Position numbers and translations under genes: made by a program
Notes under the pieces: generated by a model
Databases searched by the model: none
What the model saw: only the letters and a program-made list of their open reading frames with translations
What the model was told of the DNA's origin: nothing
Part shown: piece by piece, positions 1 through 64,000 of the stretch
Layout: each line of letters opens with the position of its first letter
Numbering within the stretch: position 1 is the stretch's first letter
Origin: Desmonostoc muscorum LEGE 12446
GTDB lineage: Bacteria > Cyanobacteriota > Cyanobacteriia > Cyanobacteriales > Nostocaceae
DNA length: 64,000 nt
Assembly: GCF_015207005.2 (NCBI RefSeq)
Contig: NZ_JADEXS020000001.1
Coordinates: 4,898,001 to 4,962,000 of the forward strand
Reading direction: 5' to 3'

Positions 1-378
1 AATTACACAGTAATTAACCAAAAAACTTCAAGATGTTCACTTAAAAACCCCTATATCCAATTTCAAGAATTTTGAATCTGATTAATCCTAAAGACACGGT
101 TATTAACAGCATAGACAACTATGTTCTGTTTGCAGAATGACACCAATCAACCATCGCAACTATCCGAGAGCAATGCCTCAGAATCGCTTGCGATTACGCT
201 ACCACTAGTGAAGGATGACAGTTGCACTATTGCTTCTACACTAAGCTTTTGGGACTATGTAGACTAAGTTTTTTGTATAACTTCCATTGAAACGGTTCAA
301 TCTTGTATTTTGTGGTACAAAAAACTCTAAAATAGTCAAACTAGATGTACTATTTGTTACGTTTTTATATAAAAATTA
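1..378. other. intergenic region upstream of the TpsB-type gene
   Basis: No convincing reading frame or RNA gene is visible. The stretch is AT-rich, especially over the last 80 bases before the start codon at 379, and presumably holds the promoter of that gene, but no clear regulator box could be picked out. No strong Shine-Dalgarno sequence precedes the ATG. Confidence 0.5.
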
Positions 379-2130
379 ATGAAGAATTTTTCCAGAATCT
401 ACCAAGACAAACAAAAAAGTAGGTGTTTGATATTACAAAAACAATTGTGGTGGGGCGTACTGTTAAGTCAGTGTACAGTTTTGGTTACTGGTATATCTCC
501 AAGTTACGCTGATACTGATTCATCTCCAACTGTTGATACACTGATACGAAGACTGAAACAAAAAGCCGAACCTCAGTGCGATACTCAAAGTACACAAAGC
601 CTAGAAGTCTCACCAACACCAGATGATGCAACAATTCTGGTAAAAAAAATACAACTGATATGTAGTAGTTTTTCTGAATCAAAGGAACTGAATCGGATAA
701 TTGGAGAAGTTGAAGGATCTACAGTCACTTTGGCAGAGTTGCGAAGTATTGCCGATCAAATCACCGGGTGGTATTTTCAGCAAGGCTACATCACCTCAGT
801 AGCGACTTTAGAAGCATCTGCCATTAAAGATGGTATCGTACCAATTAGGGTGATTGAAGGTAGCATTGAAGAAATTCAACTTGATCCGCCGACAAAACGT
901 ATAAATTCAAGGTATGTGCGATCGCGGTTGAATCTGGGTATTACCAAGCCTTTTTCCCAAAGAAAATTAGAAGAACAATTAAGGTTGCTGCAAACAGACC
1001 CTTTGTTTGAAAAAGTCGAAGCCAGCATCCGTCCAGGGACTAAGCAGGGTCAAAGCATTGTAGTAGTGCGAATCACTGAAGCGAATCCCTTTGATTTAGG
1101 ATTTAGTGTTGACAACTACTCTCCCCCTAGCATCGGTTCCGAACGATTAGGGGTGGGTGTTAGCTATCGTAACCTGACAGGTCTTGGGGATCAACTCTTT
1201 GGGTCTTATTACTTCTCCACTCGCCAAGGCGGTAGTAATGTTTATGACTTTAGTTACCAAGTGCCCTTAAATCCGATGAATGGGACTTTGCAGCTAAGAA
1301 CTGCAATTAACAAAGTCAAAGTTATTGAAGCCCCTCTCAACGCTTTTGATATTCGTGGACAATCGGAATTGTATGAATTTACTTACCGTCAACCCATAGT
1401 GCGATCGCTCCGTGAAGAATTTGCCTTATCCTTAGGGTTTAGCGTCCAGAATGGTCAGACATTTACCTTTGCCGGTCCCACACCCTTTGGTATTGGCCCA
1501 GACGAAGACGGTAACAGTCGCACCCGAACAATTAGATTTGCTCAAGATTATGTTAGACGGGATCTACAGGGAGTTTGGGGATTCCGATCGCAATTTAACT
1601 TCGGGATTGGCGCTTTTGACGCCACCACAAACTCCGACCCCAACAAGCCTGATGGTCGCTTTTTCAGCTGGCTATTGCAAGTACAGCGCCAGCAACGTTT
1701 GGGTGCAGACAATCTTTTAATCGCCCAAGCAGACCTGCAACTAACACCAGATGGTTTATTACCCTCCCAACAGTTTGTCATCGGAGGTGGGCAATCAGTA
1801 CGCGGCTATCGGCAAAACGTCCGGGCTGGTGATAACGGATTAAGATTTACTTTAGAAGACCGTATCACATTGCAAAGAGACACCAGTGGAGAGGAAGCCC
1901 TGCAACTAGCACCATTTCTCGATTTGGGATACATTTGGAACGTAGATAAAAATCCCAACCTCATACAAAGACAGAGATTTATCGCTGGTGCAGGACTAGG
2001 AATGTTATGGAAACCAATACCAAATCTTAACTTGCGGTTGGATTATGCTATTCCATTTGTGGAATTAGAGGATCGACGCAACAATGCCCAAGATGATGGT
2101 TTTTATTTTAGTGCCAGCTATCACCTGTAA
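379..2130 (+). CDS. ShlB/FhaC/HecB-family two-partner secretion transporter (TpsB)
   Basis: Outer-membrane beta-barrel of the Omp85/TpsB superfamily, which exports large exoproteins (filamentous-haemagglutinin or haemolysin type) from the periplasm. Visible features are a basic N-terminus and hydrophobic stretch with a plausible signal-peptidase site after SYA (about residue 44), a POTRA-like segment at about 85-160 (ending VIEG), and a long barrel region with alternating polar and hydrophobic strands. The superfamily VRGY motif is at about residue 474 (GGGQSVRGYRQ). At 583 aa it is full length for the family. The cognate exoprotein is not in this window. Family assignment is firm; the substrate is unknown. 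Confidence 0.9.
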   Translation: MKNFSRIYQDKQKSRCLILQKQLWWGVLLSQCTVLVTGISPSYADTDSSPTVDTLIRRLKQKAEPQCDTQSTQSLEVSPTPDDATILVKKIQLICSSFSESKELNRIIGEVEGSTVTLAELRSIADQITGWYFQQGYITSVATLEASAIKDGIVPIRVIEGSIEEIQLDPPTKRINSRYVRSRLNLGITKPFSQRKLEEQLRLLQTDPLFEKVEASIRPGTKQGQSIVVVRITEANPFDLGFSVDNYSPPSIGSERLGVGVSYRNLTGLGDQLFGSYYFSTRQGGSNVYDFSYQVPLNPMNGTLQLRTAINKVKVIEAPLNAFDIRGQSELYEFTYRQPIVRSLREEFALSLGFSVQNGQTFTFAGPTPFGIGPDEDGNSRTRTIRFAQDYVRRDLQGVWGFRSQFNFGIGAFDATTNSDPNKPDGRFFSWLLQVQRQQRLGADNLLIAQADLQLTPDGLLPSQQFVIGGGQSVRGYRQNVRAGDNGLRFTLEDRITLQRDTSGEEALQLAPFLDLGYIWNVDKNPNLIQRQRFIAGAGLGMLWKPIPNLNLRLDYAIPFVELEDRRNNAQDDGFYFSASYHL

Positions 2131-2163
2131 CCATAGGCGATGCATCAGGTACGAAGACAGTCA

Positions 2164-2325
2164 ATTTTGGATTTTGGATTTTGGATTTTGGATTGAAACA
2201 GACCACTCTGGGTAGGGGCTTGGATTTTAAATTTTGGATTTGTTCCGCCCAGTAGGGACTGGCTATGAACCGAAATAATTTTTAATCTAAAATCTAAAAT
2301 CTAAAATCTAAAATTAGCACGGTCA
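2164..2325. repeat. composite dispersed repeat, copy 1 (inverted AT-rich heptamer arms)
   Basis: Four units of TTTTGGA/TTTTGGAT type open the element and four AATCTAA-type units in the opposite sense close it, around a core containing TTTGTTCCGCCCAGTAGGGAC. A second copy with the same arms and core lies at 50075-50239. It fills the gap between the TpsB gene and the next gene. Confidence 0.75.
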
Positions 2326-2366
2326 GACTCCTATCCTACAATGAAGAAAAGCATTGTAATTGAGCC

Positions 2367-2924
2367 GTGACAGCAAATTCAGCCAATATCTCAGCTTCTA
2401 TTTTTCACCTCTCTCCTTTAATTCGGATAACGCTGCTGAGTCTATACGTAGCACTCACAGTTCCATTACCCTTCTTATCCCAGGTAACAGGGGCATCCAT
2501 ACCCCCAACATTGTTATGGATAGGGATTAGCATCGGCTTAGTTGCCCTGTATGCAGTTTTGACTGAACAAGTAATAGTAGATGAACAAGGAATTCAGGTT
2601 ACTTACCCCCGTTGGGTGCCCCGCTTTTTTCGTAAAGGCTGGTTTTTACCTTGGTCAGAAGTTAAAGAGTTAAAACCCCGCACCACAGGTCAAGGAGGTA
2701 TAGTTTATTATTTCCTCAGCCAGGATGGGAAAGCTTATTTACTGCCGATGCGTGTAGCTGGATTTGCCCGTTTGGTGCAAATTGTCCAAGCAAAGACGGA
2801 CATTGACACTACAGATGTTCGTCCTTTAGCACAACCCTGGATGTATGCGATTTTACTAGGATTCACATTGCTGTTACTGTTGGTCGATGGTTGGGCGATC
2901 GCCACAGCCTTAACTATAGAATAG
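2367..2924 (+). CDS. conserved membrane protein with PH-like middle region, unknown function
   Basis: A 185-aa protein not recognised as a named enzyme. It has two N-terminal hydrophobic segments (about 20-38 and 48-65), a soluble middle part (about 66-150) with a strand pattern like bacterial PH-type (YcxB/YdbT-like) domains, including RKGWFLPWSEVKELKP, and one C-terminal membrane segment (about 157-178). The start is a GTG at 2367; no earlier in-frame start is better. It stands alone, with repeats on both sides. Orthologues in other cyanobacteria seem likely, but no function is proposed. The PH-like reading is weak and rests on pattern only. Confidence 0.65.
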   Translation: MTANSANISASIFHLSPLIRITLLSLYVALTVPLPFLSQVTGASIPPTLLWIGISIGLVALYAVLTEQVIVDEQGIQVTYPRWVPRFFRKGWFLPWSEVKELKPRTTGQGGIVYYFLSQDGKAYLLPMRVAGFARLVQIVQAKTDIDTTDVRPLAQPWMYAILLGFTLLLLLVDGWAIATALTIE

Positions 2925-2984
2925 GGCATGGGGCATAGGGCATAGGGCATTGCGAGTGCTGACTGTTGATTGTTGAGTTAAGAG

Positions 2985-3078
2985 TTATTCTCCCTCATCT
3001 CCCTCATCTCCCTCATCTCCCTCATCTCCCTCACTCCCTCATCTCCCTCATCTCCCCACTCCCCACTCCCCACTCCCC
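2985..3078. repeat. CTCATCTCC / CCCCACT short tandem repeats
   Basis: Tandem pyrimidine-rich units (CTCCCTCAT, then CCCCACT) run without a break into the TTG start of the following ABC gene. The repeats occupy the place where a ribosome binding site would be expected. Confidence 0.85.
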
Positions 3079-3852
3079 TTGAATACAGCGAAAGCCACAC
3101 TCAGGCTAGAACAAGTTAATCTATTTACAAAGCTGAAAACCCAACTTTCAGAAAATCAGCAGGGATATCCCATATTGCAGGACATTTCCTTTGAGGTGTT
3201 CCAAGGCGAACGCATTGCCATTGTAGGCGCAGTAGGCGCTGGTAAAACTTCGTTACTACGCCTCATAAACCGCCTCATTGAACCCACCAACGGCAAAATC
3301 TATCTAGAAAATCAAGAGTATCGCCAAATTCCCGTCATCCAGTTACGGCAGATGGTGACACTTGTATTGCAAGAATCAAAGCTATTGGGGATGACAGTTG
3401 GGCAAGCTTTGGCTTATCCTTTGGTTTTACGTGGTTTTTCCAAACAGGCAATTCAGGAACCAGTCAGTTACTGGACAGAACAACTGCACATTCCCAGTGA
3501 ATGGCTAGGGCGAACAGAGGTGCAACTTTCTGCGGGACAACGACAATTAGTAGCGATCGCCCGTGCCTTACTCATCCAGCCTAAAATTTTATTATTAGAC
3601 GAGCCAACCTCTACCCTAGATGCTGGTACAGCTTTGCATCTAATACAAGTCTTAATCCAGTTGAGTCAAACCCATCAAACCACGATTTTGATGGTAAATC
3701 ATCAACTAGATCTAGCTCAGATGTTTTGTACTCGATTATTACACCTACAGCAAGGTCATTTATCGCTAAATCAAAGTGTCTCTGAAATAAACTGGGTTGA
3801 ATTACGAGAAACCTTGATTAAAGCAAAAGATCAAGACGATTTTGAATTTTAA
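3079..3852 (+). CDS. ABC transporter ATP-binding protein
   Basis: A 257-aa ABC ATPase with all core motifs: Walker A GAVGAGKT (about 50-57), Q-loop Gln about 98, signature LSAGQ (about 150-154), Walker B ILLLDEP (about 170-176) and switch His about 208. The Q-loop/signature region resembles small importer or UgpC/STAR1-like single ATPases, but no permease or binding protein is adjacent, so the substrate is unknown. The only start that keeps the N-terminal strand of the domain is a TTG directly abutting a short-repeat tract, with no visible Shine-Dalgarno; translation may be weak or the message leaderless. Confidence 0.85.
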   Translation: MNTAKATLRLEQVNLFTKLKTQLSENQQGYPILQDISFEVFQGERIAIVGAVGAGKTSLLRLINRLIEPTNGKIYLENQEYRQIPVIQLRQMVTLVLQESKLLGMTVGQALAYPLVLRGFSKQAIQEPVSYWTEQLHIPSEWLGRTEVQLSAGQRQLVAIARALLIQPKILLLDEPTSTLDAGTALHLIQVLIQLSQTHQTTILMVNHQLDLAQMFCTRLLHLQQGHLSLNQSVSEINWVELRETLIKAKDQDDFEF

Positions 3853-3898
3853 ATTTTGGATGGATATTGGGTATTGGGTATTAAGTATTCGGTATAAA

Positions 3899-3975
3899 TT
3901 TTCCCAATCCCCAGTCCCCAGTCCCCAGTCCCCAGTCCCCAGTCCCCAGTCCCCAGTCCCCAGTCCCCAGTCCCG
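3899..3975. repeat. tandem CCCCAGT heptamer array
   Basis: About nine uninterrupted copies of a CCCCAGT unit separate the convergent ABC-ATPase and response-regulator genes and end one base before the regulator stop codon. This is the short tandemly repeated repetitive (STRR) class known from Nostocales. Confidence 0.9.
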
Positions 3976-3976
3976 A

Positions 3977-4747
3977 TCACACTTGACTACTACTAAGTGT
4001 TGAACGTTGATTACTAAATCTCTCTCTAGTTAACTTTGTTTGTGACTGTGGAATATTAGTGTTCAAAATTTCCATGTTAAAACGGTATCCTACATTGCGG
4101 ATAGTTTGAATTAAGCTAGGTTGTCGGGGATCGAGTTCAACCTTTTTCCGTAGCGATAAAACGTGAGTATCAATGGTACGAGGGTTATCGATGGCGTCAG
4201 GCCAAGCACGACGCAGTAATTCCGACCTACTCAGAGGTACTCCCCCGGCTTGTGCTAAAACGTATAGTAAACTGAATTCCTGGGGCGTTAAGTCGATAAA
4301 CTCTCCCTGGAAGCGGACACGGCGCTGAACTAAATCAATTTGCAAAGTGCCATAATCCAAATATGCTGGTGCAGTCGGTGTGCGCTTACGGCGAATCAGT
4401 GCCTCTACCCGTGCCAAAAACTCTTGCATCCCAAAAGGTTTGCTCAGGTAATCATCTGCACCCGCCTTTAAACCTGCAACAATATCAGCTTCACTATTGC
4501 GGGCAGATAGCATTAGGATTAAAGGCTGTTGCTGACGATGCAACCAACGGCAAAATTCAATACCGTCACCATCAGGAAGATCTGCATCCAAAACCACAAG
4601 TGTTGGTTGATGGCTTAAAAATACTTCCCTTGCTTGATAAATACTGGCAGCTTGATGCACCCGGTATTCCAGTTGTTGCAAGTGCCAACCTAGCAACGAC
4701 CTTAGATGGGGATTCCCTTCAATGATTTCTATACAAACCGAACCCAC
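3977..4747 (-). CDS. OmpR-family response regulator
   Basis: DNA-binding two-component regulator of 256 aa. A receiver domain (about 4-115) carries a phospho-acceptor Asp at 54 (VVLDADLPDG) and the conserved Lys at 103 (LSKPF). A winged-helix effector domain (about 125-225) ends with the typical Tyr-Arg-Phe (NVGYRF). The acidic pair normally found after strand 1 is reduced to one acid (IIEGN, Glu10-Gly11), which could affect Mg2+ binding. The start is GTG; no kinase is adjacent. The last 30 residues are a polar tail beyond the usual domain end. It does not match the RpaA, RpaB or NblR N-termini as I remember them, so no symbol is given. Confidence 0.85.
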   Translation of the reverse strand: MGSVCIEIIEGNPHLRSLLGWHLQQLEYRVHQAASIYQAREVFLSHQPTLVVLDADLPDGDGIEFCRWLHRQQQPLILMLSARNSEADIVAGLKAGADDYLSKPFGMQEFLARVEALIRRKRTPTAPAYLDYGTLQIDLVQRRVRFQGEFIDLTPQEFSLLYVLAQAGGVPLSRSELLRRAWPDAIDNPRTIDTHVLSLRKKVELDPRQPSLIQTIRNVGYRFNMEILNTNIPQSQTKLTRERFSNQRSTLSSSQV

Positions 4748-5326
4748 GGTGGCAAGACCCCTTAGCGTTGATGACTTTCAAAGTAACAAGCCCATGTCTA
4801 AGGTTTTGTAGCCTTTGTTACTTCAACTGCTATTAGCTTTACATTTCCTCATAAAAAAGGTGGCAATATCTTTAATTTTTCCTTTCCGAAAGGGGATTAG
4901 AAATATTCTTAAATTTTTGTTAAACTTATAAAAAGCGCTGTTGGACTTATCAAAAGTTCCTGTAGCTTAATATTCTCTTTTTAGATGGTCATAATATCCG
5001 CAAACCATAACCCAAGCAATTAATCCTTACCAAAAAAGCTTTCCAGCCTGAGGGAAAATTTCTTTTTCATGAAAAAATTAGCGCTTACATCCATGAATAT
5101 AGCACTAATAAAATCCCCCTGCTGGCAGACAAAATCATGAAGATAGCTTAGCAGATAAGTATAATCGGTGTTTTCTGGAATAGGATTGAAGTAGTTTGTA
5201 GCTACTAGGAGAGTGCTACCCGAAGAATATATGTTTACTTTTAGTTGATGCCAAAGTGAAATTACACTTCACATTTGAGCGTGAATCATTTACAATTCTC
5301 ATTCCAAAGACATTAATACAGCAGTT
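4748..5326. other. intergenic region between divergent genes, no gene seen
   Basis: About 580 AT-rich bases upstream of both the response regulator (minus) and the small protein gene (plus). No open frame with coding character, no RNA gene and no long inverted repeat were found. It probably holds two promoters. Confidence 0.5.
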
Positions 5327-5575
5327 ATGCTCCAAGACACACAAACCATCCGCTATTACCAAAGACTTACTGACGCCTTCGTCGAGTTATGGAATCGCGG
5401 TTATCGTATGGATGATATGCGGATGTATTTGGATGGATATTTAGCCGCACTGCGACATGGTAACACCATTGAACCTTTTCTGATTCATCGCTTAGAAGAG
5501 GAAGCCAGCCGCTACTTGTACGATGCATCAAATTTTGCAGTGCCGCAACCACAGCCGCAGCCCGATTACTACTAA
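5327..5575 (+). CDS. small conserved cyanobacterial protein (DUF6761-like)
   Basis: An 82-aa acidic helical protein; the motif run RMDDMRMYLDGYLAALRHGN and a proline/glutamine-rich tail (PQPQPQPDYY) look like the short cyanobacteria-specific family named DUF6761. No enzyme motif, membrane segment or signal peptide is seen. It is followed after about 120 bases by a strong hairpin terminator, so it is probably monocistronic. The family name is from memory and moderately sure; function is unknown. Confidence 0.7.
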   Translation: MLQDTQTIRYYQRLTDAFVELWNRGYRMDDMRMYLDGYLAALRHGNTIEPFLIHRLEEEASRYLYDASNFAVPQPQPQPDYY

Positions 5576-5699
5576 TACCATTTGCTTGGTCATTGATAGT
5601 AACCGTAAATCAACGCAGATAATTATAGCATATTATTTGTATTGGTCAACGGGTTGTAGTGGTGTGAGATTTTGGAGATATTGTATTGATAAAATTTAT

Positions 5700-5753
5700 C
5701 CCCTCAGCCTTGTATTGGTCTTGCCAATGCGACTGAGGGGATTTTTGGTTTTT
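5700..5753 (+). terminator. rho-independent terminator with nested hairpin
   Basis: CCCCTCAG (5700-5707) pairs with CTGAGGGG (5733-5740), followed by a T-rich run. The loop contains a second inverted repeat, ATTGG-TCTTG-CCAAT (5714-5728). It terminates the 82-aa gene. Confidence 0.8.
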
Positions 5754-5761
5754 AGAACTGG

Positions 5762-5854
5762 GCAGTGGGGACTGGGGACTGGGGACTGGGGACTGGGGAC
5801 TGGGGAGCAGTTACAGCAGTCTTTCCCCCTGCCCCCTGCCCCCTGCCCCCTGCC
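5762..5854. repeat. facing GGGGACT and CCCCTGC heptamer arrays
   Basis: Five GGGGACT-type units are followed, after about 15 bases, by four CCCCTGC-type units of opposite purine/pyrimidine sense, ending at the grx4 stop codon. The two arrays could pair as a long imperfect stem. Confidence 0.8.
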
Positions 5855-5855
5855 C

Positions 5856-6179
5856 TTAGGAAGCTAGTGCTACTTCTACCTTTTGCTGCAATTCACCTTG
5901 TTGGTAGAGTTCAATCATAATGTCTGAACCGCCGACGAATTCACCATCGATATACACTTGGGGAAATGTCTGCCAGTTGGAGTACTCTTTAATTGCCTGA
6001 CGGATTTCATCGTCTGCTAAAACGTTAATATCCTTGAAAGGAACTCCCAAACTATTCAGAATTTGCACAACATTGTTGGAGAAACCGCATTGGGGCATTA
6101 ATTTGGTTCCCTTAATGAAAACTAAAATCTTGTTCTCTTGTACCAATTTATCAATTTTCTCTTTGAGTTCTGGTGTCAT
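5856..6179 (-). CDS. grxD: monothiol glutaredoxin, Grx4 family
   Basis: A 107-aa CGFS-type glutaredoxin that binds and transfers [2Fe-2S] clusters, usually as a BolA-bridged complex. The active-site CGFS is at residues 31-34, preceded by the FIKGTKLMPQ loop typical of the monothiol class. The cis-Pro segment TFPQVYIDGEFVGG and the GG-D glutathione-binding segment are intact, and length is normal for single-domain members. The gene lies 144 bases downstream of a same-strand BolA gene, its known partner family, which supports a joint role in Fe-S cluster handling. Confidence 0.93.
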   Translation of the reverse strand: MTPELKEKIDKLVQENKILVFIKGTKLMPQCGFSNNVVQILNSLGVPFKDINVLADDEIRQAIKEYSNWQTFPQVYIDGEFVGGSDIMIELYQQGELQQKVEVALAS

Positions 6180-6235
6180 GGTATTTATGTTTCCTATGTT
6201 GTATTGAACAATCAGGGACTAGGAGTAAACAGTAA

Positions 6236-6311
6236 AAAATGTATCACTCCTAACTGCTGTACAGATGCGATTAATCGCCTTGTACAGACGCGATTAATTG
6301 CGTCTCTACTC
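6236..6311. repeat. palindromic repeats of the GACGCGAT-TAATCGCG type
   Basis: Two imperfect copies of a GATGCGATTAATCGC / GACGCGATTAATTGCGTC palindrome occupy the bolA-grx4 gap. Related copies are at about 13443-13463, 15430-15447 and 63672-63692. It may act as an intercistronic hairpin. Confidence 0.7.
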
Positions 6312-6323
6312 CTAACCTTATAT

Positions 6324-6581
6324 TTACGAAGCTGATGTTGCTTGCCAAGCTTCGGGAGTATATGTTTTTAGAGACAAAGCGTGAATCGCTTGACTTGATA
6401 TAGCTTCTTGCAACGCACCATAAATGAGTTGGTGCTGTTGCACTAGTCCTTTACCTGCAAAGTGCGATGAAACTACTGTCACCTGATAGTGGTCATTGCC
6501 ACCAGTCAAGTCTTGCACCTGAACCTGGGCGTCTGGCAGTTCCGCCTTGATTATTGCCTCAACCTGCTGCGGACTAATCAT
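6324..6581 (-). CDS. BolA family protein
   Basis: An 85-aa BolA-type protein (class II KH-like fold). The [24 protein letters not shown] segment carries the conserved strand-helix of the family with the F-x-G-x-x-x-x-x-R/Q-H pattern, and the invariant C-terminal His/Leu region (ALSLKTYTP) is present. BolA proteins bind monothiol glutaredoxins through a shared [2Fe-2S] cluster, and the next gene downstream on this strand is exactly such a glutaredoxin. A complete IS5-type element lies only 40 bases upstream of its start, between the gene and any distal promoter. Confidence 0.9.
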
Positions 6582-6621
6582 CGCAATTCCTGAAAAAACC
6601 TACTTCTCTATTATTAGCAGA

Positions 6622-7565
6622 TATAGAACCCATTTGACATCTAAGAAGGTGCTGCAAGCCTCTTAATCATTAGCCTGATGAAGCAGATATTGAGTTTGGC
6701 AGTGGCACTAACCAGGGTTCGTTCAAAGTTCTTAACCAGAATTTTACAGCGCTCCATCCAAGCATTGGAGCGTTCGATCACCCATCTAGCTATTGCCGGA
6801 ACAAATCCAGATTTTCCTTGTGCCGCTTTCTCTTGTTTTGAGGGTTTCGTAGAAAGTTGAAACTGAATTTTGGTCATGATCTCTGGGTAAATTCGCTCTA
6901 ACTCCTGAGTCAAATATTCTGGGTGATACCCATGATCTAGCAGGATAGTAATCTTGGGAATATCGATAGGTTTTGACTTGAAGTAGTCGATGTTGAGAGT
7001 AAACATCTCAATTAATCCGGCATCATCCGAGACATTGGCGCGAGTACAGAGCGTAAAAAAGGGAAACCCAAGGGTGTCAATAGCCAAATGCCTTTTAATA
7101 CCGTTGGTGGCTTTGTAGAAGCAAAAACCTTTCGACTCCACACTGGCGTTGCAGGTATTTTTCACTGCTTGGGAGTCAATGATGATCAATGTCGTCCAGT
7201 GCGGTTTTTTTTTTACCTGTTCACGCACTTGTCCATGTAAGACACTCATCAGTTCCTCAAATACCCCGGCTGCTCGCCACTGTTTGTAGTGCCAATATAC
7301 AGTGGAATAAGGGGGGAGGTCTTTAGGTAAGTCTTGCCAATTGCATCCATTTTTTAGTTGATAGAGAATTCCATTGAAGATATCTCGCTTTGGCCAGTTG
7401 GTCGGTCGAGTCTGCTTCTTAGTCGGTAATATCTCTTGCAATAAGGGTTCAAAAATTTCCCATTCTGCATCAGTGAGGTTGCTGGAATACGCCATTAGTA
7501 TTGGATTTTAGATGCTGAGGAGTACCTTAATTCAAAACCTCACAAGATGTCAAATGGGTTCTATA
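6622..7565 (-). mobile_element. complete IS5-family insertion sequence with 19-21 bp terminal inverted repeats
   Basis: Perfect inverted repeats, TATAGAACCCATTTGACATCT at 6622-6642 and its reverse complement at 7545-7565, bracket one transposase gene. If the outermost TA on each side is a duplicated target, the element proper is 6624-7563 with 19-bp ends. The left repeat overlaps the transposase stop codon. The inner sequence next to each end keeps weak similarity. Element length (about 940 bp), single ORF and TA target fit the IS5 family. The intact ends and ORF suggest recent insertion. Confidence 0.9.
6641..7495 (-). CDS. IS5-family transposase
   Basis: A 284-aa DDE transposase that looks complete. 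The N-terminal DUF4096-like segment (LTDAEWEIFEPLL, W-Q-DLP, YWHYKQWRAAGVFE) is followed by the catalytic domain with Asp107 (IIIDSQAVKN), Asp187 (LLDHGY) and Glu241 (RWVIERSNAW), the last in the WVxER motif of the IS5 group. Its coding strand has a run of ten A at 7205-7214 (+ strand T10), but the frame is open through it, so frameshifting is not needed to make the full protein. Confidence 0.95.
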   Translation of the reverse strand: MAYSSNLTDAEWEIFEPLLQEILPTKKQTRPTNWPKRDIFNGILYQLKNGCNWQDLPKDLPPYSTVYWHYKQWRAAGVFEELMSVLHGQVREQVKKKPHWTTLIIIDSQAVKNTCNASVESKGFCFYKATNGIKRHLAIDTLGFPFFTLCTRANVSDDAGLIEMFTLNIDYFKSKPIDIPKITILLDHGYHPEYLTQELERIYPEIMTKIQFQLSTKPSKQEKAAQGKSGFVPAIARWVIERSNAWMERCKILVKNFERTLVSATAKLNICFIRLMIKRLAAPS

Positions 7566-7587
7566 GAGCAAATGCCTATGGCAACTT

Positions 7588-7729
7588 TAGGGATTGGGGA
7601 TTGGGGATTGGGGATTGGGGATTGGGGATTGGGAAGGTTTTTTATAATCTCCCTCATCTCCCTTATCTTCCTCATCTCCCTCATCTCCTTCATCTCCCCC
7701 AGTCCCCAGCCCCCAATCCCCAGTCCCTT
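7588..7729. repeat. GGGGATT array facing CTCATCTCC-type array
   Basis: Five GGGGATTGGGGATT-type units are followed by pyrimidine-rich CATCTCCCT and CCCCAGT units of opposite sense, reaching the stop codon of the next (minus-strand) gene. Open frames seen here are only repeat read-through. Confidence 0.85.
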
Positions 7730-9076
7730 TTACAGGGTGTAGGTAAAATCTTCGACCAACATACCGGGAACCAAACTACCTCCTAGTTGACGACTTTCAT
7801 ATGTTCCGACTTCGGGAATAAATTCTTGAAAAGTGGTCAAATCTATGAGATTCTCTCCCCAAAAGCGATAGAGACTTTCGTCAAAACGCAAGTTTTCGAT
7901 GGGGGCGATAATTTCTCCGTTTTCTACCCAAAAACAAGCGTAACGCGTCATACCTGTGATTCTACCAGTTTGGCGATCGCTCCAATTCAAGTAATGCAAG
8001 TTTGATACATATAATCCTGTATCTAAACTTGGAAGAATCCGATCAAATACTATACTACCGGGACTGACTTCCGGCGCACGTAATGTCTCTGAACCGTTGG
8101 CACCATTGGCAATTTTTCCATATTCTTTCGCAGTACGAGAATTCACCAGAGTATTTACCAAGTATCCTTTTTCGATTACAGGTAACTCCAGTGCTGCTAT
8201 TTCTCCTAATTCATTAAATCGAGGTACTAATCCCCGTTGAAAGTTTTCTTTAAAACTAAATTTTGGAGACAGTTGTTTTTCTTGACGCCATAAAGCAGCT
8301 AAAGCACTATTTCCTTGTTGGATATCAGCTTCGCTTACAGATCCCCAAGAAAGCATCATTAATAAATCTGCAACAGCAGCCGGTGCAAAATAAGTTTTGT
8401 ACTGTCCTCGTGGTAATTCTTTGGCTGGACGAGAAAGTAGTTCTAGTTGCTTTTTAGCTTCGTTGATTTTGGCTATATATGCAGTTTTATCCCAATCACT
8501 ACCTGCAAATGTACCTTTAACTGCTTGTCCAGATGTAATAAATAGAGAATAATCTAAGGTAAAAGTATCAGTAGCAAACCAGTGTTTTTGACCGCTGGAA
8601 TCACCATAAGCTTTAACTACAACTCCCCCAGCATATATACCAGTAAAATCTAATTCGGCAACTAGTTCTAGTAGATTTGGTACTACCGCCTCTTCTGGCA
8701 ATAAATTTCCAGAATGTATTTCTCGGCTGGTATTATTTCCTGATGGCAAAACTAGATAGGCATCGATGGGTAATAAAACCAGTTCATCTCGTAGTTCCTG
8801 CAAAGCAATATAGGCTAACTCCCAGTCCCTATCCCAATTTCCAGTAAAGGGAAATAGCCGAAAACTACTTCGCTGATCTTTCATCAAAGTTAGTTCAATC
8901 CAACCATCAGCAACGTAACCCGTTTGTCGGACTTTGGCACGATTTAAACGAGTAAATTGACTGCGTTCACTGCTGAGTTTCACAGTAAACTCTTCGTTTT
9001 CTGCTTTTTTGATCAGCAGAGTTTCAATCAGTTGATTAAAGCTGACTTCTAATGCAGATAATTCCTCAATTTTCAT
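7730..9076 (-). CDS. TldD/PmbA-family protein, TldE-like subunit
   Basis: A 448-aa member of the TldD/PmbA (U62) family. It lacks the HExxxH metal-binding motif of the partner gene upstream, as expected for the non-catalytic TldE (PmbA) subunit. The C-terminal half has the family landmarks: a PRFNELGEIAALELPVIEKG-type region, the SPGSIVFDRI segment and a final glycine-rich barrel end. In E. coli TldD and TldE form a heterodimeric protease that processes microcin and acts on the CcdA antitoxin; the substrate here is unknown. It follows the TldD-type gene by 77 bases on the same strand, so the two are probably one operon. Confidence 0.88.
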   Translation of the reverse strand: MKIEELSALEVSFNQLIETLLIKKAENEEFTVKLSSERSQFTRLNRAKVRQTGYVADGWIELTLMKDQRSSFRLFPFTGNWDRDWELAYIALQELRDELVLLPIDAYLVLPSGNNTSREIHSGNLLPEEAVVPNLLELVAELDFTGIYAGGVVVKAYGDSSGQKHWFATDTFTLDYSLFITSGQAVKGTFAGSDWDKTAYIAKINEAKKQLELLSRPAKELPRGQYKTYFAPAAVADLLMMLSWGSVSEADIQQGNSALAALWRQEKQLSPKFSFKENFQRGLVPRFNELGEIAALELPVIEKGYLVNTLVNSRTAKEYGKIANGANGSETLRAPEVSPGSIVFDRILPSLDTGLYVSNLHYLNWSDRQTGRITGMTRYACFWVENGEIIAPIENLRFDESLYRFWGENLIDLTTFQEFIPEVGTYESRQLGGSLVPGMLVEDFTYTL

Positions 9077-9153
9077 GGATATTAACTATTAATAGAGAAT
9101 AGGGAGATGGGGAGATGGGGAGAATAACTCTTAACTCTTAACTCAGCACTTTT

Positions 9154-10593
9154 TCAAGTTCCTCCACCAAAAACTTCGACATTAGCAAATACACAAACAG
9201 GTGAACCATGTCCCACCCAAATAGCTTGATTTGGTTCTCCTTTGCCACAATACGGAGTACCGTACATTTGCCAGTTGTCGGCATTTCCTACTTTAATTAA
9301 GCTATGCCAAAACTCTGGTGTTGTGGCGCGATAGTTGGGATTGCGGAGGGTTTTGGTAAATTTACCGTTTTCAATTAATTTGGCGTATTCGCAACCAAAT
9401 TGGAATTTATAGCGGCGATCATCGATTGACCAAGAACGATTAGATTCCATGTAAACGCCATGTTCTATGCCAGCAATCATGTCTTCAAAACTAGCGTTTA
9501 GAGGCTCTAAATTCAAGTTAGCCATGCGATCGATCGCTGGTCGATTCCACGAGGAAGCACGGGCACAGGCTACCCCAGGTACACCTGCTCTAGCTTGACT
9601 CTCCAGGCTGCCCAAACCGCGTTGGAGTACGCCTTCTTTGATTAGATACTCCCGTGTTGCTACAGCACCCGTATCATCAAAGCCATAGCTGGCAAATTCA
9701 CCAGGTACGGTGGGATCAAAAGTAATATTCATCAATGGCGAACCATATACTAGTTTGCCAAAATCACTTGTGTTAACAAAGCTGCCCCCAGCATAGTTCC
9801 GTTCATCTCCCAAAATTCGGTCAATTTCTAGGGGATGCCCGATACTTTCATGGATTTGCAGCATCATTTGATCTGGGGCTAAGACTAAATTGGTACGGGT
9901 GGTTGGGCATTCTTCTGCTGTTAAGAGTTCTATTGCTTGTTCGCCAATTTGCCGTACCCAATGCCATAAATTTTCTTGTTTTAAAAGTTCTAGTCCGCCT
10001 TGATAACAGTTTGCTTGGGAGCCGTTATGGCTGCGTTGCTGTACAATTGACCCATCTTGGGCTGTGGCTCCGTAATGAGTGCCTATGGATATAAACTTTT
10101 GATACACTTCTGAGCCATTGCTGCTGATAAACCAAGACTCCTTCTCGGTTGTGTTGGCGGTGGCGATGGTTTGCACAATTTTGTCGTCAACTTTCAGGGT
10201 TTGGCAGATACGAACCAGTAAATCGTTGATTTCTCCGGGACTTAAAGCGTCCAATGGTTCAATAAATGGAGATTTATATTCACCAACGACTTTGGGGCGC
10301 TCACTTTCACGGAAGGGATGTATCCACCATTCACTGGCTGCTAGTGCCTGTTTATAGGCTGTTTGGGCAGCGGCTTGTAGGGAGGGCAGTTCTAGGGAGT
10401 TAGTGGCTGCATAACCCAAACAGCCATTGACCAAAACTTCCAGCATTGCTCCTACGGTGAAGGATTTGCCGTTGACTTGGGGTAAGCCGTCACGGACTAG
10501 ACGATTGGTGGAAGTTTCCTTGACGGCTCTGATACCAATCCAATCAGCAGGAATATCGAAACTAGCGATCGCTTTTTTGAGTTCAGACCACAT
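9154..10593 (-). CDS. tldD: TldD-family metalloprotease (catalytic subunit)
   Basis: A 479-aa zinc protease with HESIGH at 248-253, the HExxxH motif of TldD, followed by the conserved E-D-R-LGDERNYAGG segment. Downstream blocks YGSPLMNITFDPTVPG, SYGFDDTGA and the NLNLEP region match the family. With the TldE-like protein encoded next it should form the TldD/TldE heterodimer, which degrades unfolded peptides or matures modified peptides. Promoter side: about 110 bases of repeat-rich sequence separate it from cysS. Length is typical. Confidence 0.92.
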   Translation of the reverse strand: MWSELKKAIASFDIPADWIGIRAVKETSTNRLVRDGLPQVNGKSFTVGAMLEVLVNGCLGYAATNSLELPSLQAAAQTAYKQALAASEWWIHPFRESERPKVVGEYKSPFIEPLDALSPGEINDLLVRICQTLKVDDKIVQTIATANTTEKESWFISSNGSEVYQKFISIGTHYGATAQDGSIVQQRSHNGSQANCYQGGLELLKQENLWHWVRQIGEQAIELLTAEECPTTRTNLVLAPDQMMLQIHESIGHPLEIDRILGDERNYAGGSFVNTSDFGKLVYGSPLMNITFDPTVPGEFASYGFDDTGAVATREYLIKEGVLQRGLGSLESQARAGVPGVACARASSWNRPAIDRMANLNLEPLNASFEDMIAGIEHGVYMESNRSWSIDDRRYKFQFGCEYAKLIENGKFTKTLRNPNYRATTPEFWHSLIKVGNADNWQMYGTPYCGKGEPNQAIWVGHGSPVCVFANVEVFGGGT

Positions 10594-10597
10594 AATT

Positions 10598-10706
10598 TAG
10601 GGGAATGGGGAATGGGGATTAGGTATTGGGGATTGGGGATTGGGTACTGGGCATTGAGAAAACTTTTCTCTAGTCCCTAATTCCCAGTCCCTAGTCCCCA
10701 ATCCCT
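10598..10706. repeat. GGGGATT / CCCCAAT facing heptamer arrays
   Basis: Purine-rich GGGGATT-type units (10605-10655) face pyrimidine-rich TCCCCAGT/TCCCTAA units (10670-10706) across a short A/T spacer, in the gap between cysS and tldD. Confidence 0.75.
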
Positions 10707-10707
10707 C

Positions 10708-12189
10708 TTAATTCCGATGCCAACGTGTGCCATCACGGCTATCAATTAGCGTAATACCTTGTGCTTGCAGTTCGTTACGAATGCGATCGCTTTCGGCAAA
10801 ATTCTTGGCTTGACGTGCTGCTTGTCTTTGCTGAATTTTCACCTCAATTTCCGCATCGCTTAAACCTTGTGTTGTCGAAGTTTCTACTTCTGGCTTGGCT
10901 TCTAAACCCAATACTCCAGCCAATGTGACGAGTGTTTGCCATTGGCGTTGTAACTCATCTGGTGGCGTTTCGGTTTTTCCTTGATGCACAAGAATATTTC
11001 CTTCACGGTGCAGTTCTTTGGCCAATTCAAACAGCACTGTTAACCCACCAGGAAAATTAAAGTCATCATTGACAAGTTCTTGGAAACGCTCAATGTATGA
11101 ATTTTGGATTTTAAATTTTGGATTTTTGATTAGGGAATTTTCTCCCTTTTCTACTTCCCAAGCTAATTGTTTACCGTGTTGGTAACCGAAGAGTAAACCG
11201 TCTTTAAGAGTATGCCAAGCGTTTGTTTTATCTGCGATCGCTTCGTCGGTAAAATCAATGGGTGTGCGATATTGAGCTGTCAGCACTAATAAGCGCACCG
11301 CCATTGGGTCAACTCCTCGATCTAGCAATTCTCGAATGGTGATAAAGTTGCCCAAAGATTTGGACATTTTTTCACCATCCACTTTCACCATACCGTTATG
11401 CAACCAGTAACGCGCTAGGGGTTTTCCTGTCACAGCTTCGGATTGGGCAATTTCGTTTTCGTGGTGGGGAAAAATTAAGTCAGCACCGCCAGCATGAATA
11501 TCTATGGTATCACCCAAGCGATCGCGTACCATTGCCGAGCATTCTATATGCCACCCCGGACGCCCTGCACCCCAAGGTGATTCCCAAGCTGGTTCTCCCG
11601 GTTTTGCTGCTTTCCACAGGGCAAAATCAAAAGGGTCTTTCTTTTTCTGATATTCTGGATCTTCGACCTTGACGCGATCGCTAGCTCCGGCTTGCATATC
11701 TTCTAACTTGCGTCCCGAAAGTTTGCCGTACTCGGAAAACTGCCGCACTGCATAATACACATCGCCGTCAGCAGGGTAAGCAAAGCCTTTGTTCTCTAGA
11801 TCGTGAATTAACCGCAAAATTCCATTCATCGTGTGAGTTGCACGGGGATATTCATCGGCTTCTTTGATTCCTAGCCGTGCCATGTCCTCAAAATATGCTT
11901 TGATAAAGCGATCGGCCACAGCCTCCATTGATGAATGCTCAACACAGGCTCGATTGAGAATTTTGTCATCAATGTCAGTAAAATTTTGAATATAACGTAC
12001 TTCATAGCCGATAAACTGGAGGTATCGACGTACTACGTCCCAAACGATGCAAGCTCTGGCATGACCCAAATGGCAATAATCATATACCGTCACGCCGCAG
12101 TAATACATCTTAACCTTGCCTGGTTCGACTGTTTCAAACGGTTCTTGACGACGGGTGAGGGTATTGTAAAGGGTTAGGGTCATAATCAA
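10708..12189 (-). CDS. cysS: cysteinyl-tRNA synthetase
   Basis: Class I aminoacyl-tRNA synthetase that charges tRNA-Cys. Seen: the Zn-ligand Cys31, the HIGH-type motif HLGH at 40-43, other Zn-site residues in PGWHIECSAM and HHENEIAQSE, and KMSKS at 274-278. The protein is 493 aa. Residues about 350-365 (NSLIKNPKFKIQNSY) are encoded by an AT-rich short-repeat unit (about 11095-11140) like those in intergenic regions, inserted in frame just after the catalytic part. Start ATG at 12189 or 12183; the second gives the usual MTL beginning. Confidence 0.96.
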   Translation of the reverse strand: MIMTLTLYNTLTRRQEPFETVEPGKVKMYYCGVTVYDYCHLGHARACIVWDVVRRYLQFIGYEVRYIQNFTDIDDKILNRACVEHSSMEAVADRFIKAYFEDMARLGIKEADEYPRATHTMNGILRLIHDLENKGFAYPADGDVYYAVRQFSEYGKLSGRKLEDMQAGASDRVKVEDPEYQKKKDPFDFALWKAAKPGEPAWESPWGAGRPGWHIECSAMVRDRLGDTIDIHAGGADLIFPHHENEIAQSEAVTGKPLARYWLHNGMVKVDGEKMSKSLGNFITIRELLDRGVDPMAVRLLVLTAQYRTPIDFTDEAIADKTNAWHTLKDGLLFGYQHGKQLAWEVEKGENSLIKNPKFKIQNSYIERFQELVNDDFNFPGGLTVLFELAKELHREGNILVHQGKTETPPDELQRQWQTLVTLAGVLGLEAKPEVETSTTQGLSDAEIEVKIQQRQAARQAKNFAESDRIRNELQAQGITLIDSRDGTRWHRN

Positions 12190-12315
12190 CTAATGCTGAA
12201 ATAGAGAGATAATAATAAAGTAAGCAACTGGGATGACAGTCCAGCATCCCTATGCTAGTGTTTTCTGGACTATCTGCGCTACATTACTATTTTTGATTTT
12301 TTTGATAACAGCGCT

Positions 12316-13431
12316 ATGCAATCAGCAGCTACTTCCGAATCTCAGGCAATGGATGCACCTAAACAAGGAATGCCAGTAACAATTATTACGGGCTTCCTTG
12401 GTAGTGGTAAAACGACTTTACTTAATCATATCCTCAACAATCAACAGGGTTTAAAGACCGCTGTTCTGGTGAATGAGTTTGGCGAAATTGGTATCGACAA
12501 TGAGCTAATCGTTTCCACTGGTGAGAACATGGTGGAACTAAATAATGGTTGCATTTGCTGCACTATTAATAATGATTTAGTCGATGCGGTTTACAAAGTT
12601 TTAGAACGCCAAGAAAATCTAGATTATTTAGTAGTAGAAACAACTGGACTCGCAGATCCGCTACCAGTAGCCCTAACATTTTTGGGCACAGAATTGCGGG
12701 ATTTAACCCGCTTGGATTCAATTATCACTGTTGTAGATGCGGCGAATTACAGTCTAGATTTATTCAATTCTCAAGCAGCATACAGCCAGATTGCCTATGG
12801 AGATGTGATTATCTTGAACAAGGCCGATTTGGTTGATGAACCCACTTTGACTGATTTAGAGAGGAAAATTAACGAAGTTAAGGAAGGAGCGAGAATTCTC
12901 CGTACTTCGCGATCGCAAGTGCCACTTCCCTTAATTCTCAGTGTCGGTCTGTTTGAGTCTGATAAATATTTTGACACAGTGGTGGATGAACACGATCATC
13001 ACGATCATCACCATCACGACCATGACCACGATCATGACCACTCAACATGCGGTCATGACCATCACGATTATGACCATGAACACCACCATGACCATCACTC
13101 TGACCATTTAGAAAATGATGGCTTTACTTCCATATCTTTCCAGAGTGACAAGCCTTTTTCTATTAAAAAGTTTCAGTATTTCTTAGACAACCAGCTACCC
13201 TCAAATATCTTCCGGGCAAAGGGGATTATGTGGTTTGATGAAAGTCCGAAGCGTCATATTTTCCACCTCTGTGGTAAACGCTTCACCTTGGATGATGATG
13301 ATTGGCAAGGTCAACCCAAAAACCAAATAGTGCTGATTGGTCAAAATTTGGATCGTGAAACTTTAACGACTCAAATAGAAAACTGTATTTGTTTACCTTC
13401 TACCAGTCGCGGTAAAGGGTTTGGCAAATAA
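12316..13431 (+). CDS. COG0523/CobW-type G3E GTPase with histidine-rich metal-binding loop
   Basis: A 371-aa G3E P-loop GTPase: Walker A GFLGSGKTT (26-34), the metal-binding CxCC of COG0523 proteins (GCICC, Cys79-81-82), and NKAD guanine-specificity motif (168-171). A very His/Asp-rich loop spans about 225-264 and includes a CGHDHH cluster. A CobW C-terminal domain follows. Proteins of this class are metallochaperones or metal-insertion GTPases, often for zinc; the His-rich loop makes Zn, Ni or Co likely. The true metal cannot be read from the sequence, and no clear Zur palindrome is seen in the 125-base upstream gap. Confidence 0.9.
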   Translation: MQSAATSESQAMDAPKQGMPVTIITGFLGSGKTTLLNHILNNQQGLKTAVLVNEFGEIGIDNELIVSTGENMVELNNGCICCTINNDLVDAVYKVLERQENLDYLVVETTGLADPLPVALTFLGTELRDLTRLDSIITVVDAANYSLDLFNSQAAYSQIAYGDVIILNKADLVDEPTLTDLERKINEVKEGARILRTSRSQVPLPLILSVGLFESDKYFDTVVDEHDHHDHHHHDHDHDHDHSTCGHDHHDYDHEHHHDHHSDHLENDGFTSISFQSDKPFSIKKFQYFLDNQLPSNIFRAKGIMWFDESPKRHIFHLCGKRFTLDDDDWQGQPKNQIVLIGQNLDRETLTTQIENCICLPSTSRGKGFGK

Positions 13432-13788
13432 AAGTTAGGAGGAGAGACGCGATGAATCGCGTCTGTACAAGAGTTAGGAGTTGAAATTTTGTTCTTGTTC
13501 CCAGGTTCAGCCTGGGAATACTTTTTTATGAAAAAAGTAAAGGTTCAAAACCGGACTTCTCTACGAGACGCTACCGCGAACGTCCCGCTGCGCTAACGCC
13601 CGCAAGTGGCGCGAATAAATCCTTGTATCTCAAGGTAGGTAGAAACCCCACAAGAAAGTGGGTGGCTTAGTTTAATCCCCCTGCTCCCCCTGCTCCCCCT
13701 GCTCTCTTCATTGGTTCTGGCATCGATTTTGAATGATGAAAATGAGAGAATAGCGATCGCATTTCCTCCCCTGAACTCCTAACTTCCT
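13432..13788. repeat. repeat-filled intergenic region
   Basis: It holds a GACGCGATGAATCGCGTC palindrome (13446-13463), a dispersed block with CTACGAGACGCTACCGCGAA (from about 13560) that recurs near 47285, and three CCCCCTGCT units (13677-13702). No gene was found. The dtd promoter must lie in the last 90 bases, where a HIP1 octamer is present. Confidence 0.65.
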
Positions 13789-14241
13789 ATGCGTGTTGTC
13801 ATCCAGCGAGTTAAATCATCTCAAGTTATCGTTAATGGCGAAATCATCGGTAAAATCGGGCGGGGACTCAACTTACTTGTAGGCATTGCCAGTAGCGATA
13901 CTGATGCTGAACTTGACTGGATGGTGCGTAAGTGCTTAGAATTGCGGCTGTTTCCTGATGAAGAAGGGGACGAACGCTGGCAAAAATCCGTACAAGAAAT
14001 TGGCGGTGAGTTGTTGGTAGTAAGCCAGTTTACCCTTTATGGTGACTGTCGCAAAGGTCGTCGTCCTTCTTTTGATCGCTCAGCCGCTCCTCAATCAGCA
14101 GAAGATTTATATAATCGTTTTGTTACCAAGTTAAGAGCCAGTGGTTTGGTCGTGGAAACTGGTAAATTTGGTGCAATGATGCAAGTTACAATCGAAAACG
14201 ATGGTCCGGTGACTTTAGTAGTTGAAAAAGAAGCATATTAA
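13789..14241 (+). CDS. dtd: D-aminoacyl-tRNA deacylase
   Basis: A 150-aa DTD enzyme that hydrolyses D-amino acids wrongly attached to tRNA. Both signature motifs are present: SQFTLYGD (around residue 78-85, catalytic pocket) and the C-terminal NDGPVT with cross-subunit Gly-Pro. The N-terminus [11 protein letters not shown] is typical, and length matches family members (about 145-150 aa). It is a stand-alone gene. Confidence 0.95.
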
Positions 14242-14348
14242 GTACATACACTAATAAAAATATGAATCACAGCCGCCTCTAGACCGTGGAGTTCTAATTG
14301 ATGAGAGAATATTAAACTAACGATCACAAAAGTTTAAATTCATTCATC

Positions 14349-14687
14349 ATGGCGAAAATCCAGTTTTCTAGAGGTGTTGACGAAGAAGTAGTTCCAGACG
14401 TGCGTTTGACGCGAGGGCGCAGTGGTGAAACTGGCACGGCAACATTTGTTTTTGAAAATCCCAAGATTCTAGACCAAGCCAGCACCGACGACATCACTGG
14501 GATGTACCTGATTGACGAAGAAGGCGAAATCATCACCCGTGAAGTTAAAGCTAAATTTGTCAACGGAAGACCAGAAGCATTAGAAGCAGTTTACTTGATG
14601 AAATCTCCCGAAGAATGGGATCGCTTTCTGCGCTTCATGCAGCGATATGGCGATGAAAACGGTCTTGGACTCAGTAAAAATGAGTAA
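14349..14687 (+). CDS. psb28: photosystem II assembly protein Psb28
   Basis: A 112-aa soluble, cytoplasmic-side protein that binds photosystem II assembly intermediates near CP47 and cytochrome b559. The opening [20 protein letters not shown] and the segment [20 protein letters not shown] are characteristic of Psb28, and the start and length agree with the family. It is 107 bases downstream of dtd on the same strand and is separated from moaB by a short-repeat tract. Confidence 0.95.
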
Positions 14688-14692
14688 TAGGG

Positions 14693-14809
14693 CATAGGGC
14701 ATGGGGCATGGGGCATTGGGCATTGGTTATTAATTCTTATCCCTCACTCCCTCATCCCCCTCATCCTCCTCATCCTCCTCATCCCCCTCATCTCCCCACT
14801 CCCCTCCCC
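14693..14809. repeat. GGGGCAT and CCTCATCCT short-repeat tract
   Basis: GGGCATGGGGCATG units, then seven or so CATCCCCCT/CATCCTCCT units, fill the psb28-moaB gap and abut the moaB start. Read in frame they would give an artificial Pro-His leader to moaB. Confidence 0.85.
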
Positions 14810-15313
14810 ATGATGCAACAACCCCACCCAGACTCATCTGGAATTACGCTAACTTGTGCCGTGGTTACCGTCAGCGATACACGCACGCCCGAAACAGACA
14901 AAAGTGGTCAGTTAATTCAGCAGTTACTCATTGCTGCCAACTATGCTGTAGGGGGCTATGCGATTATTAAAGATGAACCAACACAGATTCAAGGGCAGAT
15001 AGAAAATCTGGGTAAAAGTGCAAATTTGGATGCTGTAATTTTCAATGGTGGTACGGGTATTGCACCGAGAGATACTACCTATGATGCAATTGAGCAATTA
15101 TTAGAGAAAACCTTGCCGGGATTTGGTGAGTTATTTCGTTTTTTAAGTTATCAAGAAATTGGTTCGCGTGCGATCGCTTCTCGCGCTGTAGCTGGTATTT
15201 ATCAAAATAAACTAATCTTCTCGCTTCCTGGTTCCAGTAATGCCGTGCGATTAGGTATGGAAAAACTGATTTTACCTGAACTGGCTCATCTAGTAAGTCA
15301 AATGCGGAAATAG
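14810..15313 (+). CDS. moaB: molybdenum cofactor biosynthesis protein MoaB/Mog family
   Basis: A 167-aa MoCF-domain protein acting on molybdopterin adenylylation. Seen: [15 protein letters not shown] at the N-terminus, the substrate-binding [12 protein letters not shown] loop, and the C-terminal LPGSSNAV loop. The reading frame is open upstream to 14708, but that stretch is a Pro/His string coded by the short-repeat tract. The ATG-ATG pair at 14810/14813 is therefore chosen, which gives the normal family length. MoaB and MogA are hard to tell apart by eye. Confidence 0.88.
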
Positions 15314-15318
15314 AGTTT

Positions 15319-15543
15319 AGAGGATGTTTGAAAAGTCCTCTTCTTGGTAGCAAAACGTTCTAGATCCCCCTAAATCCCCCGATAAATTGGGGGACTTTAA
15401 CTCCGGTTCCCCCCTTTTTAAGTCTTTCAGACGTGATGAATCGCGTCTCTACATGAGGGTTTTGGGCTTAACTGAACTGTATTGGGTTAGGGGGGATTTC
15501 AAAGTACCTAAAATCACAGCGAAATACTTTTCAAACAACCTCT
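15319..15543. mobile_element. MITE-like element with 18-bp terminal inverted repeats
   Basis: AGAGGATGTTTGAAAAGT at 15319-15336 is matched, with one mismatch, by ACTTTTCAAACAACCTCT at 15526-15543. The 225-bp interior has no ORF and contains GATCCCCCTAAATCCCCC/GGGGGATTT inverted blocks and a copy of the GATGAATCGCGTC palindrome. A target duplication is not clear. Confidence 0.55.
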
Positions 15544-15625
15544 AACTCTTTTTTCTGGGTTTGTGAGAAATCCGGGTTCAATCCATATTTGTGATTGTGG
15601 TTATCGACTACGTACTATTGTGGTA

Positions 15626-16198
15626 ATGTTAAGTACGTTTGGTAAGCAAAAGAGAAAAGCATTGTTAAGCGAATATCATAGAAAAAAGTTACTGCATCAC
15701 TTTTACTGTCTGGATGCTGATAATTCAGGCTTCATTGGGAAAGAAGATGCTGAGATTTTTGCTCAGAGGTTCGCCAACATCCGTGGTGCAGACCTTGGTT
15801 CAGAGATTCACAAAGATTTGTTGTTTAAGTGGCTTGATGTTTGGGAAAATTTTTGGTCTAAAGCGGATTTGGATGGAGATGGTAAGGTAAGTCCCGAAGA
15901 ATTTTGTCAGGGCATAGAGAAAGCCGTTTCAAATCCAGATTACAATGACCCTTTAATAGAGACTGTGTTTGACATTGTTGATTTAGACGGTGATGGTCAG
16001 ATATCACAACAAGAGCATCGTCTCTTTTTCAGTGTGTTTGACTTAGATGCTGAAAAATCAGCTTTTGTTTTCTCCAAGCTTGATATCGATCAAGACGGCA
16101 TCCTCTCTAAAGAAGAGTTTGTTTCTGCTAAGAGAGAATTTCTAAGTGAAAAGGAACCCGGTGCTGTAGGCAACTGGTTTTGGGGTTCTGTGGAGTAA
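15626..16198 (+). CDS. EF-hand calcium-binding protein
   Basis: A 190-aa protein with four EF-hand loops: DADNSGFIGKED (about 30-41), DLDGDGKVSPEE (81-92), DLDGDGQISQQE (119-130) and DIDQDGILSKEE (153-164). All have acidic ligands at positions 1, 3, 5 and 12, so calcium binding is likely at each. No signal peptide or membrane segment, so a cytoplasmic calcium sensor or buffer is inferred; it resembles the calsymin/sarcoplasmic-type single-chain proteins of bacteria. The frame opens at a GTG at 15563, but the ATG at 15626 is preferred. A strong terminator follows at once. Confidence 0.88.
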   Translation: MLSTFGKQKRKALLSEYHRKKLLHHFYCLDADNSGFIGKEDAEIFAQRFANIRGADLGSEIHKDLLFKWLDVWENFWSKADLDGDGKVSPEEFCQGIEKAVSNPDYNDPLIETVFDIVDLDGDGQISQQEHRLFFSVFDLDAEKSAFVFSKLDIDQDGILSKEEFVSAKREFLSEKEPGAVGNWFWGSVE

Positions 16199-16209
16199 TG
16201 CAGATTCCA

Positions 16210-16285
16210 AATAAAAAAAACCCCCGAAGCTTCGAGGGGTTTTTTTAAATTAGTTTTTCAACAATTTTTAGAATGGAGCGATCGC
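16210..16285. repeat. duplicate of the mraY 3' end and terminator (copy A)
   Basis: This block repeats, with few changes, the 80 bases at 16598-16678, which contain the mraY terminator and its last codons. On the minus strand it still spells the Ala-Ile-Ala-Pro-Phe-stop end of MraY. The two copies are direct repeats about 390 bp apart. Confidence 0.8.
16221..16248 (+). terminator. rho-independent terminator of the EF-hand gene
   Basis: A CCCCCGAAG-CTTCGAGGGG hairpin with one mismatch is followed by seven T and preceded by eight A, so it could work on both strands. A near copy is at 16610-16637. Confidence 0.85.
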
Positions 16286-16332
16286 ATCAGCAATTCAGCT
16301 ATTTCAAAATATCTAACGCCATCGGCTTAAGT

Positions 16333-16446
16333 TTAACCATTAGCAATTTCTAAGGATTGCTCAGAAGCGATCGCCCCGTCAATCTGCTCTTTATTTACTG
16401 CATAAAAACTTAGAGCTTCTCTTACCTGTGCTTCGGTAAGATTAGA
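16333..16446 (-). pseudogene. 3' remnant of a DUF433-like (antitoxin-type) gene
   Basis: The minus strand encodes about 37 residues ending in a stop, including LTEAQVREALSFYAVNKEQI and then GAIASEQ. This resembles the C-terminal helix region of DUF433 proteins, small DNA-binding proteins often found as antitoxins. Upstream the frame runs into a dispersed CTCTGCGCCTCTGCG repeat, so only the gene tail remains. Family call by pattern, moderate. Confidence 0.45.
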
Positions 16447-16609
16447 CCTCTTGCAAAAGTCCTTCTTTGCGTTCTCTTCTCTGCGCGGCAGTCGCTCATG
16501 GGGAAACCCCCAAGACCGCGCTGCCTTGCCTCTGCGCCTCTGCGTGATACAAATTCATATTTATGCAACAAGTCTATTGTAGATTGTTATTCAAATAAAT
16601 AAAAAATAA

Positions 16610-16637
16610 CCCCCGAAGCTTCGAGGGTGGTTTTTCT
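16610..16637 (-). terminator. bidirectional-type terminator downstream of mraY
   Basis: A CCCCCGAAGCTTCGAGGG hairpin is flanked by A-rich sequence on the left and a T-rich run on the right. It lies 23 bases beyond the mraY stop codon and is the near copy of the hairpin at 16221. Confidence 0.75.
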
Positions 16638-16659
16638 TAAATCAGTTTTTCAACAATTT

Positions 16660-17763
16660 TTAGAAAGGTGCGATCGCTAAACAAACAGCAGCTAAAATTG
16701 CAGCGATGATATAAAACACTCCAACTAGTTGCAATTCTGACCAGCCTGTGAGTTCTAAGTGGTGGTGTAGGGGTGCCATTTTGAAAAGGCGCTTGCCTTT
16801 GCCATCAGGGCCTTTAGTGGCTTTGTAGTAACTTACCTGTGCCATCACAGACAGAGTTTCTACGAAGAAGATACCGCTAAGGATGAACAGTGCTACTAAG
16901 GTGTTTGTCAACAAGGCCACAGCAGCTAAAGCTCCTCCCAGTGCCAGAGAACCAGTATCTCCCATGAAAACGCGGGCTGGGTTCCGGTTATGGGCTAAGA
17001 AACCTAAGCAACCGCCACTTAAAGCAGCACAGAATACCATCAAACCCGGTGCTGTAGGTGCGATTAGGGCAGCTAAGGCTAAAAGTGCGATCGCTACTGT
17101 TCCGCCTGCCAAGCCATCAATACCATCAGTTAAATTAGTAGCGTTACTTTCTGCAACTAGCACAAAACCTGCCAGAGGCCAGAATAGGAACCCTAAGGGT
17201 AGTGTAAAGCTAACCCAAGGCAAAGCTATACTTGTAATATTAGAAGGTTGATTAAACATCAGCCATACACAAAACACCACGGCAAAACCTACCTGTAAAG
17301 CCAGTTTCATCCGGGGAGATATACCTTTATTTGACTTCCGGCGGAGAATTTGCCAATCGTCGAGCCAGCCAATCAATCCGTAGCTGATTGTTAACGCTGA
17401 AACTGCAAGCACCTCTGTGGCGAAGTTGGACAATACGCAGGCTAGTATCACAGCTACAGGTACAAAAAATATGCCGCCCATTGTGGGAGTCCCTGCCTTT
17501 TTGAGATGAGCTTGGGGCCCATCTTCGCGGATTATTTGTCCAGTTTTGAGCGCTTGTAGTACAGGTATTACTAGATAACCCATGATACCTGAAGCCAGGG
17601 CACACAATAATAGTGGCAGGGTTAGCGACATCGCTTGCCAGGGTGACCGATTCGCCATCCAATCCAAGAAAAATGCAGTTGTGCCTAACCCCACGGCTAA
17701 TAAAGAGGCTAGAGCGATTCCAGAAATGTTTAATCCTTGCTCAGGAGATAATTTAGCGTCCAC
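16660..17763 (-). CDS. mraY: phospho-N-acetylmuramoyl-pentapeptide-transferase
   Basis: Integral membrane enzyme of 367 aa that makes lipid I from UDP-MurNAc-pentapeptide and undecaprenyl phosphate. About ten hydrophobic segments are present. Catalytic-loop motifs are seen in order: the KKAGTPTMGG loop, GWLDDW, NLTDGIDGLAGG and MGDTGSLALGG, followed by the APLHHHLELTGW histidine motif near the C-terminus. Length and all motifs are normal. It stands alone here, away from other mur genes, as is usual in cyanobacteria. Confidence 0.96.
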   Translation of the reverse strand: MDAKLSPEQGLNISGIALASLLAVGLGTTAFFLDWMANRSPWQAMSLTLPLLLCALASGIMGYLVIPVLQALKTGQIIREDGPQAHLKKAGTPTMGGIFFVPVAVILACVLSNFATEVLAVSALTISYGLIGWLDDWQILRRKSNKGISPRMKLALQVGFAVVFCVWLMFNQPSNITSIALPWVSFTLPLGFLFWPLAGFVLVAESNATNLTDGIDGLAGGTVAIALLALAALIAPTAPGLMVFCAALSGGCLGFLAHNRNPARVFMGDTGSLALGGALAAVALLTNTLVALFILSGIFFVETLSVMAQVSYYKATKGPDGKGKRLFKMAPLHHHLELTGWSELQLVGVFYIIAAILAAVCLAIAPF

Positions 17764-17842
17764 AGAAGTTTCCCTTCACTCCACACTTATAAAACTAAAT
17801 ACCAGAAACTAGGCAGATCGCCAAGTTTCTAAAGATAAAAGA

Positions 17843-18082
17843 CTAATCTTCAGCAATTCCTATATCGTCGTCATCATCAAGGTCGTAATCGACAATTCCA
17901 TCTTCTACGCCCATTAGGGAGTCTATTTCTTCCTCATCATCTTGAAAATCCGGTTCGTGAACGTCACGCGCAATGATACGACCGTTAGTTTGTAACCAAT
18001 CTAGGAGCGAGGATTCTTGCTTTAGGGGGATTACACCAGCTCGTTGATTACGGGGTTCTTCACGTAATGGAGAGTTCAACAT
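17843..18082 (-). CDS. DUF3134-family small acidic protein
   Basis: A 79-aa protein opening MLNSPLREEPRNQRAGVIPL and ending in a very acidic tail (DYDLDDDDDIGIAED). This layout matches the cyanobacteria-specific family named DUF3134. The core SSLLDWLQTNGRIIARD is predicted helical. No catalytic motif is seen and function is unknown. It follows no operon partner closely; mraY is 79 bases downstream on the same strand and could be co-transcribed. Confidence 0.75.
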   Translation of the reverse strand: MLNSPLREEPRNQRAGVIPLKQESSLLDWLQTNGRIIARDVHEPDFQDDEEEIDSLMGVEDGIVDYDLDDDDDIGIAED

Positions 18083-18324
18083 ATCGACGAAGAGAAGAAA
18101 AGGTTTACGTAAGTTGACAATTAGAGTCTATCACTCGACACGGATTAATTTAGTTATCCTTTCAACCCTTGAGTCGAGAAATCCGCATTCAGATAGAAAT
18201 TTTTTATTTAATACGCTGATGGTCTAGGTCAAGTCGTTATTAGTAATTTTTTTGGTTTTACACATAGGTTATGAATAACTTGTTTATGCTGATGAAAAGT
18301 GAGTGATTTTTGAGGTCACAGACA

Positions 18325-18909
18325 ATGATTGGAAAAGCGGCTCTTATCGATGCCATCGCTGGTACAAATCGGGGTCTATTGGCGACCCAAGTACAGAAAC
18401 AGGCTATCTTAGCAGCGATCGCCAACTTAGAAGGCTTTAATCCTACACCACGTCCGGTGGAAGCTAACGACTTGCTAAATGGCAATTGGCGATTACTATA
18501 CACCACTAGCAAGGCTCTTTTAAACTTAGATCGTCTACCTTTGTGCAAACTAGGTCAAATCTATCAGTGTATCCGGGTAGAAACTACCAGCGTTTACAAC
18601 ATAGCAGAGATTTACGGCTTACCTTATCTAGAAGGATTAGTCAGCGTAGCTGCCAAATTTGAGCCAGTTTCATCCCAACGTGTCCAAGTAAAATTTGAGC
18701 GGTCTATTATCGGCTTACAACGTTTAATAGAATACAATTCTCCGGTAACTTTTATCCAACAAATTGAAGCAGGTAGAAAATTTCCGGGGATTGATGTTGC
18801 TATAAACAACAATCAACAGCAAGGCTGGTTAGATATTACTTATATAGATAACGATTTGCGAATCGGTAGAGGTAACGAGGGAAGTGTATTCGTATTGAGT
18901 AAAACATAA
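18325..18909 (+). CDS. PAP/fibrillin-family (plastid-lipid-associated) protein
   Basis: A 194-aa lipocalin-like protein of the PAP_fibrillin family. Seen: the N-terminal helical part, LNGNWRLLYTTSKALLNLDR (the W-R-L-L-Y-T core), IYQCIRVE, and a C-terminal LDITYIDNDLRIGRGNEGSV that is the family end motif. Plant fibrillins sit on plastoglobules and thylakoids and help in plastoquinone and photoprotection processes; cyanobacterial members are thought to act at thylakoids. The frame opens at a TTG at 18310, but the ATG at 18325 (MIGKAALIDAI) is preferred. Confidence 0.85.
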   Translation: MIGKAALIDAIAGTNRGLLATQVQKQAILAAIANLEGFNPTPRPVEANDLLNGNWRLLYTTSKALLNLDRLPLCKLGQIYQCIRVETTSVYNIAEIYGLPYLEGLVSVAAKFEPVSSQRVQVKFERSIIGLQRLIEYNSPVTFIQQIEAGRKFPGIDVAINNNQQQGWLDITYIDNDLRIGRGNEGSVFVLSKT

Positions 18910-19215
18910 GGTGATGCAAAAGTACTGTTTGCGAACGAAGGTACATGATAACGAGAACTTTGTCAATAAGGGTTTAGCACTCTTTGAGATTTGGCATATG
19001 GTGAGGAGTGGGGAAGAAGCAAGGGAGCAGGGAGCAAGGGAGAAGAGTTTTCCCCTCTGCCCCCCGCACCCCGCCCCTCTGCTTCTCATGCCCCATACCC
19101 TACACCCAATTCAGACAAATAACTTAACAAAGCCTCTTGCTGCGACCTTCAGGTTGTAGAGTGAAATCAATTAGCCCTCTAAATTGGCAATTGATAACTA
19201 AAAGGGAAATTAATC

Positions 19216-19428
19216 ATGGTTCAACGTGGCTCTAAAGTACGTGTTCTCCGCCCTGAATCCTACTGGTTTCAAGATGTAGGAACTGTGGCTTCTGTCGATC
19301 AAAGCGGCATCAAATACCCAGTAATTGTCCGTTTTGAAAAGGTAAATTACTCTGGTATCAATACCAACAACTTTGCCGCAGACGAGCTATTAGAAGTCGA
19401 AGCACCAAAGGCTAAGGCTAAAAAATAA
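19216..19428 (+). CDS. psaE: photosystem I reaction centre subunit IV (PsaE)
   Basis: A 70-aa stromal/cytoplasmic-side PSI subunit with an SH3-like fold that supports ferredoxin docking and cyclic electron flow. The start [20 protein letters not shown] and the block [20 protein letters not shown] are diagnostic. The C-terminal lysine/alanine tail (PKAKAKK) is a usual extension. The ATG at 19216 is preceded by AAAGGGAAATTAATC, a reasonable ribosome-binding region. Confidence 0.97.
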
Positions 19429-19682
19429 GCAGCAAACCCACAAGGGGACTGTTTAATGGGATGATGAAGGGAAGTCTCAAGTATGAAGTCTGAAATATGA
19501 AACTTTCAGTTCTTTCATCCTTGCTCTTAGCCTACCTTAATCTATGAGAAGCCGCCCTGCGGGTATTTACGGTTTCTCCTCAGTAGTATGGTTTTAGCCA
19601 CCTACGGGTGTCTACACACTACGTCATCTCTGAGTTGCTTAGTCCCCAAATATACTAAAATTTGCTTGCTTAATCAGCTTGA

Positions 19683-20555
19683 ATGCCTGAACTGCCTGAA
19701 GTTGAAACAGTCCGGAGGGGTCTAAATCAATTGACCCTCAACCAAAAAATTACGGGTGGAGATGTGTTGCTCGATCGCACCATCGCCTACCCGTTTTCTG
19801 TTGGTGAGTTTATTGATGGAATTAAAAACAATGCGATCGCCATTTGGCATCGTCGCGGCAAATATCTGCTAGCTGAATTCACCCCCTCATCTCCCTCATC
19901 TGCCCCACACTCCCACTCCTCAACCAGTTGGCTAGGGGTTCATCTGCGAATGACCGGTCAACTACTGTGGGTGCATGGAGATGAACCATTACACAAGCAC
20001 ACGCGAGTCAGATTATTTTTTGGCGATCGCCAAGAATTACGCTTTGTGGATCAGCGTACCTTCGGCCAAATGTGGTGGGTTCCGCCTGGTGTTCCTGTAG
20101 AAAGTGTCATAACGGGTTTGGCAAAGTTGGCAGCAGACCCATTTTCACCTGAATTCACCGTTGAGTATCTAGCAGGTAAACTCCAAAAGCGCCGCCGTCC
20201 CATTAAGACTGCGCTACTGGATCAGTCAGTGGTGGCGGGATTAGGTAATATTTACGCTGATGAAGCCCTATTTAAGAGTGGAATTTTACCTGAGACGTTG
20301 TGTACCGATTTGCAGCTAAAGCAAATCGAGGATTTACGAACAGCGATAATTCAAGTGTTAGAAACCAGCATTGAGGCTGGTGGTACGACTTTTAGTAATT
20401 TTCTCAATGTTAAGGGTGTCAATGGCAACTATGGGGGGGTAGCCTGGGTTTATAACCGCGCTGGAGAACCCTGTCGAGTTTGTGGTACACCAATTATGCG
20501 GATTAGGCTTGCTGGGCGATCGAGTCACTTTTGTCCTCAGTGTCAAAGGATGTAG
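19683..20555 (+). CDS. mutM: formamidopyrimidine-DNA glycosylase
   Basis: Base-excision repair enzyme removing 8-oxoguanine and FaPy lesions. Seen: the catalytic N-terminus MPELPEVETVRRGL (Pro1 after Met removal, Glu at 2), the helix-two-turn-helix region with GLGNIYADE, and the C-terminal zinc finger CRVCG-x-FCPQC. Length is 290 aa. Residues about 67-82 (PSSPSSAPHSHSSTS) are encoded by a CTCATCTCC/CACTCC repeat tract (about 19881-19928) identical in type to the intergenic repeats, in an exposed loop between strands of the N-terminal domain. The protein is probably active despite it. Confidence 0.96.
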   Translation: MPELPEVETVRRGLNQLTLNQKITGGDVLLDRTIAYPFSVGEFIDGIKNNAIAIWHRRGKYLLAEFTPSSPSSAPHSHSSTSWLGVHLRMTGQLLWVHGDEPLHKHTRVRLFFGDRQELRFVDQRTFGQMWWVPPGVPVESVITGLAKLAADPFSPEFTVEYLAGKLQKRRRPIKTALLDQSVVAGLGNIYADEALFKSGILPETLCTDLQLKQIEDLRTAIIQVLETSIEAGGTTFSNFLNVKGVNGNYGGVAWVYNRAGEPCRVCGTPIMRIRLAGRSSHFCPQCQRM

Positions 20556-21004
20556 GGAATGGGGAGTGGGGAGTGGGGGTTATACCATTTCACGAAAATT
20601 CTGATACATATAGATTTACCGTAGGGGCGCACAGCTGTGCATTGGTGTCAACTTAAGTGAAACCCTTGTGAAGACCTGATATTGAGTTCATTCACTTACG
20701 CTTAATCACCCCGTTACCCCACCCTAACCCTCCCCTTGTAAAGGGGAGGGAACTATTTCTTTTTCCCCCCTTTCCAAGGGGGGATTAAGGGGGGTAAAGC
20801 GTATGTGGGACAAGCGTTTAAGCTTAAGTTGACACCAATGACAGCTGTGCGCCCCTACCAAGGTATTTGTATCAACCTTAAAATTAAACGGTATTAGGAG
20901 TTAGGAGTCGGGGGTTTAGAGTTTTTAGACCTAACTTGCAACTTGTGAGTTCTAACTCTCTTAGAATGCAGATAAAGCAAGTTACAAATTTGAGAGGGGA
21001 ATTC
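20556..21004. other. intergenic region holding nested repeats
   Basis: About 450 bases with no gene. It holds a palindrome interrupted by a MITE-like element (listed separately). The last 60 bases before ndhO include the ribosome binding site GAGAGGGGA. The frame upstream of ndhO is open to 20936, but it lacks coding character. Confidence 0.6.
20640..20840. mobile_element. MITE-like element, copy 1, with 18-bp TIRs and 9-bp target duplication
   Basis: CATTGGTGTCAACTTAAG (20640-20657) and its exact reverse complement (20823-20840) bound 201 bp of non-coding DNA. The flanks carry a direct ACAGCTGTG duplication (20631-20639 and 20841-20849). Joining the flanks restores a palindrome of the form GTAGGGGCGCACAG / CTGTGCGCCCCTAC, i.e. 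the element inserted into an older repeat. Copy 2 is at 42927-43112. Confidence 0.82.
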
Positions 21005-21220
21005 ATGGCAGTCAAAAAAGGCGATATGGTTCGCGCTATCCGCGAGAAACTGGAGAACAGTCTGGAAGCAAAAGCTAGTGATAGTCGCTTTCCTTCCTAT
21101 TTATTTGACTCTAAGGGCGAAATTGTAGACCTCAAAGGTGATTATGCACTTGTTAAGTTTGGGAAAGTACCAACACCAAATATTTGGTTACGTGTAGATC
21201 AACTAGAAGAGTTTAAATAA
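21005..21220 (+). CDS. ndhO: NAD(P)H-quinone oxidoreductase subunit O
   Basis: A 71-aa subunit of the cyanobacterial NDH-1 complex (photosynthetic complex I), which drives cyclic electron flow and respiration at the thylakoid. The sequence [20 protein letters not shown], then [11 protein letters not shown] and [16 protein letters not shown], is diagnostic. A longer frame exists from 20936, but the ATG at 21005 has a good Shine-Dalgarno (GAGAGGGGA) and matches family length. Confidence 0.95.
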
Positions 21221-21313
21221 GAATTCAGAATTGAGAATTCAGGAGTCAGAATTGAGCATTCATTCTGTCTCCTGGATTCTGAATTATTTTTGAAAAAAAT
21301 TCCACTTTCATTT

Positions 21314-22291
21314 ATGTCTTTTTCTTCTAACTCTCCAATTGTGTGTAATTTACCTCGTGTCACCATTGTTGGTGCAGGTAGGGTTGGCAGTACTTTAGCC
21401 CAACGCATTGCAGAGAAAAACCTGGCAGATGTGGTTTTGCTAGATATTATCGCGGGAATGCCCCAAGGTCTAGCACTGGATTTGGTTGAGGCTAGGGGAA
21501 TTGAATTACATAATCGTCAGATTATTGGCACAAATAATTATGCTGATACATCTGGTTCGCAAATTGTGGTGATTACCGCAGGAATCCCCCGAAAAACAGG
21601 TATGAGTCGGGATGATTTGCTGAAAACTAATGCCAAGATTGTAGTCGAAGCGGCAACGAATGCGATCGCTCACTCTCCCAATGCCATTTTTATTGTCGTT
21701 ACCAATCCTTTGGATGTGATGACTTATTTAGCTTGGCAAGCTACTGGTTTACCACGCACTCGGATTATGGGTATGGCTGGTGTGTTAGATTCTGCCCGTT
21801 TTGAAACCTTTATTGCCTTAGAATTGGGAGTTTTACCCGCCGATGTCAAAGCAATGGTATTGGGCAGCCACGGTGATTTAATGGTGCCTTTGTCTCGTTA
21901 TGCGACTGTTAACGGCATTCCCATTACTGAATTGCTGGATGCAGCCACAATTGCACGTTTGGTAGAAAGAACTCGCAACGGTGGTGCTGAAATTGTGGAA
22001 TTAATGCAGACGGGTGGCGCGTTTTTTGCTCCTGCATCGGCTACTAGTGTGATGGTGGAATCGATTTTATTAAATCAATCGCGGTTGTTGCCAGTGGCGG
22101 CTTATCTGCAAGGTGAATATGGTTTAGAAGATGTTGTGATTGGTGTTCCTTGTCGGTTAGGATGCGGTGGAATTGAGAGTGTGTTGGAATTAAATCTCAC
22201 CGATGAAGAAAGAGAAGCTTTGGATACTTCAGCTCAATCTGTGCGGAAAAATATTGAGCGGGCACACGAAATATTGATAACAAGAATGTGA
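21314..22291 (+). CDS. mdh: malate dehydrogenase (LDH-like type)
   Basis: NAD-dependent enzyme interconverting malate and oxaloacetate. Seen: the Rossmann GAGRVGST loop, Asp of VVLLD, the substrate-binding loop GIPRKTGMSRDDLL, the VTNPLDVMTY segment with Asn, the catalytic His in GSHGDLMVP, and the C-terminal GVPCRLGCGGIE. Substrate Arg after IPRK supports malate rather than lactate. A TTG start at 21290 is possible; the ATG at 21314 gives 325 aa and a short leader before the Rossmann fold. No operon partner is seen. Confidence 0.92.
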   Translation: MSFSSNSPIVCNLPRVTIVGAGRVGSTLAQRIAEKNLADVVLLDIIAGMPQGLALDLVEARGIELHNRQIIGTNNYADTSGSQIVVITAGIPRKTGMSRDDLLKTNAKIVVEAATNAIAHSPNAIFIVVTNPLDVMTYLAWQATGLPRTRIMGMAGVLDSARFETFIALELGVLPADVKAMVLGSHGDLMVPLSRYATVNGIPITELLDAATIARLVERTRNGGAEIVELMQTGGAFFAPASATSVMVESILLNQSRLLPVAAYLQGEYGLEDVVIGVPCRLGCGGIESVLELNLTDEEREALDTSAQSVRKNIERAHEILITRM

Positions 22292-22339
22292 CTGCGATCG
22301 ATACTTTTTTGTTAATAACTTCATCGAATTCACGTTAAA

Positions 22340-24784
22340 TTAGTCCTGTGCAAGAACATTGCTAACTCCATCTCCGAACAGATGTGGTGGAATCTGCTCT
22401 TTTGGCAAGAGTAAATTATCAATCAGTTCTTCTCGCAAACCTTTAATAGTGTAGCGACTTTCTTGAATGCAATCCAACAAAAGATTACTGACATAAAGGT
22501 AGTTATCTAGAGCTTTGGTATCCTCTTCTGAAAATTGCACATCATAACCAATATCTAGCTGTTCAAGCATTACATTTTGTAAGTCATCTGCCCACTGTTG
22601 CCATTCTGAGGTTGAATTCCTATTGGAAGGTTGACGAGATTGTAAAAATTTTAAGGCATCTGCTAAATTAACATTACTATTTTCTGTGGCGATATTAATC
22701 GTTTCCTGTAATTTAGACTCAAGGGTAAAATTCTCATCAACCTCTAAACGGTTTTGAATAAACTTACTAGATTCGTAAATTTTCCAACTTTTATTAGATG
22801 CCTTATCACTAGCAAAATTATGGATAACTGACAAGTTTTTTGTAACTAAGTCTTTATAATTTCTATGTATGATTTTGTTGTATTTTGTGTTAATCTCTCT
22901 CAGCTTGATAGAAAGGCTTTCGGCTGTATTACGGTCTATATTTATTTCATTATTAATATATAAGTCTGTATCTAGATCTATCGTTAAGTACAAAGCTCTC
23001 CACGAACTAGATGAAAGCTCTAATGTCTTTGTTGTTAGTTTATATAGCCATTTCAGCATTTTTTGTAATTCATCACTTTTAACTAGTTCATTTGCATAGT
23101 AAAAAATTAATTTTATAAAATCGTCAGCATCAGCCTTGGGAAATCGACAAGCAAGAATTACAAATACTTCTCGCCAATGAGAATCTGTTAAATGTTGTTT
23201 TAAAATCTGGTTTAAAAGACCAGGAACACGGCTTTCATATATATATTGAGCGGTAAAATACTCCTGAAAAGTTAAATGCGAGAAAGCATAAATTCCTTGA
23301 GCTTGCTCAGCAATAAGACCATGATGCATCTCAAGAGATTTCAAAAATAATTGGCTATCATCATGCAATTTATGAGGTTCAAATCCATCAATATTTTCAA
23401 TATATTTACTAATTTTTGCTCCTAACTCAAACTTATGCCATAGGTATTTTTGTGGTTTTTGGATAAAAGCATCATATGCTATTTCTCCTAAGATATTAAT
23501 TTTTAGATGACGTGATAGTTTGTATGACGAAGTTGTGTCATGTTGTATTTTACGACTAGTATCCCACCTTTTTAATAGTACTTCTACTGCGTCTTGATAT
23601 AGCTGATATCTATTTATAGGTAAATCATAATCATCCCCAGCAACCAAACATAACAGAGTTAGTAATAATGGATTTTTTGCTAATTGTTTGATAGATGGAT
23701 TTTCATTTAACCTCCGCAAAAAATTTTCTAATTTATCCTGATTTGGGCTTTTGCTAAACCATTTATTTATAAAAGCTTCTATTTCTTGATCGTCAAAATC
23801 TGCTATCTCTACTTCTACGAATTTTTGAAAATTATATTCACAAGCTGCATGACGACAAGTAATAATCATATAATTTTTACTATACCTTTTATTGAAATCC
23901 TCGATACTTTTATGTACATCATCAGTATCTCTAGCTAAAACTTCATCTAAGCCATCTAATAAAATCAAGCATTTACCCTTGTCCAAGTAGTCTATGATTA
24001 ATTGGTCTACATCGCTCCGAATATGTTTTAATTGTTCGGGAATCCATTGAGCAAACTCTTGAAGAATACAATTAAATAAGCTTTGTCTGTTTTCAGATTC
24101 TGCAAATTTTTTCAGCGATATAAAAAAGGGCAAAGGTTTTTCTGATGTATCCTCCTGTTCGGTAAAACCATGCATGGCTATATACTTTAAAAAAGTAGTT
24201 TTACCTGCTCCTGCCATCCCCCATATCATCAGCCTTTGGTGTTTTTTTACTACGTCTAGACCTGGAACCCCTTTTTGGTGGACTATCTGACCAAATCTGT
24301 TACAATCTAGACTATTATCTTCTAATTCTTGTATACTTTTTGCTCGTTGTCCTTTGATACTTTCAATAATATTTACCTTGATAAAAATATCGTCCAAAGA
24401 AATAGGTTCTCTCATGGATAATACTTTGACAGTGTTACATTCTTTGATTAGATGCTCTAGATAAGAATCTAACCAGCTTTGTTGTACAAATCTAGATGCA
24501 GTTCCAGGAGCAAATTTTTTTACTGCTTGTTGATAACTTGTACATTCTTTTAGTAAAACAGTGCATAAGTAGTTCAGATTTTTCTCCTGCGTCTTGGGTG
24601 TAGGTAAGGTGTTGAAAAAGTTACGTATTGTTCTCTCTGAAATCAAATGCTCATGTTCAGCAAGGGGGTATGGAGATTGCAAATCAAGCTTTGACATGAG
24701 ATCCTTGAGAGAACCTCCAAATTTTTCGCTATAGGCCTGTTTAAGTTCGTTAAACACTTGCTGATTAACTTCAATTGCTGCCAT
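22340..24784 (-). CDS. NACHT-domain NTPase with N-terminal HTH-like region
   Basis: An 814-aa STAND NTPase of the NACHT type. The N-terminal about 90 residues (SERTIRNFFNTLP, NLNYLCTVLLKE) look like a helical/HTH-type module, then comes a linker. The NTPase has Walker A GMAGAGKT (189-196), Walker B LILLDGLDEV (273-282, with the extended acidic NACHT form) and a sensor Arg in ITCRH (about 311). Typical winged-helix and helical-domain landmarks follow (NPLLLTLLCLV, FSHLTFQEYFTAQYI). The last 250 residues are helical and lack clear LRR or TPR units. Bacterial NACHT proteins are known to include anti-phage sensors; this role is inferred. The codons are more AT-rich than in the flanking mdh gene. 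Confidence 0.88.
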   Translation of the reverse strand: MAAIEVNQQVFNELKQAYSEKFGGSLKDLMSKLDLQSPYPLAEHEHLISERTIRNFFNTLPTPKTQEKNLNYLCTVLLKECTSYQQAVKKFAPGTASRFVQQSWLDSYLEHLIKECNTVKVLSMREPISLDDIFIKVNIIESIKGQRAKSIQELEDNSLDCNRFGQIVHQKGVPGLDVVKKHQRLMIWGMAGAGKTTFLKYIAMHGFTEQEDTSEKPLPFFISLKKFAESENRQSLFNCILQEFAQWIPEQLKHIRSDVDQLIIDYLDKGKCLILLDGLDEVLARDTDDVHKSIEDFNKRYSKNYMIITCRHAACEYNFQKFVEVEIADFDDQEIEAFINKWFSKSPNQDKLENFLRRLNENPSIKQLAKNPLLLTLLCLVAGDDYDLPINRYQLYQDAVEVLLKRWDTSRKIQHDTTSSYKLSRHLKINILGEIAYDAFIQKPQKYLWHKFELGAKISKYIENIDGFEPHKLHDDSQLFLKSLEMHHGLIAEQAQGIYAFSHLTFQEYFTAQYIYESRVPGLLNQILKQHLTDSHWREVFVILACRFPKADADDFIKLIFYYANELVKSDELQKMLKWLYKLTTKTLELSSSSWRALYLTIDLDTDLYINNEINIDRNTAESLSIKLREINTKYNKIIHRNYKDLVTKNLSVIHNFASDKASNKSWKIYESSKFIQNRLEVDENFTLESKLQETINIATENSNVNLADALKFLQSRQPSNRNSTSEWQQWADDLQNVMLEQLDIGYDVQFSEEDTKALDNYLYVSNLLLDCIQESRYTIKGLREELIDNLLLPKEQIPPHLFGDGVSNVLAQD

Positions 24785-25012
24785 TGATAACCTCTTATAA
24801 GGTGCTAATATTTGTACAACTATGTTGCTATATAAAAATCATATCTGATTTGTAAAAATTCAGATTTGAGAAATAGGGTATCTTGTTTTTCGCGAATGAT
24901 TTAGGTTTGCTATATAAGAATTAATCCATTATCAAAAAATTCAATAATTCAGGGTAAGTTTAAACAGTGACTAATCTTCTATGATAAAGCTAAAAAGTGT
25001 TCTTTATGTCAA

Positions 25013-25042
25013 ATTGCCGTTGATTACCGCTTATTGCCGCTA
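25013..25042 (+). promoter_or_regulatory. three 10-bp iterons, consensus ATTRCCGYTN (set 1)
   Basis: Three consecutive units, ATTGCCGTTG, ATTACCGCTT and ATTGCCGCTA, follow at exact 10-bp spacing (one helical turn). A second set in inverted orientation is at 26132-26161. The spacing suggests cooperative binding of a regulator on one DNA face, as with direct-repeat sites of OmpR-type proteins. The regulator is unknown. Confidence 0.6.
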
Positions 25043-25083
25043 AATGGTTTTAAATTTTTGGGTTAAAGTGTATTGAGATTAAG

Positions 25084-25110
25084 AAACCCCCAGCTTTTTG
25101 CCAGGGGTAG
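25084..25110 (-). terminator. terminator of the 68-aa gene
   Basis: On the minus strand CCCCTGGC-AAAAA-GCTGGGGG forms an 8-bp stem (two wobble pairs), followed by TTTCTT. It lies about 40 bases beyond the stop codon at 25151. Confidence 0.7.
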
Positions 25111-25150
25111 TAGTCTAGAATTTAGAATCTTTGACTATTGATTTGTTGCT

Positions 25151-25357
25151 TTAATGTTTACCAGCTTTTTGCTGCATTGCAGGAAGCAAAACCTGAATTA
25201 GTCCAGTCACTGCTCGCAATAAAATGGCACTAGCAATGATGAAGCTGACTACACTATCAGGTGGTAATTCGTCTGTAGGCTTTATTGTTACAGGCGTTGA
25301 CACACAACAATCTATAGAAGTACTAGGATTAACTGACTGTTCTTGATTTTTTAGCAT
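25151..25357 (-). CDS. small single-span membrane protein, unknown
   Basis: A 68-aa protein not recognised. The N-terminal half is polar with a Cys-Cys pair (DCCVST, about 18-19). The C-terminal half has one hydrophobic segment (SVVSFIIASAILLRAVTGLI, about 37-57) and a short basic end (QQKAGKH). It has its own terminator and a strongly structured leader directly upstream, and GAGGAAA lies about 8 bases before the ATG, so expression as a discrete small gene is likely. It could be a small membrane regulator, a peptide precursor or a toxin-like protein; nothing in the sequence decides. Confidence 0.6.
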   Translation of the reverse strand: MLKNQEQSVNPSTSIDCCVSTPVTIKPTDELPPDSVVSFIIASAILLRAVTGLIQVLLPAMQQKAGKH

Positions 25358-25386
25358 TGTGATTTCCTCTTCAAGACTTCAAGTCA

Positions 25387-25477
25387 AAACCCAGAGGAAA
25401 CTCTGCATCATACTTTAGGAAGTATGATAACCTGAGATTAGATAATAAAGGTTTTGGTCTAGCAAGCCTCTGGGTTT
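25387..25477 (-). promoter_or_regulatory. structured leader of the 68-aa gene (two nested stems)
   Basis: An outer 11-bp perfect stem, AAACCCAGAGG (25387-25397) with CCTCTGGGTTT (25467-25477), encloses an inner 9-bp perfect hairpin ATCATACTT-TAGG-AAGTATGAT (25407-25428). The element ends 30 bases before the start codon. It could be a cis-acting RNA (attenuator, riboswitch-like or stability element). It matches no riboswitch class I know. Confidence 0.55.
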
Positions 25478-25881
25478 CTAGGCCATTTTTCTGCCTTAAA
25501 TATAGTATTACAGACCATATCGGCATTCCAGAAGTGCATTAGCAGGCAATATGGTGAAATTAACGGAATTTTAGTGCCCTAAGTTACTAATTTTTAGACT
25601 CATTTTTTACGCTTGTTTTTCTAGCACTAAGTCTTCTATCTTTTTGCCTAATTAATTAAAAAATATCTTAATCCTAAAGACTGAAAAGTATTTACTACTT
25701 GATATCAAGCTAATTAAGTAGATAGGCAAAATTAAAGTAGCGGAACAAATATCAAGGGCTAATAATAGTTTTCTTTTTTGCCCTCTGTATTGTCTTAACA
25801 GTAAATATTAATGCCAACCTACTTATGGAAGAGTAGAAAAGTATGTTTTAAGTAGTATAAATTACTTGATTTTCTACTGGA
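25478..25881. other. AT-rich intergenic region, no gene seen
   Basis: About 400 bases between the two small minus-strand genes. No convincing ORF or repeat family was found. It presumably contains the promoter of the 68-aa gene. Confidence 0.5.
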
Positions 25882-26079
25882 TTAATGGATTATTTTCAAT
25901 TTGTCGGTTACTGCAACCTGTTTAACAGATGTTGTACTGTCATTCTCTTGCTCGTCAAGATTTCCAAAATAATTCTTTGCTAAGAAATCTTCTCCACAAC
26001 AGCCTTCTTTCCAGCTATCACCAGCCTTATGTTTGCATACATTTTTAACCAGACTTTTATTTATAGGAGTTTGACTCAT
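25882..26079 (-). CDS. small cysteine-containing soluble protein, unknown
   Basis: A 65-aa protein not recognised. It is hydrophilic, with three Cys in a short region (CKHKAGDSWKEGCCGEDF, about 15-32) that could bind metal or form disulfides, and no membrane segment. Upstream at 26132-26161, about 55 bases from the ATG, sit three 10-bp iterons. The gene pairs in orientation and iteron bracketing with the 68-aa membrane protein, and the two may act together. A modified-peptide precursor is possible, but no leader motif or modification enzyme is adjacent. Confidence 0.55.
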   Translation of the reverse strand: MSQTPINKSLVKNVCKHKAGDSWKEGCCGEDFLAKNYFGNLDEQENDSTTSVKQVAVTDKLKIIH

Positions 26080-26131
26080 GGTTGCTTACCTCTGCGATCT
26101 ATAAATCTCTCAATGAAAAAAGTATACATTT

Positions 26132-26161
26132 AAACGGTAATAAGCGGCAATTAGCGGCAAT
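26132..26161 (-). promoter_or_regulatory. three 10-bp iterons (set 2, inverted relative to set 1)
   Basis: Read on the minus strand the units are ATTGCCGCTA, ATTGCCGCTT and ATTACCGTTT at exact 10-bp spacing. They lie about 55 bases upstream of the 65-aa gene start, a normal position for an activator or repressor site, and match set 1 at 25013-25042 in inverted orientation. Confidence 0.62.
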
Positions 26162-26237
26162 ATTGCAATGTTTTAAGTGGTTTTTTACAGAAATAAATTG
26201 CAGACTTATAGTAGTATTTTTTACATAAATACTGGAT

Positions 26238-26344
26238 TATAGCATTTCTCCACAAGCGTGAGGTACATCGTAAGGGCACGGCAGTGCCGTGCCCCTACAC
26301 CTTCCGATATGATGTTGTACTGCATCTGAATGGGAACCGCTATA
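26238..26344. repeat. short MITE-like or palindromic repeat around GGGCACGGCAGTGCCGTGCCC
   Basis: A palindrome (GTAAGGGCACGGCAGTGCC and its partner, 26270-26298) is centred in a block whose outer ends start TATAGC and end GCTATA. The palindrome belongs to the same loose family as the block interrupted at 20621-20858 and one near 36018-36043. Confidence 0.4.
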
Positions 26345-26362
26345 AGTATTTTTTGACAAATA

Positions 26363-26399
26363 AAAAAAGGCAGTAGCATCAATTGCCATTGCCTTTTTT
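26363..26399 (-). terminator. terminator of the repeat-protein gene
   Basis: AAAAAAAGGCA pairs with TGCCTTTTTT across a 16-base loop. It lies 40 bases beyond the stop of the minus-strand gene at 26439 and has A and T tracts for both directions. Confidence 0.7.
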
Positions 26400-26438
26400 C
26401 AAAATTAGTTTCAGAGTTTATTACTGCATCAAATGTTA

Positions 26439-26768
26439 CTAACGTTTATAATCGTCTGCGGGATCACCGTAGGGGTCTTCGCTGGCTGGGCGAATGTTGC
26501 GGTAAGATGCTGGATCTGCGGGATCGCCGTAGGGGTCTTCGCTAGCTGGGCGGACATCACCGTAAGATGCTAGGTCTGCGGGATCGCCGTAGGGGTCTTC
26601 GCTGGCTGGGCGGACATCACCGTAAGATGCTGGGTCTGCGGGGTCGCCGTAGGGATCTTCGCTGGCTGGGCGGACGTTACGATCGCGGAATTCAGGGTTT
26701 TGCTCACCTCGATCGCTGTTCGACCCTAACAGCAAATCCTTCGCCTTTCGCAAAAATTCATTTACCAT
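26439..26768 (-). CDS. low-complexity protein with four 21-23-residue tandem repeats
   Basis: A 109-aa hydrophilic protein. After a short helix (MVNEFLRKAKDLLLG) come four near-identical units built on RPASEDPYGDPADPASYGD, with the DNA repeats (about 63 bp) also nearly identical, so recent slippage or unequal exchange is likely. It has no membrane segment and no known enzyme motif. It is often misnamed because of low complexity; no function is proposed. It is followed by a terminator and sits 95 bases downstream of a lipoprotein gene on the same strand. Confidence 0.7.
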   Translation of the reverse strand: MVNEFLRKAKDLLLGSNSDRGEQNPEFRDRNVRPASEDPYGDPADPASYGDVRPASEDPYGDPADLASYGDVRPASEDPYGDPADPASYRNIRPASEDPYGDPADDYKR

Positions 26769-26863
26769 GTTTTGTCTCCTTGTTTAGTTTCGTGTATTCC
26801 ACGTGCGCGATCGGCGTTATCCTCCGGGAAACCCGCTTGAGATTTACACACGCTTGACTGAAT

Positions 26864-27355
26864 CTACAGAGCTGGTGCTGCGGATGAAGTTATGCCAGTT
26901 AAATCACGACCTGAGGAACTCCCGTTATACCCTTGGAATTGCCGATACTCTTGCGCCTGAGATTCCGGTACTCGAATTCCTTCTGCTGGTGGGGTTACCC
27001 AATGGGCGCGATGTTCAGCATCACGGTAGTATACACGCCCATTCTTGGAAAGATAGTACTTACCTTGCGCTCCTTCTTGTGAAGCATTTTTATGCTGGTT
27101 GTACATGTAGTAAAGTGCCGCGGCTCCTGCCAAAAGTGCCACTTTTTGACCACCAGACAAGCCCTTTTTAACTTCGGGTTGATTTGTGGTGCGATCGCTC
27201 ACTGTTCTACCAACGGTATCATCCACAGGTGGTGGCACTGAAGCATTTCGGGAACCGCCTCCGCAGCTACTCAGCAATGGCACTGTTAGCAATGCCGACA
27301 GCAATACTGCCAGCAAACGTGAAACTACTTTACCTTCTTTAAATATTGTAATCAT
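26864..27355 (-). CDS. predicted lipoprotein, unknown function
   Basis: A 163-aa protein with a signal peptide ending in a lipobox, LLSSC (Cys31), followed by a Gly-rich then Pro-rich spacer. A second hydrophobic stretch (KVALLAGAAALYYMYNQH) and a YYLSKNGRVYYRD-type strand repeat follow. It is probably anchored in the inner or outer membrane facing the periplasm. A single ATTTACCGCTAATTTAC motif about 95 bases upstream resembles the nearby 10-bp iterons. Orthologues are expected in other cyanobacteria, but the family is not recognised. Confidence 0.7.
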   Translation of the reverse strand: MITIFKEGKVVSRLLAVLLSALLTVPLLSSCGGGSRNASVPPPVDDTVGRTVSDRTTNQPEVKKGLSGGQKVALLAGAAALYYMYNQHKNASQEGAQGKYYLSKNGRVYYRDAEHRAHWVTPPAEGIRVPESQAQEYRQFQGYNGSSSGRDLTGITSSAAPAL

Positions 27356-27672
27356 CGTATCTCATCATCATCTACGTTTACTAAAAGCCTTGCTGTTGTA
27401 AGAACAGAGTTAGAGTTCCTGTCACTTTGCCTCGGATTGCAAAAACATTTACCGCTAATTTACAACAGCACAATTACAGCATTTGATTAACATAATGAGC
27501 GAATTTATCAAATATTCCATCCTGCCTTTGAGAGAAACTCACTTCATCCCAACGAAATAACTTGTTGATTTTTGATGAATTTATTTCCTGCAAAAACAAA
27601 AATATTCAGCAATTTCTCGGTTATTTTTGCGTGGCTCAATAACTTAAAAAGATACAGGTACTACGATGATAT
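27356..27672. other. divergent intergenic region
   Basis: About 317 AT-rich bases between the lipoprotein gene (minus) and the three-gene operon (plus). No gene is seen; it contains one iteron-like motif at about 27447-27463 and presumably the operon promoter. Confidence 0.5.
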
Positions 27673-28353
27673 TTGTCAAAAAATACACTAAATATGACAT
27701 CAAAAAACACAACCCAAACCATAACTCGTGTGCTTTTAGCTTTGTGGGATTTGGGAGGAATTCAGCAGCAAGTTAGTAAAGGTGTACTCACGAAACGAAT
27801 TGTATCCAAAAATAAAAAGGTAGCAGATTATCAAGGCATATTCGAGGAATTACAGAACCAAGGAGCGATCGCCATTTCCAAAAAGGGATATTCTCTCATA
27901 TCTCCCAAGGGTTTAGAGGTATTGGGTGACGGTTTGAGGAGTGGTGATTTTAAGTTTGAAGGGACGATTGTCGGAACTTGGGCGGCGAATGCGTTGGTGA
28001 AATGGATTGGTGAAATTGGTGTTGCGGTAGGTAGTGCAGATGTATCAGTCAATGGGAAGAGTGTGGCGATCGCTTCTTATGAGGAGTTTAAGTCAGTGGC
28101 GTTGGAAGTTTACGACAAGTTGAACTATGAGTACAACTTTAATCATCTGGTGCCAATTTATCGGATTAGGAGAGTAATCGGCGATCGGGTGAGTCGGACA
28201 GAGTTTAATGATTGGCTACTGGAAACGCAAGCTAACGATATTTTGCAACTACAGGGCGGGAGTGTAGAAGACAGCGCACCCGACAAAATTGAAGATTCGG
28301 TAGCTACAGAATTAGATGGATTACGCTGCTACGCCACGCGCCTGAAACCTTAA
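27673..28353 (+). CDS. winged-helix-like protein, first gene of the ATPase-nuclease operon
   Basis: A 226-aa protein of unknown family. Residues about 15-85 (VLLALWDLGGIQQQVSKGVL, then ISKKGYSLISPKGLEVLGDG) look like a winged helix with a beta-wing. The rest is mixed helix and strand with YNHLVPIYRIRRVIGDRVS. It begins at TTG 27673 or ATG 27694. It ends 38 bases before the ATPase gene on the same strand. In context a DNA-binding or regulatory subunit for the following ATPase and nuclease is inferred. No catalytic motif is visible. Confidence 0.65.
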   Translation: MSKNTLNMTSKNTTQTITRVLLALWDLGGIQQQVSKGVLTKRIVSKNKKVADYQGIFEELQNQGAIAISKKGYSLISPKGLEVLGDGLRSGDFKFEGTIVGTWAANALVKWIGEIGVAVGSADVSVNGKSVAIASYEEFKSVALEVYDKLNYEYNFNHLVPIYRIRRVIGDRVSRTEFNDWLLETQANDILQLQGGSVEDSAPDKIEDSVATELDGLRCYATRLKP

Positions 28354-28391
28354 ACCTTATTTAACTCTTCACACATTAACTTCACAACACT

Positions 28392-30254
28392 ATGACTGTC
28401 ACCACATCTACGATTGATGATCTAATTAAAAATCAAAATCCCTTTGCAGGCCATATTCTGGTCAGACCACCCCAAATCTGGGGTAAAAGTTTTCCTGATG
28501 TTCCCTTAATTAATGCTCATGCTTCTAATGCAGTTTTTGATGCTATTGATAAAGTCCGTAAAGGAAAACGTGAAACTGTAGGTATCACAATTACAGCAGA
28601 AAAAGGGTTAGGTAAAAGTCATATTATTAGTCGGATTCGCCACCAATTACAGACCGAAGATATTAGCTTATTTATCTATATGAGTAAGTATGATAACTTG
28701 AATCAAATTAAGTCTCTATTCCTGCAAAGTGTCGCATCTAGTCTGAGAGCTTTTGGTAGTCAAAAAGTAATGCAATGGCAGGAAATTGCAGCAGCTTTAA
28801 TTAACGAAGCAAAACAGTGGCGATATACGCCTCAACAGTATATTAGTATGTATCCAGGTTGGTTAAGCAAACACTCAACTAAGGCGATAGTTTATTTGAC
28901 AGAAAGTGTTCTGAAAATCAAGCCCGAAATAACCAATCCTTACATAGTGAAAGCAATTTTGTGGACACTTTCTCCAGTCCATATTAATTATGCAAGCTAT
29001 TGGTTATCTGGTTTGGAATTAGCACAATCACAAGCTGAAGAAATGGGATTACCAAATCCTAAAAGCGAGGATAAGGAAGCTGAAGCACTAAGCACAGTGC
29101 GTCAAATTCTAGATATCACTAGTTATTATCGAGTTCCAGTGATTTGTTTTGACGAATTAGATATATATGATACTGCTGATAATGGATTTTTAGCAGCACA
29201 ACTTATTGCAAGCTTAGTTAAGGATTTATATAACAGTCTCAAACAAGGTGTTTTACTGTTAGCAATGTATCCTCGTACTTGGGAAGACCAAATCAAGACT
29301 TTACCACAAGCTGAAGCAGTTATAGATCGATTAGTAAGCGATCAAGCTGACAGACAGCCTATAAAATTAAACTTTCTTAATTCTGATGATATCGTTGCTA
29401 TAGTTAGTCAATGGTTACAAGATTTTTATGAGGAACATCAACAAACTGCACCTCATCCTCTCTACCCATTTGATGAAACTAAACTCAGAGAACTTGGTAA
29501 GAGTAGACCTACAGTTAGGTCAGTTTTGAAATGGTGTGCAGAGAATTTTGTACCTCCTTTAATACCGCCTTCACCACCTGCACATCCAGTTAAACCGTAT
29601 TTCGATAATGAATTAGCAAATGTTGAGACTTCTATCGATTCATTAATGCAAGAAGAACAAACAATTACTGATGCTCTTTCGCTCGCTTTCAATAGTTTAA
29701 TAGGTAAAACTTTAGAGGGAGTAACAATCGAATCAATTGAAGAAATAGAGCCTAGTGCAGTAAATAATGGTTTTATGGATTTCAAAATTATCGGCAATAA
29801 TAAAAAAGTGAAGATTGGAGTAGATGTAGTTCAGCAAGATCGCACGGTTATCGGTGCTGCTTTGGGACGATTAATTGATTACAAAACATTCGACATAACT
29901 CGTGGTTGTTTGGTGCGTTCAAAGAAAATTAATTCAGGTGCAAAATTAGCTAGAGAGAATTTGAGAATACTGTTGCAAAATAAGGGTGGAGAGTGGGTAG
30001 GTTTGCAAAGCCAAGACATTAAACCTCTACTGGCGATATTATTCGTTTACCATAACCGTGAAAGCTACGAACTGACAGAAGAACAGATTTTTGATTTTAT
30101 TGAGCAAAAGCAACTAGCAATCAATAATCCTTTGATTCGAGAAATTCTCAGCGATCCTTCTGGGCAAGAACCTACTAATTTAACTGATGATGGATTACCT
30201 ATTAGTATTCCTCAAAGTGTTACTACTGGCGATTACGTTGAACTAAATCTATAG
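28392..30254 (+). CDS. P-loop ATPase, second gene of the operon
   Basis: A 620-aa AAA-like/P-loop NTPase. Walker A is TAEKGLGKS (about 68-76) and Walker B VICFDELD (250-257), as in BREX-, Dnd- and KAP-type defence ATPases that read GLGKSH. A long helical insertion lies between them. The C-terminal third (about 460-560) has a strand-rich block with GFMDFKIIGNNKKVKIGVDV and GRLIDYKTFD that could be a nuclease-like or DNA-handling fold. The gene begins 38 bases after the first gene and ends 10 bases before the nuclease gene. Role inferred: ATP-driven recognition or loading of DNA for the nuclease. Confidence 0.75.
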   Translation: MTVTTSTIDDLIKNQNPFAGHILVRPPQIWGKSFPDVPLINAHASNAVFDAIDKVRKGKRETVGITITAEKGLGKSHIISRIRHQLQTEDISLFIYMSKYDNLNQIKSLFLQSVASSLRAFGSQKVMQWQEIAAALINEAKQWRYTPQQYISMYPGWLSKHSTKAIVYLTESVLKIKPEITNPYIVKAILWTLSPVHINYASYWLSGLELAQSQAEEMGLPNPKSEDKEAEALSTVRQILDITSYYRVPVICFDELDIYDTADNGFLAAQLIASLVKDLYNSLKQGVLLLAMYPRTWEDQIKTLPQAEAVIDRLVSDQADRQPIKLNFLNSDDIVAIVSQWLQDFYEEHQQTAPHPLYPFDETKLRELGKSRPTVRSVLKWCAENFVPPLIPPSPPAHPVKPYFDNELANVETSIDSLMQEEQTITDALSLAFNSLIGKTLEGVTIESIEEIEPSAVNNGFMDFKIIGNNKKVKIGVDVVQQDRTVIGAALGRLIDYKTFDITRGCLVRSKKINSGAKLARENLRILLQNKGGEWVGLQSQDIKPLLAILFVYHNRESYELTEEQIFDFIEQKQLAINNPLIREILSDPSGQEPTNLTDDGLPISIPQSVTTGDYVELNL

Positions 30255-30264
30255 CTAATTATAA

Positions 30265-31659
30265 ATGAATCAGCTGTTCTCAATTCCAACAGCACTGTGT
30301 CTACCAGCCCCTGATATTGAAGCCTTAATACAGGGGCGAACAATTGCAGCTTTACCTAAGATGTTTATTCGTCCTGGGCAGAGATTTGCACTTTATCCTA
30401 CTGACTCTTCAGTTTCAATTAAAGCTTGGGCTAAATGTGAACTTTGTCAAATTTTAGACGAGACTAAGCCATTAGATATTTTGTCTAAATTAACAATATG
30501 GACACCAAAAGCGCTAAAAGAGATACTACGGCAACAAGAGTACCTTTTTTTAACTTACTTGCGTGTCTATCAATTACCTCAGTTACAAGAAATACCAGTT
30601 AATCCTAACATTCAGGAAAAGTTAGGGAAATTTGTTAGTTTACCTAATTCTCTAACGGTTTCTGAAGACAAGCCAATATTAAGCGATCGCACTTTCGCTC
30701 AACGCAAGCACCAACTAGAAAAATTAGAGCCACCACTACATCCTGAGCTTGAAGAATTACAAAGTGCGATCGCACAGTTATCTAATACAAACTCAAATGC
30801 ACAGCAACTAGATAATGACATCAAAATTTTTCTAGGTTGGAATAGTAGAAAACTAGAAACTCTACCAGATTCAGATTTAGTTTGGGTTCAAAAAATTGCT
30901 GAAATTGGAAACTCTAGCGACGGACATACATTTGAAAAATTAGTTCGTAGAGGATTACTAAAATTAGGCTTTACAGGCTCAGGTTTAAATCCAGATGCAA
31001 CTGGTGGCGCGGGAGGTATGGATTTTTACACTGAACATCCTTATCCAATAGTAGGAGAGTGCAAGGCAACTAAAACTGAGAAAGTTACTGATGGTACTCC
31101 TGCACAGTTATTAAAAATAGGTATGAACCATCTTGGTAAATTTCAATATGAAAATTCTCTGAAATTAATTGTAGCCGCTGGAGAACTAAATTTTTACGCC
31201 CTGAGAACAGCAACCGAAAATCAAATGAATGTTATTAGCCCTGAAACTCTACAAAAATTAGTTGAACTGCAAGCACATTACAAAAATTCTATCAACTTGT
31301 TAGAATTAAAAGAGTGTTTACAACAAAGTCCTTTTGGTTTAGCCGAAGATAAAGTTAATAGTTATATCGATAAAGTTGAGCAATCTATAAAGTTGCGATC
31401 GCAGATTACTATAGCAGTCAAAGAACTCTCTGAACAAGACAACGAAAATCCAAAAGCTACACACCAGAATTTCACAGTTACAGAAATTCGTGTTCATTAC
31501 AATGCCACTCATAATCCCAAACTAACTGATGAGATAGTTCACGATTTATTGATAGAACTTTCTTCACCATTAACAGGCTATTTAGGACGAATTAAAGGTA
31601 GTGATTGGAAGAGCGATCGCTTTTACTTTCTACGCGATTTATCAACGAACCTAGAATAA
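30265..31659 (+). CDS. PD-(D/E)XK endonuclease-like protein (DUF1802-like), third gene of the operon
   Basis: A 464-aa protein. An N-terminal part (about 1-110) with AALPKMFIRPGQRFALYP resembles the cyanobacterial DUF1802 family. A restriction-like nuclease core follows: Glu224 (HTFEKLVRRGLLKLGF), Asp253 (GGAGGMDFY) and Glu265-x-Lys267 (VGECKATK). The D-x11-ExK spacing and the conserved upstream helix match Mrr-like PD-(D/E)XK enzymes. A long helical C-terminus ends the protein. Ten bases separate it from the ATPase gene, so the pair should work together. Nuclease activity is predicted from motifs only. Confidence 0.78.
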   Translation: MNQLFSIPTALCLPAPDIEALIQGRTIAALPKMFIRPGQRFALYPTDSSVSIKAWAKCELCQILDETKPLDILSKLTIWTPKALKEILRQQEYLFLTYLRVYQLPQLQEIPVNPNIQEKLGKFVSLPNSLTVSEDKPILSDRTFAQRKHQLEKLEPPLHPELEELQSAIAQLSNTNSNAQQLDNDIKIFLGWNSRKLETLPDSDLVWVQKIAEIGNSSDGHTFEKLVRRGLLKLGFTGSGLNPDATGGAGGMDFYTEHPYPIVGECKATKTEKVTDGTPAQLLKIGMNHLGKFQYENSLKLIVAAGELNFYALRTATENQMNVISPETLQKLVELQAHYKNSINLLELKECLQQSPFGLAEDKVNSYIDKVEQSIKLRSQITIAVKELSEQDNENPKATHQNFTVTEIRVHYNATHNPKLTDEIVHDLLIELSSPLTGYLGRIKGSDWKSDRFYFLRDLSTNLE

Positions 31660-31685
31660 TTAAAAATATAGATAATATATCGCAG

Positions 31686-32081
31686 TTAACCCCAAGTCAA
31701 GATGCCAGCTTGATAATTAGCCACCAACGGCAGAATCTTTAGCCATTCTGAACCTAATAATATTTCTGTAATTTCATCACCTGCGATAACTGAAATCTCA
31801 TACTCTTGTCCATTTAATTGCACATTATCTAAATACAAATCAAAAATTTTTTCACCCTGTGCAGTTCGTAGTTCTTGCTCACGAATAAATTGCCAATCTA
31901 GAGAATCTAAATCTTGTTTATTAATAGCTAAAAAGCCTGTGAAACCAGTGTCTAACATAGCATCCACAGGCAGATTTAATCCATCAGATGTAATCAAATC
32001 AATTTCAAAAAATAGCTGACCATTGCTACCAAAGATACCCTGAATCATATTGTACCAGTGGCTCCAGTTTGATTCAGGCAA
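31686..32081 (-). CDS. retropepsin-like aspartyl protease
   Basis: A 131-aa single-domain clan AA protease. The catalytic motif AMLDTGFTGF (Asp44-Thr-Gly46) and the later hydrophobic-hydrophobic-Gly element ILLGSEWL match retropepsin-type folds. Such small proteases act as dimers. Its start overlaps the end of the next upstream gene by 37 bases on the same strand, so the two are translationally coupled. Common in cyanobacterial genomes as paired genes; the substrate is unknown. It lies tail-to-tail with the nuclease operon, 26 bases apart. Confidence 0.82.
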   Translation of the reverse strand: MPESNWSHWYNMIQGIFGSNGQLFFEIDLITSDGLNLPVDAMLDTGFTGFLAINKQDLDSLDWQFIREQELRTAQGEKIFDLYLDNVQLNGQEYEISVIAGDEITEILLGSEWLKILPLVANYQAGILTWG

Positions 32082-32362
32082 AACATGCAGTGTACAGCAT
32101 TTGGGTGTTTTTCGCGTGCTTTCTGGCTAGCTACTTCTATATCTTTATCAATGAAATAATCTCCACTATCTGGCTCCACTGCAATATACCAGCCATAGTG
32201 TTCTTCGATATATTCTGGACGCACACCCTCGAATATTGCACGACAACGCTGATGAAATACTTCCCTTTCAGCTTTACGCCTAGCAAGTTCTTCTGGTGAT
32301 AAAGTGCGTTCTGGAAAGATTCTACCTCTACGTGCAGGTTGTTTTGCAGTTGATTCAGTCAT
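32045..32362 (-). CDS. conserved protein paired with aspartyl protease
   Basis: A 105-aa basic-then-acidic protein. The N-terminus is rich in Lys/Arg (PARRGRIFPERTLSPEELAR) and the middle holds EHYGWYIAVEPDSGDYFIDK, a motif familiar from small cyanobacterial genes placed just before DTG proteases. No catalytic motif is seen. It overlaps the protease gene by 37 bases in a different frame. A role as chaperone, inhibitor or substrate of the protease is possible but unproven. TA-like behaviour cannot be excluded. Confidence 0.7.
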   Translation of the reverse strand: MTESTAKQPARRGRIFPERTLSPEELARRKAEREVFHQRCRAIFEGVRPEYIEEHYGWYIAVEPDSGDYFIDKDIEVASQKAREKHPNAVHCMFCLNQTGATGTI

Positions 32363-32660
32363 AGTAATTAACTTAATTTCTTAATTCTGGCTTAACTTTA
32401 TTTTACAGAAAGATAAAGGCGATCGCTTTTACTTTCAGCGATCGCTGCTCAACCTAACCGTAGGTGGTTGTTGCTTTTTTTTATCAGTATCTTTGATTTA
32501 TAGTGATAAACTTTACAAAAAATTCATACTTAGCCACTGTGTAATTTCATTTACATCAGATAATCAATCAAATACTGTCGAAGAGTCTTCTTATACTGAC
32601 TACACTGGTATTCACTAATTACAATTCATTAGCAAGTTGAAGACTTAGGAAAGATGAATT
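32363..32660. other. intergenic region between divergent genes
   Basis: About 300 AT-rich bases with two HIP1-type GCGATCGC sites near 32420-32447 and no gene. It separates the protease pair (minus) from the Nif11-repeat gene (plus). Confidence 0.5.
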
Positions 32661-33320
32661 ATGTATTATCAAATTTGGAACTTTTTTCTTCAAGAAGATA
32701 AATATAACTATTGGAAAGAGAGAATAAAAGTTAACAAAAGTTTTAACAGAGTTACATGGCAAAAGATTATTGATTTTTTGTCATTGGTAGAGCAGACTTT
32801 CGCACTAAAATATCAACTAGGAGAAACTGATAGTCTTGAACCATTTCTCAAGTTAGCAACAGAAAATGGTTACAATCTAACCGCAGAAGAACTTGCCTGG
32901 TTTTTAATCACGAGAAAACAGATTTGGGATCTTTTTGATTTCGCACAAAAAACGCCGTCTCTTAAAGAACAATTACTAACAGCTAAAAGCCCACAGCATT
33001 TTGTCGATATAGGTGCGGAGAATGCCTATTACTTTTCTGTAGATGAGTTAGCGTGGCTGTTAACTGAAATCAAATCATCGTCCGAATTAGTATCAATTAA
33101 CAACAGCGTTGGCGAGATTCTGACGGTATCAAACTACGGCAGAATTGAGACAGGATACTGGATTTGGCTGGCAGAAGACTGGGGAATTGTACCGCCATTT
33201 TGTCATCGAGATAAGCCAAGTACTTTTTTGTCTCAAAACGTCAACAATCCTTTTTTACCCGATCGCTGTTTCTTACCCAAGAGCTACTTTAACCAACGCC
33301 TAATGGCAATTAGTAATTAA
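32661..33320 (+). CDS. protein with two tandem Nif11-like domains
   Basis: A 219-aa protein. Two copies of the Nif11 helix pattern are visible: about 37-81 (IIDFLSLVEQTFALKYQL ... NGYNLTAEELAWFL) and about 90-133 (LFDFAQKTPSLKEQL ... NAYYFSVDELAWLL). Nif11 domains are best known as leaders of nitrogen-fixation-associated and RiPP precursors, but here there is no Gly-Gly site or Cys-rich core. The C-terminal 80 residues (GYWIWLAEDWGIVPPFC) are aromatic-rich and unknown. No lanthipeptide or heterocycle enzyme is nearby, so a precursor role is unlikely. Confidence 0.7.
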   Translation: MYYQIWNFFLQEDKYNYWKERIKVNKSFNRVTWQKIIDFLSLVEQTFALKYQLGETDSLEPFLKLATENGYNLTAEELAWFLITRKQIWDLFDFAQKTPSLKEQLLTAKSPQHFVDIGAENAYYFSVDELAWLLTEIKSSSELVSINNSVGEILTVSNYGRIETGYWIWLAEDWGIVPPFCHRDKPSTFLSQNVNNPFLPDRCFLPKSYFNQRLMAISN

Positions 33321-33624
33321 TAATTCGTAATTCGTAATTCGTAATTCGTAATTCGTAATTACAGCGGATTTGACTTTGTGCAGTATAAAAACTACGCTTC
33401 AAAAACAGATGAGGCATGATTATTCTCAAAAACCGCATTTATGGCTCGGTTAATAATTATGAACCAATTCTGTGAGTTTAAAGCAATAGCAACTAACAAG
33501 CAGCAAGTTTTATGCGGAGTCTAAATTAAACTGAATTACGAATTACGAATTACGAATTACGAATTATTACAGTGAAGCATCCTAGATTGAAGATATACCT
33601 TCTATCTAAGATGCTTCACTGTAA
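33317..33624. repeat. inverted AATTCGT arrays and a 58-bp hairpin
   Basis: Six AATTCGT-type heptamers (33320-33360) face five ACGAATT heptamers (33533-33567) across about 170 bases. Directly after, TTACAGTGAAGCATC (33567-33581) pairs with GATGCTTCACTGTAA (33610-33624), and the stem continues inward with TAGAT/ATCTA. No T tract follows, so this looks like a mobile palindrome rather than a normal pgi terminator. Confidence 0.8.
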
Positions 33625-33680
33625 AGAATTGTTGCAGATACAACAATCATCCACAAAATGTGATATCTGCACTAGAGTTA

Positions 33681-35267
33681 TCAGCTAGCAGAAACTCTCA
33701 AACTACTGGGTTTATGAAGATCGCCTTCCAAAACCACACCGCGCTGATTGGCATGGAGATGACGCAAAATCTTGTAAATTGGCTCAACTTGCTCTGATGC
33801 ACCTGCCTTTTCGGCTAGTTCTTCCAGAGAAAGGGGAGTTTTTTCTTTTTGTAGCACTGCCACGACTCGTGTTTGCAAGTCAAGAATACTGGCGGCAGCT
33901 TTTTTGCCAGCTTCTACCCCTGGTTGATGGTAGGCGTTGACGTTGACCAAGCTAGCATATAAACCAACAGCACGTTCATACAAAGCAATTAATGCCCCTA
34001 CAATTCGGGGGTTAACTTGGGGAATAGTAATTGCAATGGAATCCCGCTGATTTTCATAAAGCGCTTGTCGGGTTCCTTGGAGAAAACCGGAAAGATAATC
34101 GCCTGATGTAACTCCAGGATCTATTTCTGCCGATGGCCCCTGGCGATCTTCTAGAACTTCGATGAGGGTAGCAAAGAAATTCGGCACACCTTCGCGTAAC
34201 TGCTGGACGTAAGCATGTTGATCTGTTGAGCCTTTGTTACCATAAACGGCGATGCCTTGATAGACAGTTTTGCCGTCTAAGTCTTTTTCCTTGCCCAAGG
34301 ATTCCATTACCAGCTGTTGCAGATAGCGGCTGAATAACAATAAGCTGTCCTTGTAAGGTAGAACAACCATATCTTTTTCACCCCGCCCATTGCCAGCAAA
34401 GTACCAAGACAAAGCAAGCAAGGCTGCTGGGTTATTCTTCACATCTGGGACGCGGGTAGCGTCATCCATTTCTTTTGCACCTTGCAGCATGGCGCGAACA
34501 TCAATGCCTTGCAGTGCTGCTGGTACTAGCCCTACAGAAGACATTTCTGAAGTGCGTCCTCCCACCCAGTCGTACATGGGAAACCTAGCCAGCCAGCCTT
34601 CTTCTTTGGCTATCTTATCGAGGTTGCTATCAGGGCTGGTAATAGCTACCGCATATTGGGCAAACTCTAAATTGTGTCCGGCGTAAGCTTTTTTAACTTC
34701 AATCATGCCGTTGCGAGGTTCTGGCGTTCCCCCAGATTTGGAAATCACGAGTACCAAAGTGCTGGCAAGGTTGTTTCGCAGATGATTGAGAACGCGATCG
34801 ATACCTGCGGGATCGCTGTTATCAATAAAGTGAATTTTCAGGGGCGGGAAATCAGCCGCCAGGGCTTCAGCGACGAATTGGGGGCCGAGGGCGGAACCAC
34901 CAATACCAATAGAGATAATATCAGTGAAGCGGTTGGCTCTGGGAGGATGAATAGCACCTGTTTGGACTTTTTCCGCAAAGGCTTCGATTTGTTCTAGGGT
35001 TTGGACAATTTCTTGTGTCAGTTCTGGAGTTGGCGCTAAATCAGGATTTCGCAGCCAATAGTGTCCAACCATGCGGTTTTCATCGGGATTTGCGATCGCT
35101 CCCTTCTCCAGTTGAGCCATATCCGCAAACGCCTTGTCAAACTTCGGCTGCAACGACTCCACAAAGGCATCATCGAACCGCATTCGACTTACATCTAAGT
35201 ACAGTCCTAATCCCTCGTGGAAATATAACCAGTTTTGGTATCGTTGCCAAAGTGCCCTAGCATCCAT
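33681..35267 (-). CDS. pgi: glucose-6-phosphate isomerase
   Basis: A 528-aa enzyme of glycolysis, gluconeogenesis and the oxidative pentose cycle. Family blocks are seen: [29 protein letters not shown], the [15 protein letters not shown] signature (conserved D-W-V-G-G-R), [13 protein letters not shown], and the C-terminal Lys region (VEAGKKAA). It is slightly shorter than the E. coli enzyme (549 aa) and typical for cyanobacteria. Monocistronic. The downstream hairpin at 33567-33624 may protect the mRNA end. Confidence 0.96.
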
Positions 35268-35379
35268 AGGGAAATCTCAAATAAAGTGTTTTTCAAAAAC
35301 CAGTTTAATGGAAGGTAATAGCGATCCCTGCCTAGCCTTATACAGTTTACAGTTTTAAGTGTTCCCTTAACTCTTTACA

Positions 35380-35637
35380 TTAGACATCTGGCATAGGGAT
35401 GACACGCAAAAATTTCACAATTTCACCCCTGATTTCTATACCAATCAGATAATCATCTAGAGTGAAGCGGTGAAAAATTCCTTCACTATCAAGCTGTCGT
35501 AGTTCTTTTAGTCCACTCAGTTGCCACTTTTGGCCAAACTCAATAAACACAAAATCGTACACCCGCTCGTAAGCAGCAGGTTCTAAATTTTTTAGGTCTA
35601 GCAAAAAAGACCTTGCATAGCGCACTTCCAGAGTCAC
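35380..35637 (-). CDS. RelE/ParE-superfamily toxin-like protein
   Basis: An 85-aa basic/acidic alternating protein, with LEVRYARSFLLDLKNL at the N-terminus and a C-terminal FHRFTLDDYLIGIEIRGEIVKFLRVIPMPD. The strand-helix-strand order and an R-x-x-x-x-IGIE-strand match RelE/ParE toxins that cleave mRNA at the ribosome or poison gyrase. Catalytic residues are not clear, so activity is uncertain. It lies 104 bases downstream of a same-strand small gene that looks like its antitoxin. Confidence 0.68.
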   Translation of the reverse strand: MTLEVRYARSFLLDLKNLEPAAYERVYDFVFIEFGQKWQLSGLKELRQLDSEGIFHRFTLDDYLIGIEIRGEIVKFLRVIPMPDV

Positions 35638-35641
35638 TAGA

Positions 35642-35741
35642 CGTTATACCATTTTAGATTTTGGATTTTAGATTTTAGATTGTGTACTCCTGCAAACAAG
35701 CAAGCTACGCATACTGGTACGAGAGCGAAAGCGCTGCTGCA
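35642..35741. repeat. TTTTAGA short repeats between antitoxin and toxin genes
   Basis: Four TTTTAGAT/TTTTGGAT units (35650-35682) occupy the gap of the toxin-antitoxin-like pair. Other sequence here resembles dispersed Nostocales repeat debris. Confidence 0.65.
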
Positions 35742-35939
35742 TCAGAAAAACATTAACAGGCGTATTGCTTCATCATGGGTTAAGATATCCCACGGCTGCT
35801 GCGATCGCTTTACTTTTTGTATGGCTCTTAGCATATAAAAGTCACAATGTAAAGCTTCAAGAACGTTCCAAATGCTTTGCAGATCGTCGTCGGCTAACTG
35901 CTCGATTAAATGATGCATTCTCAGTCGGAGCAAATTCAT
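35742..35939 (-). CDS. antitoxin-like small protein
   Basis: A 65-aa helical protein: MNLLRLRMHHLIEQLADDDL then LHCDFYMLRAIQKVKRSQ and a C-terminal DEAIRLLMFF. The pattern of an N-terminal helix with HLIEQL and a C-terminal hydrophobic tail is like the short antitoxins found before RelE-type toxins in cyanobacteria. It lies upstream of the toxin-like gene in the usual order. The 104-base gap filled by repeats is longer than normal for such pairs and may weaken coupling. Confidence 0.6.
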   Translation of the reverse strand: MNLLRLRMHHLIEQLADDDLQSIWNVLEALHCDFYMLRAIQKVKRSQQPWDILTHDEAIRLLMFF

Positions 35940-36146
35940 AGGTTAATTATTCCTTATAAACAACCACTAACAATAAATAGTATTCCCCAAAAATTAGTTA
36001 AAAAAACATCCCCTACTAGGGTCGCACAGCGGTGCTACCCTACAAATTTACAAATAATTTGGGATAATTTATTTTTTGGAAGTCCCTAAGCCCCCGACTC
36101 CACAAAATTCGATAATTTATTTCTTATAAATTCCTCACCCCCTACT

Positions 36147-37280
36147 ATGGTTGAATATCTCATTTTCTTAGCAATTTCTACAGCCAGTTTTGCCCTATTT
36201 GCTCTCGGACTGAATTTGCAGTGGGGCTTTACCGGATTAATTAACTTTGGTCACATTGCTTTTATGACCCTGGGAGCATATACAACTGTGTTGTTAAGCT
36301 TAAAGGGCGTTCCCCTACTGATATCGGCGTTGGCTGGGGCAATGGTAGCCGCTTTGTTGGGTTTGATAATTGGTTTTGCAACTCTGCGCTTGCGGGAAGA
36401 TTACCTAGCAATTGTCACCATCGGTACAGGAGAATTAATTCGTTTAGTAGTGAATAATCAGGAATTACCTGTGGGAAATTCTTGGGTTTCTGGGGCATTT
36501 GGGGTACAAAGTTATCCCATACCGTTCTCCACACAACCGAGTTTGTTTTTCAGATTAGTGATGATTGGGTTGTTAACACTGTTAGCTGTTGTAACTTTAT
36601 TTACGCTGTGGCGATGGATTCGCACTGCCCAAAGATTTCGAGCTGCTGATTCCAGCCAAAGGTTGAGTAGCAAACAAGAATTGGCATCGCGCTTGGGAGT
36701 GGGAATTGTGTTAGCAGTTTTGGCAGTAGCAATTTATATATCTGGGGTAATTGGATTGTATAATTACAACCCAAAAGCAGGTTTAATGTTGGTGCTGCTG
36801 TTGATTTTAGCACTTGTATTCTGGCGGTTAGAAATTTTGGTGCGATCGCCTTGGGGTAGAATTCTCAAAGCTATCCGCGAAGATGAAGAAATTCCCAAAG
36901 CACTGGGAAAAAATGTGTTTTGGTATAAATTACAGTCTCTCATGCTTGGAGGTGCGATCGCTGGCATCGCTGGTGCGTTCTTCGCTTGGCAACTCGGCGC
37001 TATTTACCCTGATAATTTTCAACCCCAGCTGACTTTTGATACTTGGATTATGGTGATTTTAGGCGGTTCTGGTAATAACATTGGCACAATCTTAGGCGCG
37101 GTAGTTTTCTTTGCTTACGATGCCATCACGCGAGAAGTTTTGCCTAGAATCGTCCCCCTTGATGAAGCACGTTTGGGTGCATTTCGCATCATGGTAATCG
37201 GATTTATTTTAATGGTACTGATGATTTGGCGTCCTCAAGGTATCTTAGGGAAAAAGGAGGAACTCACCCTTGGTAAATAA
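36147..37280 (+). CDS. branched-chain/neutral amino-acid ABC transporter permease (LivM/NatD type)
   Basis: A 377-aa permease with about ten hydrophobic segments. The N-terminal ALGLNLQWGFTGLINFGHIA and the C-terminal EDEEIPKALGKNVFWYKLQS (the ATPase-facing EAA-type loop) are typical of LivM-family permeases. In Nostoc the neutral-amino-acid system N-I (Nat) uses such a subunit. The gene overlaps the next gene (LivG type) by 11 bases, so both are one operon. A binding protein and a second permease are not adjacent, which is common for scattered nat genes. Confidence 0.88.
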   Translation: MVEYLIFLAISTASFALFALGLNLQWGFTGLINFGHIAFMTLGAYTTVLLSLKGVPLLISALAGAMVAALLGLIIGFATLRLREDYLAIVTIGTGELIRLVVNNQELPVGNSWVSGAFGVQSYPIPFSTQPSLFFRLVMIGLLTLLAVVTLFTLWRWIRTAQRFRAADSSQRLSSKQELASRLGVGIVLAVLAVAIYISGVIGLYNYNPKAGLMLVLLLILALVFWRLEILVRSPWGRILKAIREDEEIPKALGKNVFWYKLQSLMLGGAIAGIAGAFFAWQLGAIYPDNFQPQLTFDTWIMVILGGSGNNIGTILGAVVFFAYDAITREVLPRIVPLDEARLGAFRIMVIGFILMVLMIWRPQGILGKKEELTLGK

Positions 37281-38052
37281 CCAATCATCACCACTTCCTC
37301 TGCTGGTAGCCACCGGACTTTCTAAAAGCTTTGGTGGTATTAAAGCAGTCAATGAAGCAAAAATTGAAGTTGCAAAAGGCAGCATCACGGGTTTAATTGG
37401 CCCCAATGGTGCTGGTAAAACCACTTTATTTAATTTACTCTCGAACTTCATCCGCCCAGATAAAGGGCGAGTAATTTTTGACGGCGAACCTATTCACAAT
37501 TTGCAACCATATCAAATTGCCCAACAAGGAGTAATACGCACCTTTCAAGTTGCACGGACTCTTTCGCGGTTGTCGGTGTTAGAAAATATGCTGCTGGCGG
37601 CGCAAAAACAAACAGGTGAAAACTTTTGGCAAGTGCAGTTGCAACCGCACATCGTAGCCAAGGAAGAAAAGCAGCTGCAAGAACGAGCAATGTTTCTGTT
37701 AGAATCCGTGGGCTTGGCAAAAAAAGCTCAGGATTATGCTGGTGGGTTGTCTGGTGGACAACGTAAGCTGTTGGAAATGGGACGCGCACTGATGACTAAT
37801 CCCAAGTTAATTTTGTTGGATGAACCAGCAGCAGGGGTAAATCCGAGATTAATTGATGATATTTGCGATCGCATTCTCACTTGGAACCGCCAAGATGGCA
37901 TGACATTTTTGATTATCGAACACAATATGGATGTGATTATGTCATTGTGCGATCGCGTTTGGGTACTTGCTGAAGGACAAAATTTAGCTGACGGTACGCC
38001 AGCAGAAATTCAAACCAATCCCAAAGTTCTCGAAGCTTATTTGGGAAAATAA
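37270..38052 (+). CDS. amino-acid ABC transporter ATP-binding protein (LivG/NatA type)
   Basis: A 260-aa ABC ATPase that powers the permease just upstream. Motifs: Walker A GPNGAGKT (44-51), signature LSGGQRKLLEMGRAL, and Walker B LILLDEPAAGVNP, the last two of LivG type, with switch EHNMD. The start is a TTG at 37270; AAGGAGG at 37254-37260 is a near-perfect Shine-Dalgarno 9 bases upstream, which decides the start. The 11-base overlap with the permease gene implies translational coupling. It is followed by a strong inverted repeat at 38091. Confidence 0.9.
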   Translation: MVNNQSSPLPLLVATGLSKSFGGIKAVNEAKIEVAKGSITGLIGPNGAGKTTLFNLLSNFIRPDKGRVIFDGEPIHNLQPYQIAQQGVIRTFQVARTLSRLSVLENMLLAAQKQTGENFWQVQLQPHIVAKEEKQLQERAMFLLESVGLAKKAQDYAGGLSGGQRKLLEMGRALMTNPKLILLDEPAAGVNPRLIDDICDRILTWNRQDGMTFLIIEHNMDVIMSLCDRVWVLAEGQNLADGTPAEIQTNPKVLEAYLGK

Positions 38053-38090
38053 TTTGCGGAGTAAAAATATATCTGCTCATGAAGGCCACA

Positions 38091-38121
38091 GATCCCCGAC
38101 TTTCTAGAGAAGTCGGGGATC
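38091..38121. terminator. GATCCCCGACTT inverted repeat, likely terminator
   Basis: GATCCCCGACTT and AAGTCGGGGATC pair as a perfect 12-bp stem around a 7-base loop, followed by TTGTAATT. A shortened version occurs at 43303-43333. It ends the LivM/LivG operon, although the T tract is weak. Confidence 0.65.
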
Positions 38122-38305
38122 TTGTAATTCACGATTATTCATCCATAAAACCTGTAAAAGTATTTGTTTAAGCCTCCTGATCAATAATTTATGCGGTCTT
38201 TACATTGCTTACCCACTTACCTGTTAAATTTTATGAGGATTCGGGAATATTAAACTATCAAAGCCTAGACCAAATATCAAGTTTTGCATCTTTCAAGACT
38301 CATTT

Positions 38306-39175
38306 ATGAAAAATCTTTTTGACTCAATAATCATCGGAATTATTTTCTTTGCACTTTGCAGTTGTACTTCAATCAAATGGACTGATCCAACAAATTCTTC
38401 TCAAGTTATCAACAAAACTGATTCTCAAGCCAAAACAATTATCAAAATCGGTGGTTCTAGCTCAACTGTAACTGTTTTAAAGCTTTTAGCACAAGCTTAT
38501 GAATCTCAAAATACAAATGTCAAAATTGAGTTTATCTCCAATAGCCAATCCGAGGGAGCGATCGCAGCCTTAAAAAATGATATTATTGATATCGCTGGTA
38601 GCAGTCACAAACTCAAACCAGAAGAAGATAACGGTAAAATTCAATATCGGGAAATAGCACAAGATTTGTTAGTTGTTGCCACGAATAAAAATGTTAAAAA
38701 TGTTCTCAACTTATCAACAGAACAATTAAAAGCAATTTACAAAGGTGACATCAGCAATTGGCGAGAATTAGGTGGTGCTGATGCAAACATTTTACTGTTA
38801 GATAGACCCGAAGATGAGTCAGCGAAAATATTATTGCGAAAATATTATTTGGGAGACGATAAAACCACAACTAAAGCTGTGATTTTGAACAAAGAGGGAG
38901 AATTGATCGAAACCTTACAAAGTACTCCTAATTCCATCGGCACTTTTTCTTTGGCATCTTCCCTCATCAACAAATTGCCTGTCAATCATCTCAATCTCAA
39001 TGGTGTTGCTCCCAAAGCGCAAAACTTTGCTAACGGTAAATACCAAATGGTTCGTCACATAGGTATTCTCTGGGAAAAAGCACCTTCAGCGGACACTCAG
39101 GATTTTATTGATTTTATCTTTAGTTCAGAAAGCAAAAAAATACTAAAAAATAATGGCTTTGTTCCTACTAAATAA
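38306..39175 (+). CDS. PstS-like substrate-binding lipoprotein
   Basis: A 289-aa periplasmic binding protein of the phosphate-binding (PstS) type. The signal peptide ends in a lipobox-like LCSC (Cys20). IKIGGSSSTVTVLKLLAQAY carries the Ser/Thr oxyanion-binding loop of PstS, and GAIAALKNDIIDIAGSSHKL and the FSLASS segment match. No PstABC genes are adjacent; instead a sensor histidine kinase starts 12 bases downstream. In that context it may feed a ligand signal (phosphate or a related anion) to the kinase; this is inference. Confidence 0.82.
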   Translation: MKNLFDSIIIGIIFFALCSCTSIKWTDPTNSSQVINKTDSQAKTIIKIGGSSSTVTVLKLLAQAYESQNTNVKIEFISNSQSEGAIAALKNDIIDIAGSSHKLKPEEDNGKIQYREIAQDLLVVATNKNVKNVLNLSTEQLKAIYKGDISNWRELGGADANILLLDRPEDESAKILLRKYYLGDDKTTTKAVILNKEGELIETLQSTPNSIGTFSLASSLINKLPVNHLNLNGVAPKAQNFANGKYQMVRHIGILWEKAPSADTQDFIDFIFSSESKKILKNNGFVPTK

Positions 39176-39187
39176 ATTGAATGTATC

Positions 39188-41179
39188 ATGCAGATATTTT
39201 TCAGAGGAATGAGACTCAGCCAAAAAATTGTTCTACCTCTGCTTGCAGTTTGTCTGAGTATATTCTTGCTGGGCTTAGTAGTGATAGGACACTGGTTCAC
39301 GGATAGTTTGAATCAAAATTTTCGCCAACAAATCGAAAGTTTTACGGAACGAGTCAATCAGGATTTTCAGTATGAACAGCAAACACTGGAAACTGAAATC
39401 GAGCTAATTGCTAATCGAGATATGCTGAATCAAGCTGTTGAACAGCGTAACCAAGGCTTGCTTTTGCAGATATTACTACCGCTAAAGTCTACTTTGAAAT
39501 TGGATTGGATTAAGGTAATCGATACTCAAGGCAATGTTCTTGTAGATTTACGAAATAACTCATTGAGTCAAGCCCAGTTTCTAGACAAAGTAATTACTAA
39601 TACTGCTAGCAAAGGATCGCATTTAGTCGATTTGGTAGATGTAGAAGGCAAGCAACAAGTTCTCCAAGTGGTAACAAATGGAATCAAATCATCAGCAGGA
39701 CTCTTGGGAGGAATTATTATTGGTAACTTAGTAGACGATAGCCTGCTCCAAAAAATTGCTGCGGGTTCCTCCAAACACCTGATTATCCATAGACAAAATC
39801 GTATAGTTGCGGCAACTTTATTGACAACCAAGGGTAAAAATTGGCAACTTCCTCCTCCTAATTTGTCTGCTACACTAATCACTCTTGACAACAAAAACTA
39901 TTTAGCTAAAAGCATCGTATTTACAGGAGCTAGTCAGTCTTTAACAACCACAGTGTTGTATTCGATATCGATGCTAGAGGTTGCTCAATATAAGTTATGG
40001 GAACATTTAGGACTGTTGTTTTTGTTGGGAAGTAGTATTTTAGGAGTTGTTGGATTTTTAATTGCGCGAACAATTACTCATCACCTAAAAGCTGTCACAC
40101 ATGTTGCACAAAGAGTCACTCAAGAATATAATTTTAATCTCCAAGCTCCAGTAACGAGTGAAGATGAGGTTGGAATATTAGCCATTTCCTTTAACCAGTT
40201 AATTCAACAAGTCAAACGGTTGCTAGCAGAACAATATGAAGCGAACCAAAAGCTAGAGTTATATAGCCAAACACTAGAAGAAAAAATAGAAGAAAGAACT
40301 CAAGCACTGCAACAAAAAAATATCGATCTCAAGCACACTTTACAGGAACTTAGACGTACCCAATCCCAATTGATTCAGAACGAAAAAATGTCTTCTTTGG
40401 GACATTTAGTTGCTGGTATTGCTCATGAAATCAATAACCCAGTGAACTTCATTTATGGTAATCTTAAGCACACTGATGATTACACTCAACAATTACTGTG
40501 GTTACTTGAACTTTATCAAAAACATTATCCCTACCCAGAACCAGAAATTCAAAATGCTAAACAAGAAGCTGATATTGAATATTTAACAGAAGATTTGCCT
40601 AAAATGTTGAGTTCCATGAAGATTGGAGCCAATCGCATCCGGGAAATTGTCCTGAGCTTACGAATCTTCTCGCGTTTGGATGAAGCAGAGTTTAAAAACG
40701 CTGATATCCATGAAGGAATTGATAGCACTTTGTTGATTTTACAACACCGCCTCAAATCCCAAAGCGCTCGCCCTAAAATTACAGTGATTAAAGAGTATAG
40801 TGAAATTCCAAGAATCCAATGCTTTGCAGGACAATTAAATCAGGTATTTATGAACATTTTGGCAAATGCCATTGATGCTTTAGAAGAGGCTTTTCAAAAT
40901 GGTTTTTGTCCAGATCCGATAATTCGCATTTCTTCAGCCCAGGTGAATGAAAATGTTGTTATTCAGATTGTAGATAATGGTATAGGGATTCCAGAAGCAA
41001 TCCAGTCACATATATTTGACCCCTTTTTCACCACTAAGCCAGTTGGTAAAGGAACTGGTATGGGATTATCAATTAGCTACCAAATCATTACTGAAAAACA
41101 TCGGGGATATTTACGGTGCATTTCATCACCTGGACAAGGCACAGAGTTTGTAATTACAATTCCAATTAGAGGAATCTAA
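39188..41179 (+). CDS. sensor histidine kinase with periplasmic loop and HAMP
   Basis: A 663-aa membrane kinase. TM1 (about 14-36), a large extracytoplasmic domain with a dCache-like strand pattern (about 40-270), TM2 (273-293), HAMP (295-345), a coiled coil (about 345-400), and HisKA H-box [11 protein letters not shown] (His413). N box ([15 protein letters not shown]), G1 box DNGIGIPE and the [10 protein letters not shown]2 box follow. All ATP-binding boxes are intact. The response regulator is not adjacent (orphan). It is 12 bases downstream of a PstS-like lipoprotein gene, and the two are probably co-expressed. Confidence 0.92.
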
Positions 41180-41235
41180 GTAGCAGCTTTTAAAAGCTAA
41201 ATGCCTGCCACAAAATTTGGTATTCGATCTTGTTC

Positions 41236-41826
41236 TCACACCTGTGTCATACGCCAATAAACCCCATTTTCTCGCTGCATTAACTGATAGCCAATCAACT
41301 CCCGTCGTAAAGTAGCGCAGTCAGGATGGTAGCGTTTAAGAATCTCATTTACCAGGCGTTCCGGGTAGTTGATTCCTACCTCAAACTGATTCACTAACCA
41401 CTTGAGAATCACTAACCGCTTTTTGCGACTAGCAGGAATTTCTTTGAGGCGTTGGACGGAGTTTTGATTACACCTATCCTCTTCTATATAGTTTTTCAGA
41501 ACTTTGCTTTCCCAATCTTCAGTACCCATATCTTCTATCAAACTTGCTATTTTATCAGGTGTAAAAATTTCCTTGCTGATACTTTGCAAAGCGTCGTTAT
41601 CTAATTGATATAGATAGCTATTGCCATCAGAGCGCATTGTCACCAAATTTACCTGCTTAAGTTTTGTCAAATGATGGGATATCGTTGGCTCGTTGAGTTG
41701 CATTTGTACCGCCAACTCTTCAACGCTACACTCCTCATTCGCCAAAATACCTATTATCTTCAATCGACTATTGTCTGCTAACGCCTTGAAAAAGCCCAGC
41801 AAGATGTTAAGTTGTTGTGGTTGCAT
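41236..41826 (-). CDS. ArsR-type regulator with C-terminal DUF2087 domain (paralogue 1)
   Basis: A 196-aa regulator. The ArsR winged helix (about 1-85) has FKALADNSRLKIIGILA and a recognition region EPTISHHLTKLK. One Cys lies at the ArsR metal-site position (EECSVEEL), but the second Cys of the classic ELCVC motif is missing. The C-terminal DUF2087-like part (about 125-190) ends HPDCATLRRELIGYQLMQRE. It is about 70 percent identical by eye to the tandem upstream gene. Both genes have TCTAATTAGA palindromes upstream, so auto- or cross-regulation is likely. Confidence 0.85.
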   Translation of the reverse strand: MQPQQLNILLGFFKALADNSRLKIIGILANEECSVEELAVQMQLNEPTISHHLTKLKQVNLVTMRSDGNSYLYQLDNDALQSISKEIFTPDKIASLIEDMGTEDWESKVLKNYIEEDRCNQNSVQRLKEIPASRKKRLVILKWLVNQFEVGINYPERLVNEILKRYHPDCATLRRELIGYQLMQRENGVYWRMTQV

Positions 41827-41834
41827 AACTAACT

Positions 41835-41860
41835 TCTAATTAGACAAGCATCTAATTAGA
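41835..41860 (-). promoter_or_regulatory. paired TCTAATTAGA operators upstream of ArsR paralogue 1
   Basis: Perfect 10-bp palindromes at 41835-41844 and 41851-41860 (centres 16 bases apart), with a half site at 41867-41873, lie 9 to 47 bases upstream of the start. The same palindrome precedes paralogue 2. Confidence 0.7.
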
Positions 41861-41898
41861 AGTATATCTAATTTTAATTAATTCAACCACATCACTGA

Positions 41899-42483
41899 TC
41901 AGTCCGAACGGCAATAAATCCCATTCTCTCGCTGCATTAGCTGGTAGCCTATCAATTCCCGTCGCAGGGTAGCGTAGTCAGGATGGTAGCGCTTGAGAAT
42001 ATCATTGACTGTACGTTCTGGATACTGAACCCCAATTTCAAATCTATTTGCTAACCACTTGAGAATTACTAAGCGCTTTTTGCGACTAGCAGGGATTTCT
42101 TTGAGGCGTTGAACGGAGTTGTTATCAAAAACATCGCCTTCAAAATAGTTTTTCAATACTTTGTTTTCCCAAGCTTCTGTATCTACATCTTTAATCAAAG
42201 AAGCCATTTGCTCAGGTGTAAAAATTTGCTTGCTGATACTTTGCAAAGCGTCGCTATCCAACTGGTACAGACGGCTATTACCCTCAGGGCGCATAGTGAC
42301 CAAATTTAGTTCCTTAAGTTTTGCCAGATGATGGGATACTGTCGGTTCTTTGAGTTGCAGTAACACAGCTAATTCTTCGACGCTGCACTCCTGATTCGCC
42401 AGGATACCTACAATCTTCAATCGGCTTTCGTCCGCTAAAGCTTTGAAAAATCGCAGCAGGGTCTGAAACTGTTCTTTCTCCAT
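41899..42483 (-). CDS. ArsR-type regulator with C-terminal DUF2087 domain (paralogue 2)
   Basis: A 194-aa tandem paralogue of the next gene downstream. HTH region: FKALADESRLKIVGILA, recognition EPTVSHHLAKLK. The single Cys of QECSVEEL is retained. The DUF2087-like C-terminus (HPDYATLRRELIGYQLMQRE) is almost the same as in paralogue 1. The 72 bases between the two genes hold operator palindromes, so each gene has its own control region even though both read the same way. No regulated enzyme gene is adjacent on the near side. Confidence 0.85.
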   Translation of the reverse strand: MEKEQFQTLLRFFKALADESRLKIVGILANQECSVEELAVLLQLKEPTVSHHLAKLKELNLVTMRPEGNSRLYQLDSDALQSISKQIFTPEQMASLIKDVDTEAWENKVLKNYFEGDVFDNNSVQRLKEIPASRKKRLVILKWLANRFEIGVQYPERTVNDILKRYHPDYATLRRELIGYQLMQRENGIYCRSD

Positions 42484-42498
42484 AATTTGTTATAATCA

Positions 42499-42521
42499 AA
42501 TTAGATCTCAATCTAATTAGA
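42499..42521 (-). promoter_or_regulatory. TCTAATTAGA operator upstream of ArsR paralogue 2
   Basis: A perfect TCTAATTAGA palindrome (42512-42521) with an adjoining AATTAGAT half site (42499-42506) lies 16 to 38 bases upstream of the start, in the position seen for paralogue 1. Confidence 0.65.
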
Positions 42522-42655
42522 AAAAAATCAAATTAGCTTTGCTGTCCTCTTCTGACACAGCATTGCTTTGTGTTTGCCAATTGTGAATTAATGTTAATTC
42601 TTAGATTTTTTTCGGAGACAATTGAGATTTCTTAAGTTGTTCTTTACATTTCGCC

Positions 42656-42874
42656 ATGATACGCCCCTCATTAATTAGGAACAGAAGAAGAGGGAGTATC
42701 CTTCAGCAGGGTACTTCACTTGTACAAGCAGCGAGATTTTTGGGTGTAGACCAGAGTACTCTATACATGGCTCTCCAAAGAGGACAGATTCCCACTACCA
42801 GAAGAAACGGGCGGACTGTAATTAGCCAAGGAGCCTTGATGGATTATAGAGCTAGAACCAGACCACTGTTATAG
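42656..42874 (+). CDS. small HTH (excisionase/MerR-like) DNA-binding protein
   Basis: A 72-aa protein: after a basic N-terminus comes LVQAARFLGVDQSTLYMALQ (helix-turn-helix) and a wing RGQIPTTRRNGRTVI, like the DNA-binding domains of excisionase/AlpA and MerR-type proteins. No effector domain. Divergent from the ArsR pair. It could be a regulator or a phage/plasmid-type excisionase remnant; no integrase is nearby. Confidence 0.7.
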   Translation: MIRPSLIRNRRRGSILQQGTSLVQAARFLGVDQSTLYMALQRGQIPTTRRNGRTVISQGALMDYRARTRPLL

Positions 42875-42926
42875 TTTTTTGTAATTGAGTAGAATACACC
42901 TCACCTGCGTAGGGTAGCACAGCTGT

Positions 42927-43112
42927 CATTGGTGTCAACTTAACGTGAAACCCTTGTCAAGACGTGATATTGAGTTTATTCACTTACCATTACTCACCGC
43001 GTCACCCCACCCCGGTTTTGTCTAAAGCCAAAACCGCCCCTCCCCTTAGTAAGGGGAGGGGAGGGGTGAAACGTATGTGGGACAAGCGTTTGAGCTTAAG
43101 TTGACACCAATG
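42927..43112. mobile_element. MITE-like element, copy 2, with 9-bp target duplication
   Basis: It starts CATTGGTGTCAACTTAA and ends CTTAAGTTGACACCAATG, as in copy 1 (20640-20840). The core shares GAAACCCTTGT, the ATTGAGTT-ATTCACTTAC run and GTATGTGGGACAAGCG with copy 1. Direct CACAGCTGT (42918-42926) and CACAACTGT (43113-43121) flank it, a 9-bp target duplication with one change. No ORF. Confidence 0.78.
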
Positions 43113-43188
43113 CACAACTGTACTTGATTCAAATAAAATTGATCGCCTAGTTATAAAAATTAGTTTTATTTTATACCTTAAATTATAA

Positions 43189-43287
43189 TTTGCAGTTCTC
43201 CAACAACTAGAGGAAGAACGCCAACGATATCAAGATTTATTGATACGACTGCAACAACGGGGAATTGCTCCAGAACAACTTTTGTGA
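43189..43287 (+). pseudogene. 3' remnant of a Uma2-type gene
   Basis: About 32 codons end at TGA 43285-43287 and read LEEERQRYQDLLIRLQQRGI then APEQLL. This is the coiled C-terminus typical of many cyanobacterial Uma2 (DUF820) nuclease-like proteins; the rest is gone and an in-frame stop lies just upstream. No start codon or catalytic part remains. Confidence 0.5.
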
Positions 43288-43302
43288 AACTTGAAAAGCT
43301 CA

Positions 43303-43333
43303 GATCCCCTATTTTTATGAAAAGTCGGGGATC
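43303..43333 (-). terminator. GATCCCC inverted repeat downstream of hemA
   Basis: GATCCCC (43303-43309) and GGGGATC (43327-43333) pair around a loop rich in T. This is a degenerate form of the perfect inverted repeat at 38091-38121. It lies just beyond the hemA stop. Confidence 0.5.
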
Positions 43334-43345
43334 TTGTTGTTGAGT

Positions 43346-44632
43346 TTAACTAAACTGTTCGCCTGCGTCTAAGTTAAACAGCATTTGCAGAGTTTGCATA
43401 CAACGCCGTCTGGCTTCAACATCTTGCTGCGATCGCAATTGCACCATCGGATCGTGTAAAATTTTATTAACAATTCCTCGTGTTAGAGCTTCGATCACCT
43501 CTTGATGTTTTTCCGCAAATTCCGAACCCAATCTGGACAAAGCTTTTTCTAATTCTTGTTCCCGGATGGTTTCGACTTTATTTCGCAGAGAGCTAATAGT
43601 GGTAACAGTTTCTAAACTACGCCACCAAACATCAAAAGCCTCCACCTCTTCTTCTAAAAGTCGCTCTGCTTCCTGTGCAATCTTCCGACGGCTTTCGTAG
43701 TTTTGCGCCACTACAGCCTTCAAATCATCCACATTGAACGCCTGCACATTTGCCAGTTCATTCACATCTGCATGAACGTTGCGTGGCACAGAAATATCAA
43801 ATAACATCAGAGAACGCTGAGCTTCTAAAACCATTTCCAATTTGGCACGGTCAAGTATCGGCTCTGTTGCCGAAGTACTCGTAAACACCAAATCACTATC
43901 GGCAATTACTGTCATCATTTCCGATAGTGTGTGAATTTGAATAGGTTGTTCGGCAAACTGCTTGGCTAATTCTTGGGCGCGTTCACGAGAGCGATTGACA
44001 ATACTGATTTGCACCGCACCTTTAGAAATCAGGTGTTGTACCAGCAACCGTGACATTTTCCCAGCACCCAGAATTACCACTCGGCAAGCAGCTAAATTTG
44101 CTACTTTCATTTGTGCTAATTCCACAGCTGCCGAACTGATAGAGACAGCGCCAGTACCAATACTAGTTTCAGTGCGAACTCGCTTACCGGCTGTTAGCGC
44201 TTGTTTAAATAATCGATTCAAAATGGTTTTTATACCGCTATATTGCTGTCCCAGTTTGTGAGTAGTCTTCACCTGAGCCAGAATTTGACCTTCTCCGAGT
44301 ACCAGACTATCTAAGCCACCTGCTACCCGCATCACGTGCATAACTGCATCATCATGCAACAACATAAACAAGTGTTGTCGCAGAGAAGTCACAGGCAACT
44401 TGCTGTGTTCTGCCAGAAATTGAGTTACTTCCCGGATACCTTGGTCTGTTTCACTGGTGACAATGTAGATTTCCAGACGGTTACAAGTGCTAAGAATTGC
44501 AACTTCGTCAATATGGGGACAACTTGCTAGATGAGCGATCGCACTTTCAATTTGTGGTTCTGGAATGCTCAACTTTTCCCGGACTTCTACTGGGGCTGTT
44601 TTATGGCTTAACCCCACCACTGCTATATTCAT
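43346..44632 (-). CDS. hemA: glutamyl-tRNA reductase
   Basis: First committed enzyme of tetrapyrrole (chlorophyll, haem, bilin) synthesis by the C5 route: it reduces Glu-tRNA to glutamate-1-semialdehyde. A 428-aa protein with the catalytic Cys50 in [15 protein letters not shown]-binding GAGKMSRL, the [10 protein letters not shown] and DISVPRNV segments, and the C-terminal dimerisation helices. Start ATG at 44632, [20 protein letters not shown], is diagnostic. Length is normal for cyanobacteria. It is next to glpX on the same strand, about 230 bases apart. Confidence 0.96.
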
Positions 44633-44864
44633 TTGCTAAATCGTAGTTACTAGTTGGTAGTTGGCAATCTGGCATTAAGTGAGAATAGGGAATGGGGAAT
44701 TTTTGCTTCTTGGTTGATATTTTTGCAACCAACAATTAATCACTAACTACTAACTACTAACTACTGTAAGGGGAAAGCATTTTGGTGATTATTTTTCTGT
44801 TTTATAGAAAGATTTTTTTCCTTATGCTTCGCCCCTACTTTTACCATTCCCCATTCCCTAAAAA
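44633..44864. other. hemA-glpX intergenic region with ACTAACTACT repeats
   Basis: ACTAACTACTAACTACTAA units near 44743-44764 and GGGGAATGGGGAA repeat debris are seen. No gene. The hemA promoter should lie in the right half. Confidence 0.5.
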
Positions 44865-45902
44865 TTAGTTCAGTTGAAGAACTTTTGGTTCGCCAAACAA
44901 GTGAATTGTGTCAACAAATCGAGCCGTTTTCGACTGGTTGGAAATAACCAAGCTTTGAGTTCTTGCCCCGTCCTTGAAGAAACGTACACCCTGCATGAGA
45001 TTACCACTGGTAATGCCGCTAGCAGCGAACAGAATAGTTTTACCAGATGCCAGTTCATGAGCATCATAGACCTTATCGGGATCATTGATATTCATAGACT
45101 TTAAACGATCAATGTTGGCTTCTCTGCTTTCTCCAATCAGACCTGTTTTTACTATTGCTGGATCGTATATCAGTTGACCTTGGAAATGTCCACCCAAAGC
45201 ACGCATTGCTGCTGCCGAGATTACACCTTCAGGAGCCGCACCGATACCCATCAGCGCGTGGATATTAGTTCCAGCAAAACCACAGCTTATGGCTGCACCC
45301 ACATCACCATCTGAAATTAGGGCGACTCTAGCTCCAGCCTCACGGATTTCTTTAATTAAATCGTTATGGCGTTCGCGCTTCATTACTACTATCACAAGTT
45401 CATCAATACCCCGGTCTAAAACCTCAGAGAGAATCTTCAGGTTTTCCGTTGCTGACTTGTTGATGTCTACCTTACCCTTAGCTGCGGGGGGTGCTGCTAA
45501 CTTCTTCATGTAAAAGTCAGGAGCAGCAAATAATCCGCCCTTTTCAGAAATTGCCAACACAGCCATTGAACCTGGTTGTCCGTAGGCTACCAAGTTAGTA
45601 CCTTCACAGGGGTCAACAGCGATATCAATTTCAATTAGTTCATCAGGGTTACAGAGAGCTTCGGCATTTGGTTGGGTACAGATACCTACTTCTTCTCCAA
45701 TGTAAAGCATAGGCGCGTCATCGCGTTCGCCTTCCCCAATCACAATGCGACCCCGCATATAGATTTTATTCATCCGCTCGCGCATCGCTTCCACAGCTAC
45801 CTGGTCAGCGATGTTTTTTTCACCTTTCCCCATCCACTTGGCGGATGCGATCGCTGCTTGCTCTACTACCTCAATAATCTCTAACCCAAGTGTATTTTCC
45901 AC
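44865..45902 (-). CDS. glpX: class II fructose-1,6-/sedoheptulose-1,7-bisphosphatase
   Basis: A 345-aa GlpX-type enzyme, the main Calvin-cycle FBPase/SBPase of cyanobacteria. Seen: [15 protein letters not shown] and DPCEGTNL (metal and phosphate binding), [20 protein letters not shown], and [18 protein letters not shown]. Length is typical. Dual activity is known for the family. The gene is preceded by about 230 AT-rich bases and has a clear ATG at 45902. Confidence 0.95.
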
Positions 45903-46132
45903 GGAGTCTGCCCTCTCAACTGCTTGAATTTGCGTTGCTTTATCTGGCTATTTCAGTCTTTAAGTCTACCAAAGGGCGGTTACCAATTTTCGATTACAAA
46001 TGTTAACGAAGTGTCAATTTCCAATTTATTGACACTATTCTCAATAATTTTTAGAGATATCAACCTGTCAATAATAAGGATAAATACTTAAAAACAGTTG
46101 CTAGAAATTTTGATTTAAATACCTATATTTAC

Positions 46133-47173
46133 TTAAATATTTTTAAAACCTGTGACTAATTGTCGAACGTTTTCACTTAGGGCTTCAACAAAGTAGCCAC
46201 CTTCCTGTACAAAAAGAGTCGGCAGACCAAGTGACTTGATTTTCCTGCCAATTTGATTGTAAGAGGTGGACTCAAGAGCAAAACAACCCAGCGGATCTGA
46301 TTTAAACGTGTCAAAGCCAGTCGCTACGACCAAAGCTTCTGCATTGAACGACGACACCACAGCTAGAGCTTTCTCTAAAGCTTGTAGATAAGAAGCCTCA
46401 TTAGTTCCAGGAGGTAGGGGAATATTCAAGTTACATTCTTCTCCATCACCGCTGCCGCGTTCGTTTTCAAAGCCTGTATAAAAAGGATAAAAGTTGGTGG
46501 GATTACCGTGAATCGAAATTGTTAAAACATCACCGCGCTGATAAAAAATCTGCTGGGTGCCGTTACCATGATGCATGTCAATATCAAGAATTGCAATTCG
46601 GGAAAACTTTGTGCGAAGCTCATGTGTAGCGATCGCAGCGTTATTCAAGAAGCACATACCCATTGCCATATCCCGGCAAGCATGATGCCCACTTGGTCTA
46701 CACAAGGCATAGACAGCCAACTCTCCTGCTTTGAGATATGAAGTTGCTTCAATAACCGCAGATACACTTCCGAGAGCATTTCGCCATGTGTATTTTCCGA
46801 TTGGTGCTGCGCCGTCAGCAATGTACCATCCAGCCAAAGCCACTGGACTTTCGTTGAAGTGAACCAGATGCCGATTTGGGGAAATGTTGGGAAAAATCTC
46901 TGTACTGGCATTTTCCATTCTTGACCAGTGTTGCCAAGCACTCTCAAGATAGTCAACATACGCAGGGTCTTGTACCGCTAAGATTGATTCACGCAGCCTT
47001 GATTCGTGAAGTTTTGGCTGCGATGCAAACACTATCTCACATTCCGCCTTTTCCAGCCCCAAACGAATCTGATTACCTCTTTGTGCAACATCAGGGTGTT
47101 CAATAAAGTGCCCTCTCCAGAGGAATTTTGCCGGACCAGGAACGTCAAAGTATGGACTTACTATGGCTTTCAT
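46133..47173 (-). CDS. histone-deacetylase-superfamily amidohydrolase
   Basis: A 346-aa class II-type deacetylase fold enzyme: PSGHHACRDMAMGMCFLNN, ILDIDMHHGNGTQQIFY (Asp-x-Asp-x-His, zinc site), ISIHGNPTNFYPF, and VVATGFDTFKSDPLG (second Asp) followed by the VQEGGYF C-terminal motif. Bacterial homologues deacetylate acetyl-polyamines or other small amides, or act as lysine deacetylases; which one applies cannot be read here. All catalytic residues seem present. It is monocistronic. Confidence 0.9.
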   Translation of the reverse strand: MKAIVSPYFDVPGPAKFLWRGHFIEHPDVAQRGNQIRLGLEKAECEIVFASQPKLHESRLRESILAVQDPAYVDYLESAWQHWSRMENASTEIFPNISPNRHLVHFNESPVALAGWYIADGAAPIGKYTWRNALGSVSAVIEATSYLKAGELAVYALCRPSGHHACRDMAMGMCFLNNAAIATHELRTKFSRIAILDIDMHHGNGTQQIFYQRGDVLTISIHGNPTNFYPFYTGFENERGSGDGEECNLNIPLPPGTNEASYLQALEKALAVVSSFNAEALVVATGFDTFKSDPLGCFALESTSYNQIGRKIKSLGLPTLFVQEGGYFVEALSENVRQLVTGFKNI

Positions 47174-47617
47174 TAACTATGAAGTGGAACGTTGGCTACA
47201 GTCTATCAAGGGGTGGATACCAGTGGAAAATAGTTAAAGCAGAACTCAGAATTCAGAATTCAGAATTCAGAATGCAAGACGCTCTCTACGAGACGCTACG
47301 CGAACGCGGACTCGCTAACGCTGCGCTATCAGTGGGGGATTTAGACCCACCACTGATTGTTCGCCTTTGGCGTTCCCGAAGGGTAGACCACCAAATTTTC
47401 AATTTGGTGGGGGACTTAAACCCGTTTATTCATGCGCCAGTCATACAAAATTCATTCTGAATTCTGACGACTGACGCCTTTATTCTTTCTTGTTAAATTT
47501 TGCTACGCTTTATTTTGGAGTTAATCTGTGTTTATCTGTGGTTTTAAATATTTAGAAATATAACAGCGTAACTTGGAATAATTCATATCAACCCAGAAAA
47601 GCATCAAGAGGTGAATT
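47174..47617. repeat. repeat-rich intergenic region
   Basis: No gene. It holds CAGAATT units (about 47247-47272), a dispersed block with CTACGAGACGCTACGCGAAC (47285-47306) related to that at about 13560, and a perfect hairpin CCACCAAATT-TTCA-AATTTGGTGG (47390-47413). The last 40 bases before the GTG of the next gene carry AAGAGGTGAATT, a ribosome-binding site. Confidence 0.7.
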
Positions 47618-48193
47618 GTGTTTATCGACTACATCACGCTCATGTTAATAAATATGGTAGCCGGGTTATTTATACTGGCTGACTATGTGTATCGTGGGAT
47701 AGATAGCTCACATCAAAAACAGTGGATTCCCGGATTTGGGATTACAGGTGCGATCGCCTTAACAACTGGTTTACACATGAGCTTCACCTGGCCAATTGGT
47801 GGTAGTTTTAACATTGCCTTTGGTGAAACAAGTGTTTTATTTGGCATCTTGTTTGTTGCAGCAGCCATCGCCCTGTCTATGGGTTGGGATTTATTGACAA
47901 TCGCGGTTTACGGTTTTTTTGCTGGTTTAGTGGCGATCGTTGTGGGTATCCGCATCATCAACTTGAATATGACAAAACAACCCTTGTTGTCAGGAATCGG
48001 TTTTATCTTAACAGGATTAGGTGGTATGTTTGCGGCACCAACTCTCTATTGGAAAACCAACCGAACTTGGCGGCTAATTGGTGTTGGTGTATTAGTAGTA
48101 GCCGCTTTAATTTGGGCATTGACTGGATATTTGGCTTACTGGAATCATCTAGAAAGTTTCCAAAAGTGGGTTCCAGCGCCAATGCGTAAGTAA
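47618..48193 (+). CDS. DUF981-family membrane protein
   Basis: A 191-aa protein with about six hydrophobic segments; GLHMSFTWPIGGSFNIAFGE and the following helix are typical of DUF981. No catalytic motif. The start is a GTG at 47618 with AGAGGTG upstream. Its last 30 codons are duplicated at 49577-49701 by the insertion that split this locus. In the ancestral arrangement a glutaredoxin gene followed it directly. Function is unknown. Confidence 0.85.
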   Translation: MFIDYITLMLINMVAGLFILADYVYRGIDSSHQKQWIPGFGITGAIALTTGLHMSFTWPIGGSFNIAFGETSVLFGILFVAAAIALSMGWDLLTIAVYGFFAGLVAIVVGIRIINLNMTKQPLLSGIGFILTGLGGMFAAPTLYWKTNRTWRLIGVGVLVVAALIWALTGYLAYWNHLESFQKWVPAPMRK

Positions 48194-48375
48194 TGCCAGC
48201 AATGATCTAGGCTAGAGATATAGTCAAAACCTTGCTTAAGATTAAATATGCTGGACTTTCTTAATCCCCTTTTAAATCGCCATCCAGAGCGAGTTAAAGC
48301 CAACGTCGAAATTTACACATGGCAAACTTGTCCTTACTGCATTCGTGCCAAAATGCTGCTGTGGTGGAAAGGTGT
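48077..48375. repeat. left direct repeat of the split DUF981-grxC locus
   Basis: This block (DUF981 end, intergenic, grxC start) recurs at 49577-49883. The part 48101-48375 matches 49609-49883 at constant offset 1508 with only a handful of changes; left of that, one 6-base indel and several substitutions. Confidence 0.88.
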
Positions 48376-48415
48376 AAGTTTTACACATATCTATCAATCT
48401 TTAAAATTTAGATAA
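48248..48415 (+). pseudogene. truncated glutaredoxin gene (5' part only)
   Basis: The first 43 codons match grxC at 49756 almost exactly, including the CPYC site (Cys28-Cys31). After GTG-TAA-like divergence (WKGVSFTHIY) the frame stops at 48415, giving 55 residues. It lacks the cis-Pro and glutathione-binding parts, so it is almost certainly not functional, though it could still be translated. Confidence 0.8.
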
Positions 48416-48820
48416 AGTGATAGTTTATCGAATATTAATGTAAGATTTTACACATTTTTGTTTTGTAGCAAAAAATCAAGATGCTCTTTTTAAATCAAAC
48501 TATACAACGGTATCCACACAGAAATTTTCGGTAGCACATTATCAAATAGACGCTCAATTCTCGTGAGAGATATAGTACTATTTAAAAGTGCAAGAAAGTA
48601 AAGTATAGATCTCGTGCTGAGTGAGGAAAAAGTACGGCTGGCTGACTGATGTCCGCAGTTGCTAGTGTGGCTGTAAGCGGAATTTTTTTCTCGGAGAAGG
48701 TTCATACCCCGCCTCTTATGGGCAGTCTTTTAATATTTAGCTGAAACGCTCGTAATTCAGGACTCTTCCTTGCATTCAATCTCACAGCAAAATACCCTTT
48801 TTAAACAAACTCTAAAACAT
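48416..48820. other. AT-rich left part of the inserted segment, no gene assigned
   Basis: Base composition is lower in GC than around it. No whole gene is seen. A short open run around 48650-48750 (MSAVASVAVSGIFFSEKV) slightly resembles tails of IS605-type transposase genes, but this is too weak to call. Confidence 0.45.
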
Positions 48821-49579
48821 ATGAAAAAGAATCTTACAGAACAGATGAGAACCAATACTACAGATTTATTTCAAGGTATTCAAACAAAAATAGATTTCAA
48901 CCCTTATGCCAGAGATGAATATGAAAAGCGAGTGGTATCTCAAGATAGATTGCTTGATATTGGTGGAAGAAATAGCTATTCAATAAGTCGTCAGAGAATC
49001 GATTTATTAAATCAAAATCCCAATAATACAATCGTATCTACAGATGTTATTGCTGATTATAAACCAGACCTAATCGATGACATTTGTAATACTAAAATAG
49101 AGCCTAATTCTTTTAGTGGTATCTATTGTAATGCTGTATTAGAACATGTTCAAGAATATTGGAAAGCAATAGACAATATTTATAATATTTTGGAGGAAAA
49201 AGGAGAAGCCTTTTTTTATATTCCATTTTTTTGGAGCTTTCACGATCAAATGGACTATCACAGATTTACTTTTACTGAAATTGCAAGAATGTTGGGAAAG
49301 TTCTCTGAAATTAAAATATTTTGTCCTGGAGATGCTCAGGGATTCGGTTTTGTTTTTTGGTACATTATAACAATCACTAACATAAGGAAATTTCCTAAAT
49401 TAGCTGAATTTTTAAGTAAAACAACAAATTTTTTCTTAAAAATTTATTTATTTATTGTTTACAATATCAACAGTAAAAACATTAAAAATAAGTATAATAA
49501 TATTTCTTGGGAAGAATATTGTTTTTATTATACGTTTTTGTATATAAATCATGGTTTTTGTGCATGGGTAAAGAAATAA
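48821..49579 (+). CDS. class I SAM-dependent methyltransferase, probably acquired
   Basis: A 252-aa methyltransferase-like protein: motif I LLDIGGRNS, post-I acidic VSTDVIADYKPDLIDDIC, and IYCNAVLEHVQEYWKAI (motif of methyltransferase type 11). The C-terminal half is AT-rich with hydrophobic stretches. The frame starts at a TTG (48770); the ATG at 48821 is preferred. GC content is visibly below the neighbours, and the gene is enclosed by direct repeats of host DNA, so recent gain is likely. Substrate unknown; similar genes occur in sugar/cell-surface clusters. Confidence 0.75.
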   Translation: MKKNLTEQMRTNTTDLFQGIQTKIDFNPYARDEYEKRVVSQDRLLDIGGRNSYSISRQRIDLLNQNPNNTIVSTDVIADYKPDLIDDICNTKIEPNSFSGIYCNAVLEHVQEYWKAIDNIYNILEEKGEAFFYIPFFWSFHDQMDYHRFTFTEIARMLGKFSEIKIFCPGDAQGFGFVFWYIITITNIRKFPKLAEFLSKTTNFFLKIYLFIVYNINSKNIKNKYNNISWEEYCFYYTFLYINHGFCAWVKK

Positions 49580-49701
49580 TTAATGTTGATGTAGCAGTGC
49601 TGATCATAGCCGCTTTGATTTGGGTATTGACTGGATATTTGGCTTACTGGAATGATTTAGAAAGTTTCCAAAAGTGGGTTCCAGCGCCAATGCGTAAGTA
49701 A
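49577..49701 (+). pseudogene. duplicated 3' end of the DUF981 gene
   Basis: Codons VAVLIIAALIWVLTGYLAYW then NDLESFQKWVPAPMRK repeat the C-terminus of the intact gene at 47618-48193. No start or upstream part remains. It begins at the methyltransferase stop codon and is the left part of the right-hand direct repeat. Confidence 0.8.
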
Positions 49702-49755
49702 TGCCAGCAATGATCTAGGCTAGAGATATAGTCAAAACCTTGCTTAAGATTAAAT

Positions 49756-50061
49756 ATGCTGGACTTTCTTAATCCCCTTTTAAATCGCCATCCAGAGCGA
49801 GTTAAAGCCAATGTCGAAATTTACACATGGCAAACTTGTCCTTACTGCATTCGTGCCAAAATGCTGCTGTGGTGGAAAGGTGTCAACTTTACTGAGTACA
49901 AAATCGACGGCGACGAAGCAGCCAGAGCGAAAATGGCGGAACGCGCTAACGGACGGCGCACAGTACCACAAATTTTTATCAATAACGAACACATTGGTGG
50001 TTGCGACGATCTTTATCAGCTAGATACACAAAGTCAACTCGATCCTTTGTTGGCTCAATAG
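49756..50061 (+). CDS. grxC: dithiol glutaredoxin (Grx3 type)
   Basis: A 101-aa glutathione-dependent disulfide oxidoreductase. The CPYC active site is at 28-31, the cis-Pro in RRTVPQIFI, and GGCDDLYQLD binds glutathione. Length is normal. The gene appears to be the intact copy after a 1.5 kb insertion separated it from the DUF981 gene; its first 128 bases are duplicated at 48248. Upstream sequence, including the old intergenic region, has been retained within the repeat. Confidence 0.93.
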   Translation: MLDFLNPLLNRHPERVKANVEIYTWQTCPYCIRAKMLLWWKGVNFTEYKIDGDEAARAKMAERANGRRTVPQIFINNEHIGGCDDLYQLDTQSQLDPLLAQ

Positions 50062-50074
50062 TCAATAGTCAAAG

Positions 50075-50239
50075 AATTTTGGATTTTGGATTTTGGATTT
50101 TGGATTGACCCCGACCACAAGGGTGCGGGGCATTATGATTTTAAATTTTAGATTTTGGATTTGTTCCGCCCACTAGGGACGGGGCATGAACCAAAAAAAT
50201 CTAAAATCGGCAATCTAAAATCTAAAATTGGCACAGTCA
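50075..50239. repeat. composite dispersed repeat, copy 2
   Basis: Same build as 2164-2325: TTTTGGA arms on the left, ATCTAAA arms on the right and a core with TTGTTCCGCCCACTAGGGAC. It lies between grxC and tadA. A shorter fragment of ATCCAAAATCTAAAATCC type is at about 51915-51942. Confidence 0.75.
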
Positions 50240-50311
50240 TTAGTCATTGGTCATTGGACTAATGACTATTGAATTGTAAAAATTTGATGAAATTTTTATA
50301 TTACTTAGAGG

Positions 50312-50797
50312 ATGCTGAATAAATATGGTGATTATCTTATACATCAACAATGGATGAATCGTGCCTTAGAATTAGCACAAGCAGCAGGTGATGCAGGTGA
50401 AGTCCCTGTAGGGGCTACGATCGTCGATTCCGCTGGCAATTTAATTGCCGAGGGAGAGAACAGAAAAGAACGCGACCAAGACCCTACCGCTCATGCGGAA
50501 ATTCTTGCTCTCAAGAGAGCTGCCACAACTTTACAAAATTGGCATCTGAATGAGTGTACTCTGTATGTAACTTTGGAGCCTTGCCCAATGTGTGCAGGTG
50601 CGATCGTCCAAGCTCGTGTAGGACTAGTTGTATACGGGGTGGACGATACAAAAACTGGCGCAATTCGCACAGTTATTAACATACCCGACAGCGCTGCTTC
50701 TAATCACCGCTTGCAGGTAATTGGAGGCATTCTAGAATCAGCTTGTCGTCAACAGTTACAGGCTTGGTTTGCGACTAAGCGGGGTAAGAGAAAATAA
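50312..50797 (+). CDS. tadA: tRNA-specific adenosine deaminase
   Basis: A 161-aa zinc deaminase converting A34 to inosine in tRNA-Arg. Seen: HAE at 61-63 (Zn ligand and proton shuttle) and PCPMC at 90-94 (Zn ligands). The block VPVGATIVDSAGNLIAEGEN is typical. The start at 50312 is an ATG; an internal ATG at 50354 is an alternative. Essential in most bacteria. Confidence 0.94.
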   Translation: MLNKYGDYLIHQQWMNRALELAQAAGDAGEVPVGATIVDSAGNLIAEGENRKERDQDPTAHAEILALKRAATTLQNWHLNECTLYVTLEPCPMCAGAIVQARVGLVVYGVDDTKTGAIRTVINIPDSAASNHRLQVIGGILESACRQQLQAWFATKRGKRK

Positions 50798-50909
50798 CAG
50801 ACAGAGGTAAAACTGTCCATCTAACACGACACAAGTCACCCAAGAGAATCTACGGTGTAACTAATCAGGCTTTTCGTTAAATTTTATCCGTCAATCAGCT
50901 GTCTCCATC

Positions 50910-51665
50910 ATGATGGAATTTTACTCTTTATTCGATACTTGCCAGCAAACACCAGCAAATCCTCAAACGGATGTTACTACCTCAAGGGTTTCTCCTTGGT
51001 TAAGTCCTCTGGCGTATTTATTTGGTCGTCACTGCCTATTACCATTATTCTTTGGGCGAATTAGAATAACCGGACAAAAAAATATCCCCACAACTGGGCC
51101 TGTGATCTTTGCTCCTACCCATAGGGCACGTTGGGATGGATTGCTCATACCCTATGCCGTTGCTAATTGTATGACAGCAAAAGACCTGCGATTTATGGTC
51201 ACCATTGATGAATGCCAAGGATTGCAAGGCTGGTTTGTGAGACGTTTGGGGGGTTTTCCTGTAAATACTCGACAGCCCTCAATTGGCAGTCTGCGACATG
51301 GAGTTGAGCTGCTTAAACAGCGAAAAGCCGTGGTAATTTTTCCAGAAGGTAATATTTACCGTCATGCTCAAGCCCCTTTGAAACCGGGAATTGCACGTCT
51401 GGCTTTGACTGCTGAATCTAGCGATCGCTCTTTGGGAGTCAAAGTTATACCCATAAGCATCAATTACAGCCAACCATATCCTAATTGGGGTACAGATGTG
51501 AGTATTCATATTGGCTGTCCAATCAGAGTTAAGGATTACATTCGTGGCTCTATAAAACAAGATGCCAAAAGCCTCACAGCTGATTTAGCAAAGGTACTTC
51601 AACAATTAAGCCACCAAGAAACAGAAATTACTAACCACACATTTGCAGAAATTACAAATTCTTGA
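50910..51665 (+). CDS. 1-acyl-glycerol-3-phosphate acyltransferase-like protein
   Basis: A 251-aa PlsC-superfamily acyltransferase for phospholipid synthesis. The catalytic box is THRARWDG (H-x4-D), a variation on the usual NHxSxxD; the FPEGNIYR box and the Pro-rich VKVIPISINY region are intact. No clear transmembrane helix except a weak hydrophobic stretch near 30-50. It may use an unusual acceptor or be specific to cyanobacterial lipids. It lies 112 bases downstream of tadA on the same strand. Confidence 0.82.
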   Translation: MMEFYSLFDTCQQTPANPQTDVTTSRVSPWLSPLAYLFGRHCLLPLFFGRIRITGQKNIPTTGPVIFAPTHRARWDGLLIPYAVANCMTAKDLRFMVTIDECQGLQGWFVRRLGGFPVNTRQPSIGSLRHGVELLKQRKAVVIFPEGNIYRHAQAPLKPGIARLALTAESSDRSLGVKVIPISINYSQPYPNWGTDVSIHIGCPIRVKDYIRGSIKQDAKSLTADLAKVLQQLSHQETEITNHTFAEITNS

Positions 51666-52216
51666 TTCTGTCAAGAGTCTGAAGACAGCTAATTACAGCA
51701 AAACCCCACAACCTAGTATGAAACAGGAATATACCCTACTTTCTACTCCCAACTTCTCACTCCCATTTTCAAGTTAGACATTCATGTGATAAATCAAACA
51801 AAGAGGGATGGAAAAGAGGAGACTCCTACACAGGGAAGCAAGAGGATGGGGGGACAATGAGAAAGATTTGTTGCAAGTTGTTCCATTGTCTCTCCAGTCC
51901 CAAATGATTCCCAATCCAAAATCTAAAATCCAAAATCCAAAATGGTATTGGATTTATATCTATAGATTAGCCTCTATTGAGACAATATTCAGCCAAATTG
52001 GCACTTTTTGAGCAAAAAACTAATTATTGACTACAAAGTACAGAATTAGTCAGTGATGAAGATTATACAGGGGCAATGGGAACTCTATTGCAGCAATTTT
52101 AAGTCTAAATCTGAGAAACTTAGTTATGTGGCTTTGGTTTGCCCAAGACCAAAACAGAGTTAAGATACCGAAAGTATCCATAACTTTTCTATATAGTTGT
52201 TGCACTAATTGATCCC
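51666..52216. other. intergenic region, no gene supported
   Basis: 550 bases. Left part contains repeat debris (AATCCAAAATCTAAAATCC, 51913-51942). A 35-codon ORF at 52056-52163 starts MKIIQGQWELYCSNFKSKSE, but nothing supports it as a gene. The promoter of the following gene is expected at the right end. Confidence 0.5.
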
Positions 52217-52822
52217 ATGAACACTGCTGCCGCTGTTACCTTGATGCACCGCGCTTTTTTATCAGTCTTAGCAGTCCTTAGCTTGCTATCACCTGTGAAT
52301 GCTCAGGTACCACAGTTACCAGGCACTACCAGCCAACCACAACCCATTGATCCCAACGATCCTAATAACCTCCGTCCGGTAACTCAAAATAACAGCCTTT
52401 TGAGCATTGAAGGTGGCGATCGCTTAATGAAAGATGCAGAACAAGCCGTTTCTGCTCAAAACTACACTTTAGCTGCAAAGAAACTCCAAGAAGCACGTCA
52501 GGTTTATAATCAGCTATCTAATTTTTATCAAGATTTAAACGCGAGCTTTTCAGGAATTGACAATAAAGTTTCTGATTCTCAGCGTCAAAAAGCTTTATTA
52601 ACAGCCCAAAAACGAGATGAAGCTACCTTTCAACTAGCATTGGTACATCGGGCACAAAATCAGCCAGAATTAGCAGTACCATTGTTGGTTCAAATAATTA
52701 AGAGTCAAAACCCAACGCGGGATTTAGGTAAGAAAGCCTATAAACAGTTGTTTGAATTGGGTTTTGTTGACTCTCCCTACCCCAGAGAAAGTGGTAGTTC
52801 ATCTTCTTCATCTCAAAAATAG
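52217..52822 (+). CDS. exported protein with TPR-like helical region, unknown
   Basis: A 201-aa protein with a signal peptide (hydrophobic 12-28, cleavage likely after VNA) and then a Pro/Asn-rich linker. A helical segment (about 65-170: GDRLMKDAEQAVSAQNYTLA ... LVHRAQNQPELAVPLLVQII) resembles TPR-like pairs. It ends in a serine string (SSSSSQK). A periplasmic or thylakoid-lumen location is expected. Conserved in cyanobacteria from the look of it; function unknown. Confidence 0.72.
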   Translation: MNTAAAVTLMHRAFLSVLAVLSLLSPVNAQVPQLPGTTSQPQPIDPNDPNNLRPVTQNNSLLSIEGGDRLMKDAEQAVSAQNYTLAAKKLQEARQVYNQLSNFYQDLNASFSGIDNKVSDSQRQKALLTAQKRDEATFQLALVHRAQNQPELAVPLLVQIIKSQNPTRDLGKKAYKQLFELGFVDSPYPRESGSSSSSSQK

Positions 52823-52974
52823 CTAAATTAAAATCTGGGCATGGGGCATGGGGCATTGGTTATCAATTCCTATCCCTCATCTCCCTCATCCCACGTTCTC
52901 ACACTGGGCTAGTATAAAGCTAACTTGGTAGGAATTGAAGTCATTGAGCAAGAAAAATTCTGGTTCCTAAATTA

Positions 52975-53295
52975 TTATTTGTAAACTGCATTAATCACAA
53001 TATCTTTGATAGTTAAATAAATAATTAATAGCGATAATAAAAACTGTTCAATTTGAAGAATTGGGTCTAAACGCCAACCTTGAAAAAATAATATTCCTCC
53101 GCATAATAACAAGACAATTGGCGTAAATATCACTTGGGTAATATAAAGACTTAAAGCCCAACCTCTAAGTCTGGTTCCACGTTGGACTAGCCAAGCCAAT
53201 GTCAAAATAAAGTAGACAATTGCCAAAAGCAAATAAATAATTCCAATTAAACCACCTAGATTTAATCCAAAATTAACTTGAGCTAAAGTGACCAT
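52975..53295 (-). CDS. ycf66: Ycf66-family membrane protein
   Basis: A 106-aa protein with three to four hydrophobic segments. The motif GGILFFQGWRLDPILQIEQFL is the hallmark of Ycf66, found in cyanobacteria and in chloroplast genomes of some algae and lower plants. Function is unknown. The start is an ATG at 53295 (MVTLAQVNFGLNLGG). It stands alone. Confidence 0.85.
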   Translation of the reverse strand: MVTLAQVNFGLNLGGLIGIIYLLLAIVYFILTLAWLVQRGTRLRGWALSLYITQVIFTPIVLLLCGGILFFQGWRLDPILQIEQFLLSLLIIYLTIKDIVINAVYK

Positions 53296-53548
53296 TTGTT
53301 AATAATTCTGCTTAATTATACAAGCCAAAATATTAAACTTATTACTAATGGAATAAAAGAAAAATAAAAAGCCAAAATACACTTATCCCTAAGTCTATTT
53401 TGTAGACTGTTTGGCTATAATAGTGGGTTTATATAGGTCATGTTTTACTAACAGAACATGGAAGCCCAAAAGCTTTTTTAATTAAGAATTGTTGGGTTAA
53501 GCAGTCGCAAAACCCAACCGATAATTCTTGCCCATTTTCTCAGAACCT

Positions 53549-54217
53549 TTATCTCTTGTTACCAGGAGGTGAATTGCGTTGTGTGAGGTTATCAACTCGC
53601 AATTGTTGCCGTCCATTGGTGATAATTCGCAACATTTCTTGGAGATCCTGCTCAATATTTTCTAGGACGCTATCGGCATATTGATCGGCACCATCTTCAA
53701 TTTCTTGAGCGTGAGCGATCGCTGTTTGTCGCATTTGCTCCAACTCTTGCTGACAAGCATACCGCTTGCGCTCAATTTCAGTCAGAGTTTCTTGCATTAT
53801 TGCCTCACACTCTTGTTGCACTTGTCGCCGCATTTGTTCAGCTTCTTGTTTTGCCTGTTGAAGAATATCGCTTTCAGCTAAAATTTGAGCTTTTTTTGCT
53901 TGGGCGGCTTCAACTATTTGCTGGCCATATTCTTCTGCTTCCAGGAGAATTTCCTCCTTTTGTTCCAGAATTGCTGCTGCTTCTTGAAAAATTCCTGGCA
54001 AACCAAGGCGGATGTAGTCAAGCTGATCTAGCAGCTTTTCTTCATCGATGAGTGTGCGTCCCGTCAGGGGAATCCGGAGACTAGAGAGAACCATTTCCTC
54101 TAGACGGTTGAGTTCCTCCTGAATATCTATGCTTCCCTCTCCGCCGACATACTCTTGAGGGGGGGGGTTGCTTCCGTTGAGATTGGGTTCAACATTGGGG
54201 AGTTGTGATTGTAGCAT
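53549..54217 (-). CDS. DivIVA-like coiled-coil protein
   Basis: A 222-aa protein, mainly coiled coil (about 90-205: [20 protein letters not shown] ... [20 protein letters not shown]). This layout resembles cyanobacterial proteins related to DivIVA or the ATP-synthase b type, encoded next to coaD. A proline/asparagine N-terminus ([17 protein letters not shown]) overlaps the coaD 3' end by 91 bases and holds a C9 tract (coding strand). A role in septum or cell-wall organisation is inferred. Translation could start further in, after the overlap. Confidence 0.7.
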
Positions 54218-54678
54218 TGGTATATATCTAGGGCAATGTGTGGGGGAACGAGATGATCGATAGAGCCACCAAACCTTGCAATCTCTTTTACCACACTACT
54301 ACTTAAAAAACTATACTCATTTGAGGTTGCGAGAAAAACTGTTTCTATTTGGGTAGAAAGAGTTTTATTTGTGTGAGCCATTTGCAGTTCCACTTCAAAA
54401 TCTGACACAGCCCGTAAGCCCCGTAGCAAAACTTGTGCATGTCGCATTTGGGCATAATTGACGGTCAAACCATCAAAACTGTCTACTTCTACATTAGGTA
54501 AATGTTGTGTAGAAAGACGGATCTGATCTAGCCGTTGCTGAACACTAAAGAGTGGCATTTTGTTAGGGTTCCGCAGTACAGCGACAATTACACGCTCAAA
54601 CAGCCGACTACCGCGCTGGATGAGGTCGAGGTGTCCCAAGGTGATGGGGTCAAAGCTGCCAGGGTAAATCGCAATCAC
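54127..54678 (-). CDS. coaD: phosphopantetheine adenylyltransferase
   Basis: A 183-aa coenzyme A biosynthesis enzyme (step 4). The nucleotidyl-transferase motif TLGH (13-16, in [10 protein letters not shown]), [20 protein letters not shown] and the [15 protein letters not shown] signature are intact. The usual length is about 160 aa; the extra C-terminal 20 residues ([20 protein letters not shown]) come from the 91-base overlap with the next gene and include the tract of nine G. Genes overlap, so they are co-transcribed. Confidence 0.93.
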
Positions 54679-54969
54679 AATGATATATCAAACTTAATTT
54701 AGGTGATTATATTGAAATTGTTTTGTGTAACTTACTTAAATCTATCATCTTGCACTCTGAGTAAAAATGCTAAAGTCAATTGTTCTGGTGGCACAAGTTA
54801 TGCTCAACTAAGCTTTAGGAATTAGACTCCTAAATGTGGATGCTAGATTTCTACCTCTGTCTTCACAATGTTGTAGAGGATTCAAGGTTAGTCTGGTATT
54901 CCAGACATAAAAAACTCCGTACTTAGCAAAGTGCGCGGGTAGTTAACGAACTCTTCTAGGTAATTTTTC

Positions 54970-55845
54970 ATGGCACTGGATTTTTCCACCTTGCCCTTGG
55001 CATTTCAATTTACTTCCCCAGGACCAATTCTGGTGAGAATAGGGCCATTGACTATCCGCTGGTATGGCTTGTTGATTGCCACAGCTGTGTTAATTGGCGT
55101 CATGCTTTCCCAGCATTTGGCAAAGCGCCGTCATGTTAATCCGGAGTTACTGAGCGATTTGTTCTTTTGGTTGTTAATTGGTGCAATTCCCGGCGCACGA
55201 CTATACTACGTTTTGTTTGAATGGCCAAAATATGCCTCCACTCCAGAAAAAATCTTTGCTATCTGGGAAGGAGGTATTGCCATTCACGGAGCTATTATTG
55301 GCGGGGTTTTGGCGTCTTTAATTTTTGCTAAACTCAAGCAGGTTTCTTTCTGGCAACTGGCGGACTTAGTAGCGCCTTCGCTGATTTTAGGGCAAGCGAT
55401 CGGACGTTGGGGTAATTTTTTCAACTCAGAAGCTTTTGGCGATCCTACCAATTTACCTTGGAAGCTATATATTCCACCAGAACGTCGTCCCCTAGAGTAT
55501 GTTAATTTTGATTACTTTCATCCCACCTTCCTGTATGAATCTCTGTGGGATTTAATGGTGTTTACGCTGCTAATAACGTTGTTTTTCCGGTCTTTATCCG
55601 GCAAGCCACGCCTGAAAGTAGGCACGCTGTTTCTAGTTTACTGGCCAGCATACAGCTTAGGACGCCTGTGGATTGAAGGATTTCGCACTGATAGCTTGAT
55701 GCTGGGGCCTTTGCGGATGGCACAAGTAGTGAGTTCTCTGGGAATTTTATTGGGATTATTTGGGTTAGCTTGGCTTTACTTACTCAAACGCCCTTTGCCT
55801 GATGTGATTCCTAGTCCTAAGGGAGATGGGGAGATGAGGGGATGA
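54970..55845 (+). CDS. lgt: prolipoprotein diacylglyceryl transferase
   Basis: A 291-aa inner-membrane enzyme adding diacylglycerol to the lipobox Cys of prolipoproteins. Signature blocks: [42 protein letters not shown], and the Lgt signature [13 protein letters not shown]. Seven membrane segments are plausible. The last dozen residues ([11 protein letters not shown]) are coded by a GGGGAGATG-type short repeat reaching into the 3' flank, which suggests repeat invasion of the gene end. At least three lipoproteins in this window would be substrates. Confidence 0.95.
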
Positions 55846-56026
55846 GGGACTGGAGACTGGGGAAGGGTTTTTCTAACCCAATACCCTATGCCCAAAAATA
55901 AAAAATGCCCCAGAGTTTTCTCTAGGGCTTAACCAGGGTGCATCTACCATTACTCTCTACTAGGGAAAGAGGGTGAATCCGGAAAGATACTGAGAAAATA
56001 ACAAAAAAATTTTTTGAGGGATTGCT

Positions 56027-56848
56027 GTGTGTTCTGATAAAAGTAAATATACAGAAAATCTGAGTTATAAAAAAACACCATACACTATAGAACCATCTGT
56101 GTACATTGTCGGAGCAGGGCCTGGAGATCCCGATCTATTAACGGTGAAGGCACAGAAACTATTGGCTGTTGCTGATGTGATTTTATTTGCTGATTCTTTA
56201 GTTCCAGAACAGATTTTAGAAATTTGCCGAAAAGATGCTGAGATAATTAGAACTGCAAATCAAACTTTAGAAGAGATTTTGGCGATTATGGTGGAAAAGG
56301 TGCGATCGCAACACAAATCTCTAGTCCGTCTCCATTCCGGCGATCCCAGCCTGTACAGCGCTATCCACGAGCAAATGCACCTCCTCGCAGAGGCAAATAT
56401 TCCTTTTGAAGTCATACCCGGTATCAGCGCTTTTCAAGCTGCTGCTGCCAAACTCAAAGTAGAACTGACTGTACCTGGTTTAGTCCAAACCATCATTTTG
56501 ACACGCATCAGCGGACGTACAGAAGTCCCCGCCCCGGAAGAATTAACTTCCCTAGCAGCACATCAGGCTAGCCTTTGCCTATATTTGAGTGCGCGTCATA
56601 TCGAAAATGCTCAAGCCAAGCTACTCGAACATTACCCAGCCGAAACCCCAGTGGCGATCTGCTTTCGCATCGGATGGCCGGATGAAAAAATTAGGGTTGT
56701 GCCTCTGAGTCAAATGGCAGACTGTACTCATCAAGAAAAACTAATTCGCACCACACTTTATATAATCAGTCCAGCACTGTCGCCAGCAACAGGGCGATCG
56801 CGTTTATATCATCCTGAACACAGTCATTTATTTCGTTCGTCTCATTGA
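56027..56848 (+). CDS. cobM: precorrin-4 C11-methyltransferase
   Basis: A 273-aa SAM-dependent corrin-ring methyltransferase of vitamin B12 synthesis. VYIVGAGPGDPDLLTVKAQK (SAM-binding loop), LHSGDPSLYSAIHEQM, and PGISAFQAAAAKLKVELTVP with QTIILTRISGRTEVP are the CobM/CbiF hallmarks. The start is a GTG at 56027; a short non-conserved leader of about 20 residues precedes the domain. No other cob genes are adjacent, as is common in cyanobacteria. No cobalamin riboswitch is evident upstream. Confidence 0.93.
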   Translation: MCSDKSKYTENLSYKKTPYTIEPSVYIVGAGPGDPDLLTVKAQKLLAVADVILFADSLVPEQILEICRKDAEIIRTANQTLEEILAIMVEKVRSQHKSLVRLHSGDPSLYSAIHEQMHLLAEANIPFEVIPGISAFQAAAAKLKVELTVPGLVQTIILTRISGRTEVPAPEELTSLAAHQASLCLYLSARHIENAQAKLLEHYPAETPVAICFRIGWPDEKIRVVPLSQMADCTHQEKLIRTTLYIISPALSPATGRSRLYHPEHSHLFRSSH

Positions 56849-56962
56849 AGATTGGGGATTGCGAAAGTGTTCTAAAATTTGGGAGGAGTTAAAGCAAATT
56901 CCATAATTTTGCATCTGACCTAATCCCCAGTCCCTAATCCCCAATCCCCAGTCCCTTTTACT

Positions 56963-57316
56963 ATGCCATTAATTAAAGTCCAAACTTCTGCATCTGCTCC
57001 TCAAAAAGCTGAAATTGAATCAATGCTTTTGAGCCTATCAGCCAAGTTAGCAAAACATTTGGGAAAACCAGAATCCTATGTCATGACGGCTTTTGAACCA
57101 GAAATTCCTATGACTTTTGCGGGTAATACAGACCCAGTTTGTTACGTTGAAATTAAGAGCATTGGCACCATGAAGCCAGACCAAACTAAAGCGATGAGTG
57201 ATGATTTTTGTCAGCAGATTAACCAAACGCTGGGTGTGCCTAAAAATCGAATTTATATAGAGTTTGCAGATGCTAAGGGTGCAATGTGGGGCTGGAACGG
57301 CACTACCTTTGGTTAA
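56963..57316 (+). CDS. tautomerase (MIF family)
   Basis: A 117-aa protein of the macrophage-migration-inhibitory-factor/phenylpyruvate-tautomerase family. Pro2 (catalytic base after Met removal: MPLIKVQTSA) and the segment SYVMTAFEP plus GVPKNRIYIEFADAKGAMWG match. Cyanobacterial MIF homologues keep tautomerase activity to some degree; the physiological substrate is unknown. It is preceded by a CCCCAAT/CCCCAGT repeat tract (56920-56957) that ends 6 bases before the start, so a normal Shine-Dalgarno is absent. Confidence 0.9.
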   Translation: MPLIKVQTSASAPQKAEIESMLLSLSAKLAKHLGKPESYVMTAFEPEIPMTFAGNTDPVCYVEIKSIGTMKPDQTKAMSDDFCQQINQTLGVPKNRIYIEFADAKGAMWGWNGTTFG

Positions 57317-57394
57317 TTCGTCGTGTTCTTTGATTAAGACGAAATCGATCTGGCAGGTGTAGGATAGAGATTCAGCATCAACTCGTAATTTTTT

Positions 57395-58462
57395 ATGTCT
57401 GCTACGCCTCTTGTTTCTCAGGTTGACTCACACAACCCAGTCAAATCAGCATTACTTCCTCCCCTACTTGGTGCAACCATCGCGGAGTTAACTGCTTGGG
57501 TGCAACAACAGGGACAACCTGCTTACAGAGGAAAGCAACTACATGAATGGATATATCACAAGGGAGTGCGATCGCTCTCTGATATTTCTGTCTTCTCGAA
57601 GCAATGGCGTGCAGAACTTGCAGAGATTCCCATCGGACGCTCAACTTTACACTATCGCTCCGTAGCACCCGATGGCACGGTGAAATATCTTTTGCGATTA
57701 GCAGATGAGCAAATTATTGAAACTGTTGGTATCCCTTGGGAAAATCGGCTGACGGTTTGCGTCTCTACTCAAGTGGGTTGTCCTATGGCGTGTGATTTCT
57801 GCGCTACTGGTAAAGGAGGCTACAAGCGCAACTTAGCAGTGCATGAAATTGTCGATCAGGTGTTGACTGTCCAAGAAGATTTTCAACAACGGGTTACCAA
57901 TGTCGTGTTTATGGGATTGGGTGAACCGTTGTTGAATACTGAGAATGTCCTAGCAGCCCTGAGATCTCTCAATCAGGATGTCGGTATAGGACAGCGATCG
58001 CTGACTGTTTCTACAGTTGGTATTCGCGATCGCATCCGTCAGTTCGCGCAACACCATTTGCAAATCACTCTTGCGGTTAGTCTCCATGCGCCCAACCAAG
58101 AACTCCGAGAAAAACTCATCCCCAGCGCCCGCGCTTATCCTCTAGAAGATTTGCTAGCTGAATGTCGGGAATATGTGGAAATCACTGGACGCCGCGTTAC
58201 CTTTGAATATGTTCTCCTGGCTGGTGTGAATGATTTGCCAGAACACGCATTAGAATTATCGAAATGTCTGCGGGGATTTCAAAGTCATGTGAATTTGATT
58301 CCTTACAACCCCATCCAAGAAGTAGACTATAAACGCCCTAACCGCGATCGTATTCAAGCATTTCTCAATGTCCTCAAGCAACAACAAACTGCTGTTAGCG
58401 TCCGTTACTCTCGTGGTTTGGAAGCTGATGCTGCTTGTGGACAACTCAGAGCAAGTAAATAA
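57395..58462 (+). CDS. rlmN: 23S rRNA/tRNA adenine-2-methyltransferase
   Basis: A 355-aa radical-SAM enzyme that methylates A2503 of 23S rRNA and A37 of some tRNAs. The CxxxCxxC cluster site is Cys129-Cys133-Cys136 ([12 protein letters not shown]). [27 protein letters not shown] and the C-terminal methyl-carrier Cys in [10 protein letters not shown] are seen. A short N-terminal extension precedes the RlmN domain. The gene follows the MIF-like gene by 78 bases on the same strand; co-transcription is possible. Confidence 0.95.
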
Positions 58463-58533
58463 AAGTTATATTAATTTGAATGAAAAATGATTGCGACAGA
58501 TCGATTCACTAAACTCAAATTCAGAGTTATTAA

Positions 58534-59676
58534 TTAACTTTTAGATAAATCATAAGCCTTAGCATAATCGCCCAAGACGTAGTAAGCAGCTTTCAAACGA
58601 GCAAGAGCTTCTTCTTCACTACGCCGATCTTTGATTGTCCTAGCTAAGAGCAAACGTTCTTCATGATATGTAACTGCTTTGTTATAGTCACCCAAAGCTT
58701 CACAAGCAACTCCTAAACTACCTAAAGACTGTTCCTCGCTACGCTTGTCTTGAATTTCTCTAGCTAATTGCAACCGCTCTTCATAATACTTAATGGCTTT
58801 AGTATAATCATATATGGCACAACAAGCATTACCTAAATTTTTTAGCACCTGAGAAGCACTGCGAACATTTTTTAAGGAGCGTGCTAGTATTACACATTGC
58901 TCATAGTAGGCGATCGCTTTTGGGTAATTGTCCAAACCATACCAAGCATTACCCAAATTTTTGAGTACCTGTTCCTCGCCCCAATGATCTTTGAGTTCCC
59001 GCACAATTTCTAGGCTTTGCTGCTGATACTCAATAGCTTGTGTAAAGTTACCTAAAGCTTTATATACCAATCCCAAATTATTTAGTGCTGCTACTTGACT
59101 GCGTTTGTCTTGTAGCTGCTTGGTTATTTTTAAACACTTTTCTAGAAATTCAGTTGCTTTGTTATGGTCATTTAGGTGACGGTATGCGTTGCCCAAATGC
59201 GAAAGTGCTTGCATCTGCAATGCTAAATCTGAGGTTTCTTCGCTTAAAGACATACACTCTTGAGAGTAAGAGATAGTATTTTTGTAGTCTCCTGCGCTGT
59301 AAGTTACCAATCCTAAAAAAGAAAGTACCTGTGCCTGTTTTTGTAAATCCTTAACTGCTTGAAACAATATCAAAGATTGTTGTAAAGACTTCATTGCCGC
59401 TATTAATTCACCAGCTTGCTGCTGTTGAATACCTTGTCGTAGCAGCCGAGATGCTTCGGATAAATGTTCGTCACTTTCCGGTGGAGGTGGTATTTCTGCT
59501 TGTGAACCAGAGTCAAATTCATGGGTAATTGTATTGCGCTTCACTGGTTTTAGGTAGGTTATGGGTAATTTCAGGGGGACTGTATTTTTTGATCTATTAT
59601 TCCATCTGTCTTTAGACATCAACCCCTTCCTGTTTAGTCTGGTGGTAAATCTAGTGTTCCCAAAACCAGAATGCAT
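58534..59676 (-). CDS. TPR-repeat protein (kinesin-light-chain/LGN type)
   Basis: A 380-aa protein with about seven tandem 40-residue TPR units of TPR_12 type (e.g. ALNNLGLVYKALGNFTQAIE then YQQQSLEI; LGNAWYGLDNYPKAIAYYEQ), from about residue 80 to the end. Units are nearly regular in phase, so it should form a continuous superhelix for protein binding. The N-terminal 70 residues are disordered and Pro/Ser-rich. No enzyme domain or signal peptide. Similar repeats are common in filamentous cyanobacteria; the partner is unknown. It may start at 59619 instead. Confidence 0.85.
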   Translation of the reverse strand: MHSGFGNTRFTTRLNRKGLMSKDRWNNRSKNTVPLKLPITYLKPVKRNTITHEFDSGSQAEIPPPPESDEHLSEASRLLRQGIQQQQAGELIAAMKSLQQSLILFQAVKDLQKQAQVLSFLGLVTYSAGDYKNTISYSQECMSLSEETSDLALQMQALSHLGNAYRHLNDHNKATEFLEKCLKITKQLQDKRSQVAALNNLGLVYKALGNFTQAIEYQQQSLEIVRELKDHWGEEQVLKNLGNAWYGLDNYPKAIAYYEQCVILARSLKNVRSASQVLKNLGNACCAIYDYTKAIKYYEERLQLAREIQDKRSEEQSLGSLGVACEALGDYNKAVTYHEERLLLARTIKDRRSEEEALARLKAAYYVLGDYAKAYDLSKS

Positions 59677-59992
59677 CTTTCATGAAGCTGGTTTACCACA
59701 ACGTGGATACCAAATACTTGCATTGAATAGCCCCATTGAGGATAGTACCAGTGAAAGTTAATCGATGAAGCGATCGCGCTTAACTTACCACTAATAAACC
59801 TGCCTTGAAAATATCTCTTTCCCAGTCCCCAATCCCCAATCCCCAGTCCCTATTTTCAAGGCAGGTGTAAACAACAAGCATAACTATAGTGATTACTCAC
59901 TTAGCCGACAAGCAATTTCCAAACTTAAATACCCTAAACTAACAGACTGGAATTAGGCAATTGATATTTATGCACTTTTTAATTTATAAACT
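59677..59992. other. intergenic region with short repeats
   Basis: About 316 bases, no gene. Facing repeats: CCCAGTCCCCAAT units at about 59821-59848, and the pair CCTGCCTTGAAAATA / TATTTTCAAGGCAGG (59800-59814 and 59851-59865) form an inverted repeat around them. Otherwise nothing is seen. Confidence 0.5.
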
Positions 59993-60295
59993 TTATCTAT
60001 TTATTGGTGTTTTTGTATTCCAAACTTGTTCAAATTCTCCCTTTGTAATTTCAAAGTCGCGTATATCATCTTCAGCCATACGTTGATCGGATAACATTCC
60101 GTAATCATCAGCAAAATGGCTACTATCATAAAACAAGACGTTGCCATTTTCATAAACTTCTATTTGTCTGACCACATGGAAATTATTACCAATTTCCATA
60201 AAATATGTGCTAGTACCCCAAGTATCAAACTCACCTCCAAGGGATTCATCCCAGAACCATTTGCAATATTTTTTTGCTTTTACTAAAAGAGACAT
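59993..60295 (-). CDS. small DUF6881-like protein
   Basis: A 100-aa protein if started at the ATG at 60295 (MSLLVKAKKYCKWF); an upstream ATG at 60331 adds 12 residues. The block RQIEVYENGNVLFYDSSHFADDYGML is like DUF6881-type proteins, which often lie in toxin/immunity contexts. No catalytic residue or membrane segment. It is divergent in composition from neighbours (AT-rich). Function unknown; the family call is tentative. Confidence 0.55.
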   Translation of the reverse strand: MSLLVKAKKYCKWFWDESLGGEFDTWGTSTYFMEIGNNFHVVRQIEVYENGNVLFYDSSHFADDYGMLSDQRMAEDDIRDFEITKGEFEQVWNTKTPINR

Positions 60296-60385
60296 AATTA
60301 ATTTACTCCTTTGAGGAATTGCTGCTTTCAAGCTACTCTAGGAAAACGGAGTGTTTGCGAAGTTTAGGCATTCATCGTAACAATA

Positions 60386-60856
60386 TTATTCTACTGTACT
60401 ATTATCAATATCTGTGCTGTAGGCATGGCATAGGATCTCTCGCACCTCCACTAAAATTTTGCCTAGCATATTTTTGCCACTACCATCAGCTCCGCAACCC
60501 CAGTAAAAATCGATGGGTGAGTTTTCAACAATTTCTTCATCGCCTGTGGAAAGTAAGATATCCCTGATATCTGTATGAGTTTGAAATTTACATAACACTG
60601 CTTGACGCATAATGTTGTCTTTAACTTGTTCCCAGTCTTGGCGTAATGGACGCTTTCTTTCACGCCCCATTCTTGCAGCATCTTTAGGCATTTTAACCAG
60701 ACGGATTTGTTCTGCATGAGGCGTACCAACAAACTTTTGTGCTTGAAAGTAGTGTTCACTAGTCGGCCAATACAATCCATCTAACTCGAAGCCGTGGGGT
60801 GAAAAGTTAGAGAAACAGCCATATTGTTCACGAATGCTATAAAAGTAGATTGTCAT
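60386..60856 (-). CDS. NADAR-family N-glycosidase-like protein (YbiA type)
   Basis: A 156-aa protein with the NADAR blocks YGCFSNFSPHGFELDGLYWP, EHYFQAQKF, and NSPIDFYWGCGADGSGKNMLG (the W-G-x-G-x-D-G-x-G-x-N-x-L-G signature). YbiA/RibX-type enzymes hydrolyse riboflavin-synthesis intermediates, and other NADAR proteins remove ADP-ribose from guanine and act as immunity to DarT-type toxins. No DarT-like gene is nearby. It is 55-90 bases upstream of the DUF6881-like gene on the same strand and may form a pair with it. Confidence 0.87.
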   Translation of the reverse strand: MTIYFYSIREQYGCFSNFSPHGFELDGLYWPTSEHYFQAQKFVGTPHAEQIRLVKMPKDAARMGRERKRPLRQDWEQVKDNIMRQAVLCKFQTHTDIRDILLSTGDEEIVENSPIDFYWGCGADGSGKNMLGKILVEVREILCHAYSTDIDNSTVE

Positions 60857-61012
60857 AGAAGTTAGTAAGACTTGGGTGTGAATAAATAGTAATAGCGATC
60901 GCTATTCTATTAACTAAATTATTTAATAGTAATCGACCATTATATATTTTGCCAATGCCAGTTTTATTAAATAATAAATTCAACCTTTGAAAATCACTTA
61001 TTTAAACTAAGT

Positions 61013-63397
61013 TTATAAAACAGAAGACTGATTTTCTGGCGCTTCAATAAATGCCTCAAAATCACGATTAGGTGACCATTGAATAGCACCATCTCGTCCT
61101 GTAAAAAAAAGTTTTGTGTCGTTTTGATTCAGTTCAGATAAAGTTTTTTCATCAAAATTGGCAGCAGAAGCGATCGCCACTTTTGGTTGCAGAGTAAGAA
61201 CTAAATTTTTCAAAGACTGAGGGGCACACCACAACACTTGTGGGCGAGGTAAACTACCGTTTTTAACTAATTCTTGTACCTCTTGAGACTTGATATTACC
61301 TACTAATAACCAGTTCTGATCTAAAATTTGCAATTGTAAAATAGGTAACTGATCGTTAATTAATTGTGCAACTATTGAACCAGTTTGTACAGCTTGACCA
61401 ACAGCTAAAGGGTGGTAAGATCCTTGATGTTTTTGTAGTTCCTCTTGAATTGCTTGAATTGCAATGGAATTTTCTGGTTTGGGGGAATATTCATAAAAAT
61501 TTTTGATTGGTAAACGTTGCAGTAATTCCAACCAAGCATTACTTTCATTGCCTTGAAAATCAGTGGCGATCGCCCAATTAATTTGATTGATACCCTGTTG
61601 TTGCAAAAACGGTAGAATTGTGAACCTTCCTGTACCTTCATCACCACTATTAATCAGAGTTACTGTTCCTTTGTCTTGAACCACTATAATTGGTTCCGTA
61701 CCAGACTCTAATATCGTTATCCTAAATAATGTATTGGCAGAATGCCAAAGTGGTATCATTACCAATGCAACTGCAATTACACTAGCAAACCACCACCGCC
61801 GCTGCCACCAACCTACTAGCCAAACTAAGATAATTAGTCCATAAATTGCCAGCAATTGCCAAGTAGATATGCTACCCACCGCAACAGAATTTCCTGGAAA
61901 ATTACTAAAAAATTCCACTAGTTTAATTAGCCAATCAGTAGGGTAATGCAACAGTCCAGCCAAAAAGCTTCCTGCTTCAGTCCAAATTAAACTTACTAAG
62001 GCACTGAGCATACCGCCAATACTAATTATAGAAATGAATGGAGTCGCAAGTATATTCAGTGGCAGACTGTAAACTACTACCACACTAGAAATATTTAACA
62101 GTCGAGGTAAAGTCCAAATAGTAGCAGCTAGAGGAACGGCAATCAAAGAAGCGATCGCAGGTGGTAACCAACCCAAACGCTCAATAATTGGCGGTACTGT
62201 TACAACTAATCCCAGTGTCGCCAAAAAACTCAATTGAAAACCTAAATCCCAAATCCATAGCGGATTAAATACTAACAATAGTGTTGCTGCTAACAACAAC
62301 GAACCCAACTGTTTTACTTTCCTTTTTAATAACAGACCAATTAATGCTGCAAAACCCATAATTACAGCTCTGAGAACCGCAGGTTGAAAACCTGTTAAAC
62401 TCAGAAAAATGATTAAAGCCAAAAACCCAAGCGTAAATTGCATTCCTTTTTTTGTACGCTTCGTTAACTGTAAGATCACACTCAAAATCAACGAAGTTTG
62501 AAATCCAGAAGCAGCTAAAGCATGAGCTAATCCTGCTTGTACAAACAAATCGCGGATATCGTAGGGTAAATCCACAGCTTTGCTGCCTAAAACCATTGCA
62601 CTGACAAGAGAGCCTTCTGGAATACCTAAACTACGAACTTGTGATTGGACAATTCGCTGCCGAATTTGCCACCATCCCCATTTCCGTTCTTGTTCCAAAA
62701 CATTGATTTGTCGCCCAATCAAACCAGCAAATGTTCCTTCTTGCTTGAGAAACTTTTGAAAATCGAAACCACCAGGATTGGAAGCCGCCTTTGGTTTGTA
62801 CAAAATTCCAGTCACAGCGATTTGTTGACTAGGGTATAAACCGGTAGCCTGAAGAATCGGCACTGTCACATATAATTTGCCTGTCACTCCTTTTGGGACA
62901 CCTGCTGAGCCTTTTTCATTTTTGACCTCATCTATTTGAGTTGCTTCCAGCCAAAATTGTCCCCGTTGACTGCGAGTCAAACGGGGATTACTCGCCACTT
63001 CCCCGCGAACAATCACAAGTTGTTCTTGATTACTACTATTTCCAGGCGGAACAAACTGACTGATATCTTTTGCACCTGGTTGCGGTACTCGCCATTGAAA
63101 ATACAGAGTTGCCAACAGTCCCACCAAGCCAGCAGCTAGCCATATTCGAGCATGAGGAATAGTTTGCCAGGTGTTAAGCACCGTCTTGGCTTTGCCTCCA
63201 GCATTCTCTGGTTTCTGAGCAAGTTTCCTTGAAATGATGTAGCGTCTTCTAAAAAAAATTGCTGCCACTATCCCCATAATCAAAATCCACGCACCACCCC
63301 AAGGAATTGCCGTAAACAGTAACCCGATAATGTAGCCAAGACAAATAATTACACCGCTAGTTTGAATCATAAGATTTTTTGTAAAAGCACCTAGCAA
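61013..63397 (-). CDS. comEC: ComEC/Rec2-type DNA uptake channel protein
   Basis: A 794-aa polytopic membrane protein carrying out transport of single-stranded DNA in natural transformation. The order is two N-terminal TM segments, a DUF4131/OB-like domain (about 110-250), a ComEC channel region with many TM helices (ALAASGFQTSLILSV is the Competence-family signature), then a C-terminal domain of metallo-beta-lactamase type. In that domain the expected H-x-H-x-D-H metal site is replaced (INWAIATDFQGNESNAW), so a nuclease role for it is doubtful. Related genes are not adjacent. Confidence 0.9.
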   Translation of the reverse strand: MLGAFTKNLMIQTSGVIICLGYIIGLLFTAIPWGGAWILIMGIVAAIFFRRRYIISRKLAQKPENAGGKAKTVLNTWQTIPHARIWLAAGLVGLLATLYFQWRVPQPGAKDISQFVPPGNSSNQEQLVIVRGEVASNPRLTRSQRGQFWLEATQIDEVKNEKGSAGVPKGVTGKLYVTVPILQATGLYPSQQIAVTGILYKPKAASNPGGFDFQKFLKQEGTFAGLIGRQINVLEQERKWGWWQIRQRIVQSQVRSLGIPEGSLVSAMVLGSKAVDLPYDIRDLFVQAGLAHALAASGFQTSLILSVILQLTKRTKKGMQFTLGFLALIIFLSLTGFQPAVLRAVIMGFAALIGLLLKRKVKQLGSLLLAATLLLVFNPLWIWDLGFQLSFLATLGLVVTVPPIIERLGWLPPAIASLIAVPLAATIWTLPRLLNISSVVVVYSLPLNILATPFISIISIGGMLSALVSLIWTEAGSFLAGLLHYPTDWLIKLVEFFSNFPGNSVAVGSISTWQLLAIYGLIILVWLVGWWQRRWWFASVIAVALVMIPLWHSANTLFRITILESGTEPIIVVQDKGTVTLINSGDEGTGRFTILPFLQQQGINQINWAIATDFQGNESNAWLELLQRLPIKNFYEYSPKPENSIAIQAIQEELQKHQGSYHPLAVGQAVQTGSIVAQLINDQLPILQLQILDQNWLLVGNIKSQEVQELVKNGSLPRPQVLWCAPQSLKNLVLTLQPKVAIASAANFDEKTLSELNQNDTKLFFTGRDGAIQWSPNRDFEAFIEAPENQSSVL

Positions 63398-63813
63398 ACA
63401 GAATTAGCAACTGACTTAAAAATATAGGACTTACGCAAGAAACCTCTCAAACTCTTATTCCCACTGAAGTTCTGTTCTCACGAAACCCTAGCTGTAGGCG
63501 TAGTTTGCTTCTCCATAAGGTTACGGCGAACTGACCCAACTACGAAAGTCACCACTCGAACTTCTCTGTGCGTGAATTTTTCATCTCTTTAATCGGCAAC
63601 ACCGACAAATTTTTATGCTTGTGGTGAAGTATAGTCCAATACAGCTCACATAAACCCAAAACCCTCATGTAGAGACGCGATTTATCGCGTCTTCAAAGAC
63701 TCCACAAATAATCCTTAACCCAAGCATATTGAAGTATAGTCCATGAAGTTTATACGAACAAAGCCCGTCTGTACGGGCTTTGTTTGTGTTTTTATGGTTT
63801 AGAGTGAGGTTTT
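63398..63813. other. intergenic region with dispersed repeats and a terminator
   Basis: No gene. It holds an AGAAACCTCTCAAACTC block, a dispersed block with CTGTAGGCGTAGTTTGCTTC, a GACGCGATTTATCGCGTC palindrome (63674-63691) and the terminator at 63757. Nothing else is seen. Confidence 0.6.
63757..63796. terminator. AAAGCCCGT hairpin terminator
   Basis: AAAGCCCGT-CTGT-ACGGGCTTT (63757-63778 region) is followed on the plus strand by GTTTGTGTTTTT. It lies between the partial minus-strand gene at 63814 and comEC upstream DNA. With A-rich sequence on the left it may also end the partial gene. Confidence 0.7.
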
Positions 63814-64000
63814 AACAGTATTTATGATTGTTGGTAATAGCTACATCATAAAGATATGCCAGCTTAAACCCCAGTGCAGCGTAAAGAAACAGAACACAAA
63901 ACGCTAAACAGCCCAGAAGATATGTATCAAGCGCCCATAACCCTTTTTGATTCCCTGCAAATGCACTCCCAGAAATTCCACCATTAACTAGTAACAGTAA
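63814..64000 (-). CDS. 3' end of a membrane-protein gene (partial at window edge)
   Basis: The minus strand is open from the window edge to a TAA at 63814-63816, about 61 codons. It reads LLLVNGGISGSAFAGNQKGL, then two hydrophobic stretches (YLLGCLAFCVLFLYAALGF) and a short hydrophilic end ITNNHKYC. The pattern looks like the last transmembrane hairpin of an integral membrane protein. A terminator follows at 63757-63796. The gene start is outside the window and the family cannot be named. Confidence 0.6.

Follow-up and report, generated by a model that had tools for sequence, protein, structure and literature searches.

A conserved three-gene ATPase–nuclease unit of cyanobacteria whose nuclease domain reassorts independently of its operon

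In a window of 64,000 nucleotides (the whole stretch of DNA that we analysed, from Desmonostoc muscorum LEGE 12446), three neighbouring genes form a genuine unit – a small winged-helix-like protein (gene 1), an ATPase (gene 2) and a putative reader–nuclease (gene 3) – in which the type of nuclease domain shows no statistical linkage to the remainder of the operon. This free reassortment of the catalytic domain is our most surprising result, and it stands independently of any role in defence. As to function, we give a probability of about 0.5 to the triad being an ATP-dependent, modification-sensing, restriction-like defence complex, a plausible reading that rests on architecture and evolution and not on location. 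A sequence-only reading of the window had proposed a defence-type operon here; the three-gene unit that it observed is confirmed, and its interpretation is partly supported.

The genes share one strand and are separated by gaps of 38 and 10 bases, just as that reading had placed them (Table 1), and the closest named homologues are from Nostoc. An AT-rich block had also been claimed: GC content is indeed 33–34% across the nearby NACHT gene and 36–38% across the triad, but reaches 43.5% in the intervening 2 kb. Downstream lies an orphan copy of a motif drawn from the end of gene 3, with 3 mismatches (0 matches in 100 shuffles).

Table 1. Features of the three-gene locus, in window coordinates
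Feature	Position	Strand	Remarks
Gene 1	27694..28353 from ATG; 27673..28353 from TTG	+	ORF; 219 aa from ATG, 226 aa from TTG
Gene 1, C-terminal part	28171..28350	+	aa 160-219; evolves with gene 2
Gene 2	28392..30254	+	620 aa
Walker A TAEKGLGKS (K75)	28593..28619	+	gene 2
Walker B VICFDELD (D254, E255)	29139..29162	+	gene 2
Gene 3	30265..31659	+	464 aa; reader–nuclease–winged helix protein
ASCH/PUA-like domain (DUF1802 region)	30265..30669	+	aa 1-135
FokI/N.BspD6I-type PD-(D/E)XK cleavage domain	30862..31380	+	aa 200-372; E224, D253, E265, K267
Exchangeable module M2, type X in window	30892..31401	+	~aa 210-379; breakpoints, unlinked to gene 2
C-terminal winged helix, ORC-like	31381..31656	+	aa 373-464
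Exchangeable module M3	31402..31548	+	~aa 380-428; first half of C-terminal winged helix
Orphan copy of gene 3 3'-end motif	32419..32443	+	beyond gene pair 31686-32362

In an even draw of 145 cyanobacterial genomes, the window's own among them, 32 carry the whole set as strong matches, and no genome has just one or two of the genes at that strength. Strong here means E ≤ 1e-50 for gene 2 or gene 3 and about 1e-29 or better for gene 1. A few of these carriers have a gene that is broken or truncated at a contig end (in G038, for example, gene 2 is in three pieces), and G046 has gene 1 on a separate contig. Weaker matches outside the 32 are distant ATPases, lone DUF1802 proteins and fragments; G084 holds one distant 224-aa gene 1 relative (27% identity). 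Gene order was compared in the best 80 of 164 matches, taken from one genome per species (81 loci with the window), and all 80 are cyanobacterial. Gene 1 is directly 5' of gene 2 in 75 loci and gene 3 directly 3' in 72, with both partners adjacent in 70; since the same order recurs with the genes directly adjacent, the triad is not a chance arrangement, and its order is conserved across cyanobacteria. Where a partner is missing, the locus runs into a contig end in three cases; L086 lacks gene 1 as well as gene 3, and L097 lacks gene 3. In the window's family, whose named members are Nostocaceae, 161 of 192 genomes match gene 2, 142 of them strongly (E ≤ 1e-50), and in 8 of these 142 gene 2 is only partial in the matches listed. 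Mobile carriage was considered and rejected: gene 2 has no match in plasmid or viral contig collections, and gene 3 none among phages. Among the top matches in the open PMC literature we found no description of the triad, and there DUF1802 was matched only in a soil network study.

Could the triad belong to the housekeeping of filamentous cyanobacteria, as a conserved complex for DNA repair or recombination, with gene 2 loading on DNA and gene 3 cutting at a damaged or modified base? We consider this unlikely, given that strong matches are confined to 32 genomes of the 145 drawn from the class and that free exchange of the nuclease and some partial copies would be unusual for repair enzymes.

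Searches of PDB sequences and profiles with genes 1, 2 and 3 gave nothing useful, and the fold information came from fold comparison of predicted structures of genes 2 and 3. The model of gene 2 has an AAA+ core of the ORC/Cdc6/TnsC type (aa 1–394), and G72, K75, C252 and D254 of its intact Walker motifs are invariant across 79 aligned rows. The C-terminal domain (aa 422–540) reads as a degenerate PD-(D/E)XK fold because the order of strands and helices in the model fits; according to part of a BREX survey (PMC12839542), inactive REase domains that accompany NTPases in immune systems often serve to sense nucleotides. In gene 3 the model comprises an ASCH/PUA N-terminus, a FokI-type nuclease with intact E–D–ExK motif and a winged helix. 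The N-terminus is a genuine match to DUF1802 (PF08819; E 6e-34, 117.8 bits against a curated cut-off of 25), and the nuclease part matches Mrr_cat of Pfam below threshold (E 0.024). All 73 gene 3 rows keep E224, E265 and K267 (71 of 71 in a second alignment count), and D253 is retained in 70 of 71. The sequence-only reading had named both Walker motifs, the four nuclease residues and a DUF1802-like N-terminus, and all of these held up, as did the nuclease core when its fold was compared.

Gene 1 is harder to place. It had been called winged-helix-like, and 6 of 74 homologues weakly match DUF6293_C and 6 of 74 weakly match the winged helix SelB-wing_2, but the window protein itself has no match to any Pfam family. 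Pairwise identities of its C-terminal part track those of gene 2 (r = 0.86; 66 rows), from which we infer that this part may contact gene 2. The DNA identity of the window to L128 and L130 falls within gene 1, at about 28190.

With these parts, a defence complex could work as follows. Gene 2 would assemble on DNA in the manner of ORC/TnsC-type AAA+ ATPases, partnered by gene 1 as a winged-helix protein, and gene 3 would dock onto this assembly, presumably under ATP-driven gating. The ASCH/PUA-like domain would then scan invading DNA for a modified nucleotide (such domains are listed as reader modules in part of the BREX survey, PMC12839542), and the FokI-type domain would cut nearby, probably as a dimer, the winged helix holding the DNA. 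We propose that the mark read is one that the host lacks, which would make a methyltransferase unnecessary; a reader of modified bases coupled to a FokI-type nuclease would thus be a natural answer to self/non-self discrimination without a methyltransferase.

The same complex might be directed at RNA, plasmids or incoming single strands and not at modified phage DNA, its ASCH domain reading an RNA modification or simply binding nucleic acid. The fold match list of gene 3 does contain ASCH relatives that act on RNA (ZmASCH) or nucleosides (YqfB), and for McrBC-type systems a branch directed at RNA has been predicted (CoCoNuTs; part of PMC11090510). However, the folds nearest to the nuclease are the DNA cutters FokI, N.BspD6I and HindIII, and the winged helix of gene 3 together with the ORC/TnsC-type ATPase points to duplex DNA, which makes such a target distinctly unlikely.

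The nuclease domain falls into two types, X and Y, which share about 40% identity and have the same catalytic residues. Types were called by similarity (X nearer the window, Y nearer L053); this divides in two a graded series that forms 11 clusters at 70% identity. Across 66 rows (the window and 65 loci), pairwise identities of linked control segments agree well (gene 2 halves, r = 0.93; nuclease domain halves, 0.82; M3 halves, 0.77), whereas the nuclease domain is uncoupled from gene 2 (r = 0.10, bootstrap 0.05–0.16), as are M3 from gene 2 (0.14) and the nuclease domain from M3 (0.10). Fast evolution as the cause of this discordance was rejected: the domain's two halves are mutually consistent, and among 55 row pairs at least 85% identical in the nuclease domain, 17 are at most 50% identical in gene 2. 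On a quick gene 2 tree (71 rows) nuclease type requires 23 changes (mean 22.6 over 500 label shuffles) and M3 type 18 (shuffled 18.3); in contrast, gene 2 type requires only 2 changes on a quick tree of the gene 3 N-terminus (62 rows; shuffled 19.9). The L073 row, in which genes of different tandem copies are paired, is included in the correlations and clustering and omitted from the trees and the neighbour association tests.

Individual pairs show the mosaic directly. L053 and the window are 79–97% identical at the DNA level over gene 2 and the DUF1802 region, 66–72% in the linker and 54–63% in the nuclease domain, and L130 shows the reverse (49–72% in gene 2, 87–94% in the nuclease domain). 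In a forced four-segment fit to ten pairs, breakpoints are mostly near residues 170 or 209–214, 374–386 and 424–428; the second of these sites lies near the 372/373 domain border, and 170/209–214 falls in or beside the pre-nuclease linker.

Many copies occupy one core-genome slot, as at least one of mutM, ndhO and pgi is present in the fetched flank at 44 of the 80 loci, and on both sides at 26. The small genes around the slot vary between loci. A 94-aa neighbour considered as psaE is NdhO. The 38 of these 44 loci with usable rows comprise A-X (11), A-Y (15), B or other-X (1) and B or other-Y (11); with both nuclease types in one chromosomal slot, exchange in place is the simplest reading. Several loci hold more than one triad: two each at L073, L074, L083 (plus a further, partial gene 3) and L104, and three at L112. 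Of five tandem pairs compared, with the third copies of L083 and L112 outside the comparison, four combine opposite nuclease types (39–49% identical), and the L112 pair is 85% identical. At L084, L085 and L111 a second gene 3 with a degenerate nuclease motif follows, which suggests an active–inactive pair.

The lack of linkage between nuclease type and gene 2, the multiple triads (with opposite nuclease types in most pairs compared), the patchy presence in the class and the partial copies of gene 2 all indicate conflict-like evolution, which in our reading points to strong diversifying selection on a restriction-like system. Phages that counter the nuclease could maintain at least two types in circulation, with homologous recombination reshuffling them in place. 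A further-reaching proposal, which we hold only tentatively, is that X and Y form a phylum-wide two-type polymorphism, in linkage equilibrium with its own operon and moved between genera by exchange in place. This would be the bacterial equivalent of a trans-species balanced polymorphism at a locus for immunity or recognition, and the operon would represent a new class of modification-sensing restriction system made up of three genes.

Such a pattern might also mark a locus for self-recognition or kin discrimination, with unlike nuclease types harming each other's DNA, for instance on transformation or filament contact. Two types in linkage equilibrium across many genera are as expected of frequency-dependent recognition loci, and four of the five tandem pairs compared carry one of each, but of 27 neighbour clusters tested none is clearly associated with X or Y (best uncorrected p 0.048), and so no linked immunity gene is visible within the fetched flanks; we regard this explanation as improbable.

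The restriction-like reading draws no help from the neighbourhood. The sequence-only reading had pointed to a NACHT gene nearby. The gene is genuine (Pfam match), but its cluster consists of the window protein alone among 81 loci, and it was rejected as a partner of the triad because the other 80 loci hold no clustered homologue. Proximity to defence genes was examined in 20 triad-bearing genomes, 19 of them outside the window's family, using 148 of 242 neighbour ORFs and 148 of 304 control ORFs of at least 100 aa. Matches at E ≤ 1e-8 covered 36 PADLOC families in the neighbours and 54 in the controls; no excess of known defence genes beside the triad was found in these genomes, and on this sample the argument from a defence island breaks down. 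The neighbours include type I and type IV restriction matches, the controls Csm3 and SAVED genes. Genes 1 and 3 are the only clusters that adjoin gene 2 at almost every one of the 80 loci (the next most frequent cluster occurs in 34), which agrees with the earlier statement that no methyltransferase gene accompanies the triad. A domesticated Tn7-like module, its TnsC-type ATPase and TnsA-like nuclease left after loss of the transposase and now serving targeting or recombination, is very improbable: TnsC and MuB are among the best fold matches of gene 2, and TnsA is likewise a PD-(D/E)XK nuclease with a winged helix, but ORC/Cdc6 matches gene 2 equally well, the best matches of gene 3 are type IIS enzymes, and neighbour conservation across the 80 loci reveals no third gene that could be a TnsB-type transposase.

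If the restriction-like reading is right, cyanobacteria carry a widespread, unnamed system whose rule for telling self from non-self is a base mark and not a methyltransferase, and in which diversifying exchange acts on the catalytic domain and not on a separate specificity subunit. DUF1802 would then also have a predicted fold and role. This raises the question of which pressure maintains both nuclease types in so many genera, and the triad could help explain transformation barriers in filamentous cyanobacteria.

Type IV endonucleases with PUA-superfamily readers (MspJI, EVE–HNH enzymes such as VcaM4I, SRA fusions) likewise fuse reader and nuclease and lack a methyltransferase of their own; the triad has a predicted PUA-superfamily reader, a fused nuclease with intact catalytic motif and no cognate methyltransferase in the unit, and MspJI appears at ranks 9–10 of the Foldseek list (E 3e-3, TM only 0.20). 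The triad differs from them in its ASCH-like DUF1802 reader, FokI-type cleavage domain and extra winged helix, in its two partner genes, including the ORC/TnsC-type ATPase, and in its shuffled nuclease module. McrBC divides an AAA+ NTPase, a PD-(D/E)XK nuclease and a base reader over the genes of an operon. The triad shares this division, but has its reader on the nuclease subunit, an ATPase nearest to ORC/Cdc6/TnsC and a third, winged-helix gene; the window proteins have no match to McrB or McrC in Pfam, NCBIfam or PADLOC, lists that distant kinship could escape. Compared with the type IIS enzymes FokI and N.BspD6I, an ASCH-like N-terminus replaces the recognition part and an ATPase partner is present, whereas the cognate methyltransferase of a FokI-like type II system is absent as a third conserved neighbour in the 80 loci. 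BREX and its relatives also have an ORC/Cdc6-class ATPase and, in some relatives, ASCH/PUA readers and inactive REase domains (part of PMC12839542), but the triad is much smaller, and its conserved unit lacks the PglZ phosphatase and PglX methyltransferase (no conserved partner beyond the triad at the 80 loci, no PADLOC match for genes 1–3). Hallmark proteins of Wadjet, Zorya and Dnd/Ssp are likewise unmatched by the window proteins in PADLOC at E ≤ 1, so that the absence of a fit to these systems and to BREX, noted at the outset, stands. Among 73 gene 3 homologues, a single one has a weak match to ZorD. In the shuffling of hsdS specificity domains, a variable domain within a conserved frame is exchanged by recombination. 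Polymorphic toxin systems do the same (part of PMC3482391). The triad resembles both in swapping a variable domain inside a conserved frame, but it shows no linked immunity gene in the fetched flanks, and what it swaps is a catalytic domain, that of a restriction-like enzyme, and, separately, half a winged helix.

Downstream of gene 3, the nuclease gene of the triad, lie small gene modules, several of them of toxin-antitoxin type (PIN, ParE, DUF433 and nucleotidyltransferase); behind the modules come copies, about 75 bp long, of the gene 3 3′ end (YLGRVKGDG..GDRFYYLRDLP), spaced in steps of roughly 0.35–0.85 kb. Such repeats also occur in G144 and G076, two genomes that lack a strong match to the triad.

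In three triad loci a second gene 3 with a degenerate catalytic motif immediately follows the first, perhaps encoding the inactive partner in a nuclease heterodimer. Elsewhere in cyanobacterial genomes we find lone DUF1802-like proteins of about 190–250 aa, whose similarity to gene 3 is limited to its N-terminal part.

An aspartyl-protease-like gene paired with one for a 105-aa protein, which in the window has no family assignment, turns up close to the triad in some two dozen loci, at times repeated two or three times consecutively. The window's NACHT gene is genuine, with an NCH2 domain; among the 81 loci, such a gene adjoins the triad in the window genome only.

Coordinates of features in the window, in triad loci (L) and in genomes (G, with contig C)
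Feature	Location	Position	Strand
NACHT plus NCH2 gene	window	22340-24784	
Aspartyl-protease-like/105-aa pair	window	31686-32362	minus
Gene 3 3′-end copy	window	32419-32443	
Gene 3 3′-end repeat array	L140	11995-12910	
Gene 3 3′-end repeat array	L141	12099-14000	
Gene 3 3′-end repeat array	L145	8020-5700	minus
Gene 3 3′-end repeat array	L148	8067-7300	minus
Weaker repeat remnants	L057, L058, L078, L091, L125		
Degenerate second gene 3	L084	13455-14888	
Degenerate second gene 3	L085	11584-13020	
Degenerate second gene 3	L111	13607-15040	
Lone DUF1802-like protein (example)	G087:C66	51620	
Lone DUF1802-like protein (example)	G040:C3	304364	
Lone DUF1802-like protein (example)	G011:C1	1411258	

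Because the gene 3 3′-end copies come after the modules at steps of roughly 0.35–0.85 kb, the modules look like cassettes lined up on an attachment-site-like repeat.
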